Assembly (NCBI RefSeq): GCF_000420625.1
Contig: NZ_ATVH01000014.1
Location: 186,001-250,000 of the forward strand
Reading direction: 5' to 3'
Source of the DNA: Fodinicurvata sediminis DSM 21159
Lineage (GTDB): Bacteria > Pseudomonadota > Alphaproteobacteria > Kiloniellales > DSM-21159
Length of the DNA: 64,000 nucleotides
Below, one piece after another: positions 1 to 64,000 of this stretch. Numbering within the stretch: position 1 is the stretch's first letter; every line of letters begins with the position of its first letter. A program made the translations under genes and the position numbers. The notes beneath the pieces were generated by a model. That model had not been told where the DNA came from. It was given only the letters and a program-made list of their open reading frames with translations, and did no database searches.

Positions 1-285
1 AGCGCCGCTTAAATTATCTATTCGTTTGCCCTCAAGCTTCACCTCTCCATCAGTGGGTTTGATGAGGTTCAGGATCGCCTTGCCCGCTGTTGACTTCCCA
101 CAACCACTTTCGCCGACAATACCCAGTGTTTCATTGGGAGCGACGGAGAAGGAAATGCCATCTACGGCATAGACTTGGCCAACTACCCGGGAAAACAAGC
201 CCTTCCGGATAGGAAAGTGCTTCTTCAGGTTTTCCACTTCCAGCAGAGGGGTTTCCGTGTCTGGAGCTACTCTTCCGATAGTCAT
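1..285 (-). CDS. Oligo/dipeptide ABC transporter ATP-binding protein, DppF/OppF type (partial, 3' end beyond window)
   Basis: Only the first 95 codons are in the window. They encode the N-terminal nucleotide-binding half of a peptide-type ABC ATPase: an EVENLKKHF start strand, a short basic insert (RKGLFSR) typical of DppF/OppF, AVDGISF, and the Walker A motif GESGCGKST. The ATG at 285 lies 3 bases past the TGA of the dppD-like gene, so the two ATPase genes are translationally close, as usual for peptide importers. It would pair with the DppD-like subunit to energise import through the two permeases encoded upstream. It is probably, but not visibly, the last gene of the operon. Confidence 0.9.
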   Translation of the reverse strand, partial: MTIGRVAPDTETPLLEVENLKKHFPIRKGLFSRVVGQVYAVDGISFSVAPNETLGIVGESGCGKSTAGKAILNLIKPTDGEVKLEGKRIDNLSGA

Positions 286-287
286 TC

Positions 288-1346
288 TCAGTTTTCCTGC
301 TCAGCTAGCTGATCGGAATGGAAGCAAGCGGCAAAATGCTCAGGTGCCTTTTCCTCCAAGACAGGAGCATCGGTTCGGCAGTAGTCCGTAGCGTAGGAAC
401 AACGCGGGGCAAAGGGGCACCCGACAATCTCATCTTTCAGGGAAGGAACTGTTCCAGGTATCTCATTCAGCCGTCTTTTCCCTCTCTCTCCGGAGGAGCT
501 GCCAAGCTTAAGTACCGAATCAAGCAAGCCAGCTGTATAGGGATGCCGAGGGCGTTCAAAGAGGTCTACTACAGGCGCTTCCTCCACTTTTTTTCCGGCG
601 TACATGACGACGACTCTTTCGGCCATTTCCGCCACAACACCCAGGTCATGCGTAATAAAAATGATCGCGCTTCCGGTTTTCTGCTTGAGGTCACTCATGA
701 GTTCGAGAATCTGCGCTTGGATTGTCACGTCCAGAGCAGTGGTCGGTTCATCGGCCACAAGGAGCTTGGGTTGGCACGCCAACGCCATGGCGATCATCAC
801 GCGCTGACGCATGCCGCCTGAAAGCTGATGTGGGTATTCACGCACCCGGCGCTCGGCTTCCGGAATGTTCACGAGGCGCAGCAATTCAACAGCTCGGCTC
901 TCTGCCTCTTTCTCACTCAATCCTTCATGCAGAACCAATGTCTCACCTATCTGGCGACCGATCGTCAGTACCGGATTCAACGAGGTCATTGGTTCCTGGA
1001 AGATCATGGAGATCTCATTGCCGCGGACTTTGCGCATCTCCGATTCAGGCAACGTCAGGAGATCACGTCCTTGAAGCTTGATATGTCCGGAGACGATCCT
1101 TGCCGGAGGCGTTTGTAGAAGCCCCATGATTGAAAGGGAGGTGACGCTCTTCCCACAACCGCTTTCACCAACAACTGCTACAGTTTCCCCGGCCGCAACA
1201 GAGAACGAAACATCATCTACGGCACGCACCACACCATCGCGGGTAAAAAAGTATGTAGACAGGCCTTCGACTTCCAGCAGAGCGGACTCATCGTGCCCCT
1301 GCTGTCCTTCCGCATCTTCTTCGGCGCTTTCGATTGTTGCCACCAT
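288..1346 (-). CDS. Oligo/dipeptide ABC transporter ATP-binding protein, DppD/OppD type
   Basis: This 352-residue protein is a complete peptide-family ABC ATPase. Walker A GESGCGKS is at about residues 60-67, the Q-loop in [10 protein letters not shown] at about 116, the signature LSGGMRQR at 175-182, Walker B LLVADEP at 195-201, and the switch His in FITHDLG follows. The C-terminal extension has the oligopeptide-transporter cysteine region (CPFAPRC...C), characteristic of DppD/OppD subunits that can carry an iron-sulfur cluster. It works at the inner face of the cytoplasmic membrane with the DppF-like partner at 1-285. It follows the dppC-like gene by 7 bases. The start at ATG 1346 gives a 25-residue acidic N-terminal lead before the domain. 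Confidence 0.95.
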
Positions 1347-1353
1347 ACTCTCC

Positions 1354-2235
1354 TCACAGTCGCCGTGCTAATCGCGGATCAAGAGCGTCGCGCAGACCAT
1401 CTCCCAGGAGATTCACGGCCAGAACAGCGAGCGATAGAAAGAAACCAGGAAAGAGAATTATGAAGGGTGCGGACTGAAAATAGGTCCGCCCCTCAGCCAT
1501 AATATTTCCCCAACTCGGGATTTCCGGAGGTGTACCTGCACCGATAAAGGAGAGGATAGCTTCCAGGATCATGGCAGATGCAAAGATGTAGGTTCCCTGC
1601 ACAAGCAACGGAGCAAGTGTGTTCGGAAGTATATGTCGTATCAGAATACGTAGAAGGGGCGTGCCACTGGACACGGCTGCTTCGACATATGGTTCTTCTC
1701 GTAAACTGAGGACTAGGCTTCGAACCAGACGGACCACTCTTGGTATTTCAGCAATGGCAATCGCCATAATCACGTTCTGAATACTAGCGCCAGCCAGTGC
1801 CATTAAGGCGATGGCGAGCAACACAGGTGGAATGGACATCAGTCCGTCCATGATCCGCATTACAATGGCGTCAAACCAACGAAGAAAACCTGTCAATAAA
1901 CCTATGGCCAAACCGACGCTGATACTAATAGCAGCAACCCCAACACCGACGAGCAGGGATATCTTTGAGCCGTGAACAACACGGCTATAGAGATCCCTAC
2001 CCAGCATATCGGTGCCAAAGATAAATTCACCCGATGGGCCTTGAAGCCGATCAATAGGAGAAATTGCTTGTGGATCGTGTGACTGCAGTAGCGGGGCAAA
2101 AAGGGCCATGGCTACCATTAAAAGCAAGAGTGATGAGCCCAAAGCTACTGTGGGGTGACGCTTTGTCTGCGCAACCAGTCGACCAGTAAGCCGACTTCGT
2201 GCAACCCGAGGAGGATTAAGAGTTGTGATTGCCAT
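1354..2235 (-). CDS. Dipeptide-type ABC transporter permease, DppC family
   Basis: This is an inner-membrane permease of the BPD_transp_1 family with the N-terminal DppC leader region. It has several hydrophobic segments and the EAA loop ([11 protein letters not shown]...[11 protein letters not shown]) that docks onto the ATPase. I chose the internal ATG at 2235 (MAITTLNPP), one base beyond the dppB-like stop at 2237. The open frame runs up to 2277, which would add 14 residues and overlap dppB by 41 bases. With DppB it forms the translocation pore. It is the seventh gene of the operon that starts with the RpiR regulator. Confidence 0.93.
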
Positions 2236-2236
2236 A

Positions 2237-3178
2237 TCAGTACCTAATCCTTGGGTCGAAGAAGCAGTAGCTGACATCCACTAGGAGGTTGATGAATACA
2301 TATACAAATGAAAACAGCAGGATAACTCCCTGAATGATTGGATAATCCCTACGCAGAATCGCATCCACGGTTAGTCGGCCCAATCCAGGAATGGCAAACA
2401 CCGTCTCTGTGATGACGACACCACCTATCAGCAGAGCAACTCCGATCCCAATTATTGTAACAATGGGAACTGCCGCATTCTTCAGCGCATGGCGCAGCAA
2501 GACCTCTTTCTGGTTAAGCCCCTTGGATTTTGCTGTCCTGACATAATCCTGGCTCAGGACCTCAAGCATGCTCGCTCTTGTTATTCTCGCTATCAAAGCG
2601 GCAAACACGGCGCCAAGCGCGAGACTGGGTAGGATTAAATGCCGGATGAAGGGTAAGAATCCTTCGGAAATGCTGACATATCCTTGAACCGGCAGGACTT
2701 CTAGCCATACCGAGAAAATCAGAATAAGGGTATATGCGATAACAAAGACTGGAACTGAGAATCCCAGAACCGCAAACCCCATCACAATCCGATCGATAGC
2801 CGTGCCAGCCTTCCAAGCGGCGATCACCCCCAAAGGTACCGCAAGGGCGACAGCGACAATCATCGTTGAGACGGTCAGGGCAACGGTCGGCTCCAATCGC
2901 TGCAGTATGAGATCTGCAACCGGTCGATTGGTGAAAATCGACGTTCCCAAGTCACCCTGCAAAACCCCACCAATCCAGGTGCCGAAGCGAACGAAATATG
3001 GCTGGTCCAAGCCCATGTTCTCACGGATCTCGCGCACATCCTCTTCACTGGCCATATCACCGGCAATGATTGTCGCGGGATCTCCAGGACTAAAATAAAG
3101 AAGGGAGAACACCACCAGGGCGACGACGCCCATAACAGGAATGGTAGCTAGCAGTCGCTGAACTATGTAGGAGAACAC
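2237..3178 (-). CDS. Dipeptide-type ABC transporter permease, DppB family
   Basis: This 313-residue permease begins with the family hallmark MFSYIVQRLLATIPVM, followed by the FSPGDPATIIAGDMASEEDVREI region found in DppB/OppB proteins. The EAA loop YVRTAKSKGLNQKEVLLRHALKNA lies in the middle and hydrophobic helices fill the remainder. It sits 30 bases downstream of the phosphotriesterase-like gene and is almost contiguous with dppC. The permease pair is placed after the enzyme genes, while the binding-protein gene is near the front of the operon, so all parts of an uptake system are present in one transcription unit. Confidence 0.95.
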   Translation of the reverse strand: MFSYIVQRLLATIPVMGVVALVVFSLLYFSPGDPATIIAGDMASEEDVREIRENMGLDQPYFVRFGTWIGGVLQGDLGTSIFTNRPVADLILQRLEPTVALTVSTMIVAVALAVPLGVIAAWKAGTAIDRIVMGFAVLGFSVPVFVIAYTLILIFSVWLEVLPVQGYVSISEGFLPFIRHLILPSLALGAVFAALIARITRASMLEVLSQDYVRTAKSKGLNQKEVLLRHALKNAAVPIVTIIGIGVALLIGGVVITETVFAIPGLGRLTVDAILRRDYPIIQGVILLFSFVYVFINLLVDVSYCFFDPRIRY

Positions 3179-3208
3179 GAGTCGCTCCTCTCTGCAGATT
3201 TCAGAGTC

Positions 3209-4246
3209 TTATTGTATCGTCAGAATTCTGCGAGGAGTCCGGACAAGAATGGCCTCGATCTCATTTTCGGTAAAATTGCGCTCTCGCATCAACGGCAGAA
3301 CATTTTTGAAAATGTGGGCGTAACCGTGGCCACCGAACTGAGAGAGCCTTGTGCGATAGCAAATATCCTGCGAGATCACAATTTGATCCATGTGACCGTG
3401 TTCGATCAAAGTCCGGATGAACTTCAACCTAGCACCATCATTCGGCATATCGATATCTGCCAGCGGATAGTAGGTGTGCTCGAGACCGAAAAGGTCGAAC
3501 TCGATGATACAACCAGTATCCGCCAAACGAAGTAGGCGTTCCTCATCAAAGATCGTGCGATCGATATGGCTGATAACCAGGCGCGAAACATCACCACCAT
3601 GCTCTTTGACGAAATCCGCCACTTCCTGTGGCTGGTCTTGATCACGCCCAGGATGGACGTTTAATGCCGCACCGGTTTCTTCCTGCGCGATGAGAGCCCC
3701 GCGCATCACTGTTTTCTCCAGGTCCGTCCAAGGAGACTGACAACCGATCTCACCAATTAAGCCTGCCCGTATCTCGGTTCCCCAGGCACCACCGAAAACT
3801 TGACCAACCATCTCTTGAGCAAAATCGTCCACGCTTCGATTGAAGTTCTCGGGGTCTTGGTATTCTTCAACGTAATGGCCGCAGCCCATGATAATATCGA
3901 CATCACTGTCTTTGGCGACTTCAACCAGACCTTCTGGATCAGGGCGTAATCCACCGCAGGTCAGCTCCACAACGGCTTGACCACCAACTTTATTGAGTTG
4001 GCGCATCTCCTCTTTGGCCACCTCGATCATATCCAATCGGTATTTGGTTATGTGCTCGACTCTGCCGTAAGCGATGTCGTGGTAGTTCTGGAGAGTGATC
4101 TCGGGATCGTTGGCTTCGATCTCCCGCTTTGCTGGAGAGCGAATGTCACACAAAACGTGTTCATGCATGAGCGTTTGGCCCAGAGCCTCCGGCTCAATCA
4201 AGCCAGTAACTGTTTGAATTTTCCCTTTCAGGTCTTCCCGATTCAT
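3209..4246 (-). CDS. Phosphotriesterase-related (PTER/PHP-like) metal-dependent amidohydrolase
   Basis: This 345-residue TIM-barrel hydrolase is of the phosphotriesterase family. Visible metal ligands are the HEH pair at residues 28-30, Glu166 in GLIGEIG (the bridging position occupied by a carboxylated Lys in true phosphotriesterases), His198 in NVHPGRD, His227 in ISHIDRT and Asp294 in ISQDICYR. The Glu bridge places it with the phosphotriesterase-related/PHP subgroup, whose members are lactonases or amide hydrolases rather than organophosphatases. It stands between a carbon-nitrogen hydrolase and the permease genes of a peptide importer, so an N-acyl amide or lactone released from the imported compound is a reasonable but unproven substrate. 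Confidence 0.9.
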   Translation of the reverse strand: MNREDLKGKIQTVTGLIEPEALGQTLMHEHVLCDIRSPAKREIEANDPEITLQNYHDIAYGRVEHITKYRLDMIEVAKEEMRQLNKVGGQAVVELTCGGLRPDPEGLVEVAKDSDVDIIMGCGHYVEEYQDPENFNRSVDDFAQEMVGQVFGGAWGTEIRAGLIGEIGCQSPWTDLEKTVMRGALIAQEETGAALNVHPGRDQDQPQEVADFVKEHGGDVSRLVISHIDRTIFDEERLLRLADTGCIIEFDLFGLEHTYYPLADIDMPNDGARLKFIRTLIEHGHMDQIVISQDICYRTRLSQFGGHGYAHIFKNVLPLMRERNFTENEIEAILVRTPRRILTIQ

Positions 4247-4297
4247 CTCTTGCCTCCACTGTACATTTTATTCGTTTCGCGAGCTTAAAACTGATTA

Positions 4298-5146
4298 TTA
4301 TTTTGTAAGCTCAGCGTAGGTTGTTGGCTGTCGGGCCTCGAAGAATTTCCATTTCGAGCGCACTTCCTTGACTTCCTCCAGATCCAGATCAGCAACAACG
4401 AGTTCATCCTTATCATCACTCGCTTGGGCTATGATTTGTCCCTTTGGACTTACAAAGTAGCTGGATCCGTAGAAGTCGCCGATATTCCATGGCGCTTCCC
4501 TGCCCACTCTATTGATTGCTCCGATGAAGAAACCATTGGCGACAGCGGCTGCAGGCTGCTCAATTTGCCAGAGGTATCGGCTCAGATCTGCTGGCGTCGC
4601 ACTTGGGTTGACCACGTACTCCGCGCCATTCAGTGCCAGTGCGCGCCACCCTTCCGGGAAATGACGGTCATAGCAGATATAGACGCCAAGCTTGCAATAC
4701 CGGGTATCAAACACCGGATATCCCATATCACTCGGCTCAAAATAGTAGGTTTCCTTCCCCACGGGAAGATTGGGAATATGGTTCTTTCTATATTTTCCCA
4801 GGTACTTTCCGTCGGCATCTATAACCGCTGCAGTATTGTAGTATTTTCCGTCGTCTATTTCATAGATAGGCGCGACGATAACCATACTGTGCTTACGGGC
4901 CAGGGATGAAATTCGCTGAACCGTGGGGCCATCTGGAACTTCTTCGGCCGCAGCAAACCACTTGTCGTCAGTTACAGCACAGAAGTAGGGCTGATTGAAA
5001 ATCTCCTGCATACACAGGACTTGGACACCTTGGGCACCCGCCTGATCGATCAGCTTCTCATGAGCATCGAGCATATGCTCTCGTAGAATGTCCGGCGAAA
5101 GGTCTGTCTCTCCCTTGAGGGACATCTGTATCAGGCCAGCTTTCAT
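4298..5146 (-). CDS. Carbon-nitrogen hydrolase, beta-ureidopropionase/N-carbamoyl amidase type
   Basis: This 282-residue enzyme is of the nitrilase superfamily. The Glu-Lys-Cys triad is visible: Glu48 in CMQEIF, Lys121 in KYRKNHIP and Cys158 in YICYDRHFPEG. The motifs KNHIPNLPVGKETYYF and the DRHFPEGWRALAL segment are typical of beta-ureidopropionases and N-carbamoyl-amino-acid or N-carbamoylputrescine amidases, which release CO2 and ammonia from an N-carbamoyl amine. It is a cytoplasmic enzyme. Its gene is 21 bases from the aminotransferase gene and 51 from the phosphotriesterase-like gene, so decarbamoylation followed by transamination of the freed amine is a plausible pathway order. The exact substrate is unknown. 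Confidence 0.92.
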   Translation of the reverse strand: MKAGLIQMSLKGETDLSPDILREHMLDAHEKLIDQAGAQGVQVLCMQEIFNQPYFCAVTDDKWFAAAEEVPDGPTVQRISSLARKHSMVIVAPIYEIDDGKYYNTAAVIDADGKYLGKYRKNHIPNLPVGKETYYFEPSDMGYPVFDTRYCKLGVYICYDRHFPEGWRALALNGAEYVVNPSATPADLSRYLWQIEQPAAAVANGFFIGAINRVGREAPWNIGDFYGSSYFVSPKGQIIAQASDDKDELVVADLDLEEVKEVRSKWKFFEARQPTTYAELTK

Positions 5147-5167
5147 GACTCTCTCCTTTTCAGAAAC

Positions 5168-6487
5168 TCAATGTTTCAGAAGCAGGGGCTTCCGTACTGA
5201 GACAAACTCTTCGACTGCGGCGCACAACTTATCGAACTCAGCATCCCTCATGGGCAGCGAGACGTTGATCATTCCACGTCGGGCCAACCACACACCTGCG
5301 TCTATAAGATCCAGGAAGAAAAGTTCACGCAGATCGCTGTTCCCACGAGCTGCATCCATGGGCGTATGAATTTCGCCCTCTGTCATATGCACGGTCATCA
5401 TGGAGCCTCGACCAGTGAACTGCATTGGGACCCCAGCAGCTTTACAAATCTCATTCAGTCGTTGGCGCAGGGTTTCCCCCCGTTGATTGAGCTCACGTGA
5501 GGCTTCAGGAGTGAAGACACGACTCATACCGGTATATCCCGCAGACATCGTTAGTATGTTGTTGTTGAAAGTGCCCGCATGAGGAAATGAACCCGGCTTA
5601 TGCGGGTTAAAAAGTTCCATCAATTCGGACTTGCCGCCGAAGGCCCCGAAGCTAAAGCCTCCCCCAATGTATTTGCCCAGAGCTGTCAGGTCTGGAGTGA
5701 TTCCCAGAAGTTCCTGCAGACCACCCGGTGCCAAGCGTGATGTCATAACTTCATCAAAGATGAGCAACGCACCCGTGTCCGTAGCAGCATCCCGCAGGCC
5801 TTGCAGAAAATCCGCCTTGGCCGGAATGCAGCCTCCTGCGCCCATCATGGGCTCCACCACTATTGCTGCAAGATCGGAAGCATTCTCTCTAATTAGCTCT
5901 AGCGTACTCTCGAGGTCGTTATATGATCCCAAGAGAAAATCGAATGGCGCATTGATCGGGCTTCCACCACCGGCGAAAACAAAAACGCCGCCATGGTAGC
6001 TTCCATTAAATACAAGGATCTTCTTTCGACCGGTGGCCGCGCGGCTCAGCGACATGGCCATGAGGTTGGCTTCTGTCCCTGAGTTGGTAAAACGTACGCT
6101 CTCGAGAGAGGGGAAGCGATCACAGAGCAATTCGGCAAGCTGTTGCTCTATCTTTGTGTGCCCCCCCAGAACGATGCCCCCATCAAGGGCCTGTTTCGCC
6201 GCATCGATTATGATCGGTTCGGAATGGCCATACAAACCGGCCGTATATTCCCCCAGAAAATCAACATACTCACGTCCATCCAAGGTACGGATATAAGCCC
6301 CGTCTCCCTCGGCGACAGTGATTGGGAAGGGCTCGCAAAAAAGAACTGTCCGCGTATTACCGCCCGGCATCGATTGGCGAGCCAGGTTGTGTTGCTCAAA
6401 GCTAAGGGGATTCTTTGAAAGGTAACGCGAAGCAGCATCGTCAAGAGCTGATGCCAAATCTGTGTTCGGCTTTGGATCAGGTGACAT
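5168..6487 (-). CDS. Class III PLP-dependent aminotransferase (glutamate-1-semialdehyde aminomutase-like)
   Basis: This 439-residue fold-type I PLP enzyme has PGGNTRTVLF near residue 41 and TNSGTEANLMAM at about 134-145 for phosphate binding. It also has the NGSYHGG loop, the DEV triplet around 245-247, and the Schiff-base lysine in LGKYIGGG at about residue 272. The pattern matches the HemL-like subgroup of class III aminotransferases. It is probably a catabolic transaminase rather than the tetrapyrrole enzyme, because it is embedded in an importer/hydrolase operon and starts with a long N-terminal arm. It lies 81 bases downstream of the binding-protein gene. The amino donor cannot be assigned from sequence. 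Confidence 0.9.
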   Translation of the reverse strand: MSPDPKPNTDLASALDDAASRYLSKNPLSFEQHNLARQSMPGGNTRTVLFCEPFPITVAEGDGAYIRTLDGREYVDFLGEYTAGLYGHSEPIIIDAAKQALDGGIVLGGHTKIEQQLAELLCDRFPSLESVRFTNSGTEANLMAMSLSRAATGRKKILVFNGSYHGGVFVFAGGGSPINAPFDFLLGSYNDLESTLELIRENASDLAAIVVEPMMGAGGCIPAKADFLQGLRDAATDTGALLIFDEVMTSRLAPGGLQELLGITPDLTALGKYIGGGFSFGAFGGKSELMELFNPHKPGSFPHAGTFNNNILTMSAGYTGMSRVFTPEASRELNQRGETLRQRLNEICKAAGVPMQFTGRGSMMTVHMTEGEIHTPMDAARGNSDLRELFFLDLIDAGVWLARRGMINVSLPMRDAEFDKLCAAVEEFVSVRKPLLLKH

Positions 6488-6568
6488 TTAATCCCTAGTC
6501 CCTTTTAGTATTTGTTTTTAATGCAAAAAAAGAGTGCGGGTTATCCGTAGATACCCGCACTCAAATCA

Positions 6569-8218
6569 TCAGGATTTTTCGATATTCCAGAAGGCTGGGC
6601 TTTGTTGCCCAACAACACCACTTATTCGATTTTCCACGAAGGCCACTGGTCGGAAGAACTGTCCCACGTGGACATAAGGGACAGACTCAAAGAAACGAGT
6701 CTGCAGTTCATCCATGATTGTCTGGCGTTCTTCGACGCCTTGAGCATTGGCATAGGTAACCCGCAACTCTTCGAGTTCTTCGTCGCAGGGCCATCCATAC
6801 CAGTTGTCTCCATCACAACTCGTATCCAGCGGAACATTGGTGATCGGGTTCTGCATCGTGAAACCCGGCCACCACGTAGGGAATATGTGCCAACCGCCCC
6901 GGTCCTCTTCCGGGCCTTCCTTAATGGGGCGGCGTGACGTAAGTGTACTCCAATCCTGAGCTTGTAGCTCCACCTCTACACCTGCACGCCGCAGATGATC
7001 TGCAGCCACAAGGCTCATGAGGTGCATCAGGTTCTGGTCAGTCGGGTCCATGAACACAACGGGACGACCATCGTAGCCTGCTTCTTCGAAGAGCTTACGG
7101 GCCACCTCGAATGGATCTTCACCACCCTCGAATTGCTCGAGACCTGCTTCTGATTCACTTGGAGACCCGCATATGAATGGTGAAAGGCAGACACGCTCAT
7201 AGTCTGGCACACCAATCATCGCGGATAAGTAATCCTGCTGTTGTGTTTGAACCAGATGAAGCAGCGCTTGGCGGGCTTTGGGATGATCAAATGGATGAAT
7301 CAGGGTATTCATCCGCAGCATCCCTTGGTAACCAACAGGATCTATAACCTTAACGGCAATATTCGGATCGCCGTCCAGCTGTGGCAGCATGTCGTGCGAA
7401 GGGAATTCCAACATATCCACCTCGCCTGCCTGAAGGGCTTGTACTGCCGTTCCAGGGTCGGGGATGTAGAGCCATTCAACCCGCTCGACATTTACGACTT
7501 TGCCTCCTGCCAATCCATTGGCAGGCTCCTCTCTTGGGACATAGTCAGGGTTGCGGCGATAAACGACCTTGTGACCCGGATCCCATTCATCATCCACAAA
7601 GATGAAAGGCCCGGAGCCAACCGTCGTTTCAACCTGTTCACTGGCAGCTTTCTGAGCATCTTCCTCGCGCATTATAACGCAGGGAAGAACTGGATTGGCC
7701 AATGCTAAAAGGACCATACCGAATGGCTCAGAGAGCTGGAGTGTGAAGCTTTTCTCATCATCGGCCTCGAGAGAATCAGCACGATCCATCATCAAGCCGC
7801 CTTCAGTTCTCGTTTGAGACCAACGCTTGATTGATGCAACGCAGTCACTCGCAGTGACATCAGTTCCGTCGTGAAACTTCAGCCCCTCTCTCAGCGTGAA
7901 TTGGTAAGTCAATCCATCGTCACTGATTGAGTAATCTCCAATCATCTGAGGCTGTGGCTCCAGCTCATCGTTCATTGCAAACAGCATGTCATAGATCATG
8001 TGCGCGTGATTGGCTGTGATCTGTGCTGTCGTAAAAACAGGGTCTAGAGTACGCAAGTCAGCCTGCGGAACGACGCGCAAAACTCCTTCTGCGGCCTCTG
8101 CTCTTGTCACCGACCATCCCAGGCTTGATAGGAATGCAGCTCCAGCAAGTCCGCTAGCGCCTTTCAGGAAAGTCCTGCGATCTTTATTGATCACTTTTGA
8201 ATAATGTATCCCAGTCAT
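6569..8218 (-). CDS. Peptide-type ABC transporter substrate-binding protein (SBP family 5, DppA-like), Tat-exported
   Basis: This 549-residue family 5 solute-binding protein feeds the DppBCDF-like transporter encoded downstream. The N-terminus has a twin-arginine signal: DRRTFLKG at residues 13-20, a hydrophobic stretch to about residue 35 and a probable cleavage after TRAEA near residue 43. Family features include LDPVFTTAQITANHAHMIYD, the FTLREGLKFHDGTDVTASD segment and the C-terminal QTRFFESVPYVHVGQ region. Tat export suggests the protein folds before export or competes with cytosolic ligand. The gene starts 55 bases after the regulator and is the first structural gene of the operon. Confidence 0.94.
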   Translation of the reverse strand: MTGIHYSKVINKDRRTFLKGASGLAGAAFLSSLGWSVTRAEAAEGVLRVVPQADLRTLDPVFTTAQITANHAHMIYDMLFAMNDELEPQPQMIGDYSISDDGLTYQFTLREGLKFHDGTDVTASDCVASIKRWSQTRTEGGLMMDRADSLEADDEKSFTLQLSEPFGMVLLALANPVLPCVIMREEDAQKAASEQVETTVGSGPFIFVDDEWDPGHKVVYRRNPDYVPREEPANGLAGGKVVNVERVEWLYIPDPGTAVQALQAGEVDMLEFPSHDMLPQLDGDPNIAVKVIDPVGYQGMLRMNTLIHPFDHPKARQALLHLVQTQQQDYLSAMIGVPDYERVCLSPFICGSPSESEAGLEQFEGGEDPFEVARKLFEEAGYDGRPVVFMDPTDQNLMHLMSLVAADHLRRAGVEVELQAQDWSTLTSRRPIKEGPEEDRGGWHIFPTWWPGFTMQNPITNVPLDTSCDGDNWYGWPCDEELEELRVTYANAQGVEERQTIMDELQTRFFESVPYVHVGQFFRPVAFVENRISGVVGQQSPAFWNIEKS

Positions 8219-8273
8219 CCATGTGCTCCCTTGTTTAAGCAGTTATTGGCCGGTTATTTTTCCCAGCTCATTA

Positions 8274-9179
8274 TTATTCGGTTTCGATAGACAGCTCCCT
8301 AAGTAAGACTTCGACATTTCCCATGTGGCCGATTGCAGCTTCGCCAAGCTGCTGCGCAACCGCAGACAGCAAAATCTGCGCCACAAAGAAGTTCGAAGCA
8401 GCAGAACTGAAGTAGAAGGGACTTCTAGCCCTGAGGGTGACATGCGACGGTCCCTCTCCAGCGATCGGAGAGGATAGATCGGTCAGAGCGACAATAGGGA
8501 TGTCCCTCTTCATCATCGCTGTGCAAGCGTCCACTGTGATCTGGGTGTAGGGCCTGAAAGAGACAGGAACGAAGACGTCTTTTTCCGTTACCTGCGCCAT
8601 CTCTTCAGCGATCGCATTCCCTGAAGTTCCAAGCATGAAAACTCTGGGACGCAAAAAGCTCGCAAATGAAGTGAAGAAGTATGCAACTGCATGGGTTGCC
8701 CTCAGCCCCATCACATAAACCACTTCTGCCTTGCAGATCAGTTCTGCGGCACGCCTGACCTCATCTTCATCGAGCCCTGCAACCGTCTCCAGAAGCCTAC
8801 CGACTTCCTCATTCGCAAGATCCTGAAGGCCGTTGGGGGCACCTGAGTGGTTCTTCTCTATTAGGCCTTGTGTCTGGCTGCTGTAGAAAAGTCCTCGCTC
8901 AGCAACGTGCCTGCGAAAGACTTCCTGCAACTCAGTGAAGCCGCTGAAACCCAAGCGCTGCCCCAACCGTGTCAGGGTCGAGGGATCCACGTTGGTCTCT
9001 TTTGCGATTTGGGAAATATTCTGAACTGCAGCACGATGCGGGTGCTCAAGCATTGAGACCAGAGCACCCAGGGCTCGGCGGCCAATCCTGCGGTCATCAC
9101 CTCGGCGAACCCCTTCTACGATAGCACTTAGCTCAGTCGTTGTCTGAGGCACAGCATGAGAAGCTTCGATTGTCGCCAT
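8274..9179 (-). CDS. MurR/RpiR family transcriptional regulator (HTH_6 plus SIS domain)
   Basis: This regulator is of about 301 residues. The N-terminal RpiR helix-turn-helix reads NISQIAKETNVDPSTLTRLGQRLGFSG. The C-terminal SIS domain (about 130-260, VVYVMGLRATHAVAYFF and DVFVPVSFRPYTQ) normally binds a phosphosugar or related effector. I chose the ATG at 9179 because GGAAGG sits 7 bases upstream; the frame could extend 13 codons to 9218 but that part looks non-coding. It is the first gene of the leftward operon, so it probably controls its own transcription. A cluster of inverted repeats lies directly upstream at 9201-9376. Family members in amino-acid or amide catabolic clusters often respond to non-sugar ligands. 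Confidence 0.9.
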   Translation of the reverse strand: MATIEASHAVPQTTTELSAIVEGVRRGDDRRIGRRALGALVSMLEHPHRAAVQNISQIAKETNVDPSTLTRLGQRLGFSGFTELQEVFRRHVAERGLFYSSQTQGLIEKNHSGAPNGLQDLANEEVGRLLETVAGLDEDEVRRAAELICKAEVVYVMGLRATHAVAYFFTSFASFLRPRVFMLGTSGNAIAEEMAQVTEKDVFVPVSFRPYTQITVDACTAMMKRDIPIVALTDLSSPIAGEGPSHVTLRARSPFYFSSAASNFFVAQILLSAVAQQLGEAAIGHMGNVEVLLRELSIETE

Positions 9180-9200
9180 AAGGAGCCTTCCGCATTTGCG

Positions 9201-9376
9201 TTGCATCCGTATATGCAAACTGTACAGGCATTATTTTTATGCGCAATAGTTATTTGCGCATACCGTTTGTATGCAAATTCCGGTGCATATTGTTTGCTTG
9301 CGTATCTACTGACCCTGAGAGCTGTAGTTTCCAGGTCTTCTGAGTTCAGCCTTTTCTGGGAATTAGATACGCAAAC
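9201..9376. promoter_or_regulatory. Cluster of TTGC/GCAA inverted repeats: probable operators of the RpiR regulator
   Basis: Several related dyads sit in the AT-rich region upstream of the regulator. TTGCAT-N6-ATGCAA is at 9201-9218. TATGCGCAA-N7-TTGCGCATA is at 9238-9262, with perfect 9-base arms. TTTG-N4-CAAA is at 9266-9277, a GCATAT/TTTGC half-site group at 9285-9297, and TTGCGTATC at 9298-9306 is repeated inverted as GATACGCAA at 9366-9374. Density and position just ahead of the first gene suggest autoregulatory operators. Which protein binds is inferred from position only. Confidence 0.55.
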
Positions 9377-9439
9377 TCAATGATGACGATATCCCATGGA
9401 ATTGCGGCTCAGCCGAACCTATACCAACCAATCGGGACA

Positions 9440-9833
9440 CTATCCGTGCATGCCATTGCCCGGGCCGATCATGCCGCCACTGCCCGGCGGATCATGTGGC
9501 GCACCACTGCCTCGAGCATAGCGCTAGCAAAGCGCAGGCGATATAGTTGCGATGCCGATATCAACAACATCGACCTGCTCCGACATCTAGGTCTGTTCAG
9601 CCAGGAACTGCGGAAACATATCGACTACCAGGACTGCGCGTACCATCCACAAGAAGGTCCTTGTGACGCAAGTCGCAGCGCCACTAGTAGTTATGCTAGG
9701 GTGTAATGTCGTAGCGCCGTGCAACATCCGTAATCTTGGCCCGGTAAACCCAAACCGAAGTCAGGACCTCCTGCTTTTGGTCCGGTGACCAGCGCCGATG
9801 TTGCTCCACACCCGTCAATACTTCCTAGCACAT
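9440..9833 (-). pseudogene. Decayed IS66-type element: orf1 (tnpA) remnant and start of orf2 (tnpB)
   Basis: No single frame is intact, but pieces in different frames assemble into an IS66 orf1 product. From 9823 downward, EVLTGVEQHRRWSPDQKQ leads into ITDVARRYDIT. After a frameshift near 9705, Y*WRCDLRHKDLLVDG matches the usual IYQWRR.LR.KG.L segment. Near 9530 comes LRFASAMLEAVV followed by RHMIRRAVAA and a stop. That stop overlaps an ATG at 9472 starting MIGPGNGMH, the usual orf2 opening, which then hits a stop. Length is close to a normal orf1, so the copy decayed by point mutations and indels rather than by one deletion. The frames are my own translation. Confidence 0.75.
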
Positions 9834-10163
9834 CCGTCGCTAGGCGGCCTGCGAACCGGCCAGAAGCCAATAGGGACAAGCGAACAGGCAGCATGAACCG
9901 CTTTGACACGCGCCCGCCCTGTGGGCAAACGGGGGGCTCCGTGGCACCCTCAGGCTTGCTCACAGTGTTACATAAAGTATAACTGTAGCGGTCAATTGAT
10001 CTGTTAAATAAGCTATTTAATTCAGCTTGTTATCGACAAAGGCGTCACAGCAGGTGCCTGGATCAGTTAGGTGTGGATAGTCATTTTGTGGTGATGCCAT
10101 CAGCGATCCAAGAATACCGCCTGCCCGATGGGTAATTGAGACTAGTCGATTGCTGTTTAGCAA
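9834..10163. other. Intergenic stretch with no recognisable gene
   Basis: About 330 bases lie between the IS66 remnant and the end of the deacylase gene. The left half probably belongs to the decayed insertion sequence. The right half is AT-rich (around 9970-10030) and has no frame, hairpin with T-run or RNA gene that I can support. Confidence 0.5.
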
Positions 10164-11615
10164 TCATTTCTCTCGGAGAACAACATGACCCGCGCGCGTC
10201 TCCGACATTGATCCGTGATCGAGTGCGATCGAACCGTTGACAAGAACCAGCTCTATCCCAATAGCGGGACTGATAGGCTCCTCGTACGTCGCGGTGTCAG
10301 CGACCCGTTCCGCGTCGAATAGCACTATATCAGCAAATGCGCCTTCGACTATGAGTCCTCGATCATTCAAACCGAACGTACTGGCTGCTAATCCAGTCAT
10401 CTTGTGAACCGCTGTTTCCAAGGGCATCAATTCCAAATCACGTGCGTAGGATCCCAGTACGCGAGGAAAGGTGCCCCAGAGGCGAGGATGAGGATGCGCA
10501 CCGTACGGAATGCCGTCTGAGCCGATCATCGTAGATGGATACGTGATGATGCGTCGGACATCGTCTTCCGACATACAAAAATATATCGCACCGGCGGGAA
10601 TCAGACGCTCGATTGCCTCATCAATCGTGCAATTCAACACTTCAGCGATACGTTCCAGGTCCCATCCATTGAATTCTGGATATGGTTGGGACCAGGTCAC
10701 CAGAACGCGAGTAGATTGCTCGACCATTTCCGGCAACAGTGAACTCGAACCCGCGATGTAGGGATATGCATCCAGGCCAACCGTTTGATGCCGCCGAACT
10801 TCGTCGAACATTTTGAGCGTTCGGGTACTTAAACCATGGTTTTTATGGCCCATGCATTTGTGATGGGACACAACGAGTGGGACACCAGCAGAGGCAGCCG
10901 TCTCAAAAGATTCACGCAGCGATTCCTCGACATGATCATCCTCATTTCGCATGTGGGTCGTGTAAATGCCCCCCGTACCTGCCATCAACTTTAGAAGATG
11001 GAGGACCTCAGTTGCCGGTGCGTGGCGAGCAGGAGGATAATAAAGTCCAGTGCTCAGACCGATAGCACCCGCATCCAGCGCTTCCTGAAGGGAAGCACCC
11101 ATTTCATCTAGCTCTTTGTCTGTGGCAGGTCGATCTAGGGAATCCATTGCCCCCACACGTAATGTCGAATGCCCTACCAGAGGGGCTACGTTTACCGCTG
11201 GGGGTGCATTTTGCAGGGACGCGATATAGTCAGAAAACCTCGGATACTGATAGATGCTTTCGTCGCCGATAACATTTAGGGGGGGAGGTACAGGCCCATC
11301 CGGTTGGAGTGGAGCAAGGCTGATGCCGCAATTACCAACAATAACGGTTGTCACGCCCTGAGTAATTTTTGACGCCATCGGGTTTTGAGACAAAACTTGC
11401 GCATCATCGTGCGTGTGAACGTCTATGAACCCAGGGGCGAGCGCCAACCCACCACCTTCGATCACGGCATTAGCGGAGCTTCGTTCGAGCGATCCTATTG
11501 CGGAGATCCGATCCCCTTTAACGGCCACGTCCCCGTGACGTTCCTCACCCCCCGTGCCGTCGAAGATACGGACGTCTTTAATGATAAGATCGTGGTGCGT
11601 GCTATGGGTATTCAT
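10164..11615 (-). CDS. N-acyl-D-amino-acid deacylase (D-aminoacylase), amidohydrolase superfamily
   Basis: This 483-residue zinc amidohydrolase matches the D-aminoacylase family. Features are APGFIDVHTHDD with the HTH pair at residues 67-69, VGNCGISLAPL around 93-103 with the family-specific metal-ligand Cys96, TTHMRNED, VVSHHKCMG, and a late SDG (IGSDGIPYGAHPHPR) carrying the catalytic Asp. It hydrolyses N-acyl-D-amino acids to the D-amino acid and a carboxylate. It is transcribed in the same direction as the importer operon but about 1 kb upstream, with an IS66 remnant in between, so it probably has its own promoter. Function is consistent with the operon's theme of N-substituted amino compounds. 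Confidence 0.92.
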   Translation of the reverse strand: MNTHSTHHDLIIKDVRIFDGTGGEERHGDVAVKGDRISAIGSLERSSANAVIEGGGLALAPGFIDVHTHDDAQVLSQNPMASKITQGVTTVIVGNCGISLAPLQPDGPVPPPLNVIGDESIYQYPRFSDYIASLQNAPPAVNVAPLVGHSTLRVGAMDSLDRPATDKELDEMGASLQEALDAGAIGLSTGLYYPPARHAPATEVLHLLKLMAGTGGIYTTHMRNEDDHVEESLRESFETAASAGVPLVVSHHKCMGHKNHGLSTRTLKMFDEVRRHQTVGLDAYPYIAGSSSLLPEMVEQSTRVLVTWSQPYPEFNGWDLERIAEVLNCTIDEAIERLIPAGAIYFCMSEDDVRRIITYPSTMIGSDGIPYGAHPHPRLWGTFPRVLGSYARDLELMPLETAVHKMTGLAASTFGLNDRGLIVEGAFADIVLFDAERVADTATYEEPISPAIGIELVLVNGSIALDHGSMSETRAGHVVLREK

Positions 11616-11859
11616 CGAGATATCGTCGCCTATTCGGAATGCAAATAAACTGACCTGAATTCACTGGAGATAGTATGTAATTTTAAGAACTCCGCAATGA
11701 GCATTTGGCAGCAATCAGGTTATACTCTGCCACTGAATGTTTCACGAAAGAGCACCTCGAACAATCGGATATGTGAATCTTTGCGATAGGGCCAAAGCGT
11801 GTTGAAGGAGACGGGATTGCAACACTAACTAGCTGTTCAGTCCCGACACGCACTGGTGG

Positions 11860-12390
11860 ATGCCGAGGGGGCCTATCGCCCTGAAGCTGACAGCAGGACA
11901 GGCGCATGACGGCAAGGCCCATGATGGCATGGAGATTCGTCAGCTTGTCGGGGAAGGGTACGCTTGGGCCAACATTCCGGCCCGCAAGAATCGGAAAGAG
12001 GCCTTTGCCTTCTCTGGCTTCATCTACCTCTATCGTAACCTAGTCGAGCGCTTCATCGAGGTTTACAATAACGAGCGGCCCCACCAGGCCCTATCAGGCG
12101 CTTATCCAGGGGAAATCTATACACCCTCACCGCGCGTCTACGAGCCGCCGCGCGAGCCGGACTATCCCTTCCATGATCGCATTGTGAGAGTAACCCGCTG
12201 CGGGCGCATCTGTGTCGGAAAACGCAAGATCAATCTCAGCACCGTCTTCGCCGGGCAAACCCTCGGCATCCGCGAGGTCGACGATCAAATCTGGCTGGTC
12301 AGCTTCATGCACTATGATCTAGGATTCTTCGACAAGGAGACGGACCGTGTCGAACCCGGTCCCAATCCATTCGCCCCGGAGAAACTGTAA
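11860..12390 (+). pseudogene. Chimeric transposase remnant: IS5-like fragment fused in frame to the C-terminus of an IS481-family transposase
   Basis: The 176-codon frame has two origins. Residues 1-65 (ALKLTAGQAHDGKAHDG, then WANIPARKNRKEAFAF and YRNLVERF) are pieces of an IS5/IS427-type transposase with an internal deletion and no DDE catalytic core. From about residue 66 (codons near 12055) the text becomes EVYNNERPHQALSGAYPGE and continues to VEPGPNPFAPEKL, the conserved tail of IS481-family integrase-type transposases. The IS481 part lacks the catalytic DDE domain as well. The frame is open but cannot encode an active enzyme. Its end is followed at once by IS481-type end repeats at 12386-12428. 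Confidence 0.8.
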
Positions 12391-12428
12391 ACCATCTCTC
12401 CGGTATCAAATGTAAACCATCTGTCCGG
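12386..12428 (+). repeat. Two 18-bp direct repeats, probable IS481 terminal repeat motif
   Basis: TGTAAACCATCTCTCCGG at 12386-12403 recurs at 12411-12428 with one mismatch (CTGT for CTCT). The spacing is 25 bases start to start. The first copy overlaps the transposase stop codon, as is common at the right end of IS481 elements. No matching left end was found in the window. Confidence 0.7.
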
Positions 12429-12445
12429 AACGGACCCTCTGAAAA

Positions 12446-12522
12446 TGGTGACCCCGGCAGGATTCGAACCTGCGACCCCAGGATTAGGAATCCTGTGCTC
12501 TATCCGGCTGAGCTACGGGGCC
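12446..12522 (-). tRNA. tRNA-Arg(CCT)
   Basis: This 77-nt cloverleaf on the minus strand begins GGCCCCGTAGCTC and ends with an encoded CCA at 12446-12448. The acceptor stem is GGCCCCG with CGGGGTC. The D arm is GCTCAGCCGGATAGAGC, the anticodon arm CAGGATTCCTAATCCTG gives anticodon CCT, and the T arm is GCAGGTTCGAATCCTGC. Its 3' end faces the AT-rich accessory region to the left, the usual polarity for a tRNA-linked integration site. Confidence 0.97.
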
Positions 12523-12591
12523 ACGCGAAGGTTTTATAGCAGCGCCAAGGGGCTTGCCCAAGTCCGCTGTTATAGCTGTCCGCTTCCCCTC

Positions 12592-13548
12592 TCAGGCCAG
12601 CGCCTTGTACTTCTCCGTCGCTGCGACCAGGGCCCGGCGGATCCCCGGTTCCATGGCCGAGTGACCGGCGTCGGGCACCAGCACGAACTCCGCCTTTGGC
12701 CAGGCGTCACGCAACTCGAAGGCGGTGACGGGCGGGCAAATGCAGTCATAGCGCCCCTGGACGATGGTGCCGGGGATGTCCTGGATGCGGCCCACATTGT
12801 CCAGCAGGGAGTTGGGCGGCAGGAAAACGCCATTGAGGAAATAGTGCGCCTCCATGCGCGCCAGGCCCAGCGCCATGGTGTCCTGGCCGAAGGCCGAAAC
12901 GGTTTCCGGACTGGGCAACAGAGTGGAACAACTGCCCTCGTAGGTGCTCCAGGCACGCGCCGCCGGCATGTGCACCGCCGGATCGGGATGCATCAGGCGC
13001 TTGTGATAGGCGCCCAAGATGTCCTTGCGCTCCGCGTCATCCAGAGGCGAGACCAGCTTGTCCCAAACGTCGGGGAAGAAGGCGCGCAGGCCATAGAGGA
13101 ACCAGTTCACCTCGCTCTCGCGGCACATGAAGATGCCGCGCAGCACAAGGGCCCGCACACGCTCGGGGTGGGTCTCGGCATAGGCCAACGCCAGTGTCGA
13201 ACCCCAGGAGCCGCCGAAGACCTGCCAGGTCTCGATCTTCAGCATTTCGCGCAGGCGCTCCATATCCGCGATCAGGTGGGCGGTGGTGTTCTCCTCCACC
13301 TCGCCCAACGGGCGTGAGCGACCGGCTCCGCGCTGGTCGAAGATGACGATACGGTAGTGCGCGGGATCAAAGAAGCGGCGATGCGTCGCTGAGGCCCCGG
13401 CCCCCGGCCCGCCGTGCAGGAAGATTACGGGCTGGCCGTCGGGATTGCCCGATTGCTCCCAATAGATCTCGTGCAAGTCGCTGACCTTCAGGTAGCCGCT
13501 GTCATAGGGCTCTACGGGGGGAAAGAAATCCAGTTCCGACATGCTCAC
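12592..13548 (-). CDS. pip: Proline iminopeptidase
   Basis: This 318-residue alpha/beta hydrolase belongs to peptidase family S33. HGGPGAG forms the oxyanion hole region near residue 45, DQRGAGRS follows at about 71-78, and the nucleophile elbow GGSWGS lies around residue 110. The acid Asp (IVQGRYD) and the His (VPDAGHS) are near the C-terminus. It releases N-terminal proline from peptides in the cytoplasm. The length is typical for the family (310-320). It is the first core gene to the right of the tRNA-Arg and is transcribed toward it. The start MSMSELDFFPPVEPYDSGYL matches the common family start. Confidence 0.95.
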   Translation of the reverse strand: MSMSELDFFPPVEPYDSGYLKVSDLHEIYWEQSGNPDGQPVIFLHGGPGAGASATHRRFFDPAHYRIVIFDQRGAGRSRPLGEVEENTTAHLIADMERLREMLKIETWQVFGGSWGSTLALAYAETHPERVRALVLRGIFMCRESEVNWFLYGLRAFFPDVWDKLVSPLDDAERKDILGAYHKRLMHPDPAVHMPAARAWSTYEGSCSTLLPSPETVSAFGQDTMALGLARMEAHYFLNGVFLPPNSLLDNVGRIQDIPGTIVQGRYDCICPPVTAFELRDAWPKAEFVLVPDAGHSAMEPGIRRALVAATEKYKALA

Positions 13549-13696
13549 CGCTTCGTTGACTGTTCAAAAAATCCGGCCGCCAGGAGCCAACCGGCACACG
13601 GGCAACTTATAACGCAGCTTAAGGCCTTGAACAGCGTCAGCCATGCTTATAACGGAACCGAAGTTTCGTTTCTTGTTGCGCGCATCTGGCTCAGTC

Positions 13697-15721
13697 TTAG
13701 GAAAGTGCGGGATTCTCAAACCAGACAACACCCAGTCCACGCTGCAGAAGGCTCGCTCCCTCCTCGGCAGCGAGGACATCCTTGTCGCCATCTGCATCCA
13801 TGTCCACAGAGCGCAATTCCCTGTAATCCCCATCCGCCAGGTCTGCCGTGATGGCCGTTCGTGACCAGTGCTGAAAGGTGCTGGCATCATGCTCCGTTAA
13901 TGAAAGAGCCTGCGAGCTGCCGGCCACAATCTCTCCAACGCCGTGGCCATTCAGATCACCACAGATCAGCAGTTTAGGTGCAACCGGAAGGATTGGTGTT
14001 TTCCACTCTCGTACAGGAGTCATGGAGCGCCGGTTCTCCGCACCACCATTGCCCTGTTCGTGATACTGAACCGCCGCTCCGGAAAAGCTGTTGGCGGCTT
14101 CGTTCACCGCAAACACGCCGCTTGTGCCATCACCGTCAATATCACAGAGAGTGAAGATCGATACCCTGCGGTCCATTCCCCGAAACGCCCAGGCGCCATC
14201 ACTTGCCTCGTCGGGATTCTCCAACCAGCCAAGGTGTCCCTGTTGGGTCAGGAGAAGATCCTCCTCTCCATCACTGTCCATGTCATGAAGTTTGATATCT
14301 CGAACCGAGCCGCCAGGTACAGGTTGCGACCAATGACTCTCCTCGCGAACGGAAATGGCCGGTGGCCAAGAAATCTCTGCCGTCCAAATCCCATCCTCAT
14401 GGCCTACAAAGACCATGGAAGTTCCACGTTGGCGGCCTGGAACATTTAGAACCGTATTGTAGTCGCCAGAGAAAAAACCCGTCAGTCTTTCCGAAGTCCA
14501 GGAGCCTGCTTCGAAAGGATTCTGTCCTTGCTCGAGGAAATGCAGGGTTACCTGCATACCCGGAATGCCCACGGCCGTCAGGATACTCTCCTTGCTCCCG
14601 TCTCTGTCTAAGTCCGCAAAGGAAACATCCTCAAGGCCCATATAGACCAGCCCTTCCGCGATATCGATTTTCTTCCAGGTCTGAGTCCCGTCACCCGCAC
14701 CAAGATTCTCGTAAAGACGAACAAGTCCGGACTGCTGCCATCCAGCCACAAGATCCTGGTCCCCATCACTGTCCAGGTCCGCCACGTCCAGCGAATCAGC
14801 TCCGTTTGCCGCGGAATCGACGACATGCATGTCCCAGTGCTCTGCGGCCTGGGCCTGCTTGGCCAAAAACGTTCCGTTATGATCCGGAATCCCGATACGA
14901 ACGACGGTCACCCCCGTGACCAGGGCTATCGTTGCCGCAGCCGCGCCAACCCCAACACGCTGCCATCCGTGCAGTGCGATGCCCGGCATTTCGTCTTCCC
15001 CGGGCTCCGGACCCTCGACAAAAACCTCAGGCCCCATGGGAGGATGAGACCGTTCCTCGGCAGGTCCCAGAAGCCACTCCTCTGGAATGGGCTGCACATT
15101 ATCGGTCCTGCAGCGACGATAGATATAGAGCTTCTTGACCCCAGGGCTCTTGACGATCGAGTCAAGCTGAAAGCCAGCCCGCTCGATCAATGGAAAAACT
15201 TCAGAAGCAGCTGCTTTAGGGGCCCGAAAGACGAAATAGTATCCCGTCCTTTGCAGCGCCTTGTAGAGAACAAGTCGCCGTATTTCTTCATCCAGGTGCT
15301 GGTAGACCCCCAAGCAGAGCACAACGTCATAGACTGACTCGAAAATTTTTTCATCGTCGAGACAAGTCGGATCATTCAATTCCACTGCATCAAAACGCAC
15401 ACGATTGCTTCTCACCAGTTCTCGCGCCGAGGCAATCCTCTTGGCACTGTGATCCACGCCATGGATCGCACTAGCCCCGCTTTCCAGAAACGGCGGCAAC
15501 ATAAGGCCCTCGGCACAGCCCATATCCAGGATCGTGCTGCCATGTGCAATTGGAACTACAGCCTTCAGGGCAGCCCTCCTGTGTGCCGCGCTGGCCTTTC
15601 CGCTCAGACCGCTCCGGCCATCACCGTAGTAGTCTTTGTGAAATGCGGAATGCCAGTGTGCTTGCTTGAGATTCGCTACGGTGGACAGCGAACGCCGGAC
15701 CGTTTTTCTCAAAACTTTCAA
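13697..15721 (-). CDS. SAM-dependent methyltransferase fused through one TM helix to an FG-GAP/VCBS-repeat domain
   Basis: This 674-residue protein has three parts. Residues about 40-205 form a class I methyltransferase with motif I ILDMGCAEG at 64-72, an acidic end of strand 2 (HGVD) and VLCLGVYQHL at 135-143. A single hydrophobic helix follows at about 255-278 after a Pro/Glu-rich linker. Residues about 290-674 are a repeat domain with calcium-type loops DLDSDGDQD (315), DLDRDGSKE (370), DMDSDGEED (480), DIDGDGTSG (527), DLNGHGVGE (589) and DMDADGDKD (640), as in FG-GAP beta-propellers. The expected topology is a cytoplasmic methyltransferase and a periplasmic propeller. I know of no named family with this arrangement; substrate and ligand are unknown. 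One uninterrupted frame argues against a sequencing artefact. Confidence 0.85.
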   Translation of the reverse strand: MKVLRKTVRRSLSTVANLKQAHWHSAFHKDYYGDGRSGLSGKASAAHRRAALKAVVPIAHGSTILDMGCAEGLMLPPFLESGASAIHGVDHSAKRIASARELVRSNRVRFDAVELNDPTCLDDEKIFESVYDVVLCLGVYQHLDEEIRRLVLYKALQRTGYYFVFRAPKAAASEVFPLIERAGFQLDSIVKSPGVKKLYIYRRCRTDNVQPIPEEWLLGPAEERSHPPMGPEVFVEGPEPGEDEMPGIALHGWQRVGVGAAAATIALVTGVTVVRIGIPDHNGTFLAKQAQAAEHWDMHVVDSAANGADSLDVADLDSDGDQDLVAGWQQSGLVRLYENLGAGDGTQTWKKIDIAEGLVYMGLEDVSFADLDRDGSKESILTAVGIPGMQVTLHFLEQGQNPFEAGSWTSERLTGFFSGDYNTVLNVPGRQRGTSMVFVGHEDGIWTAEISWPPAISVREESHWSQPVPGGSVRDIKLHDMDSDGEEDLLLTQQGHLGWLENPDEASDGAWAFRGMDRRVSIFTLCDIDGDGTSGVFAVNEAANSFSGAAVQYHEQGNGGAENRRSMTPVREWKTPILPVAPKLLICGDLNGHGVGEIVAGSSQALSLTEHDASTFQHWSRTAITADLADGDYRELRSVDMDADGDKDVLAAEEGASLLQRGLGVVWFENPALS

Positions 15722-15846
15722 TCCCTTAAATCAATTGAACGGGCACAGCCTGATATCTTCCCAAATCATGAATTTCCGGCTGTATATCGCGGGCGACAGA
15801 CCACGCTCAGGAAATCCCTACATATGATCGGGGCAAAGGTTGTACA

Positions 15847-16659
15847 ATGAAGTCGCTTACACGCATTCACGGATACGAAATGGTCTTTCCATACGTCTTC
15901 TACAGCTTCCTGGTCCTCCTGTTACTGGCAACCACCACCTTGCAAGCCGGAACATGGGAGGCCCTTGCTGAGACCAGAACAAAGATGCAAAGCGACTTCA
16001 CGCTCGAACTTGCCTCCGGTGACAGCGTGCTTCTGGCCGGGGTGTTACCGCCGCAGACAGTACTTGAACCTGGAGCGGAGATGACAGCCTTGCAGGAGGA
16101 AGCACTGGCCTTTCTCAGCAGGGCAACGAAGGGCAAGTCCCTTAACTTGATTTCCACAGAAATTACCCATGACCGGCACGGTCGACGCCTTGCCCAGGTC
16201 TTCCAGGCTGGTACCCCGGAACTCTGGCTCCAGGGCCATCTTGTCCGCGAAGGACTAGCCATCGTCCACGGAGGCCCAGCTCGTCGCACTATGCAGACAG
16301 ACCTGCTGGCCCTGGAGAACCAGGCCCGGCTTGCGAAGCGCGGTCTGTGGCGTCTTGCAGAATTGCAACCCCTATCTCCTCATCGCGCCAATGAAGCCAT
16401 CGGCCGCTGGCGCCTGATTGAAGGACAAGTTCAGGACACGGCGGCAATCCGTGGACGCGGCTATATCAATTTCGGTGCGGATTGGCGCGAGGACTTCACG
16501 ATCTACCTCAATCCTGAGAGACTCGCAGAGTTCGAAGAGACAAGCGGACCGCTGGACAGGCTCCAGGGACGCCGGCTTCGCGTGCGGGGCTGGCTTGTTT
16601 CCTACAATGGGCCCATGATCGAGCTGAGTTATCCCGAACAGATCGAGGTACTGGAATGA
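15847..16659 (+). CDS. Exported SNase-like (thermonuclease-fold) protein
   Basis: This 270-residue protein has an N-terminal hydrophobic segment (residues about 13-33) acting as a signal peptide or anchor, followed by a staphylococcal-nuclease-like beta-barrel domain. The family signs are LASGDSVLLAGVLPPQT, DRHGRRLAQVF, LVREGLAIVHGGP and ENQARLAKRGLWRL, the last being the usual end of the SNase domain. A second small beta-rich portion (IEGQVQDTAAIRGRGYINFGADWREDF) follows, as in alphaproteobacterial SNase-like proteins of unproven nuclease activity. The stop overlaps the start of the M48 protease gene by 4 bases, so the two are translationally coupled. Confidence 0.8.
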   Translation: MKSLTRIHGYEMVFPYVFYSFLVLLLLATTTLQAGTWEALAETRTKMQSDFTLELASGDSVLLAGVLPPQTVLEPGAEMTALQEEALAFLSRATKGKSLNLISTEITHDRHGRRLAQVFQAGTPELWLQGHLVREGLAIVHGGPARRTMQTDLLALENQARLAKRGLWRLAELQPLSPHRANEAIGRWRLIEGQVQDTAAIRGRGYINFGADWREDFTIYLNPERLAEFEETSGPLDRLQGRRLRVRGWLVSYNGPMIELSYPEQIEVLE

Positions 16660-18140
16660 GTGACAGAACTTGCCTGAAGCAGCCGCGGAAATGGCTTGCC
16701 GGCCTGGCCATGGCCATGGCACTGCCCTTGATGGCGGGCTGCGAGACCGCCCCGGCCACGGGAGAACAGATCTTCACCGGCGGCATGACCCAGGAGCGTG
16801 AGCGCGAAGTCGGCCGCGAAATGCATCAGGAAGCCAAGGAGCAGTTTGGCGGCGTCTATGACGATCCGGAACTAAACGAGTATGTCAGCTCGATCGGCAA
16901 CCTGCTGGCCCGCACCTCGGAAATGCCCAATCTGGATTTCACCTTCACCGTGATCGACAGTCCGGATGTCAACGCCTTCGCCCTGCCCGGCGGCTATGTC
17001 TATGTCACGCGCGGCCTGGTCGCGCTTGCCAACAACGAAGCCGAACTGGCCAGTGTCATCGGCCACGAAATCGGTCACGTCACGGCCCGCCATGCCGCCG
17101 CACGCCAGGGTTCGTCCGTTCTTGCCGGGGCGGCGCAGCTTGGACTGGCCGTCCTGCTGGGGGGTGAAGCGGCTCAGGCGGCGGCCCCGGTCTCTGCGGC
17201 CATGATCCAAAGCTACAGTCGCGAACAGGAGTTCGAGGCGGACACCCTGGGCATCCGCTACCTGGCGCGAGCCGGTTATGATACCCGGGCTTCCAGCGCC
17301 TTCCTCAATTCGCTACAGCAGAACAGTCGCCTTAATGCCGAGATGGCTGGCCGCGGCGGTGCGGCCGACGACTTCGATATCATGCAGAGCCATCCACGCA
17401 CTGCGGATCGCGTACAGCAGGCCGCAGCCCAGGCAGGCGTCAGCGCACCGCGAGACCCCATGCTGGAGCGTGATCTCTACCTCTCGAAGATCGACGGCAT
17501 GCTCTATGGCGACAGCCCAAGCGAAGGCTTCATCCGCGGGAATCGCTTCTCGCATCCCCAGATGCGCATCACCTTTACCGTGCCCGAAGGATTCCACCTT
17601 CGGAACAGCAGCGACAAGGTGGTGGCCAGCGGGCCGAACGGAGCGGGCATCATATTCGATGGAGACCGGCAACAGACGGGTGGCTCCATGCAGGATTACC
17701 TGACCCGGCAATGGGCCCAGGGCATTCGCCTGGAACAGGTGGAAACCCTGGACATCAACGGCATGGAAGCCGCCACGGCCGTAACCCGCGCGAACACCAA
17801 CCAGGGCCCTCGCGACCTGCGCTTGGTGGCCATTCGGGAAAGCGGCAACCAGATCTATCGCTTCATGTTCGTCACACCGCCACAAGCGACCAGCCAGCTC
17901 TCGCAAGGCTTGCGTGAAACCACTTACAGCTTCCGGCGCCTCAGCCAGAGCGAAGCCAATTCGCTGCGCCCCTATCGCCTGCGCATCCATCAGGTTCGGC
18001 AAGGAGAGAGCGTCACCGACATCGCCAACAGGATGCCTTTCGACCGATACCGCGAGGCCCGTTTCCGCGTTCTGAACGGCCTGGGGCCCAATGACCGGCT
18101 GCGAGCCGGCGACAGGGTCAAGATCGTGGTGGAGGGATAG
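16656..18140 (+). CDS. M48-family metalloprotease lipoprotein with C-terminal LysM-like segment
   Basis: This 494-residue zinc protease has a lipoprotein signal peptide with a lipobox ending LMAGC (Cys29). The catalytic HEIGH motif is at 137-141 and EFEAD, with the third zinc ligand, at 192-196. This layout is that of the BepA/LoiP-type periplasmic M48 proteases, which handle misfolded outer-membrane proteins. The last 50 residues (IHQVRQGESVTDIANRMP through RLRAGDRVKIVVEG) resemble a LysM fold that could bind peptidoglycan. The gene overlaps the SNase-like gene (ATGA). A second M48 protein is encoded at 24897-26261. Confidence 0.9.
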   Translation: MSDRTCLKQPRKWLAGLAMAMALPLMAGCETAPATGEQIFTGGMTQEREREVGREMHQEAKEQFGGVYDDPELNEYVSSIGNLLARTSEMPNLDFTFTVIDSPDVNAFALPGGYVYVTRGLVALANNEAELASVIGHEIGHVTARHAAARQGSSVLAGAAQLGLAVLLGGEAAQAAAPVSAAMIQSYSREQEFEADTLGIRYLARAGYDTRASSAFLNSLQQNSRLNAEMAGRGGAADDFDIMQSHPRTADRVQQAAAQAGVSAPRDPMLERDLYLSKIDGMLYGDSPSEGFIRGNRFSHPQMRITFTVPEGFHLRNSSDKVVASGPNGAGIIFDGDRQQTGGSMQDYLTRQWAQGIRLEQVETLDINGMEAATAVTRANTNQGPRDLRLVAIRESGNQIYRFMFVTPPQATSQLSQGLRETTYSFRRLSQSEANSLRPYRLRIHQVRQGESVTDIANRMPFDRYREARFRVLNGLGPNDRLRAGDRVKIVVEG

Positions 18141-18292
18141 ACATGCTTTCGGTTCGGCGCATGAGAGCGAGGGCATGGCTGCCATGTCCGTTGCGGACAG
18201 CCACAGCGATTGCGCCAAACGGGATCCAGGAGTGAAATCACCTTCTTGAAGCGTGCTTACCGGGGGGCGGTAAGCCCAGGGATGGAGATTTC

Positions 18293-19513
18293 ATGTCCAG
18301 CCTGCGCCGGGGACAGACTCTGGACACAGCTGCACTGAAGGTGATCGCAGCGGCTTTCCTGGCCGTTCTGGTCGGAATCGGCCTGTCGCGCTTCGCCTAT
18401 ACCCCCCTGCTTCCGGCCATCATCGAAGCTGGCTGGTTCGAGCCGGGCCAGGCCGCCTATCTTGGGGCGGCCAATCTGGCCGGTTACCTGCTGGGCGCAC
18501 TCTGCGGTCAACGCCTGACACGCTACTGCACGCCGGCCACAGCCTTGCGCCTCCTCATGCTGGTGGCCACCGCCGCCTTTGCCGCCAGTGCACTGCCCAT
18601 TTCCTTTGGCTGGTATTTCCTCTGGCGCCTGCTGTCCGGTCTGACGGGCGGAGCCTTGATGGTCATTGCCGCCCCCTCGGCCCTGGCGCACAGCCCACAA
18701 AACCTTCGAGGCCTTGCCTCGGGGGCAATCTTCACCGGCGTAGGCCTCGGCATCGTGCTCTCGGGCACGCTGGTTCCCTTGCTCCTGTCCCGCGGACTCG
18801 TCGTGGCTTGGCTAGGACTGGCGCTGTTGTCACTCTGTGCCAGCCTGCTCGTCTGGTGGTGGTGGCCTCGCGATAGCGGCAGGCACAGGAGTCAGGACTC
18901 GGTCGCACCGTTGTCCCATCAGGGTCATGCCGCTGCCTGGCGCAGCGACATGCTGGCCATTTATGCCAGCTATGGACTGACCGCGATCGGCCTTGTCCCC
19001 CACATGGTTTTCCTGGCGGATTTCGTGGCCCGGGGACTCGGACAGGGCGTGTTCCTTGGAGGAGTTTACTGGGCCATCCTTGGCCTGGGCGCCCTGCTGG
19101 GACCGCTGGCCTCGGGGCGGCTTGCCGACCATGTCGGCTTCGGTACGGCGCTTCGCACCCTGGTGCTGATCAACATCGTGACGATTGGCCTGCTCTCCAT
19201 GAACCACGCCATTCCGCTTCTTGTCCTCTCCAGCCTGCTGGGTGGCGCCGCCATAACCGGCAGTGTCACCCTGGTTCTTGGACAGACACGCGCGCATATC
19301 GCTGACCCTCTGGCGCATGGCCAGGCTTGGAGCCTGGCCACGGTCACCTTCGCCCTGGGTCAAGCCGTCAGCGGATACGGATTTTCCTGGCTGTTCGCGC
19401 GCAGTGACGGAGACTTCGGATTGCTGTTCCTGATCGCGTCACTGGCGCTGCTGCTCGCGTTCGGGGCCAGCCTGCTTTCACGCTTCCTGAGCCCGGGCAG
19501 GCTGCGACTCTAG
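18293..19513 (+). CDS. YbfB/YjiJ-family MFS transporter
   Basis: This 406-residue membrane protein has about twelve hydrophobic segments. The N-terminus (VGIGLSRFAYTPLLPAIIEAGWFEPGQAAYLGAANLAGYLLGAL) is the hallmark of the YbfB/YjiJ MFS subfamily. GGALMVIAAPSAL and the GLGALLGPLASGRLADHVGF loop between helices 8 and 9 support the fold. The substrate is not known. GGAG lies 5 bases before the ATG. The gene is convergent with rpoH; the two stops are only 6 bases apart. Confidence 0.88.
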   Translation: MSSLRRGQTLDTAALKVIAAAFLAVLVGIGLSRFAYTPLLPAIIEAGWFEPGQAAYLGAANLAGYLLGALCGQRLTRYCTPATALRLLMLVATAAFAASALPISFGWYFLWRLLSGLTGGALMVIAAPSALAHSPQNLRGLASGAIFTGVGLGIVLSGTLVPLLLSRGLVVAWLGLALLSLCASLLVWWWWPRDSGRHRSQDSVAPLSHQGHAAAWRSDMLAIYASYGLTAIGLVPHMVFLADFVARGLGQGVFLGGVYWAILGLGALLGPLASGRLADHVGFGTALRTLVLINIVTIGLLSMNHAIPLLVLSSLLGGAAITGSVTLVLGQTRAHIADPLAHGQAWSLATVTFALGQAVSGYGFSWLFARSDGDFGLLFLIASLALLLAFGASLLSRFLSPGRLRL

Positions 19514-19519
19514 AAGTCT

Positions 19520-20410
19520 TCAGGCTTCAAGCATCAGGTCGTTGGGCCGGGCACCATGCTGCATGACAGCCGACCGCAACTTGCCAAGCGCACGATTCTC
19601 CAACTGGCGCACCCGTTCCTTGCTGACTCCGAGCCGGTGTCCCAGGGTTTCCAGGGTCACCACATCCTCGTCCTCGGCCAGACGCCGTGCCTCGATGATC
19701 TGGCGCTCGCGCGTGTCCAGGCACTCAAGCGCATCCTTCAGCCAGCGCGAACGCTGCTGGATATCAAAGGACTGCATGGTGCTGTCTTCGGGTCCGGCGC
19801 GCTCATCGGCCAGAAAATCCTGCCATTCAGCTTCTTCTTCCTCGTTCAGGGAGGCATTGAGGGACTGATCCGAACCGGACAGGCGAATTTCCATGGATTC
19901 CACGTCACTCAAGGCCACCTTCAGGTCGCGGGCAATCTTGCCGCGACCTTCATCGTCCAGGCCCGCGCCACTGTTCTCTTCGATCTGTGCACGCAGGCGG
20001 CGCAGGTTGAAGAACAGGGATTTCTGGGAAGCCGTGGTTCCTGTGCGCACGATCGACCAATTGCGCAGGATGAAGTCCTGAATGGCAGAGCGGATCCACC
20101 AGGTTGCATAGGTTGAAAAGCGTACCTCCCGGTCCGGCTCGAAACGTGCCGCGGCCTGCATCAGGCCGACGGATCCTTCCTGGACCAGGTCGCTGACAGG
20201 CAGGCCATAATGACGAAAGCGCATGGCACTGGAAATCACCAGGCGCATGTAGCTGCGGATCAGTTCGTGGAGCGCAGCTTCGTCCTGACGGTCCCGCCAG
20301 GCACTGGCCAGTTCGAACTCGTGCTCACGGCTCAAGAGCGGTTCGGACATGCTACGTCTAATGAAACGGGCGCCGGCACGCTGGGTTTGACTGTCTTCGT
20401 AGTGTGCCAT
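19520..20410 (-). CDS. rpoH: RNA polymerase sigma-32 factor (heat shock sigma)
   Basis: This 296-residue sigma-70-family factor is of the RpoH group. Region 2 includes RLVISSAMRFRHYGLPVSDLVQEGSVGLMQAAARFEPDREVRFSTYATWWIRSAIQDFILRNWSIVR; the ATWWIR and RNWSIVR stretches are typical of RpoH. Region 4 ends with LGVSKERVRQLENRALGKLR. It directs core RNA polymerase to heat-shock promoters. I chose the ATG at 20410, with AAGGA upstream; an in-frame GTG at 20425 is a less likely start. A 9-base inverted repeat lies in the leader at 20432-20464. Confidence 0.95.
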   Translation of the reverse strand: MAHYEDSQTQRAGARFIRRSMSEPLLSREHEFELASAWRDRQDEAALHELIRSYMRLVISSAMRFRHYGLPVSDLVQEGSVGLMQAAARFEPDREVRFSTYATWWIRSAIQDFILRNWSIVRTGTTASQKSLFFNLRRLRAQIEENSGAGLDDEGRGKIARDLKVALSDVESMEIRLSGSDQSLNASLNEEEEAEWQDFLADERAGPEDSTMQSFDIQQRSRWLKDALECLDTRERQIIEARRLAEDEDVVTLETLGHRLGVSKERVRQLENRALGKLRSAVMQHGARPNDLMLEA

Positions 20411-20431
20411 CTGTGCTTCCTTCACCTATCA

Positions 20432-20464
20432 AAGCGTAAATATTCATTGAAATGCTTTACGCTT
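20432..20464 (-). promoter_or_regulatory. Inverted repeat in the rpoH leader
   Basis: AAGCGTAAA at 20432-20440 and TTTACGCTT at 20456-20464 are perfect 9-base arms with a 15-nt spacer, 21 bases upstream of the chosen rpoH ATG and just ahead of its ribosome-binding region. It could be an mRNA hairpin or a DNA operator. No ROSE-type sequence was recognised. Confidence 0.45.
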
Positions 20465-20530
20465 CTAAGCGGTGAATGGATCACCGGCGCATGAAAAAGC
20501 CAAAAACCAGCCGTCAAGACGGCGGACTAT

Positions 20531-21331
20531 TCAGGCTTCCAGCGCGTCGACCACCTGTCCGTCTGGCAGGAAACAGGCGGCCACCAGCGAGCCGCCAAAA
20601 CCACAGCCAGCATCCAGCGTCGCGGTATAGTCCTCGACCAGCACACCGGGGTGGTTTTTCTCGAAACCGCGCACCACGCGCTTGTAGCTGCTGTAGGGTC
20701 CATCCAGTGAGGTGAAACTATTGCTGCTCCACCAGAAACTGTCCCGCTGCGTTTCCAGCGGGCGCGAAGGATCGAAACCGCTGTGTACGAACAACAGACC
20801 GTGATCGTCGGTATAGGCGGCACGACGTATGGAACCCATGAACTCGTAATGTCCAGGCCGCGCCTGGATGCGTGCACGCAGGGTTTGTGTCCAGCGTGTC
20901 AGGCCGACAGTTCCGCTGCCCGCGGCACGGCGAGCTTCTTCAGGGTCCATGCCATAGGCCTCAAGCGTTGCGCCAACCCCCTGTTGCAGCATCCATTCCA
21001 GAACCATGCGCGGGTCTGTTGCGAATTGCAGTTGCAGCAACTTCTGCCACATCTCCTCCTGGCTACCGCGCAGGAAGACCACCTGTTCATTGGTGTCGGC
21101 CTCAAGCGTCATAAAGGCGGTGCGGAATCCCAGCAACTCGTCCAGGGTTTCACCGGAGGCCGCTCCACGTCCCAGCATGTTTCCCAGGTAAACCAGGCGG
21201 TCGCCTGCTTCCGCGCGGGGCCAGAGCTTTTCATGCAGAGCAATCAGGCGCTCCGCCTCACCATGAATGGACGCAACGGCCCAGACGCGACGCGTATCGA
21301 CAAGTTCCCCGAAAATCTGCCCACTGCTCAT
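20531..21331 (-). CDS. PPP-type (calcineurin-fold) phosphatase-like protein with degenerate metal site
   Basis: This 266-residue protein follows the layout of bacterial serine/threonine PPP phosphatases. WAVASIHGE at 17-25 stands where GDxHG is expected, GDRLVYLGNMLGRG at 43-56 where GDxVDRG is expected, VFLRGSQEE at 85-93 where GNHE is expected, and LLFVHSGFDP at 179-188 is the later HxG motif. Three motifs have changed key ligands: Asp to Ser, Asp to Asn plus Asp to Gly, and Asn-His to Ser-Gln. The fold is therefore probably kept but metal-dependent catalysis is doubtful. The gene lies between carD and rpoH on the same strand; a regulatory or binding role is speculation. Confidence 0.75.
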   Translation of the reverse strand: MSSGQIFGELVDTRRVWAVASIHGEAERLIALHEKLWPRAEAGDRLVYLGNMLGRGAASGETLDELLGFRTAFMTLEADTNEQVVFLRGSQEEMWQKLLQLQFATDPRMVLEWMLQQGVGATLEAYGMDPEEARRAAGSGTVGLTRWTQTLRARIQARPGHYEFMGSIRRAAYTDDHGLLFVHSGFDPSRPLETQRDSFWWSSNSFTSLDGPYSSYKRVVRGFEKNHPGVLVEDYTATLDAGCGFGGSLVAACFLPDGQVVDALEA

Positions 21332-21497
21332 ATTGCCGCCGTCATCTGCCCCTGGTTGCGCTTCTGCGACTCCGTCTCCGCCGCAAGCGTACCAGCATAG
21401 ACGTCAACTGCACAGAGAGCCCCGTCAAGTCATCAGCTGGTGGCAGCCAGGACAGGCATGGCGATGAGATCAGCAGGGAAGGAAGGGAAGACCGGCT

Positions 21498-21995
21498 TCA
21501 CGCTGCCTTCAACATGCTCTCAAGCCTCTCCGCGGCCGCGGACTCGTCAATCTGTTCCAGCGCGGCAAACTCGCGAGCCAGACGATCCAGGGCCGCCTGG
21601 TACATCTGACGTTCACTGTAGGACTGCTCGGGCTGATCATCGGCACGGTGCAGGTCGCGCACCACTTCGGCAATCGACACAGGGTCGCCGGAATTGATCT
21701 TGGCCTCGTATTCCTGGGCGCGCCGGCTCCACATGGTACGCTTGGCACGGCTACGTCCCTTCAGTGTCGTCAGGGCCGACTCCATGATCTTCTTGGAAGA
21801 CAGCTTGCGCAAACCGGACTTGTGGGCCTTTTCCACAGGAACGCGCAGGATCATGCGGTCATGCTCGAACTTGATCACGATCAGTTCGACCTTGAAGCCC
21901 GAAATGTCCTGCTGCTCTATCTCAAGAATCCGCCCAACACCATGTGTTGGATAAACCACGAAATCACCCGCCGAAAACTCCAGTTTCTTCGCCAT
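21498..21995 (-). CDS. carD: CarD family transcriptional regulator
   Basis: This 165-residue protein has the CarD_CdnL_TRCF N-terminal domain (FSAGDFVVYPTHGVGRILEIE, then ILRVPVEKAHKSGLRKL) and the helical DNA-binding C-terminal part (WSRRAQEYEAKINSGDPVSIAEVVRDLHR). CarD binds RNA polymerase beta and stabilises open complexes. The ATG at 21995 gives the canonical start MAKKLEFSAGD. The frame continues 32 codons upstream to 22091 but has no conserved content there. The fdxA-carD neighbourhood is common in alphaproteobacteria. Confidence 0.95.
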   Translation of the reverse strand: MAKKLEFSAGDFVVYPTHGVGRILEIEQQDISGFKVELIVIKFEHDRMILRVPVEKAHKSGLRKLSSKKIMESALTTLKGRSRAKRTMWSRRAQEYEAKINSGDPVSIAEVVRDLHRADDQPEQSYSERQMYQAALDRLAREFAALEQIDESAAAERLESMLKAA

Positions 21996-22178
21996 CTCTC
22001 GATTCAGTCTCCGTATAACCGCCTCTGCGGAAGGGGCATGCAGCAGCCACCCGAATGCCTGCGGATGTCCGGCCCGACGCAAAACAGGCAAGGATGCGGC
22101 ACGGGCGTGTGAACACGCACTTGCCGCCGTTACTCTTATCTGTTAGCGAGATGCAGGATCAAAGGCTCTGCTGTTTGC

Positions 22179-22210
22179 AAAAAAGCATGGCATGGCCGGT
22201 CCGCCGGCCA
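22179..22210 (-). terminator. Possible rho-independent terminator downstream of fdxA
   Basis: TGGCCGG at 22193-22199 pairs with CCGGCCA at 22204-22210 around a 4-base loop. In the minus direction a run of six T follows about 8 bases after the stem. The offset between stem and T-run makes this only a moderate candidate. Confidence 0.35.
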
Positions 22211-22262
22211 CCATCTTTTACAAATATACGACAATCTGCGGCAAAATACAACGCACCTGCAA

Positions 22263-22279
22263 CATGACCTTAGGTCATG
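22263..22279. promoter_or_regulatory. 17-bp perfect palindrome between carD and fdxA
   Basis: CATGACCT-T-AGGTCATG is a perfect dyad with 8-base arms. It is downstream of fdxA and upstream of carD (both leftward), so it could be an operator for carD. The binding protein is unknown. Confidence 0.4.
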
Positions 22280-22332
22280 CGGCAATTGGCACGTTGCAGA
22301 TGGCCTCTTTCCTGACGGATTAGAGCCGAAGG

Positions 22333-22671
22333 TCAGTCACCCTGACCAGGATTTGGAGTGAAGTACTTCTCGTACTTCTTCTCCTCGCCCAAGTGCGAGT
22401 CGGCATCGGCCGGCGCCTCACCCTTGGCAATGATATTCGGCCACTGTTCACTGAAGTCCTTGTTCAGTTCCAGCCACTTGTCGGCTTCCGGATCGCTGTC
22501 TGGCAGAATGGCTTCGGGCGGGCATTCCGGCTCGCAGACGCCGCAGTCAATGCATTCGTCGGGATGGATGACCAGCATGTTCTCGCCCTCATAGAAGCAA
22601 TCAACAGGACAGACCTCCACACAATCCATGTACTTGCACTTGATGCAGGCTTCGGTCACCACGTAGGTCAT
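22333..22671 (-). CDS. fdxA: 7Fe-8S ferredoxin FdxA
   Basis: This 112-residue ferredoxin has two cluster motifs near the N-terminus. The first is [21 protein letters not shown], with a modified spacing that supports a 3Fe-4S cluster. The second is [12 protein letters not shown] for a 4Fe-4S cluster. The acidic C-terminal tail (about 50 residues, [11 protein letters not shown]) is typical of FdxA-type ferredoxins in proteobacteria. It transfers electrons in the cytoplasm; partners cannot be seen here. Confidence 0.95.
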
Positions 22672-22885
22672 GCTTCTTCTCTCCTGTCCCGGCCTGGGGC
22701 CGGACTGCTAAACTGGTATCCGTCTATATGGTCTCTCTTCCACTGCAACTAAACAGCCGAGTGGGCTTTCCGGCCTCTTTCTAAACAAACAGACGGTTCA
22801 CTCAAGTCCTATCCTTGCAAAAACAACAATTGTCATACGTTTAAAGATCTAATTTACCCGACCATAATGAGGAAATTGAGCTTCC

Positions 22886-23512
22886 ATGAACAAGCAACAC
22901 AGTCCGGCCGCACTGCGAAATCGCACCCCCATCGCCCAGGTCTTGGAAGGCATCCTGCCGGAAAGCGGCACCGTTCTGGAGGTTGCCAGCGGCAGCGGTG
23001 AACACGTAACCCATTTTGCACGCCATTTCCCCCAATTGACGTGGCTTCCCAGCGATCCTTCCGCGGAGGCCCGATCCAGTATCACGGATCACCTGCAAGA
23101 ATCTGGCCTATCCAACTGCCTGCCGCCGGTTGCGCTCGATGCCAGCGATCCGCAGTGGCCGGCCAGCCTGCTCCAGGAAACCGAACTTCATGCCATTGTC
23201 TGCATCAACATGATCCACATCGCGCCCTGGAAGGCCTGTCTGGGACTGCTGGAGGGGGCCGCAGATCTGCTGCCGGAAGAGGCACCGCTCTACCTTTACG
23301 GCCCCTACCAACGTGCAGGAAAGCACACAAGTGAGAGCAACGCGGCCTTCGATGCCCAGCTTCAGCAGCGCAATCCCGAATGGGGCGTGCGCAACCTGGA
23401 GACAGTCTGCGAAGAAGCACAGGACCGTGGCTTCCGGTTGGAAAAAACCGTTGAGATGCCGGCCAACAATCTCTCTGTCGTCTTCCGCCACTCAGCCGCC
23501 GCACGAAGGTGA
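22886..23512 (+). CDS. DUF938 family SAM-dependent methyltransferase
   Basis: This 208-residue protein has SPAALRNRTPIAQVLEGILP at the start, motif I VLEVASGSGEHVTHFA around residues 30-46, LPSDPS at the strand 2 end, and INMIHIAPW in the centre. These are the marks of the DUF938 family. PYQRAGKHTSESNAAFD is also family specific. The substrate is not known. The gene is divergent from fdxA and convergent with the gamma-glutamyltransferase gene. Confidence 0.9.
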   Translation: MNKQHSPAALRNRTPIAQVLEGILPESGTVLEVASGSGEHVTHFARHFPQLTWLPSDPSAEARSSITDHLQESGLSNCLPPVALDASDPQWPASLLQETELHAIVCINMIHIAPWKACLGLLEGAADLLPEEAPLYLYGPYQRAGKHTSESNAAFDAQLQQRNPEWGVRNLETVCEEAQDRGFRLEKTVEMPANNLSVVFRHSAAARR

Positions 23513-23545
23513 ATTCATCACCTCCGCACTGACGGGCAGGCCGGC

Positions 23546-24925
23546 TCAGCGAACCAGGAAGGACAAGCCGTCGCTGTGCCCATCGCGCGCGACACTGCAA
23601 CTGCCGGAGCCGGACCCCGTGGCTCCGGTCGGGCAGTGAATGGCATTGATCAGGCTGCGTCGTGCTTCCCCGGGAAGGCCCGACAGGGCTGCGTCCAACC
23701 CCTCGCCTCGATCCAGAACGGCACTCATGACATGCCCGGCCGCACCGGCCGAGTCGCCACCACCCGCAGCTATAGCAAGGCGCGAACGCGGGATGTTCTC
23801 GTTGCCCACCACGGCGGTTGTCAGGGAATCCAGGGCCGGGCCCTGCACGGACTTGGAGGCAATGATGCCACTGTCTTCCAGCAGCACCTGCTCGCCAAAC
23901 AGTCCGCCCATGGAGAACTCACAGGCAACGGCACTGCCGAAACGGTCGGCCACCACAAGTCCGGCGCTGGGCACGGATTGCCCACGATAAGCCGTTGCGT
24001 CCGCTCCCCCTCCAGCAAGGGCCCGGACCATGCGCTGACGTAGCGGTCGTTCGTTAAAGGGACCGGCTGGCAGGAAAAGCTTGTCGTTATCGACCTCGAT
24101 TTCCTGCGGTTCCTGTCTTTGCGGTCGTACACTGCGCACATCTTCCGCAGTCAGGTCGAGTTGAGCACGATTTGCTGCGTCCTCGATCAGCCTGGCCAGG
24201 GTGCTCCCCGCGGAATACCCCACACCTTGCCGGCGCAGGTTGCCAAGCAGTCCGGCCAAGCCGGGCTGAACCAGTTTGTCGCCTTCGCGCAACAGGGCGC
24301 CATCCTGGCGCCGCAGCATCTGCCCAAGACGCGAATCCTCCGGAATTTCATCGGCAGCCTCGTTGAGGTCACGGGCAAAAGCGCGGCTGACGGGCACACC
24401 GCGCCGAGCCAGATTCTCCACCGGCACCAGCAGCTCTTCCCAGTTTCTGGCACCATGCAGGGCATGCAGCAGCGCGAGGCCACGGTCCATTGCCGGTGCC
24501 GGCGTACGGCCTTCGGCGGACTGAGGCAGGAAGGTGATCGAGACGCCTTCGCGCTGGCTCGCCAGGTAGGAGACACAAACGCCGCCCCCTCCGGGGTTGG
24601 CCCGTGACGGCATGGTTACACCCATGGTGAACCCCATGGCGACGGCGGCGTCCGCCGCGCTGCCATTCTCGGCCAGAACGTTGCGCCCCACGACAGCGGC
24701 CTGAGGCTCGTCGGCGGCAACCAATCCGGCAAAGCCTTCGACGGCTTCGCTTTCGCCCGGCTGCTGCACGGAACCGCAAGCCGAAAGCGTCATGAGGCAA
24801 AGCGCCACAATTCCGCCACGCAACTTGCGTTGAGTTGAGGGAACAGCCTCACTAGACTTGCCCGAAGGATTACTAGATTTGTCCGAGGAATTAAGGGTGG
24901 TCCGGTTCAAGCGGATGCGTTTCAT
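23546..24925 (-). CDS. Gamma-glutamyltransferase-family lipoprotein, divergent active site
   Basis: The protein has an N-terminal Ser-rich leader and a lipoprotein signal (VALCLMTLSACGS). The large-subunit start of GGT follows (GLVAADEPQAAVVGRNVLAENGSAADAAVAMGFTMGVTMPSRANPGGGG). The region where GGT carries the autocatalytic Thr (TTHxSVxD) reads VPSAGLVVADRFGSAVAC, so the first Thr appears to be replaced by Ser and the His is lost. The downstream FGEQVLLEDSGIIASK matches the small subunit. Total length of about 460 is short for GGT (about 560-580). Self-processing is uncertain. The ATG at 24925 overlaps the 5' end of the divergent bepA-like gene; a TTG near the signal peptide is an alternative. 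Confidence 0.8.
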   Translation of the reverse strand: MKRIRLNRTTLNSSDKSSNPSGKSSEAVPSTQRKLRGGIVALCLMTLSACGSVQQPGESEAVEGFAGLVAADEPQAAVVGRNVLAENGSAADAAVAMGFTMGVTMPSRANPGGGGVCVSYLASQREGVSITFLPQSAEGRTPAPAMDRGLALLHALHGARNWEELLVPVENLARRGVPVSRAFARDLNEAADEIPEDSRLGQMLRRQDGALLREGDKLVQPGLAGLLGNLRRQGVGYSAGSTLARLIEDAANRAQLDLTAEDVRSVRPQRQEPQEIEVDNDKLFLPAGPFNERPLRQRMVRALAGGGADATAYRGQSVPSAGLVVADRFGSAVACEFSMGGLFGEQVLLEDSGIIASKSVQGPALDSLTTAVVGNENIPRSRLAIAAGGGDSAGAAGHVMSAVLDRGEGLDAALSGLPGEARRSLINAIHCPTGATGSGSGSCSVARDGHSDGLSFLVR

Positions 24926-26261
24926 CAAGATCTTTGCCTTGCTCCTGGGATTGTTGGTCTGGGCGTCATCGACGGCGTGGGCGCAGGGCGTCACGCTTAT
25001 TCGCGACGCGGAGATCGAGCATAGCGTGCGCACCTTCGCAACGCCACTCTTTCAAGCCGCAGGATTGAATCCCAACAACCTGGAAATCTTCCTGATCGAG
25101 GATGACAGCCTGAACGCCTTCGTGATTCCCGGTGGCAAGATGTTCCTGAACACCGGGCTGATGCTGAGCACGGAAGACCCCACACAGCTGATGGGCGTCA
25201 TCGCCCATGAAACCGGGCACATCGCCGCCGGCCATACCTTTTCACGCGGCGATCAGATGGAAAACGCCATGCTGAAGGCCATTGCCGGTGCCCTGCTGGG
25301 CCTGGGGGCCGGCCTGGCCACGGGCGACAGCGATGCCGTCGCTGCCGGTACCATCATTGGACAGGACATGGCCCTGCGCGGGCTGCTCTCCTATACGCGT
25401 GGACAGGAGAATTCCGCCGACCAGTCCGCGATCCGCTACATGCGGAGCGCAGGGTACAGCCCACAAGGCCTGCTGGACTTCATGCGGATCATGGAGGACC
25501 AGGAAGCACTGCTGAGCAGCAGCCAGGAACCCTATATGCGCACACACCCCCTGACCCGGGATCGCGTACGCGCGCTCGAACAGGCGGCGCGCGAACATCC
25601 TCCCGAAGCCAATGAGATAGAGTCCGAGTTGGCCCGGATGCACGCACGCATGCGTGCCAAGCTCTCAGGCTTCCTCGAATCCGAACAGCGGGTCCAGCGC
25701 CGCTATCCGGAAGAGGACACTTCCCTGGCCGCACGCTACGCTCGTGCCATCTCCGATTACCGCAATGGCCGGCTTGAAAGTGCCCTGACTGGCATGGGCG
25801 AGCTTATCGACTCCCATCCGGACGACGCCTTCTTCCACGAGATGCGCGGACAGATGCTGATGGAGAACGGACGCCTTCAGGAAGCCTTGACGGATTACCA
25901 GACGGCCACTGAATTGCAGCCCGAGGAGCCGCTGATTCGCCTGAATCTGGCACAGGTGCAGATCCAGCTTGACCGTCGGGAGCTTGACGAGGCCGCATTG
26001 AGCAATCTTGCAAAGGTCCGCACACAGGAGGGAGACAACCCCACGGCCTGGCGCCTGACGGCCATTGCCCACGGCCGACTGGGTGACAAGGGGCGCGCGG
26101 CCCTGGCTCTCGCCGAGATGAACTACGCACGCGGTTCCTGGAACGAGGCCGTGGGCCAGGCGGAACGCGCCAAGAAACTCCTGGACAACAACACCCCCGC
26201 ATGGCTGCGTGCCAACGACCTGTCCGAGGCGGCCGCCCGCGAGGCCGACCGGCAAAACTGA
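24897..26261 (+). CDS. BepA-like M48 metalloprotease with TPR repeats
   Basis: This is a periplasmic zinc metalloprotease of about 454 residues. A signal peptide (KIFALLLGLLVWASSTAWAQ) is followed by LNAFVIPGGKMFLNTGL, the catalytic HETGH at about 104-108 and ENSADQSAIRYM. From about residue 280 the protein has TPR repeats (ALTGMGELIDSHPDDAFFHEMRGQ and LQEALTDYQTATELQPEEPLIRLNLAQVQ). This is the layout of BepA (YfgC), which assists LptD assembly and degrades stalled outer-membrane proteins. I chose the GTG at 24897 because GAGGAA lies 6 bases upstream; the ATG at 24915 is a possible alternative. It heads the run bepA-like, dsbA-like, aroQ, accBC. Confidence 0.88.
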   Translation: MVRFKRMRFIKIFALLLGLLVWASSTAWAQGVTLIRDAEIEHSVRTFATPLFQAAGLNPNNLEIFLIEDDSLNAFVIPGGKMFLNTGLMLSTEDPTQLMGVIAHETGHIAAGHTFSRGDQMENAMLKAIAGALLGLGAGLATGDSDAVAAGTIIGQDMALRGLLSYTRGQENSADQSAIRYMRSAGYSPQGLLDFMRIMEDQEALLSSSQEPYMRTHPLTRDRVRALEQAAREHPPEANEIESELARMHARMRAKLSGFLESEQRVQRRYPEEDTSLAARYARAISDYRNGRLESALTGMGELIDSHPDDAFFHEMRGQMLMENGRLQEALTDYQTATELQPEEPLIRLNLAQVQIQLDRRELDEAALSNLAKVRTQEGDNPTAWRLTAIAHGRLGDKGRAALALAEMNYARGSWNEAVGQAERAKKLLDNNTPAWLRANDLSEAAAREADRQN

Positions 26262-26293
26262 AAACATCGATTCTGCCAAAAGGGAGAAGTGCC

Positions 26294-27037
26294 ATTTCCA
26301 GAGCCGCTCTTGCGCTGTGCAGCGCCCTGTTCCTTGCCTCGGGTCATCCAGCTGTGGCCCAGGACCAGTCAGCCCCGCTTTCCGATTCGGAACGTTCTGC
26401 CATGGAGCGCGTGGTCGAAAACTACATCATGGAAAACCCGGAGATCATCCTTCGGGCCCTTGAAGTCCTGGAAACACGCCAGCAGGAAGAAGCCAGCCAG
26501 GCACGCCGTCAGGCCGTGCAGGAACACAGTGCCGCGCTCTTCGAATCGGAGACTGCACCGGTTCTGGGAAATCCCGATGGCAAACTGACACTGGTGGAGT
26601 TCTTCGACTACCAATGCGGCTACTGCAAGCAGGCCTCCCCGGGGCTTCAACAGCTGCTGGAGCGCAACGACGAAGTTCGCCTGGTCATGATGGAATTCCC
26701 GATCCTGGGCGAAGCATCGATGAAGGCCGCACGCGCCGCCCTGGCGGCACGCGCACAGGATCGCTATGAAGAACTGCACTGGGCCTTGATGTCTCACCGT
26801 GGCCAATTGGACGAGAGTGCAATCATGGATATAGCGGCCGAGGCGGGACTGGACACCGAGCGCCTGCGCACGGACATGGGCAGCTCTCGCATCGACGAGG
26901 AACTGCGGAACAACTACAGGCTGGCCGAGAACCTAAGCATCAACTCCACGCCAACCTTCGTCACCCCCTCGGCCGTCATTCCCGGGGCCCTGCCACCCGA
27001 TCGCCTGGAAGCCCTGCTCGAAGAACAGAACGACTGA
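26294..27037 (+). CDS. DsbA-family thiol:disulfide interchange protein (ScsC/BdbD-like)
   Basis: This exported thioredoxin-fold protein has a short N-terminal helical region ([20 protein letters not shown]), as in ScsC-type proteins. The active site CGYC lies at about residues 108-111 inside [12 protein letters not shown], and the cis-Pro loop is [10 protein letters not shown]. No ATG, GTG or TTG stands just ahead of the signal peptide. AGGGAG at 26281-26286 is 7 bases before an ATT at 26294, and translation from there yields an ideal signal peptide ([16 protein letters not shown], with AVAQ as cleavage). The nearest conventional start is the ATG at 26201, inside bepA, which would add 31 residues. 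The function call is firm; the start is not. Confidence 0.88.
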
Positions 27038-27137
27038 GACTGAAACAGGATCAACAGCGACAGCACTGCGACAGAGTTGCCCTGCCCGCGCGGTCGTGAT
27101 AACGCTTGCGCGCTCTGATTTCCGGGTGGAGGAGTTC

Positions 27138-27584
27138 TTGGCAAGCCTGCCGCACATCCTGGTCCTGAACGGTCCCAATCTGAACCTTCTTGGCACGCGC
27201 GAACCCGATGTTTACGGGAAGATGACGCTGTCCGAGCTGGAAAGCTTTTGCCGCACCGCAGGTGAGAAGCTGGGGCTTGAGGTCAGTTGTAACCAATCCA
27301 ACCACGAAGGCGAGTTGGTCGGCTGGATCCAACAGGCACGCGATTCCGCCCAGGGGCTGGTCCTCAATCCAGCGGGCTACAGCCACACTTCGGTTGCCTT
27401 GCGAGACGCCATCGCGGCCGTCGGCTTGCCATTGATTGAGGTTCACCTGTCGAATATTCATAAGCGCGAAAGCTTCCGCCATCACTCTTATGTCAGCGCG
27501 GTGGCCGAAGGGGTAATCTGCGGACTGGGGGTCGAGGGCTATCGCCTTGCCTTGCAGGCACTCGCACAGAAACTGAAAGGTTAA
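27138..27584 (+). CDS. aroQ: Type II 3-dehydroquinate dehydratase
   Basis: This dodecameric-type dehydroquinase removes water from 3-dehydroquinate in the shikimate pathway. The motifs are [20 protein letters not shown] with the catalytic Tyr, [30 protein letters not shown] and [20 protein letters not shown] with the catalytic His. I chose TTG at 27138 because GGAGGAG precedes it and the resulting 148 residues match the family. A GTG at 27096 would add 14 residues. Next to accB and accC, a conserved proteobacterial arrangement. Confidence 0.93.
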
Positions 27585-27591
27585 GTCAGGA

Positions 27592-28047
27592 ATGACGGGG
27601 AAATTTCCGTTCGACGAAGATGCCGTACGCAAGCTAGCGGGCATCCTGGAAGATACAGGCTTGAGCGAGATCGAGGTGGAGTCCGGCGAAGCGCGCATCC
27701 GCGTGGCCAGGAACCAGACCGTTGTCGCCTCGGCGCCCGCAGCACCCGCCGCCTCTGCCGGCGCCCCACTTGCGGCACCGGCTGCCAGCGAGGCCGAGAG
27801 CGCTCAGGAAAGCGGACATGTCGTGGCCTCTCCCATGGTCGGGACCGTCTATCTGGCACCGGAGCCTGGAGCCGCTCCCTATGTTAAGGTCGGCGACAAG
27901 GTTTCCGAGGGGCAGACCCTGCTGATCGTCGAGGCGATGAAGGTCATGAACACGCTGCCTGCCCCTGTTGCCGGAGTGGTCCGGCAGATCCTGGTCGATG
28001 ACGGCCAGCCCGTCGAGTTCGACGAGCCCATGATCGTGATCGAGTAA
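27592..28047 (+). CDS. accB: Acetyl-CoA carboxylase biotin carboxyl carrier protein
   Basis: This 151-residue protein has an N-terminal helical docking segment ([19 protein letters not shown]), an Ala/Pro-rich linker at about 46-72, and a C-terminal biotinyl domain. The biotinylation motif EAMKVMN places the modified lysine at about residue 117. The carrier shuttles carboxybiotin between AccC and the carboxyltransferase in the first step of fatty acid synthesis. It lies 7 bases after aroQ and 19 before accC, in one operon. Confidence 0.97.
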
Positions 28048-28066
28048 GTGGACAGGACAGAATAAA

Positions 28067-29410
28067 GTGTTCGAAAAGGTCCTGATAGCCAATCGCGGAG
28101 AAATCGCCCTTCGCATTCATCGCGCCTGCCACGAGATGGGAATCTCCACGGTGGCCGTGCATTCCACGGCTGATGCCGACGCCATGCACGTGCGCCTGGC
28201 CGACGAAAGCGTCTGCATTGGACCGCCACCGTCCAACAAGAGCTACCTGAATATCCCGGCCATTTTGTCCAGTGCCACGCTGACCGGTGCGGACGCTATT
28301 CATCCCGGCGTCGGCTTCCTGTCGGAAAATGCACGCTTTGCCGAAATGGTCGAGGAACACGGTCTTTCCTTCATCGGCCCCTCGTCCGAACACATCGCCA
28401 TGATGGGGGACAAGGTTCAGGCCAAGGTGGCGGCCAAGGAACTGGGACTTCCTGTCGTTCCGGGTTCGGAAGGGGCTGTCACCTCCTTCGAGGAAGCCAG
28501 GGCCATAGCCGAGGACGCCGGCTATCCAGTGCTGATCAAGGCAGCGGCCGGTGGTGGTGGCCGCGGCATGAAGGTGGCAAAGGACGAAAGCGAACTGGAA
28601 AACGCCTACCGTATGGCCCGAAACGAGGCCAAATCGGCCTTCGGCAACGACGAGGTTTATCTGGAGAAATACCTGCAGAAACCACGCCATATCGAGGTTC
28701 AGATCCTGGCCGACGGCAAGGGTGGCGCCGTGCACATGGGCGAACGGGACTGCTCGCTTCAGCGCCGGCACCAGAAAGTGCTCGAAGAAGCGCTCTCACC
28801 TGCCCTGAATGCCGAAGAGCGGCATCGCATCGGCGAAACCGCCCGGCAGGCCATCCTGAAGATGGGCTACCATTCGGCCGGCACACTGGAATTCCTCTAT
28901 GAGGATGGTGAGTTCTTCTTCATCGAGATGAATACGCGCCTACAGGTGGAGCACCCCATATCGGAGGCGATCACCGGCATCGACCTGGTACGTGAACAGA
29001 TTCGCGTGGCCGCCGGGCACACCCTGCCCTTCGCGCAGGAAGACATCACCTTTTCCGGTCACGCCGTGGAATGCCGTATCAATGCCGAGCACCCCAGGAC
29101 CTTTGCGCCTTCGCCGGGACTCATCAAGGAGTACCATCCCCCTGGCGGACTGGGGGTCCGTGTGGACTCGGCCATCTTCGGCGGATACAAGGTTCCACCG
29201 CATTATGACAGCCTGATCGCCAAGCTGATCGTGCACGGCCAGACACGTAACGAGTGTCTGATGCGCCTGCGGCGTGCCCTCGAGGAGATGGTGATCGAAG
29301 GCATCGAAACCACGTTGCCGCTGCACCGCGAGCTGGTAAACGATCCCGATTTCATAAATGGCGACTACGACATCCACTGGCTAGAGCACTGGATGGGCGA
29401 GCGCGGTTGA
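28067..29410 (+). CDS. accC: Acetyl-CoA carboxylase biotin carboxylase subunit
   Basis: This 447-residue ATP-grasp enzyme carboxylates AccB-bound biotin. It starts with FEKVLIANRGEIALRIHRAC and has the glycine-rich ATP loop KAAAGGGGRGMKVA, RDCSLQRRHQKVLEEALSP, and EFFFIEMNTRLQVEHPISEAITGIDLV. The length is standard for AccC (445-450). The gene is preceded by accB and followed by aat 70 bases on. Confidence 0.98.
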   Translation: MFEKVLIANRGEIALRIHRACHEMGISTVAVHSTADADAMHVRLADESVCIGPPPSNKSYLNIPAILSSATLTGADAIHPGVGFLSENARFAEMVEEHGLSFIGPSSEHIAMMGDKVQAKVAAKELGLPVVPGSEGAVTSFEEARAIAEDAGYPVLIKAAAGGGGRGMKVAKDESELENAYRMARNEAKSAFGNDEVYLEKYLQKPRHIEVQILADGKGGAVHMGERDCSLQRRHQKVLEEALSPALNAEERHRIGETARQAILKMGYHSAGTLEFLYEDGEFFFIEMNTRLQVEHPISEAITGIDLVREQIRVAAGHTLPFAQEDITFSGHAVECRINAEHPRTFAPSPGLIKEYHPPGGLGVRVDSAIFGGYKVPPHYDSLIAKLIVHGQTRNECLMRLRRALEEMVIEGIETTLPLHRELVNDPDFINGDYDIHWLEHWMGERG

Positions 29411-29480
29411 ACCGGCTTTGCCACAGCCCGATGCCTACGGGAGACTGGCAAAACAGCGCAGGCAGGCATAGAATTTCCTC

Positions 29481-30146
29481 ATGCAGCTGACGGCCGACAT
29501 GCTTCTGAGGGCCTATGCACTCGGCATATTTCCCATGGCCGAGAACAGGTCCGCGCAGGAGTTGCACTGGATCGATCCCGAAATGCGCGGCATCCTGCCG
29601 CTCGACGGCGTGCATGTTCCCCGCAAGCTTCGCCGGCGCATCCTGAGGCAGGAATTCCGAGTGACCTGCAACCAGGCTTTTCCCCAGGTGATCGAGGCCT
29701 GTGCGGAACCGGCTGATGATCGGCCCGAAACCTGGATCAATGACACCATCAAGCAGCTCTATACCGAACTGAATCGCATGGGCATGGCCCACTCGGTGGA
29801 ATGCTGGCAAGACGACGAAGACGGACAGGAGGTCCTGGTCGGCGGCCTCTATGGTGTTTCCCTGGGAACGGTCTTCTTCGGCGAGTCCATGTTCAGCCGT
29901 CGCAACGATGCCAGCAAGGTGGCCCTGATCCATCTTGTCCTGCGTATGCGGAAAAGCGGCTACAGTCTTCTGGACACCCAGTTCACAACCCCGCACTTGC
30001 GTCAGTTCGGCGGCATCGAGATTCCGCGTGAACACTACAAGGCCTTGCTCTCGCGCGCACTCAAGGACAATGCCGAACTTTGCGAGCGCTTGGATACCGA
30101 GGAACTACCCGCGCTGCTGGACGAGCTGAAAAGCGAAAGCGGCTGA
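29481..30146 (+). CDS. aat: Leucyl/phenylalanyl-tRNA-protein transferase
   Basis: This 221-residue transferase adds Leu or Phe to N-terminal basic residues, making N-degrons read by ClpS/ClpAP. Markers are LLRAYALGIFPMAEN, the WIDPEMRGILPLDGVHVPRKLRR segment, TWINDTIKQLY, and GGLYGVSLGTVFFGESMFSRRNDASKVAL followed by LDTQFTTPHL. Linked to accC as in many alphaproteobacteria. It converges with nrdJ. Confidence 0.96.
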   Translation: MQLTADMLLRAYALGIFPMAENRSAQELHWIDPEMRGILPLDGVHVPRKLRRRILRQEFRVTCNQAFPQVIEACAEPADDRPETWINDTIKQLYTELNRMGMAHSVECWQDDEDGQEVLVGGLYGVSLGTVFFGESMFSRRNDASKVALIHLVLRMRKSGYSLLDTQFTTPHLRQFGGIEIPREHYKALLSRALKDNAELCERLDTEELPALLDELKSESG

Positions 30147-30162
30147 GAAAACTCCCAGCCGC
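30139..30162. terminator. Weak hairpin between convergent aat and nrdJ
   Basis: GCGGCTG (30139-30145) pairs with CAGCCGC (30156-30162). It overlaps the aat stop region and lacks a clear T-run in either direction, so intrinsic termination is only a possibility. Confidence 0.25.
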
Positions 30163-30209
30163 CTTGCTTGTTGGCCGCCCGAAACTGGCGAAGCCCGCAG
30201 CCAGGGCTG

Positions 30210-33200
30210 TCAGGAACAGCCGCTGGTGCCCCCACAGGTATCGCACTTCATGCAGGTGCCATTGCGCACCAGCGTGAAGTTTCCGCATTCCCCGCAGGGA
30301 TCGCCTTCATAGCCCTTCATACGTGCCATGCGGCTCTGCTCGATGCGGCTGTCGATCTCACGCGTGACAGTGGACGCCACCTGGGGATCGCGGCCCAGCG
30401 AACTGCTGCCACTGGTGCCGCCGCCACCTGGCCCTCCGCTGAAGGCCTGCGGTGCCGCTTGCGTGTCCTGTTCGGCCACGGCCTCCATGTCCATGGCCGC
30501 AGCCGATGCGCCCCCGGCACCGCCGGAGAAGACCGTCAGGCGGTTGCGGACATAGCCGCGCGAGGCCACCCGCTCGACCGTCTGGCGCACAGCTTCGGCG
30601 GCCTGTTCCTGCATGGCGCCCTCGTTGAGCTGGCCTTCGCTTTCCCCGCGCCCGGTTGCATCGGGCAGGGTGTCATCCGGCACCACATGCGCCAGGTCGT
30701 TGCGGCCCAGGTAACTGATCGCCAACTCGCGGAAGATGTAGTCCAGGACCGAAGTGGACATCTTGATGGCATCGTTGCCTTCCACCATGCCCGAGGGCTC
30801 GAAGCGCGTGAAGGTGAAGGCATCGACATACTCCTCCAGGGGCACGCCGTACTGCAGGCCGATGGAGATCGCGATGGCGAAGTTGTTCATTAGGCTGCGG
30901 AAGGCGGCGCCCTCCTTGTGCATGTCGATGAAGATCTCGCCGATCTTGCCGTCCTCGTACTCACCGGTGCGCAGGTAGACCTTGTGACCGCCAATCACGG
31001 CCTTCTGGGTATAGCCCTTGCGCCGCTGGGGCAGGCGCTCGCGCTGGATCACGCGTTCGACGATGCGCTCCACCACACGCTCCGCCACCAGAGAGGCACG
31101 ATCGGGCTGTCCGGAGTCCACGACCCGGTCCTGCAGTTCCTCTTCGTCCTCATGCTCGTCTCCCGACAGCAGTGAACTGGACAGGGGCTGTGACAGCTTG
31201 GAGCCGTCCCGATAGAGCGCATTGGCCTTCAGCCCCAGACGCCAGGACAGCATGTAGGCGTCCTTGCAGTCCTCCACCGTGGCGCTGTTCTGCATGTTGA
31301 TGGTCTTCGATATGGCGCCCGAAATGAACGGCTGTGCCGACGCCATCATGCGAATGTGACTTTCCACGGAAAGGGAACGCTTCCCAATGCGGCCGCAGGG
31401 ATTGGCGCAATCGAAGACCGGTAGGTGCTCGTCCTTCAGGTGCGGCGCCCCTTCCAGGGTCATGGCACCACAGACATAGGTGTTCGCCGCCTCGACTTCC
31501 TGTCGGGTGAAGCCCAGCGCCGACAGCATGTCGAAACCCAGGTCATCAAGCTGCGCGTCGGTGAAGCCCAGGACCTCGCGGCAGAATTCGGCACCCAGCG
31601 TCCACTTGTTGAAGGCAAACTTGATGTCGAAGGCACTGCCAAGCGAGCCTTCCAGTGCTTCCAGGGCCGCCTGCGTAAAGCCCTTGGCTTTCAGGCTTTC
31701 GGGATTGACGCCCGGTGCGCCGTGCAGGGTGCCATGGCCCACGGCATAGGAAATCATCTCCTCGATCTGGGCCTCGCTGTAACCCAGGTGTGCCAGGGCC
31801 GCCGGAACCGTGCGGTTGATGATCTTGAAATAGCCGCCGCCGGCCAGCTTCTTGAACTTAACCAGTGCGAAGTCCGGCTCGATGCCCGTGGTATCGCAAT
31901 CCATGACCAGGCCAATCGTGCCCGTGGGCGCGATCACCGTGGTCTGTGCGTTGCGATAGCCATGCTCCTCGCCCAGCTTCAAGGCCTCGTCCCAGGCCTC
32001 GCCGGCCGCCGCGGCCAGTGCCGGGTCGGGACAGCGCGCCTTGTCCAGCGGTACCGGAGTGACCTTCAGGTTCTCATAGCCCTCATTCTCTCCGTGGGCC
32101 GCCCGGCGATGGTTGCGGATCACCCGCAGCATGGCCTCACGGTTCTTGGCATAGCCTGAGAAGGGGCCCAACTCGCGCGCCATCTCGGCCGAGGTGGCAT
32201 AGGAGACACCGGTCATGATCGCACTGAGCGCCCCGGCCATGGCACGGCCACCCTCGGAGTCATAGGACAGGCCCATGGACATCAGCAGCCCACCCAGGTT
32301 GGCATACCCCAGACCAAGCGTGCGGTATTCGTAGGACAACTGTGCGATCTGGGCCGAGGGGTACTGCGCCATCATCACCGAGACTTCCAGCACCATGGTC
32401 CAGAGACGCACGGCATGGCGATAGGACTCGGCATCGAAACGCCCGTCCTCGAAGCGGAAATTCATCAGGTTGAGCGAGGCCAGGTTGCAGGCCGTGTCAT
32501 CCAGGAACATGTACTCCGAACAGGGGTTCGAGGCGTTGATGGGCCCGGATTCCGGACAGGTATGCCATTCGTTGATGGTGCTGTCGTACTGGACGCCGGG
32601 ATCGGCCGAAGCCCAGGCTGCATGCGCAATCTGCTCCCAGAGGTCACGCGCTGCCAGGGTTTCGGTCACCTTGCCGTCGGCGCGGCTGCGCAGCTGCCAC
32701 TCGCCATCGTTCAGGACCGCATCGATGAACTCGTTGGGAATGCGCAGCGAATTGTTCGAGTTCTGGCCGCTGACGGACAGATAGGCCTCGGAATCCCAAT
32801 CGGTGTCATAGACACGGAAGTCGATGCCCTTGTAGCCCTGCCCGGCAAACTGGATGACGCGCTGGACATAGTTCTCGGGAATGTTGACCTTACGCGCCGC
32901 CTTTATGGCAGCCTTCAGCGCCGGGTTCTTCTTCGGGTCCAGACGGTCCTCGCCCTCCATGGAGTGGCAAGCCTGGATGACCTCGTTCAGGTGTTCATTG
33001 CAGAGCTTCGAGCCCGTGACCAGGGCAGCCACCTTCTGCTCCTCGGTGACCTTCCAGTTGATGTATTCCTGCACGTCGGGATGATCCAGGTCGACGGTCA
33101 CCATCTTGGCCGCACGACGTGTCGTACCGCCGGACTTGATGGCCCCGGCCGCGCGGTCGCCGATCTTCAGGAAGGACATCAGGCCCGAGGACTTGCCGCC

Positions 33201-33941
33201 CCCCGAGAGCGGCTCGTTGGAACCGCGAATGCGCGAGAAGTTGGTTCCGGTGCCGGAGCCATACTTGAACAGGCGTGCCTCGCGCACCCAGAGGTCCATG
33301 ATCCCGTTCTCGTTCACCAGATCGTCATCCACCGACTGGATGAAGCAGGCATGCGGCTGAGGATGCTCGTAGGCGCTCTCGGAACGCTTCAGTTCTCCGG
33401 TGCGATAGTCGCAGAAATAGTGGCCCTGACCGGGACCGTCGATCCCATAGGCCCAGTGCAGTCCGGTGTTGAACCACTGCGGCGAGTTCGGCGCCACGCG
33501 CTGGGTGGCCAGCATGTAGCGCAGTTCGTCGAAGAAGGCGCGGGCATCAGTTTCGGTATCGAAGTAACCGCCCTTCCAGCCCCAGTAGGTCCAGGTGCCG
33601 GCCAGGCGATCGAAGACTTGCTGGGCACGCGTCTCGCCGACAAAGCGATCCTGCGGATCAATATCCGACATGGCCTCGTCATCCGGCTCGCTGCGCCAGA
33701 GGAATTCAGGCACATCGGCTTCCTCGACCTGCTTCAGACGAAGCGGCACGCCCTTCTTGCGGAAATACTTCTGGGCCAGGATATCACAGGCCACCTGGCT
33801 CCAATCGGCCGGCACCTCGATGTCATTGGCCTGGAAAACCGTGGAGCCGTCCGGATTGCGAATCTCACTGCTGGTCTGACGGAATGGAAGGCTCTCGTAG
33901 ACACCCTTCCCCTCCTCGGTAAAATGCCGAGCAACGCGCAT
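30210..33941 (-). CDS. nrdJ: Vitamin B12-dependent (class II) ribonucleoside-diphosphate reductase
   Basis: This 1243-residue class II reductase generates its thiyl radical with adenosylcobalamin, so deoxynucleotide synthesis needs no oxygen or iron cofactor. Family markers are [37 protein letters not shown], the active-site segment [23 protein letters not shown] at about residue 471, and [21 protein letters not shown]. The C-terminal extension has [18 protein letters not shown] as a zinc-ribbon-like end, plus a Gly/Ala-rich linker before it. The start [20 protein letters not shown] is common for alphaproteobacterial NrdJ. Upstream dyads resemble NrdR boxes. Confidence 0.97.
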
Positions 33942-34002
33942 GCTTCAAATCCCCCTTCGCATCGTGCCGAGTCCCACTGGCCTGCGCCATTGCGCAGCCT
34001 CG

Positions 34003-34050
34003 ACACCAGATATTGTGACAGAAGAAAATTGAAACACAGAATGGTGTTGT
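34003..34050 (-). promoter_or_regulatory. Candidate tandem NrdR boxes upstream of nrdJ
   Basis: ACACCAGATATTGTGA at 34003-34018 fits the NrdR box pattern ACAC-N6-TTGTG. A second, weaker dyad, AACAC-N6-GTGTT, is at 34033-34048. The starts are 31 bases apart, three helical turns, the spacing known for paired NrdR boxes. They lie 60-110 bases upstream of the nrdJ ATG. Confidence 0.5.
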
Positions 34051-34107
34051 CGTCACCAGAATTATGACGAAACAACATCACCCTTTTGCCTTGACAGGAT
34101 AGGCGAC

Positions 34108-35019
34108 TCAATCCTGCACCGAGCGGGACATCCTGCGTCGTGAAAGACTGCTCAATACCAGCGCTGCGAGTACCAGCCCGATGCCGCCGAGCTGCGGCCA
34201 GGACAGCTTTTCCCCCAGCACTACCAGCGCCAGGACGACCGACACCACGGGCTCCAGATTCATGAAAAGCGCCGAATCCGCCGGCCCAGCCTTGCGCACC
34301 GCCAGGAACTGGAAGGTCACGCCCAGGATGTAGCAGATCCCGACCAGAATGAAGGCCGCGAATCCCAGGGTCCCGGCCGGCAACTGGACCTGGCCGAACG
34401 TCACCAGCCAGCCGCCGCAGACAATCAGCCCCACCAGGTTGGCAATCATGAGCACCAGGTAGGGATCATGCCGTGTCATCAGGGTGCGTGACTGGAACAG
34501 CAGGCAGGTGATGGAGACGGCCGCGAACAATGCCCAGGCCACACCGCGCCAATCCAGGTTGCCCAGGTCGGGCCCCAGGGTCATGGCCAGACCGGTGAAC
34601 GCCAGAACGAAGACGAAGATCTGCCCAGGACCGATGGGCAAACGGTCCACCCAGGGTGTCAGGGCCGCGATCATCAAGGGAAAGGTGAAGAAGATCAGGG
34701 CGGCCAGACTGACGGGAATATAGGCTACGGAGGACATGTACCCCAGCGTCATGCCGGAAATCGCCAGCCCCGTCACCAGGAGCCGTCCGAAATCCTGCCG
34801 CGGCAATCGGAAGCCGTCACTGCTGAAGCGCAGCATCAATGCAAAGAAGCCAATGGCAAAGAAGAAGCGCAGGACCACCAGGGTCATAGGCGCGCCGCCG
34901 GCGTCATAGACCAGCCAGGCCAACGTCGTCGTGCAGCCCAGCCACAATGCCGACACCAGGGCGGCACTTCGCCCGGCCCAGAGCGTGGCCGTCCTCTCTC
35001 CGCCGGATGAACTGCTCAT
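34108..35019 (-). CDS. DMT-superfamily (EamA) transporter
   Basis: This 303-residue membrane protein has ten predicted hydrophobic helices in two EamA repeats. The first starts SALWLGCTTTLAWLVYDAGGAPMTLVVLRFFFAIGFFALMLR and the second ends EPVVSVVLALVVLGEKLSWPQLGGIGLVLAALVL. The motif NLEPVVSVVLALVVLGEKL is typical for drug/metabolite exporters. The substrate is unknown. The start overlaps the stop of the upstream gene by 4 bases (ATGA). Confidence 0.9.
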   Translation of the reverse strand: MSSSSGGERTATLWAGRSAALVSALWLGCTTTLAWLVYDAGGAPMTLVVLRFFFAIGFFALMLRFSSDGFRLPRQDFGRLLVTGLAISGMTLGYMSSVAYIPVSLAALIFFTFPLMIAALTPWVDRLPIGPGQIFVFVLAFTGLAMTLGPDLGNLDWRGVAWALFAAVSITCLLFQSRTLMTRHDPYLVLMIANLVGLIVCGGWLVTFGQVQLPAGTLGFAAFILVGICYILGVTFQFLAVRKAGPADSALFMNLEPVVSVVLALVVLGEKLSWPQLGGIGLVLAALVLSSLSRRRMSRSVQD

Positions 35020-36068
35020 GCGCGCGCTGACAGCGGCAGGTTACAAAGCAGGTTTTGCGGCTTGAAACGCAGGCCGCCGGCCTCGTCCATGCAGAGCGCC
35101 ATGTATAGGGGACGTCCTGCCACCTGCGGCAGCACGACGCTGCTATCCGCGAACTCGGAACGGAACAGGCCCAGCAGGCGATACATCTGGTCTTCACTCG
35201 CCTCCTGGCCCCGATAGAGCGTATTGAGCAGCGCCGTCGCCTCGGCATCCAGCCCGACGTACCAAACCCAGGCATCGTCCTTGATCTCCGGGATCGGCTG
35301 GACTCTCACCTCTATGTCGAGGAAATGGGTGACCCACTTCTCCAGGGCGCGGCAGAAGGCATCCAGCCCGGGGCTGCCGAAGTCGATGCGCAGAACTGTG
35401 TCATAGCGCGTATCGCGCTCCCAATAGATGTCGGCATTCTCGCGGGAGAGGACATCCAGCTCCAGGGAGCGGGCCCGTCCTTCCGATTGAGCCAGAAGGT
35501 TGCCCAGCGAAATGCTGTTCTCCTGGGTTGCGTACATTTCGACGGTGTCGGAATCGGCCAGCAGGATCTGTCCCTCGCGCAGGGTCACCTTCTGCTCGCG
35601 AAAGAACAATTCGCCCGCCCGTGCCGCCAGAGGGTCAGCCGCCTCGCCCAATATGTGACGCATGATGATGTGCGACAGGTGATCGATGAAGATCGGCGGC
35701 ACCGGCAAGACCCCCGAATCGTTGGCCGCCCTGTCGTTCGTCACCCCCTCTTCGGGCACGAAGAGGCCCATGTAGACCTCTTCCAGGGTCTCGGCATCCA
35801 GAAGGCGCGCGCGATAGGCATCCCAGACCTTGTAGTTGTCGACGGCGTCCGGGTCGGCCAAGGTCTCCAGGCGCTGGTCCGAAATCGTCATGCGAGGGCT
35901 TTCCAGCAGGTCCGCGTGTAAGTGCCGCTCGGCCTTGCAGGCTTCTTCGGGCGGGCGCATTTCAGGGCGAACCAGATAGGCGCGCAGGAAGTCGTCAGTT
36001 ACTTTCAGGCGCCCCTCCGGTGTCTGTTCCAGAAGGTGGTAGCCCGAGTCTCGCCAAAAATCCGGCAT
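35016..36068 (-). CDS. Uncharacterised protein, probably DUF6352 family
   Basis: This 350-residue soluble protein starts MPDFWRDSGYHLLEQTPEGRLKVTDDFLRAYLVRPEMRPPEEAC, which I associate with DUF6352 proteins of alphaproteobacteria; this attribution is from memory. No signal peptide or membrane helix is seen. The central part has PPIFIDHLSHIIMRHIL, then a mixed alpha/beta C-terminal half. It is coupled to the EamA gene by an ATGA overlap, so the two are co-translated. No catalytic motif is evident, and no function is proposed. Confidence 0.75.
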   Translation of the reverse strand: MPDFWRDSGYHLLEQTPEGRLKVTDDFLRAYLVRPEMRPPEEACKAERHLHADLLESPRMTISDQRLETLADPDAVDNYKVWDAYRARLLDAETLEEVYMGLFVPEEGVTNDRAANDSGVLPVPPIFIDHLSHIIMRHILGEAADPLAARAGELFFREQKVTLREGQILLADSDTVEMYATQENSISLGNLLAQSEGRARSLELDVLSRENADIYWERDTRYDTVLRIDFGSPGLDAFCRALEKWVTHFLDIEVRVQPIPEIKDDAWVWYVGLDAEATALLNTLYRGQEASEDQMYRLLGLFRSEFADSSVVLPQVAGRPLYMALCMDEAGGLRFKPQNLLCNLPLSARA

Positions 36069-36243
36069 GCCACTCCTTTCCTAATTCCAGTCCAAGATGC
36101 CGCGAAGTGCCCGTCCGGAACAAGCCAAAGGGCTGTGCCGTCAATGCAGGTCTGGACGCGAGGGTAACGCAACGCCTATATTCCGCCACACGCGCGGTGT
36201 AACCGCATGCAGAAGCACTGGCAACGGATATCGGATTTCATCA

Positions 36244-36618
36244 ATGACTGGAATGGCCATGCGTTTTTTCACCTGGCGTCACGGTGAGGAGGTTGGCCGC
36301 GATAGCGCGGGCAATCGCTATTACCGTTATCACAAGGGTGGCAAGGTTCACCGCGATTCCCTGCGCCATGAACGGCGTTGGGTGATCTACGCCGGTGAGG
36401 ATGAGGCCAGCCGTGTCCCCCCGGAGTGGCATGCCTGGCTGCATCATACCAGCGATGAAATCCCGCCCAAGGAAGGCATTCCGCGCCGCCCCTGGATGAA
36501 GGACCACCAGCAGAACCAGAGCGGCAGCGAACTGGCCTATCGCCCGCCCGGACACACGCTGCGCGGCGGCCACCGCCCGCACACCACGGCCGACTACGAG
36601 CCCTGGACGCCGGAGTGA
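36244..36618 (+). CDS. NADH:ubiquinone oxidoreductase accessory subunit, NDUFA12 (B17.2) family
   Basis: This 124-residue protein begins FFTWRHGEEVGRDSAGNRYY and continues with RRWVIYAGEDEASRVPPEWHAWLHHTSDEIPP, the diagnostic NDUFA12 signature. It is an accessory subunit of complex I found in mitochondria and alphaproteobacteria. The start at 36244 gives the usual length; ATGs at 36253 and 36259 are also possible. The neighbour mlaD and DUF2155 genes follow on the same strand, a recurrent alphaproteobacterial order. Confidence 0.95.
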   Translation: MTGMAMRFFTWRHGEEVGRDSAGNRYYRYHKGGKVHRDSLRHERRWVIYAGEDEASRVPPEWHAWLHHTSDEIPPKEGIPRRPWMKDHQQNQSGSELAYRPPGHTLRGGHRPHTTADYEPWTPE

Positions 36619-36659
36619 TCGGCGCCAGGTCCACGGTCTGATTTGCAGGGGCAGGCAGC

Positions 36660-37187
36660 ATGCGCAGAAATATCATAGAGACCGTCATGGGCGGCGTGGT
36701 CATCCTGATCGCAGCCGCATTCCTGATCTTCGCCTTCAACGCCAGTGACTTCCCTGGTTCGTCGTCCGGCTACAGCGTCGTGGCCGACTTCGACAACGCG
36801 AGCGGGCTCAACACCGGTTCGGAAGTCCGCATGAGCGGCGTGCCCGTCGGAAAGGTGGTGCACCGCGAGCTTGACGAAGACACCTTCCTGGCGCGGGTCA
36901 CGCTGTCCATAAACGACGGTGTCGAACTGCCCGCCGACACTTCGGCCAAGATCACGGGCGATGGCCTGATGGGCAGCAACTACATTTCGCTCTCGCCCGG
37001 TGGTGCCGAGGACAACATCCAGCCCGGCGGACGCATCGAGTATACCCAGGGCGCCATGAACCTGATGGACCTCATCGGCCGCTTCGTCTTTGGCGGTGCA
37101 GGCGGCGGCAGCGATTCCGGCGCTGGCACCGACGGCGGAAGCAACGGTGATTCTGACGATAATCCCTTCAGCAGCGGCGCGCTCTAG
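36660..37187 (+). CDS. mlaD: MlaD-type outer-membrane lipid asymmetry protein
   Basis: This 175-residue protein is anchored by one N-terminal helix (VMGGVVILIAAAFLIFAF) and has the MCE domain (YSVVADFDNASGLNTGSEVRMSGVPVGKV through ITGDGLMGSNYISLSPGG). MlaD is the periplasmic hexameric component of the MlaFEDB lipid transporter. The C-terminal tail is Gly/Ser/Asp rich. The partner mlaE and mlaF genes are not in the window. Confidence 0.92.
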   Translation: MRRNIIETVMGGVVILIAAAFLIFAFNASDFPGSSSGYSVVADFDNASGLNTGSEVRMSGVPVGKVVHRELDEDTFLARVTLSINDGVELPADTSAKITGDGLMGSNYISLSPGGAEDNIQPGGRIEYTQGAMNLMDLIGRFVFGGAGGGSDSGAGTDGGSNGDSDDNPFSSGAL

Positions 37188-37195
37188 CAACCGCC

Positions 37196-37660
37196 ATGAC
37201 AAGACTCTCAAGCCTTATCTCTCGTGAAATCTGGATGGCAGGCTGTCTTGCCCTCCTGTTGCCGGCAAGTGCGGCATCGCAGGAACAGCAGGACAGCGAA
37301 CCCTTGGGCGAACCCTACCCCATTGCCCAGCTGCAGGGTCTGAACAAGGTCACGGCACGTATCTCGAGATTCGAGGCCCCGGTGGATGAAACCGTCACCT
37401 TCGGTTCTCTGGAAATCACGGCGCGCACCTGCCGCAAGACGCGTCCCGAGGAAGAGCCGGAATCGGTTGCCTTCCTGGAAATCGACGAGGTCCCCGTCAC
37501 GGCACCGCGCCAGGAAGTCTTCAGCGGCTGGATGTTCGCCTCCTCCCCCGCCGTCTCCGCGCTGGAACATCCGGTCTATGATGTCTGGGTCGAGGATTGC
37601 CTGGATGAGGCCGGGGAATCGGCACAGGTCGAACCGAAAGATCCGGTGGAAGACCAATAG
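37196..37660 (+). CDS. DUF2155 domain-containing exported protein
   Basis: This 154-residue protein has a signal peptide (MAGCLALLLPASAASQ) and the DUF2155 core: ITARISRFEAPVDETVTFGSLEITARTCRKTRPEEEPESVAFLEID followed by FSGWMFASSPAVSALEHPVYDVWVEDC. Two cysteines (CRK and EDC) could form a disulfide. The function is unknown. It lies 8 bases after mlaD in the same operon. Confidence 0.92.
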   Translation: MTRLSSLISREIWMAGCLALLLPASAASQEQQDSEPLGEPYPIAQLQGLNKVTARISRFEAPVDETVTFGSLEITARTCRKTRPEEEPESVAFLEIDEVPVTAPRQEVFSGWMFASSPAVSALEHPVYDVWVEDCLDEAGESAQVEPKDPVEDQ

Positions 37661-37812
37661 GCTTTCCCAACGCCCTGCCTGTGGTGACAGGCGTGCCGTC
37701 CCACAGGACAAAAGCCCCGCGTTCGGTCGTCAGGGCGCTTGCCGCCTGGGTCATTTCTTTCTAGCCTGCGCGCCATTCACACAGACCCACACCACCCAAG
37801 GAGAATAGGACA

Positions 37813-38283
37813 ATGGTCGGAACAGTCGACGCACGCCTGACGGACCTCGGTATCGAGATCGCCACACCGGCAGCACCGGTGGCCAATTACGTTGGCTTTG
37901 TTACCACCGGGAATCTGGTTTTCGTTTCCGGCCAGTTGCCCCTGAAGGAAGGAAAGCTGCAGTACGAGGGCCGGCTTGGGGAGTCGGTCTCTCTCGAGGA
38001 GGGACAGGCCGCGGCACGCCTGTGCGCCGTCAACATCATCGCACAGCTGAAGGCTGCATGTGATGGCGACCTGGACCGCGTGAAGCGCATTGTTCGCCTG
38101 GGCGGTTTCGTCAACTCGGTACCCGGCTACAAGGACCAGCCGAAGGTGATCAACGGCGCCTCCGACCTGATGGCCGAGGTCTTTGCCGAGGCAGGCACCC
38201 ACTGCCGCGCCGCCGTTTCGGCCGGTGCCTTGCCCCTGGATGCAGCGGTGGAGATCGACGCCATCGCCGAGATCACGCAGTAA
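37813..38283 (+). CDS. RidA family protein (reactive imine/enamine deaminase type)
   Basis: This 156-residue YjgF/RidA-fold protein has ATPAAPVANYVGFVTTGNLVFVSGQLPL near the start and RIVRLGGFVNSVPGYKDQPKVINGASDLM in the middle. The end, HCRAAVSAGALPLDAAVEIDAIAEI, carries the typical terminal strand. The usual catalytic Arg of RidA (R105, in motifs such as PxRSxV) is not in its usual form: the equivalent segment is CRAAVS, with an Arg after Cys. The length and the VxxGxLP motif place it in the longer RidA subgroup. GGAG precedes the ATG. Transcribed with the downstream glutamine-synthetase-like gene. Confidence 0.88.
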   Translation: MVGTVDARLTDLGIEIATPAAPVANYVGFVTTGNLVFVSGQLPLKEGKLQYEGRLGESVSLEEGQAAARLCAVNIIAQLKAACDGDLDRVKRIVRLGGFVNSVPGYKDQPKVINGASDLMAEVFAEAGTHCRAAVSAGALPLDAAVEIDAIAEITQ

Positions 38284-38367
38284 GCGGCTCCTGAACAGTC
38301 AGGCATTGCCTCTTGCGGGGCTGTCGGGCGAAGATAACCGCAGGTTTCACAGCCAAGCGATCACTTC

Positions 38368-39741
38368 ATGCCCGACAGTTCCGCCCAGTCTCCCGAAAGC
38401 GCCGCTTTCCTGGAGCGCCATCCCGACACGGAAGCCTTTGACGTCCTGCTCGCCGACCTTTCCGGCGTGATACGGGGCAAGCGCTATCCCATCGAGGACC
38501 TGGACAAGATCATGCAGGACGGCGTGGCCTTTCCGGCCTCCGTCTTCATGCTGGACACCATGGGCCACAGTCACGATCCCGGCGGCAAGGGCTTCAGCGA
38601 CGGGGACCCGGACTGTACCGCCCATCCCCTGCCCGGCTCCCTGGTGCCGGTGCCCTGGTCGGACACACCGCTGGCACAGCTGCTGCTCACCTTTCACAAC
38701 GCCAAGGAAGAGCCGCTCTATTTCGAGCCGCGCAACATCCTGGCGCGTGTCCTGGAACGGATCCGCGAGCTGGAGCTGACCCCTGTGGTCGCCTTCGAGC
38801 TGGAATTCTACCTTCTGGATCGCGAACGGCTGGAGGGCAATGCTCCGCAACCGCCGATCTCGCCCCTGACGGGGCTCAGGGAATCCGGAACCCAGGTCTA
38901 TGGCATGGAGCAGGTGGACGGCTTCTCCGGCCTGCTACGCGACATCAGCCGGGCCTGCGAAATCCAGAACATACCGACCGGCGCCATCTCGGCCGAGTAC
39001 GCCCCCGGTCAGTTCGAGATCAACCTGCGCCACGTGGACAATGCGCTGAAGGCGGCCGACGACTGCGTGCTGTTCAAGCGGGCGGTGAAGGGCGTGGCCC
39101 GCCGTCACGGTCACAAGGCCACCTTCATGGCCAAGCCCTATCCGGACCAGGCCGGCTCGGGCATGCACATGCACGTCAGTCTGATCGACCGGAATGGGCG
39201 AAACGTCCTGGATGGCTGCCAAGAATTGGCCAGCCCCACCTTGCGTCATGCCATAGGGGGTCTGCTTGATCTCCTGCCTCAGTCCATGGCCTTCCTGGCG
39301 CCCAACGTGAACTCCTTCCGCCGCTTCGCCCCCAACATCTTCGTGCCGGTAAGCCGCAGCTGGGGGTTCGAGAACCGTTCCGTGGCCCTGCGTATTCCCA
39401 TGGGCGCGCCTCACACCCGCCGGATCGAGCACCGCGTGGCCGGCGCGGACGCCAACCCCTACCTGGCGCTGGCCAGCATGCTGGCCGGCATGCATCACGG
39501 CATCGTCAACGAAATCGATCCGGGCCAGCCGCACCAGGGCAATGCCAGCGACAAGTTCGACACGGTCCTGCCCATGCGTCCCCGGCGCGCCATCGAGAAG
39601 ATGCGCCGCTCCAAGATCCTGCCCGACTACCTGGGTGCCGACTATCCGGCACTCTATGCGGAATGCAAGGAGGCCGAGTACGACGAGTTCGAATGGCTGA
39701 TCTCGCCCCAAGAATACGACTGGTACCTGCAGACCGATTGA
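38368..39741 (+). CDS. Glutamine synthetase family protein (gamma-glutamylpolyamine synthetase-like)
   Basis: This 457-residue enzyme has GS motifs: VAFELEFYLLD with a metal-binding Glu, SAEYAPGQFEINLRH, KPYPDQAGSGMHMHVSL, NSFRRFAPNIFVP and the late EHRVAGADANPYLALASMLAGMHHGI. It lacks the adenylylation Tyr pattern of GlnA and begins with a short regulatory N-terminal (VLLADLSGVIRGKRYPI), both typical for PuuA/GlnA3-like enzymes that link glutamate to polyamines or other amines. The substrate is not provable here. The neighbour RidA gene would suit amine catabolism. Confidence 0.88.
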   Translation: MPDSSAQSPESAAFLERHPDTEAFDVLLADLSGVIRGKRYPIEDLDKIMQDGVAFPASVFMLDTMGHSHDPGGKGFSDGDPDCTAHPLPGSLVPVPWSDTPLAQLLLTFHNAKEEPLYFEPRNILARVLERIRELELTPVVAFELEFYLLDRERLEGNAPQPPISPLTGLRESGTQVYGMEQVDGFSGLLRDISRACEIQNIPTGAISAEYAPGQFEINLRHVDNALKAADDCVLFKRAVKGVARRHGHKATFMAKPYPDQAGSGMHMHVSLIDRNGRNVLDGCQELASPTLRHAIGGLLDLLPQSMAFLAPNVNSFRRFAPNIFVPVSRSWGFENRSVALRIPMGAPHTRRIEHRVAGADANPYLALASMLAGMHHGIVNEIDPGQPHQGNASDKFDTVLPMRPRRAIEKMRRSKILPDYLGADYPALYAECKEAEYDEFEWLISPQEYDWYLQTD

Positions 39742-39820
39742 TTGCAGGCACTTGGTTTCTCAAGCTCCGTGCGAGCTCAACTGACTTGCAGGAAATGCGC
39801 CAATGGCGTATCGTCATTGA

Positions 39821-40134
39821 ATGAAGCTCGTTCGTACTCAGTCCTATAGAAAAGCACTCAAGAGACTGAGAGCGAAAGCTGAAGATATAGAAACTCTCGA
39901 ACACCATCTTGCAGAGAACCCGGAAGCTGGAAGCATAATTCCCGGTCTTCAGGGTGTTCGGAAAATCCGGTTCCGCCTTGGCAACAAAGGCAAGAGTGGC
40001 GGTGGCAGGCAATATACTACGTGTTGATGGCAGACGATGTAATCCTGATGCTCCATGCCTATGCAAAGTCAGATCAGGGAGATATATCGCCCGAGCAAAG
40101 ACGTCAGATCTTCAGGTTGATGAAGGAGCTTTGA
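39821..40134 (+). pseudogene. RelE/HigB-type toxin gene with a frameshift
   Basis: The first 62 codons read MKLVRTQSYRKALKRLR and continue to KIRFRLGNKGKSGGGR, a RelE/HigB-like start. The frame then runs into a stop near 40027. From about 40008 the next frame continues the family: AIYYVLMADDVILMLHAYAKSDQGDISPEQRRQIFRLMKEL, with the stop at 40132-40134 just ahead of the antitoxin ATG. One extra or missing base joins the two pieces. The site shows no slippery heptamer, so this is a decayed gene or a sequencing slip rather than programmed frameshifting. The DNA is less GC-rich than neighbouring genes. Confidence 0.8.
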
Positions 40135-40136
40135 GA

Positions 40137-40460
40137 ATGACGGACAAGACGGATATCGGCAGCGGTATCATTGAAGGCCTTGAAGAAGCGATCGCCTGGA
40201 AGCGTGGCGATCTTGCCCTGGAAACGGTTAACATAGACCCGATGCCGGCAACTCGGATTCGGGCGATAAGAAGGAAGTTGGCCTCATCCACGAAGGTCTT
40301 TGAAAAGCGTTTCGGCATTCCTGCCTCAACAATGAACAATTGGGAACAGGGTCGCAGGAAGCCTGATCCGGCGGCTCGACTGCTTTTTCAGATTATTGAA
40401 AGGGAACCGGAAACCGTCGAGCGAATTGCGCATAACACGAATCACCAGTCCGCTGCCTGA
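40137..40460 (+). CDS. HTH (XRE/HigA-like) antitoxin
   Basis: This 107-residue protein begins DIGSGIIEGLEEAIAWKRGDL and has a helix-turn-helix at about residues 40-75 (IRAIRRKLASSTKVFEKRFGIPASTMNNWEQGRRKPDPAARLLFQII). The order toxin then antitoxin, with the ATG three bases after the toxin stop, is the HigBA/NadS-like arrangement. It would neutralise the toxin and repress the locus. Because the toxin frame is broken, the antitoxin may now be an orphan. Confidence 0.88.
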   Translation: MTDKTDIGSGIIEGLEEAIAWKRGDLALETVNIDPMPATRIRAIRRKLASSTKVFEKRFGIPASTMNNWEQGRRKPDPAARLLFQIIEREPETVERIAHNTNHQSAA

Positions 40461-40576
40461 AGAATATTGAACCTTCCTGCCAACCCTTCTCACTGACGAG
40501 AGCAGGCACCTGAATATGCCTGTATGCTTATAACGAAGCGATGCTTTTCGCTCAGTCCCGGGGAACCCTTGACACT

Positions 40577-41353
40577 ATGAAAATCACGGTTTGTGAACTG
40601 GATCCGAGAGATGGCCATCTCGAAGATGACCTGGCGCAGCTGGCAGCGCATATTAAAAACGAACAAAGTGATTTCCTGCTTCTGCCGGAACTCTGCTTCA
40701 GCCCCTGGCTTGCGGCCGACAAGACTCCCTCTGCGGACAGATGGATGGCGTCCATCGAAGCCCATCAATATCACATATTCCGGCTTTCCTGGCTGAACGC
40801 CAGGGCCGCTCTGGGAACAAGACCCATCGTTAATGCTCAGGGAAGCCGCAGGAACGAAGCCTATATCTGGACTCGGGAAATGGATGCAGCGGCTGGAGTC
40901 CGCGAGAAGTACTACCTGCCAGACGAAGAAGGCTATTGGGAACACCACTGGTACGATCGCGGCCCCAAGCAGTTTGATCTGGCCCGTGCGCTTGGAATGC
41001 GGATCGGCGTCCAGATCTGCACCGAGATGTGGTTCTTCGAATGGGCCCGCCACTACGCGGCATCACGGGCGGACCTGCTGTGCGTGCCCCGGGTCACCCC
41101 ACATGGATCGACAGAGAAGTGGCTGGCCGGCGGCCAGGCTGCAGCTGTCTGCTCCGGCGCCTACTGCCTGTCCTCCAATCTCTGGTGCCCGCCGGGCGAC
41201 CGGGCGAACTGTGGCGGCCTGGGATGGATCATCGATCCGGAAGGAACTGTCCTGGCCAGGACCAGCCGTGAACGGCCTTTCGTGACGACCGAAATAGACC
41301 CGGAATTCGCGCGCGCCAGCAAGACCACCTATCCGCGCTATGTGCCGGAGTAA
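40577..41353 (+). CDS. Carbon-nitrogen hydrolase (nitrilase superfamily)
   Basis: This protein has about 258 residues. The nitrilase triad is visible: Glu in LLPELCFSPW, Lys in REKYYLPDEEGYWEHHWY and Cys in GVQICTEMWFFEWARHY. The EGYWEHHWYDRG insert distinguishes it from the ureidopropionase-like paralogue at 4298-5146. I chose MKITVCELDPRDG at 40577, the canonical domain start, over the ATG 12 codons upstream. It stands alone between the toxin-antitoxin locus and a membrane protein gene. The amide substrate is unknown. Confidence 0.88.
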   Translation: MKITVCELDPRDGHLEDDLAQLAAHIKNEQSDFLLLPELCFSPWLAADKTPSADRWMASIEAHQYHIFRLSWLNARAALGTRPIVNAQGSRRNEAYIWTREMDAAAGVREKYYLPDEEGYWEHHWYDRGPKQFDLARALGMRIGVQICTEMWFFEWARHYAASRADLLCVPRVTPHGSTEKWLAGGQAAAVCSGAYCLSSNLWCPPGDRANCGGLGWIIDPEGTVLARTSRERPFVTTEIDPEFARASKTTYPRYVPE

Positions 41354-41383
41354 GAGCTCCGCCACCCACCCCATGCCCTGCGG

Positions 41384-41911
41384 TCAGCGACTTGCGCTTT
41401 CCGGACTGGCCGGATTCCTGATCGCATCCAGGTGGAGCCGATAGATCGTGACCGCGTTGGTTATCAGGATCAGACCTTCTGCAACAATGGCGCCCACCGA
41501 TCCAGTCAAGTAATTCGCCAGCATCCAGCAGGCCGCTGCGACGAACAGCAGCAGACGCATCGGAATGCCATCCAGCATAAACATCGCATAGGTTCCGACC
41601 AGCCCGGCCAGCAGAGGGACGCTATCCAGCGGGCCCTGCCATGTCAGGAAGGCAGCAAGTCCTGTGGCCACCAGCATGGTCGCCATCACGAACCAATTCT
41701 TCTTGAACCGTCGCACCAGCAGAATTCTGAGCACGATAAGGCAGGTGATCGCTCCGGCTACCCAGCCGCCGAGCAGGAAGAACTGCGCCGCGAAGGCAAC
41801 ATTCGCGAGGATAAGAATGAATAGCAGCCTGTCGTCGCGCTTGTTCGCAAAGGCGGCAATACATAACCCCAAGGCTATCAGGCCTATAATCTGGCCAATC
41901 ACAGGCTGCAT
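41384..41911 (-). CDS. YgjV-family inner membrane protein
   Basis: This 175-residue protein has five or six hydrophobic helices (IIGLIALGLCIAAFANKRDDRLLFILILANVAFAAQFFLLGGW, and WFVMATMLVATGLAAFLTWQ) and a conserved RLHLDAIR end. The KRDD and YAMFMLDGIPMR motifs match the YgjV family of unknown function. No operon partner is evident; the LysE gene lies 77 bases upstream on the same strand. Confidence 0.8.
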   Translation of the reverse strand: MQPVIGQIIGLIALGLCIAAFANKRDDRLLFILILANVAFAAQFFLLGGWVAGAITCLIVLRILLVRRFKKNWFVMATMLVATGLAAFLTWQGPLDSVPLLAGLVGTYAMFMLDGIPMRLLLFVAAACWMLANYLTGSVGAIVAEGLILITNAVTIYRLHLDAIRNPASPESASR

Positions 41912-41988
41912 CTTGAACTCTCAAGGTGATTTTCGTGGGTCTTCGACGGCACCTGGGCATAGAGACCATGGATCAGGGGAGCTGGCAA

Positions 41989-42627
41989 CTACCCCCGCCG
42001 CCCCAGGAGCCCGGGCAGCGATGCCGCAAAGGCCTGGAACGAGAAGGCGATGAACAGCAGGCCGGTTGCACGCACGATCCAGACTTCATGCCGGCGATAG
42101 AAGCGGCGCATCAGTCCCAGCCCCGTCAACCAGATGAGAAAGAGGTCGGCCAACAGGAACCCCACCAGCGCGGCCAACAAAAGGACTGGAGCACCCTGCC
42201 AACTGAGGCTGCCGCTGTGATCGGCCAGAAGGGCGGTGAACATGGCCACGGCAACAGGATATCCCTTTGGATTCGTGATGCCGAGGATCAGGCCCTTGCG
42301 CAAAGGCCGCACAGGTCCCGTATCGACGGAACCATCCTCGGAGCGTCGTGCCAGGACGGCCCGCACACCCAGATAGAAAAGATACAGGCCGCAAACCAGC
42401 CCGAGCAGATCGAAAAAGCGCGGGTCGATTGTCCGTGCCCCGATGATGGCCAGCAGGGCCAAGGAAGCCCAGAGTACATCACCGGCCAGATGACCGACCA
42501 GGAAAGCTGCTCCAGCCGGCCGCCCCCGGGCAGCACCGATGCTCAGCAGGGCCAGCACGGCCGGGCCGGGCGTGATGACATAGATGGCGGCTGCAATGGC
42601 GGAAACCAGCAACAGGGTCGGATCCAT
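41989..42627 (-). CDS. LysE family translocator
   Basis: This 212-residue exporter has six hydrophobic segments and the LysE/RhtB signature at the start: YVITPGPAVLALLSIGAARGRPAGAAFLVGHLAGDVLW, then GLILGITNPKGYPVAVAMFTALL. Members export amino acids such as lysine, homoserine or threonine. The substrate is not readable from sequence. Confidence 0.92.
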   Translation of the reverse strand: MDPTLLLVSAIAAAIYVITPGPAVLALLSIGAARGRPAGAAFLVGHLAGDVLWASLALLAIIGARTIDPRFFDLLGLVCGLYLFYLGVRAVLARRSEDGSVDTGPVRPLRKGLILGITNPKGYPVAVAMFTALLADHSGSLSWQGAPVLLLAALVGFLLADLFLIWLTGLGLMRRFYRRHEVWIVRATGLLFIAFSFQAFAASLPGLLGRRG

Positions 42628-42752
42628 GGCTCATCCTTCATGCTTCAGGGGCAGATCGGCAGGACGCCTGCGCCGCCCGCTGAACCATGAAGCCCCCCAC
42701 TGGCCAGAAACGGCGCGCGGCGTATATAACCAGCAACAGCCATATCGCGTCC

Positions 42753-43619
42753 ATGGGGTCCTGCTTGTCTCCCGTTCTCAGCATCCTCCTGCCAGCTTAC
42801 CGTGCGGAAACCACGCTCCCGCGCGCCCTCGACAGCCTGCGCCGACAGACTTTCACGGACTGGGAAGCCATCATTGCCTCGGATGACGGCGTCGATTACC
42901 TGGCCCAGAGTCCGGGTCCTGACAACCGGATTCGACAGCTGTACACCGGCGGCTGCGGCAGTGGTGATGGCCCTGCGCGTAATGCAGCCCTGCGCGCGGC
43001 GCGCGGCGAATTCCTGGCTTGCCTAGATGCCGATGACGCTTTCGCGCCAACGCGCCTGGAAAAGCTTCTGCCCTTGGCCCGTCGACATGGTGCTGTTGTC
43101 GACAATACGGCTGTGCATGACGAACAGGGACGGCTGTACAAGCAGCCCTTTCCCCAAACCTCCAGCGCCTTTGTCCTTACTGCCCGGGATATCCTGTCCC
43201 CACGGATTCCCTTCTTCCCGGTCTTTCACCGCGATCTGGCCGGCGATGGCTGGAGCGACGTGGCCTTTTGCTCCGATGTTCTGTTCAACCTGGAACTACT
43301 GACACGCGCGCCCACATTCCACCTGCATCCGGAGGGCCTGTATCTCTATCACAAGACAAGAGGCTCATTGACCCATTCGGGTGACACCGCGGAACGTGCA
43401 GAGCGCGGCTACAGGGATATCCTGCATCGCCTCGAACAGGACCAGTTTCCCCTAGCACCTGCGATTCGGCAGGTCGCCAGACAGGAATTCCAGGCCAACC
43501 TGGACAGTAACCGCGTTTTTCAACGCTATCTTGCCGAAGGACGCTGTCGAACACTTGAGGAGTTCCTCGATATGACCGACAACGCCAGGATCCTGGAACT
43601 GAAGGCAGGCAGCGCATGA
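42753..43619 (+). CDS. Family 2 glycosyltransferase
   Basis: This GT-A fold glycosyltransferase has about 288 residues. The N-terminal LSILLPAYRAETTLPRALDSLRRQTFTDWE is the GT2 nucleotide-binding start, and FLACLDADDAFAPTRLEKLLPLARRHG contains the DxD motif. There is no membrane helix. The ATG at 42753 was chosen; the frame continues to 42687. The stop overlaps the next gene's start by 4 bases, so it is coupled to the pteridine reductase-like gene although the functions seem unrelated. Confidence 0.88.
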   Translation: MGSCLSPVLSILLPAYRAETTLPRALDSLRRQTFTDWEAIIASDDGVDYLAQSPGPDNRIRQLYTGGCGSGDGPARNAALRAARGEFLACLDADDAFAPTRLEKLLPLARRHGAVVDNTAVHDEQGRLYKQPFPQTSSAFVLTARDILSPRIPFFPVFHRDLAGDGWSDVAFCSDVLFNLELLTRAPTFHLHPEGLYLYHKTRGSLTHSGDTAERAERGYRDILHRLEQDQFPLAPAIRQVARQEFQANLDSNRVFQRYLAEGRCRTLEEFLDMTDNARILELKAGSA

Positions 43620-44374
43620 AGAACGCAGTGATCACCGGCGCCGGGCAGCGTTTGGGCCACGCCATGGCCATGGCCATGGCGGAACAGGGATATGACCTGG
43701 CCCTGCACTGCAATCACTCGGTCCAGAACACCGAGACCCTGGCTGAGGACTGTCGCAGGCTGGGACGCAAGGCCGTGGTGATATCCGCAAATCTTTCGGA
43801 GGAGTCGGCGCCTGTCCAAATCATGGAACAGGCGCGAAGCGCCCTGGGCCCTGTTCAGGGGCTGATCAACAATGCGGCGCTCTACCTGGAAGACAGCCTG
43901 CAGGACTTCACGGTCGAGCAATGGGAGCAGCAGCTGGCCATCAACCTGCGCGCCCCGGCGCTTCTCGTCCAGGCCCTGGTCAAGCAATTGCCCCAGGACA
44001 GCCAGGGGTGCATCGTCAACATGCTGGACCAGCGGGTGGCAGCCCCCACGGGAATGTTCTTCACCTATACGCTCAGCAAATGCGGCCTGGCGGACATGAC
44101 CGCCATGCTGGCCCGCAGCCTTGCGCCCCGTGTTCGCGTCAACGCCATCGCACCCGGCCTGACCCTGCCCAGCAATGGCCAGAGCGAGGCGCAGTTCAGA
44201 GCAGCGCAGCGCAAGACCCTCCTGGGCACGGGACCGGGACCGGACGACATAGTGCGTGCGCTCGTCTATCTGCTCGACTCGCCCGTGGTGACGGGCGAGA
44301 CTCTTTTTGTCGACGGTGGGGAACGCTATCAGGAGCACCCGCTGGACAGTGACGCACCACACAGCACGTCATGA
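43616..44374 (+). CDS. SDR oxidoreductase, pteridine reductase/FolM-like
   Basis: This 252-residue short-chain dehydrogenase has the NADP-binding TGAGQRLGHAMAMAMAEQGYDLALH, NNAALY, and the catalytic Tyr-Lys pair in YTLSKCG. The VNAIAPGLTLPS loop and the R after TGAGQ (RLG) are typical of pteridine reductases such as FolM and PTR1 that reduce dihydromonapterin or dihydrofolate. The gene overlaps folB by 4 bases, which strongly suggests a role in pterin/folate metabolism. Exact substrate preference is inferred. Confidence 0.87.
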   Translation: MKNAVITGAGQRLGHAMAMAMAEQGYDLALHCNHSVQNTETLAEDCRRLGRKAVVISANLSEESAPVQIMEQARSALGPVQGLINNAALYLEDSLQDFTVEQWEQQLAINLRAPALLVQALVKQLPQDSQGCIVNMLDQRVAAPTGMFFTYTLSKCGLADMTAMLARSLAPRVRVNAIAPGLTLPSNGQSEAQFRAAQRKTLLGTGPGPDDIVRALVYLLDSPVVTGETLFVDGGERYQEHPLDSDAPHSTS

Positions 44375-44823
44375 CTCCGAAGAAGCAGAGCCGTCAGGAC
44401 AGAAGCGAGAGCGCAGCCATGGCCTTCGATGCCGACCAGAACAGCTATACCCGCATGTTCCTGCAGGACGTGCTCTTGAATCTGAAGGTCGGGATCGCCG
44501 AGTGGGAACGCCATCCGGACAAGCGCCAGCGGGTCCTGGTGGATGTGGAATGCTTCATGCACCAGAACCGACAGCAGGGCAACTCCATCAACGACGTCCT
44601 GGATTACAATCGCCTCTACGAATACCTGATGACCTGGCAGGAGCGCCCGCACACGGACCTTCTGGAAACGCTGGCCGAAGAACTTGCCGACTTCTGCTTC
44701 CGGGATCCACGTGTGGAAGCCTGCCGCGTGCAGCTTCGCAAAGCTGACATCTACTGGAATGCCGGTGCGGCCGGAATTGAATTCTACCGCACGCGTGAGT
44801 CGCGAAACGCTGAGGCGGAATAA
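44371..44823 (+). CDS. folB: Dihydroneopterin aldolase
   Basis: This 150-residue protein has the FolB fold: MFLQDVLLNLKVGIAEWERHPDKRQRVLVDVECFM at the start, INDVLDYNRLYEYLM, and HTDLLETLAEELADFCF with the conserved Glu of the active site. It cleaves dihydroneopterin in folate synthesis. The ATG at 44371 overlaps the FolM-like gene, which supports this start; another ATG at 44419 would trim 16 residues. Confidence 0.93.
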   Translation: MTPKKQSRQDRSESAAMAFDADQNSYTRMFLQDVLLNLKVGIAEWERHPDKRQRVLVDVECFMHQNRQQGNSINDVLDYNRLYEYLMTWQERPHTDLLETLAEELADFCFRDPRVEACRVQLRKADIYWNAGAAGIEFYRTRESRNAEAE

Positions 44824-44905
44824 AATCTGATCGGCTCTTCACCCGTCGTTAACTTTGCTGTTACAGTCTTCTTGCATCAGCAGCGACCATGGTGGAGTCG
44901 GCATC

Positions 44906-45127
44906 ATGCAGGACGATATCCGGCAAAGAGATCTCTCGGGCAAGACGGTTGCACAGATGTCCGAGGAAGAACGCAAGGAGCTCAAGCGCCGGATGAAGGA
45001 ATTCGTCGGTGCCATGCGTCAATCCTCGCGCAAGACGGCCCCCGGTCAGAACAATGAACGGGAGCAGACCAAACGCCAGCGCCGCTGGAACCCGACGCAG
45101 GACGCCCAACTCCGCAGGCGCGGTTAA
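44906..45127 (+). CDS. Small charged hypothetical protein
   Basis: This 73-residue protein is rich in Arg, Lys, Gln and Glu (MSEEERKELKRRMKEFVGAMRQ in the middle). It is predicted to be helical, with no membrane segment. GGAG lies 11 bases before the ATG. It may be a small DNA- or RNA-associated protein, but no family is recognised. Confidence 0.55.
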   Translation: MQDDIRQRDLSGKTVAQMSEEERKELKRRMKEFVGAMRQSSRKTAPGQNNEREQTKRQRRWNPTQDAQLRRRG

Positions 45128-45175
45128 CAGCCTTCACTGCATTTGCTTGTCTGGTAATGACTGCCTTATGAGGCT

Positions 45176-45691
45176 TCAGTTCTTCTTGCGGAACTGATCC
45201 AGTGTGACAACCTTCTCGCCGGCCGTTTCATTCAGGTCTTCCGCCTGTTCGGCCTCTCCGCTGCCATCCTGGGCTGGCGCCTCGGGCATGTCTTCATCCA
45301 GCGGATTGTTTAGGTCGATTTCCTCATCGGTTTCGATGGAGTTCCCGAATTGCAGGCCGAAGCGCACGCTTGGGTCGGCGAAGGCCGTCACGGCCTCATA
45401 GGGTACGACCAGGTTCTCCGGGATTTCATTGAAAGTCAGGGTCACGGAAAAACCTTCCTCACCCACTTCCAGATCCCAGAAACGGTGCTGAAGCACGATG
45501 GTCATCTCTTCCGGATAGCGTTCCTTCAGGCGGTCAGGTATATGCACGCCTTCATGTTCGGTCTGAAAGGTAATGTAGAAATGATGCTCGCCCGGCAGTC
45601 CTTCGGTGGCCGCCTCCTGTAGCGCAGCGCGTACCACGCCGCGCAGGGCATTCTCCACCATCAGATCGTAGCGCAAGATTTCATCGCTCAT
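45176..45691 (-). CDS. sspB: SspB family ClpXP adaptor
   Basis: This 171-residue protein starts LRYDLMVENALRGVVRAALQEAATEGLPGEHHFYITFQTEHEGVHIPDRLKERYPEEMTIVLQHRFWDLEV, the SspB-alpha signature. The acidic C-terminal half ends in VVTLDQFRKKN, a ClpX-binding tail. SspB delivers ssrA-tagged proteins to ClpXP. The tmRNA gene that makes the tag is immediately upstream on the same strand. Confidence 0.95.
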   Translation of the reverse strand: MSDEILRYDLMVENALRGVVRAALQEAATEGLPGEHHFYITFQTEHEGVHIPDRLKERYPEEMTIVLQHRFWDLEVGEEGFSVTLTFNEIPENLVVPYEAVTAFADPSVRFGLQFGNSIETDEEIDLNNPLDEDMPEAPAQDGSGEAEQAEDLNETAGEKVVTLDQFRKKN

Positions 45692-45759
45692 GGGCCGAGC
45701 GACCTCCCCTGGTCGTTGTTGTCGTCATTCCTGCGGAGCTTGGCTGTGCAGGCACATGA

Positions 45760-46085
45760 TAAGCGGGGCGCTTCTGTTGCCAGGTGCGCCCCAAACCCCG
45801 CCTGAGCGGCTGATTGCCCAGGACTTTAAATCGGTTCACCCGACCGCTTACGCGGCGAGGCGAGCCTCAGCATAGTTGTCGTTGGCAACTATTCTAACGG
45901 CCCGATAACGGCGGTACCATGCCGGGCGCCGACCATATTTTTACCACGCGTGTCGATCCTGTTTCGCCCCCATGAGGCCGCCCGCGCATTTGCAGCAGGG
46001 CGGCTGAATTGGTGGAGGCGCCGGGTACTGCCCCCGGGTCCACTGCGCTTATTCTATATGACCGTTTAGCGCCATAACCGGTTGC
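45760..46085 (-). ncRNA. ssrA: Two-piece (permuted) transfer-messenger RNA
   Basis: Permuted alphaproteobacterial tmRNA on the minus strand. The acceptor piece is first: T arm CCGGG-GGCAGTA-CCCGG and a 3' end CGCCTCCACCA at 46020-46010. A short intervening segment (45972-46009) follows, then the coding piece begins GGGGGCGAAACAGGATCGAC at 45971; GGGGGCG pairs with CGCCTCC to make the acceptor stem. The tag frame at 45886-45848 encodes ANDNYAEARLAA followed by TAA. The outer ends (45760 and 46085) are estimated from length and from a 7-base stem at 45765-45792. Confidence 0.93.
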
Positions 46086-46102
46086 CCGGTATCTCCTATA
46101 TA

Positions 46103-46129
46103 GGCCTTTTGGCCGCTCAACAAAAGGCC
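46103..46129. repeat. 9-bp perfect hairpin upstream of ssrA
   Basis: GGCCTTTTG (46103-46111) and CAAAAGGCC (46121-46129) are perfect arms around a 9-base loop. This lies just outside the estimated 5' end of the tmRNA acceptor piece and may belong to the precursor. A T-run does not follow. Confidence 0.4.
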
Positions 46130-46262
46130 ACCTTATGGGTTTTCCCTGGAAATCGCCTGGCGAACTCGGCATGGGATTTTCCGGATGACTGCGTTATGAT
46201 TGCAGCGTCCCCCTATAGGGGACTCCATTTCACTCCAATGACCCCAGAGACTTAATCAGCCC

Positions 46263-47231
46263 ATGCCCGAGAAACCACAATCGGCGCCGCAGGCCGCCCA
46301 CCTGCTGGACGAGGAGCAAAGCCGCGCCATCGACGAGGCGCGCGCCCGCAAGAGCGAAACCCGACGCAGCGTTTCCGAAGACTTGGAGGAAATTCTCTTC
46401 CAGCCCCTGCCCGTCCTTGATCACGGTTTCGTACGGGTCATCGACTACATGGGCGACGATGCCGCCATCGTGCAGGCCGCCCGCGTCTCCTACGGACGGG
46501 GCACGCGAAAGGTCAGCGAAGATCGTGGCCTGATCCGCTATCTCATGCGCCACCGCCACACCACGCCTTTCGAGATGTGCGAGATCAAATACCACATCAA
46601 GCTGCCGATCTTCGTGGCCCGCCAGTGGATTCGCCACCGCACCGCGAATGTGAACGAGTACTCGGGACGCTATTCGGTGATGGACAAGGAATTCTATATT
46701 CCCGCTCCGGACCATCTGGCGGCGCAATCCCGCAGCAATCGCCAGGGGCGCGGCGATGTCCTGGAAGGCGCGGAAGCCGCCGAGGTTTTGGATATCCTCA
46801 AGGAAGACTCCCGCAGGGCCTATGCCGATTACGAGAAGATCCTGAACGAAACCGAGGAAGGCGAAGTCCTGGATGCGAATCGCCAGGGCCTGGCGCGGGA
46901 ACTGGCACGCATGAATCTGCCCGTCAACTTCTATACGCAATGGTACTGGAAGGTGGACCTGCACAACCTGCTGCACTTCCTGTCCCTGCGCGCCGATCCG
47001 CACGCCCAGTACGAGATTCGCGCCTACGCCGAGGTCATGCTGGAGACAGTGAAACGCTGGACCCCCTTGGCCTATGAAGCTTTCTCCGACTACGTCATGG
47101 GTGGAACGCACATCTCGAAGCAGGGCCTCGAGATCCTGCGACGTATGCTGGACGGCGAAGAGGTGACCCAGGAAACCAGTGGCCTGTCGCCCCGCGAATG
47201 GCGCGAACTGCTGGCCAGCCTGGGGCGCTGA
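46263..47231 (+). CDS. thyX: FAD-dependent thymidylate synthase
   Basis: This 322-residue flavoenzyme makes dTMP using methylenetetrahydrofolate and FAD/NADPH. The diagnostic ThyX motif [15 protein letters not shown] is at 124-138, preceded by [26 protein letters not shown]. Unlike ThyA it releases tetrahydrofolate, so cells depend less on dihydrofolate reductase. The gene is convergent with the aminopeptidase P gene (3 bases between stops). It is longer than minimal ThyX (about 220-250) because of a roughly 50-residue N-terminal extension and added C-terminal parts. Confidence 0.97.
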
Positions 47232-47234
47232 ACA

Positions 47235-49022
47235 TCACCCCAGAGGCTGGGTCGCGGCTTCCAGCCAGGAGCGCGTTGCGGCATCGACCTGGGGTGCAAT
47301 CTCCTGCAACACCCGGGCATGGTAGTCATCCACCCAGTCCCGTTCTTCGCGCGTCAGAAGTCCGGTCTCAATCAACCGGCGATCCAGGGGCGCCAAAGTC
47401 AGGGTCTCGAACTCCAGCATGGGTCGCTCGCCCTCCTGCGTGACCGGCCGCACCACCACGAGGTTCTCGATTCGGATGCCGTAGGCCCCTGTCTTGTAGT
47501 AACCGGGCTCATTGGACAGGATCATGCCCGGCTGCAAGGCAACACTGTCCGGCCGCTTGGCTATGCGCTGAGGGCCTTCGTGGACATTCAGGTAGCTGCC
47601 AACGCCATGTCCGGTGCCATGATCATAGTCCAGCCCCGCCTCCCACAGCGGCCGGCGAGCCAGGACATCCAGCTGTCCCCCAGCGGTGCCCACGGGAAAA
47701 CGGGCCGTGGCCAGGGCGATATGCCCCTTCAGGACCCGGGTGTAGTTGTGGATCATTTCCGCAGTTGGCGTTCCGATGGCGACGGTACGCGTTACGTCCG
47801 TTGTCCCGTCCATGTACTGCCCCCCGGAATCGACCAGATAGAGCTCACCTTGCTGAAGGTGACGGTCGGAGTCTTCCGTGACCCGGTAGTGCACGATCGC
47901 GCCATTCGGACCCGAGCCCGATATTGTTTCGAAGGAGGTGTCGCGAAAATGCTCACCGCTACGCCGAAGCTCCAGCAGGCGGCGAGATGCCTCCATCTCG
48001 CTTACATCCCCTTCGGCCGCGGCTTCATCGAGCCACGCCAGGAAGCGGCACAAGGCGGCTCCGTCCCTCAGGTGTGCGGCACGCGTGCCGGCCACCTCGG
48101 TCTCGTTCTTGGCGGCTTTGGGCAACTGACAAGGATCCTGCCCGGTCCGTATCTCGGCCTCGGCCCCGCGGAGGCGATCGAATATCCAGGCCACCGCACT
48201 TTCCGGTTCAAGGCGAACGGTTTTGCCACCCAAGGCACCCAACGCCCCGGCAAACTCGTTGGCAGGATGCAGGCGCACCGCAGGGCCAAGACTCTCTGCG
48301 ACAGCGTCCGGAACGCGGCGGGGTTCGATGAACCAGTCAACCGTTCCGTCGGCATTCAGAATGGCGAAGGACAGTGCCAGAGGGCAGTGCGGAACATCTG
48401 ACCCGCGGATGTTCAAAAGCCATGCAATGGAATCGCTGCGCGTCAGGACAACGGCATCCTCCTGATTCGCGCTCAACTCATCTGCCATTGCCTGACGTTT
48501 GCTCTCGACGCTTTCTCCGGCAAAGCGCAGGGGATGGCTCTCCACCTGGCCAGACGGGGGCTCCGGCCTGTCCTCCCAGATGCTGTCCAAGGGATTGTCG
48601 GGACACGCCACCGCATAGGCGCCCAGACGCTCACACTCCGACTTGAGCGCCTCCACTTCTCTCTGGCTGTGGAGAAAGGGGTCGTAGCCAAGCTGTCCGC
48701 CTTCTGGCAAATGTTCTACAAGCCAGGCTTGGCGTGGCGACTCGATCACATGGCGATAGCTCCAGATGTCAGGGTCGCACTCGTTGCGCACCTGAAGCGT
48801 ATAGCGTCCATCGACAAAGACCGCGGCTGTCTCGGAAAGCACGATGGCGAAGCCGGCCGAGCCCGTGAAGCCGGTCAGCCAGGCCAGACGCTCCGCTGAA
48901 GCCGGGACATACTCGCCCTGGAACTCGTCGGAGCGGGGAACAACGAAGCCGTCGAGGCCCCTGAGGCGAAGCTCCGCTCTCAAGGCGGCCAGGCGGGATT
49001 TCTGCTTGCTGTGATCTGTCAT
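47235..49022 (-). CDS. Aminopeptidase P family protein (M24, Xaa-Pro)
   Basis: This 595-residue M24B metallopeptidase has two creatinase-like N-terminal domains (SRLAALRAELRLRGLDGFVVPRSDEFQGEYVPASAERLAWLTGF, and IWSYRHVIESPRQAWL) and a C-terminal pita-bread domain. Metal ligands are visible in LYLVDSGGQYMDGTTDVTRT, GTGHGVGSYLNVHEGP and NEPGYYKTGAYGIRIENL. It removes an N-terminal residue next to proline. The length is that of the large Xaa-Pro aminopeptidase subgroup. A 294-bp region with no gene separates it from the DUF1127 gene. Confidence 0.94.
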   Translation of the reverse strand: MTDHSKQKSRLAALRAELRLRGLDGFVVPRSDEFQGEYVPASAERLAWLTGFTGSAGFAIVLSETAAVFVDGRYTLQVRNECDPDIWSYRHVIESPRQAWLVEHLPEGGQLGYDPFLHSQREVEALKSECERLGAYAVACPDNPLDSIWEDRPEPPSGQVESHPLRFAGESVESKRQAMADELSANQEDAVVLTRSDSIAWLLNIRGSDVPHCPLALSFAILNADGTVDWFIEPRRVPDAVAESLGPAVRLHPANEFAGALGALGGKTVRLEPESAVAWIFDRLRGAEAEIRTGQDPCQLPKAAKNETEVAGTRAAHLRDGAALCRFLAWLDEAAAEGDVSEMEASRRLLELRRSGEHFRDTSFETISGSGPNGAIVHYRVTEDSDRHLQQGELYLVDSGGQYMDGTTDVTRTVAIGTPTAEMIHNYTRVLKGHIALATARFPVGTAGGQLDVLARRPLWEAGLDYDHGTGHGVGSYLNVHEGPQRIAKRPDSVALQPGMILSNEPGYYKTGAYGIRIENLVVVRPVTQEGERPMLEFETLTLAPLDRRLIETGLLTREERDWVDDYHARVLQEIAPQVDAATRSWLEAATQPLG

Positions 49023-49316
49023 GGGCCAAGGCTAGAACAAGATGCCGTCCGATTAAATCGCTATCCTGCGATCCAGCTCCAAGCGCAGGCGATACCGTAG
49101 TTACACGGGCTCTGCCATGCGTTGTGCACAGGCTGTCATGCTCGGGAAGCAAGGCATGTCCGCCAAGCATTGCTGCGGTGCAAAAAGTCTGCTGTTAAGT
49201 CAATGTCAAGAGGCATATCTCTCTACCTGTAAGGGCGATGAACACAGCGTTTCGGGCCAATCATGAGACCCACGCCCAGAAATGTTGCAATGCAAAATAT
49301 GAAAAGGTCGAGAGAA

Positions 49317-49958
49317 ATGACACGGCTAACGGAAGTTGAACTGGCAGAACTGAACAGAGCGAAAATTCTCGCCCAGCCGATGAACGTTCAGCAGGTTGTC
49401 GAGCAGGCCCACCGCCTGCGTGCCCAGGCAACCGCTGACATGCTTGGAAAGGCCGCACGCGGAGTAAGCCGCATGCTTCGCCTGAAGCAGCTGGGCGCCT
49501 ATGCAGCACGGCAGGCACTCTATGCGCGCACCTACCGCGAATTGAGCCATCTGAGTGACCGCAGCCTTGCGGACATCGGCATGACCCGTTCCGAGATCGA
49601 CAGCGTGGCACGCGAATTGAGCCAGACCGGCGTCCAGGCTACGGGCGCGGAGGCCAAGGGTTACCTGACCCAACTGCGGGAGAAGCTGTCCAAGGCCCGG
49701 CTGCGTCGCGAGACGCGCCGTCGCATTGCGGAACTGGATGACCGCATGCTGTACGACATTGGCATCAACCCGCATGACAACCTGGACAAGGCTCTGGACC
49801 GCATCATGCATGAGCGCAAAGCACGCCGCACGAGCGCGCAGTCACAGAGCGCTGCAAACTCCGGCAAGCGTGTTGTCGGCGAGAAGCTTCGCACGGAATG
49901 GCACCGTCCCATGAAGCCGGCAGCAAACCAGCCGGTGGAAGATGCTCAGGCAGCCTGA
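49317..49958 (+). CDS. Protein with two DUF1127 domains
   Basis: This protein of about 213 residues has two copies of the DUF1127 motif, each with LDR/SDR-x-L-x-DIG: YRELSHLSDRSLADIGMTRSEI around residue 80 and RRIAELDDRMLYDIGINPHDN around residue 145. Most DUF1127 proteins are 45-90 residues with one domain, and these are Arg-rich and bind RNA or protein partners. The tail is long, Ser/Arg/Ala rich and probably disordered. The start at 49317 has AGG 9 bases upstream; in-frame ATGs at 49299 and 49263 are possible. It is followed by a strong terminator. Confidence 0.8.
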   Translation: MTRLTEVELAELNRAKILAQPMNVQQVVEQAHRLRAQATADMLGKAARGVSRMLRLKQLGAYAARQALYARTYRELSHLSDRSLADIGMTRSEIDSVARELSQTGVQATGAEAKGYLTQLREKLSKARLRRETRRRIAELDDRMLYDIGINPHDNLDKALDRIMHERKARRTSAQSQSAANSGKRVVGEKLRTEWHRPMKPAANQPVEDAQAA

Positions 49959-49985
49959 CCCTGTTTCAGGAATTCCCGGCATTTG

Positions 49986-50022
49986 AAAAAGGAACGGCGG
50001 CTTCGGCCGCCGTTCCTTTTTT
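49986..50022 (+). terminator. Strong rho-independent terminator
   Basis: GGAACGGCGGC at 49991-50001 pairs with GCCGCCGTTCC at 50006-50016 over a TTCG tetraloop, followed by six T. Five A precede the stem, so it can also act for transcripts on the opposite strand. Confidence 0.92.
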
Positions 50023-50135
50023 GCGTTCTGCATGGCAGCCATGAATGCGTGACTTCTGGCCAAAAGCCATGGATCGGATACTCTCTGCAACATTGAGAAA
50101 AGCTCGTATTCTAACGATCAAACAAGGACGGCAAA

Positions 50136-51350
50136 ATGCGACAGGCCTGGTGGCGGGATCCTCTGATAGCCCTGATAGCGGCCGCCGTGATCCTGAGTCT
50201 CAGTATGGGCCTGCGCCAAACCTTCGGGCTGTTCATAGAACCTCTGCATCTGTCCACCGGAACATCGGTTTCGGGCATCTCGCTATCCATAGCCCTGCAG
50301 AACCTGCTTTGGGGCGCGGCAACTCCCTTTGTCGGGATGCTCGCCGATCGCTACGGCACAGGCCGCTGCCTGGTGGGCGGAGGACTTCTGTACAGCGCGG
50401 GGCTGGTCATGCTGGCCTTTGCGGATTCGCCTCTCATGGTCCACCTGGGCGGCGGCCTCCTTGTCGGGCTGGCCGTTGCCGCAACCGGCTTTCCCCTGGT
50501 ACTGGCTGCCGTGGCGCGTGTCGCGCCGGAGGAAAAACGCAGTACCTGGCTGGGTATTGCCTCCGCCGGAGGCTCGGCCGGACAGTTCCTGCTGCTTCCC
50601 GCAACCCAGACATCGATCAACAGCTTTGGCGGCAGCATGACCTTTCTGCTGATGGCTGCCCTGGCCTTCATCATGGTGTTTTCCGCGGCAGCCCTCGCGG
50701 GCCGACCGGAACAGCAGATCGGCATCGATTCGCAAAGCCTGTCCGCAGCCATCACGGAAGCCTCAAAGCATAACGGTTTCCTGCTTCTGACTGCCGGCTT
50801 CTTTGTCTGCGGCTTTCACGTGGCCTTCATCGCCACGCATCTGCCTGGCTATATCGTCTCCTGCAACCTGCCGGCCTTCACAGGGGCCACGGCATTGGGC
50901 ATCATCGGCTTCTTCAACATCATCGGCAGTATGGGGGCGGGCACGCTGGGCGGACGCTTCCGCAAGAAATACCTGCTTTCCGGCATCTATCTTGCACGCA
51001 GCCTGATCATCGGCCTCTTCATGATCGCACCCAAGACGGAACCGGTGGTCTGGGCCTTCTCAGCCGGCTTCGGCCTGCTATGGCTGTCAACCGTACCGCT
51101 GACCAGCGGTCTCGTGGGCCAGATCTTCGGGCCCCGTTACATGGCGACCCTGTTCGGAATCGTCATGTTCAGCCACCAGGTTGGCGCCTTCTTCGGTGCC
51201 TGGCTGGGCGGGCTCAGTGTCGACTACACAGGCGGCTATGACGCCGTCTGGATCATATCGATCCTGCTGGGCCTTTTCGCAGCAGCCCTGCACTGGCCCA
51301 TCGCCGATCGCCCCGTCGCCCGCCTGGCTGCCGGGAAAGCAGGGGGCTAG
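50136..51350 (+). CDS. MFS transporter
   Basis: This 404-residue major facilitator protein has about 12 hydrophobic segments. Motif A lies in TPFVGMLADRYGTGRCLVGGG. It starts WWRDPLIALIAAAVILSLSMGLRQTFGLFIEPLHLSTGTSVSGISLSIALQNLLWGA, typical of the oxalate/formate-antiporter-like or CynX-like MFS group. The substrate is unknown. The rarD gene follows after 3 bases, so they are co-transcribed. Confidence 0.9.
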   Translation: MRQAWWRDPLIALIAAAVILSLSMGLRQTFGLFIEPLHLSTGTSVSGISLSIALQNLLWGAATPFVGMLADRYGTGRCLVGGGLLYSAGLVMLAFADSPLMVHLGGGLLVGLAVAATGFPLVLAAVARVAPEEKRSTWLGIASAGGSAGQFLLLPATQTSINSFGGSMTFLLMAALAFIMVFSAAALAGRPEQQIGIDSQSLSAAITEASKHNGFLLLTAGFFVCGFHVAFIATHLPGYIVSCNLPAFTGATALGIIGFFNIIGSMGAGTLGGRFRKKYLLSGIYLARSLIIGLFMIAPKTEPVVWAFSAGFGLLWLSTVPLTSGLVGQIFGPRYMATLFGIVMFSHQVGAFFGAWLGGLSVDYTGGYDAVWIISILLGLFAAALHWPIADRPVARLAAGKAGG

Positions 51351-51353
51351 TCC

Positions 51354-52262
51354 ATGCAGGACGAGCGTAAACAGGCGACCGTGGGGGTCCTCTACGGCCT
51401 GGCCGCTTTTTCCTTCTGGGGGCTGGGTCCGATCTATTTCAAGGCCGTGGCCCATGTGGGAACCTTCGAGGTCATGGCCCATCGCGTGGTCTGGTGCGTC
51501 CTGCTGTTGGCATTCCTGGTCACGCTTGTCCGCAGCTGGCCACGCATTCTCTCAGCCCTGCACGATCGGCGCACACTGCTGCTGCTGGCCGCATCGACAA
51601 TCCTGATTACGATCAACTGGACGACCTTCATCTACGGCGTGAACGCGGGCCGCGTGCTCGAAACCAGCCTGGGTTACTTCATCAATCCTCTGGTCACGGT
51701 TTTTCTGGGCATGATCTTCCTGGGCGAGAAGCTCAGTCCCTGGCGCTGGATCAGTGTGGTGCTGGCCTTTATCGGGATCGGGGTCATGGCCGTAGAGGTC
51801 GAAGGTCTACCGTGGATATCCCTGTCCCTGGCCTTTTCCTTCGGATTCTATGGCCTGGTTCGGAAGAAGGCGCCGCTGGAGTCCTTCGAAGGACTGTTCC
51901 TGGAAACCCTTCTGATATCGCCCATAGCCCTGGGTTTCCTCCTCTACCTGGATTGGGAAGGCATCGGGCACTTCCTGAACAGCAACCTGACGACGGACAT
52001 CCTGCTAATCCTGGCCGGCCCCGTGACGGCCCTGCCACTGTTATGGTTCACAAGCGCCGCCCGTCGGGTTCGACTGTCCACCGTCGGCTTCATGCAATAC
52101 ATCGCACCCAGCGTGCAGTTCCTGCTGGCCGTCTTCCTGTTCGGAGAGGTTTTTACGGACACCCACCTGATCACCTTTGGACTGATCTGGTGCGGCCTGG
52201 TGATCTACAGCGGAGAAAGTTATCACGCACGCCGGCAACGCAATCGCCCCGCCGTCACGTGA
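51354..52262 (+). CDS. rarD: EamA-family transporter RarD
   Basis: This 302-residue membrane protein starts KQATVGVLYGLAAFSFWGLGPIYFKAVAHVGTFEVMAHRVVW, the RarD signature. TTFIYGVNAGRVLETSLGYFINPLVTVFLG is also typical, with ten helices in all. RarD is a DMT-type permease related to chloramphenicol resistance genes, with unknown physiological substrate. Convergent with pyk. Confidence 0.93.
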   Translation: MQDERKQATVGVLYGLAAFSFWGLGPIYFKAVAHVGTFEVMAHRVVWCVLLLAFLVTLVRSWPRILSALHDRRTLLLLAASTILITINWTTFIYGVNAGRVLETSLGYFINPLVTVFLGMIFLGEKLSPWRWISVVLAFIGIGVMAVEVEGLPWISLSLAFSFGFYGLVRKKAPLESFEGLFLETLLISPIALGFLLYLDWEGIGHFLNSNLTTDILLILAGPVTALPLLWFTSAARRVRLSTVGFMQYIAPSVQFLLAVFLFGEVFTDTHLITFGLIWCGLVIYSGESYHARRQRNRPAVT

Positions 52263-52269
52263 TCTTCAG

Positions 52270-61842: not shown

Positions 61843-64000
<2,158 letters not shown>

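Follow-up and report, generated by a model that had tools for sequence, protein, structure and literature searches.

The fusion gene and its reading frame

The window, that is, the whole analysed stretch of 64,000 nucleotides of the Fodinicurvata sediminis genome, contains on the reverse strand a single open frame of 674 codons and a stop (13697..15721, (-)), which runs uninterrupted as the sequence-only reading had reported. The predicted product includes, in this order, a methyltransferase module, a hydrophobic segment and FG-GAP repeats; this layout, first proposed from the letters of the sequence, was confirmed by Pfam and hydropathy analysis. The neighbours of the gene encode a hydrolase and a nuclease-like (SNase) protein, and there is no evident partner gene among them.

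Along 13697-15721 (-), the fusion frame has no stops, compared with 23 and 28 in the other two frames of the same strand. Codon-usage scoring, with a training set of 27 window ORFs chosen by length, gave 0.035 bits per codon for the methyltransferase part (a weak value), 0.113 for the linker, 0.085 for the hydrophobic stretch and 0.144 for the propeller. The scores of the same-strand alternative frames were negative in every segment, and one of the frames of the opposite strand was slightly positive in a single segment (0.057, the hydrophobic stretch). Since codon usage favours the fusion frame, and not the alternatives, through all four segments, a join created by a frameshift in the sequence is unlikely. 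Separate genes elsewhere, joined here only by a frameshift or an assembly error, had been named earlier as a finding that would refute the fusion reading. Separate genes were indeed found elsewhere, but the stop counts and the codon signal led us to reject a frameshifted or pseudogene join.

The listed start codon, TTG 15721, has the sequence AAGGGA directly against it, and at the usual distance nothing pairs usefully (+0.6). TTG 15712, located 9 bases further in, is better placed (pairing -3.8) and is probably the real start, giving a protein of 671 aa. An in-frame ATG at 14987..14989 (-) is preceded by moderate Shine-Dalgarno-like pairing (-5.8) and may be an internal start of a 430-aa product, an N-anchored propeller alone. 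The join might be accidental and lack a joint function: the frame of the methyltransferase would run on into a propeller gene, the propeller would be made alone, as a membrane-anchored protein, from ATG 14989, and the full-length protein would be a by-product. We regard this explanation as unlikely but worth serious weight. The stronger pairing at the ATG than at TTG 15712 is consistent with it, as are a terminator-like hairpin at 15051-15030 (-) inside the linker, the end of a stand-alone methyltransferase relative at the point where the linker starts, and the finding of the joined form in one genome only. However, many other in-frame codons have pairing equal to or better than that of ATG 14989, and the linker and the hydrophobic stretch retain coding signal. 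The hairpin carries little meaning because the region contains 7 such sites, compared with 2.8 (sd 1.8) in shuffled sequences, four others falling inside the propeller or close to the hydrophobic segment.

The methyltransferase module

The predicted class I SAM methyltransferase module (15116..15712, (-), residues 4-202) was delimited by Pfam and alignment. The class I identity assigned in the sequence-only reading was supported by matches to Methyltransf_12 (39.1 bits, cut-off 30) and Methyltransf_25 (34.5 bits, cut-off 27), both above the curated cut-offs. The alignment with a stand-alone homologue of genome G006 revealed LDMGCAEG, HGVD and YQHLD in identical or closely similar forms; we take these to be class I SAM methyltransferase motifs, and SAM binding and catalysis are predicted at the level of sequence. 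None of the 15 NCBIfam families listed reached its equivalog cut-off, all scores being far below (UbiG, 31.8 vs 102.95), and no named NCBIfam equivalog includes this methyltransferase. A defence role as the MADS protein Mad2 (PADLOC) was considered and rejected: the match, to a methyltransferase model, covers only part of the profile (32.2 bits; positions 264-382 of 492), and the two neighbours of the fusion gene that were scanned match no Mads model.

The closest relative is the stand-alone methyltransferase of G006, a member of the same family (L043:9620-10219, 199 aa), with 43% identity over 177 residues. Besides the motifs, it shares with the fusion protein the N-terminal DYY..GL.GK block. 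It ends at the domain end, where the linker of the fusion protein starts, and has no linker, membrane stretch or propeller; an FG-GAP_3 search of the G006 genome was negative at 0.001. The gene adjoins tRNA-Glu, and no glycan genes were seen by eye among the surrounding ORFs. Within the own genome, the next match to the methyltransferase has only 31% identity (4.2e-6), so that a close duplicate is lacking.

Scans with a two-row methyltransferase profile, in which at most 7-10 candidates were scored per genome, found few further relatives. Among the candidates scored, two were positive in 385 class genomes at 1e-12 (the own genome and G006) and three in 284 phylum genomes at 1e-10 (the own genome, G452 and G478). 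The second-best relative (7.7e-17) forms the C-terminal end of a larger glycosyltransferase protein of G452 (L087:6744-8921), where it is fused to the glycosyltransferase and to another methyltransferase domain, with no propeller. The neighbouring genes encode a sulfotransferase, flagellin, a FleQ-type regulator and further glycosyltransferases. The third relative, of G478, lies among genes for glycosyltransferases, a sulfotransferase and an epimerase, and is a generic match of 42 bits.

The propeller and its relatives

The putative FG-GAP propeller (13700..14836, (-), residues 296-674) was delimited by Pfam and repeat comparison. FG-GAP_3 scored 60.6 against a cut-off of 26.9, with four stretches matched; at 0.001, the own genome has three FG-GAP_3 matches, all within the fusion ORF. 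Seven blades can be drawn by eye, each led by a Trp (residues 296, 349, 408, 464, 511, 573 and 619); five further Trp are present in the region, and the Trp-led pattern is thus chosen rather than forced. The mean blade-to-blade score was 32.2; 300 shuffles averaged 21.5 (sd 0.9) and never exceeded 25.0. We read the C-terminal part as one seven-bladed propeller. The two AlphaFold2 models had a pLDDT (34.1 with 4 alignment rows and 39.2 with 2 rows) too low to use.

All six Asp-rich loops noticed earlier are present (residues 315, 370, 480, 527, 589 and 640), distributed over six blades, with none in blade 3. Of these loops, described earlier as calcium-type, only those at 315, 480 and 640 have the nine-residue form DxDxDGxxD in full. 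Loops of this full form are known to bind calcium.

Stand-alone propellers occur elsewhere. The protein at L025, of Planctomycetota, is an FG-GAP propeller of 402 aa with 23% identity, and L009, in genome G046 of the same order, has seven loops and 30% identity; its frame is open for 404 codons and gives about 387 aa if counted from the first Met. Each consists of a single propeller with WFENP near the end, as in the fusion protein, but differs from it in having a signal-like start (by eye) and no enzyme. Several of the frames read in these comparisons are cut by the ends of their loci. A search with the propeller alone in 385 class genomes at 1e-6 found only the own genome.

The linker, the hydrophobic stretch and topology

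The two modules are connected by a Pro/Glu-rich linker (14957..15115, (-), residues 203-255), which is not found in the stand-alone G006 methyltransferase, followed by the hydrophobic stretch VGVGAAAATIALVTGVTVV (14900..14956, (-), residues 256-274), a candidate signal anchor or membrane helix. The Kyte-Doolittle mean of the stretch is 2.06 over 19 residues; it is the sole strong peak, the next one reaching 1.08. Five of 27 other window proteins reach 2.06, four of these five having 6-10 peaks. Hydropathy alone is no proof of a membrane helix because 176 of 2000 shuffles of the fusion protein also reach 2.05, and the summed Hessa value of +1.32 corresponds to moderate hydrophobicity. The 20 residues before the stretch contain one K+R and five D+E, and those after it two of each kind; the flanking charges do not favour N-in, the expected orientation. 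Of the single membrane helix claimed by the sequence-only reading, one candidate segment has been retained; a helix is plausible, and its orientation lacks charge support.

The moderate hydropathy, the low pLDDT of the models and the occurrence in one genome only would also agree with an error in the join or in the membrane reading, that is, with an assembly artefact or a wholly cytoplasmic protein. This seems very improbable, as the frame is open over 2 kb with coding signal throughout, GC3 is alike in the methyltransferase and the propeller (0.58 and 0.576), the join sits well inside a 551-kb contig, and FG-GAP relatives have starts resembling export signals (by eye).

Search for the joined architecture

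Besides the window, no match spanning both halves was found in the 61 genomes of the own order, nor in samples of 385 class and 398 phylum genomes, where the best 2-3 candidates per genome were considered; the two samples overlap and all belong to one phylum. Phages, plasmids and viral contigs yielded no spanning matches either. The 50,697 phage records gave no match with the whole protein (1e-5) or with either half (0.001), and phage cargo was rejected on this ground. A plasmid origin was rejected likewise: the whole protein had one plasmid match, restricted to the methyltransferase, and the propeller had none. An exact-peptide scan of named genomes, the sole genome scan extending outside the phylum, returned six loci, each with a match confined to the propeller part. 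Fifty loci from these searches were read in six frames, and none had at least two Asp loops and methyltransferase motif I in one frame; the patterns are crude and some frames are cut by locus ends, and the window protein passes this test. No protein combining a methyltransferase with FG-GAP was found in the open-licence literature at the level of titles and the beginnings of abstracts. In the genomes, phages, plasmids and viral contigs searched, the idea of a family of sensor-enzyme proteins was not borne out: the architecture was found in the own genome only, the halves are separate elsewhere, and the gene is absent from the matching place in the ten family relatives described below.

Origin of the fusion gene

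Comparison with genome G001 of the same genus delineated a non-aligning tract at 13642..16395, containing weak pieces of similarity only; both the fusion gene and the diverged 5' portion of the SNase gene lie within it. In G001, this tract corresponds to less than 0.6 kb, and the hydrolase and SNase genes are adjacent. Both flanking genes were matched in 11 of the 12 family genomes (the own genome included) and neither in G008. In all ten other genomes possessing both, the matches are separated by 64-843 bases, compared with 2301 in the window. When the 10 hydrolase and 10 SNase loci of these relatives were searched over their entire length, nothing matched the fusion protein at 0.001. Because the flanking genes lie close together without the fusion gene in 10 of 10 relatives, a species-level gain of the gene, judged from these comparisons, is the best reading.

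The SNase-like gene (15847-16659) has a 5' part strongly diverged from the G001 copy. The proteins share 62.5% identity over 240 residues, and a block of 301 bases over the 3' end shows 89% DNA identity. The pattern is a sign of a recombination edge near 16396, and the 5' divergence suggests that the fusion gene arrived as part of a recombined tract. No flanking repeats of the kind expected at mobile-element ends were seen around the tract.

The GC3 values are 0.843 for the hydrolase gene, 0.764 for the M48 protease gene and 0.635 for the SNase gene, and 0.516 and 0.517 for the genes at 6569-8218 and 10164-11615. The latter gene is part of a block that G001 also has, at 94% identity; low GC3 is therefore weak evidence of foreign origin.

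The window also includes an alphaproteobacterial tmRNA. A tRNA-Arg(CCT) gene (12446-12522) adjoins transposase-like remains (11860-12390), recognised by eye, with no Pfam match at 1e-4; G001 also has tRNA-Arg(CCT) and a similar ORF there.

Possible function and likeness to known systems

Judging by its sequence, the gene looks like a genuine and recent fusion, found in one genome only, and a membrane-enzyme architecture is plausible for its product. The reading that we favour tentatively, with confidence slightly short of even, is a recent species-level chimera, whose product would be a methyltransferase tethered to the inner membrane, with its propeller in the periplasm, acting perhaps on envelope glycan precursors. 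A stand-alone cytoplasmic methyltransferase would have been joined to an exported seven-bladed FG-GAP propeller via the linker and an uncleaved signal anchor. The protein would span the inner membrane, its methyltransferase facing the cytoplasm, the site of SAM, and its propeller facing the periplasm. The signal-like starts of the L025 and L009 propellers and the N-terminal hydrophobic stretch of the viral L069 protein (all by eye) agree with this. Most likely, the propeller would hold the enzyme at an envelope partner, and the enzyme would methylate a membrane-near precursor. The best guess for the substrate is a surface glycan, because the G452 and G478 relatives lie among glycosyltransferase genes. 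Starting from the observed single frame, domains and hydrophobic stretch, the missing counterpart in relatives and the separate parts elsewhere, we infer the topology, the tethering and the glycan substrate. Against the favoured reading, the searches described turned up no second fused gene as a sign of selection for this architecture, the flanking charges do not favour N-in, the closest methyltransferase relative (G006) shows no glycan genes around it by eye, and the G478 match is generic.

A layout of this type is known from a mycobacterial kinase, Mbk, which is the same protein as PknD. Mbk consists of an N-terminal kinase, a transmembrane region and C-terminal extracellular NHL repeats (PMC1262709), and the sensor of PknD is a six-bladed propeller (PMC3322341). 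A receptor role has been suggested for this kinase (PMC1262709, PMC3322341). The fusion protein would share with PknD/Mbk the order of an enzyme, a membrane region and a beta-propeller outside, a likeness of layout only: PknD/Mbk has a Ser/Thr kinase and a six-bladed NHL propeller, in contrast to the methyltransferase and FG-GAP repeats described here. Pfam found no kinase or NHL match in the fusion protein. The PknD-like domain order is present, the helix is plausible, and its orientation lacks support from charges.

The same layout, together with the three full Asp loops, would agree with a true sensor-enzyme, in which the propeller would bind a ligand outside the cytoplasm, or calcium, and so alter methylation inside the cell in the manner of PknD. 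This appears improbable: no recurrence and no evident partner gene were found, and the long linker between the enzyme and the membrane would be poorly suited to one-helix signalling. The family and sensor readings do not follow from what was observed. Still a little less probable is the bolder version, namely the first transmembrane receptor with SAM-dependent methylation as its output, caught soon after fusion, in which the seven-bladed propeller would sense an envelope or calcium-bound ligand and one helix would control or place the methyltransferase.

The favoured chimera is probably a young invention: its halves occur separately elsewhere, and the joined form was not found elsewhere in the searches made (the order, the class and phylum samples, phages, plasmids and viral contigs). 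If the protein is made whole, a SAM methyltransferase would enter the enzyme-membrane-propeller layout known from kinases, and the gene would represent a datable new membrane enzyme formed by gene fusion, as the site in G001 lacks the gene. An accidental join would illustrate how chimeras of this kind begin.

Other composite proteins with related parts

Six scans of viral contigs returned one methyltransferase relative (L066) and one propeller relative (L069), the other four giving nothing new. The L066 protein (L066:5443-6492) joins an N-terminus that resembles a P-loop kinase (by eye) to a methyltransferase (Pfam). At L069:2282-4114, a protein of 610 aa carries an N-terminal hydrophobic stretch followed by an FG-GAP-like propeller (both by eye); segments of it match tail-fibre and baseplate families, and the adjoining ORF is baseplate-like by eye. 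Another join of an enzyme with FG-GAP repeats was observed within the family at L056 (G007:C4 around 796225), where the repeats are in frame with a haem peroxidase-like part, recognised by eye from a CxxCH motif.
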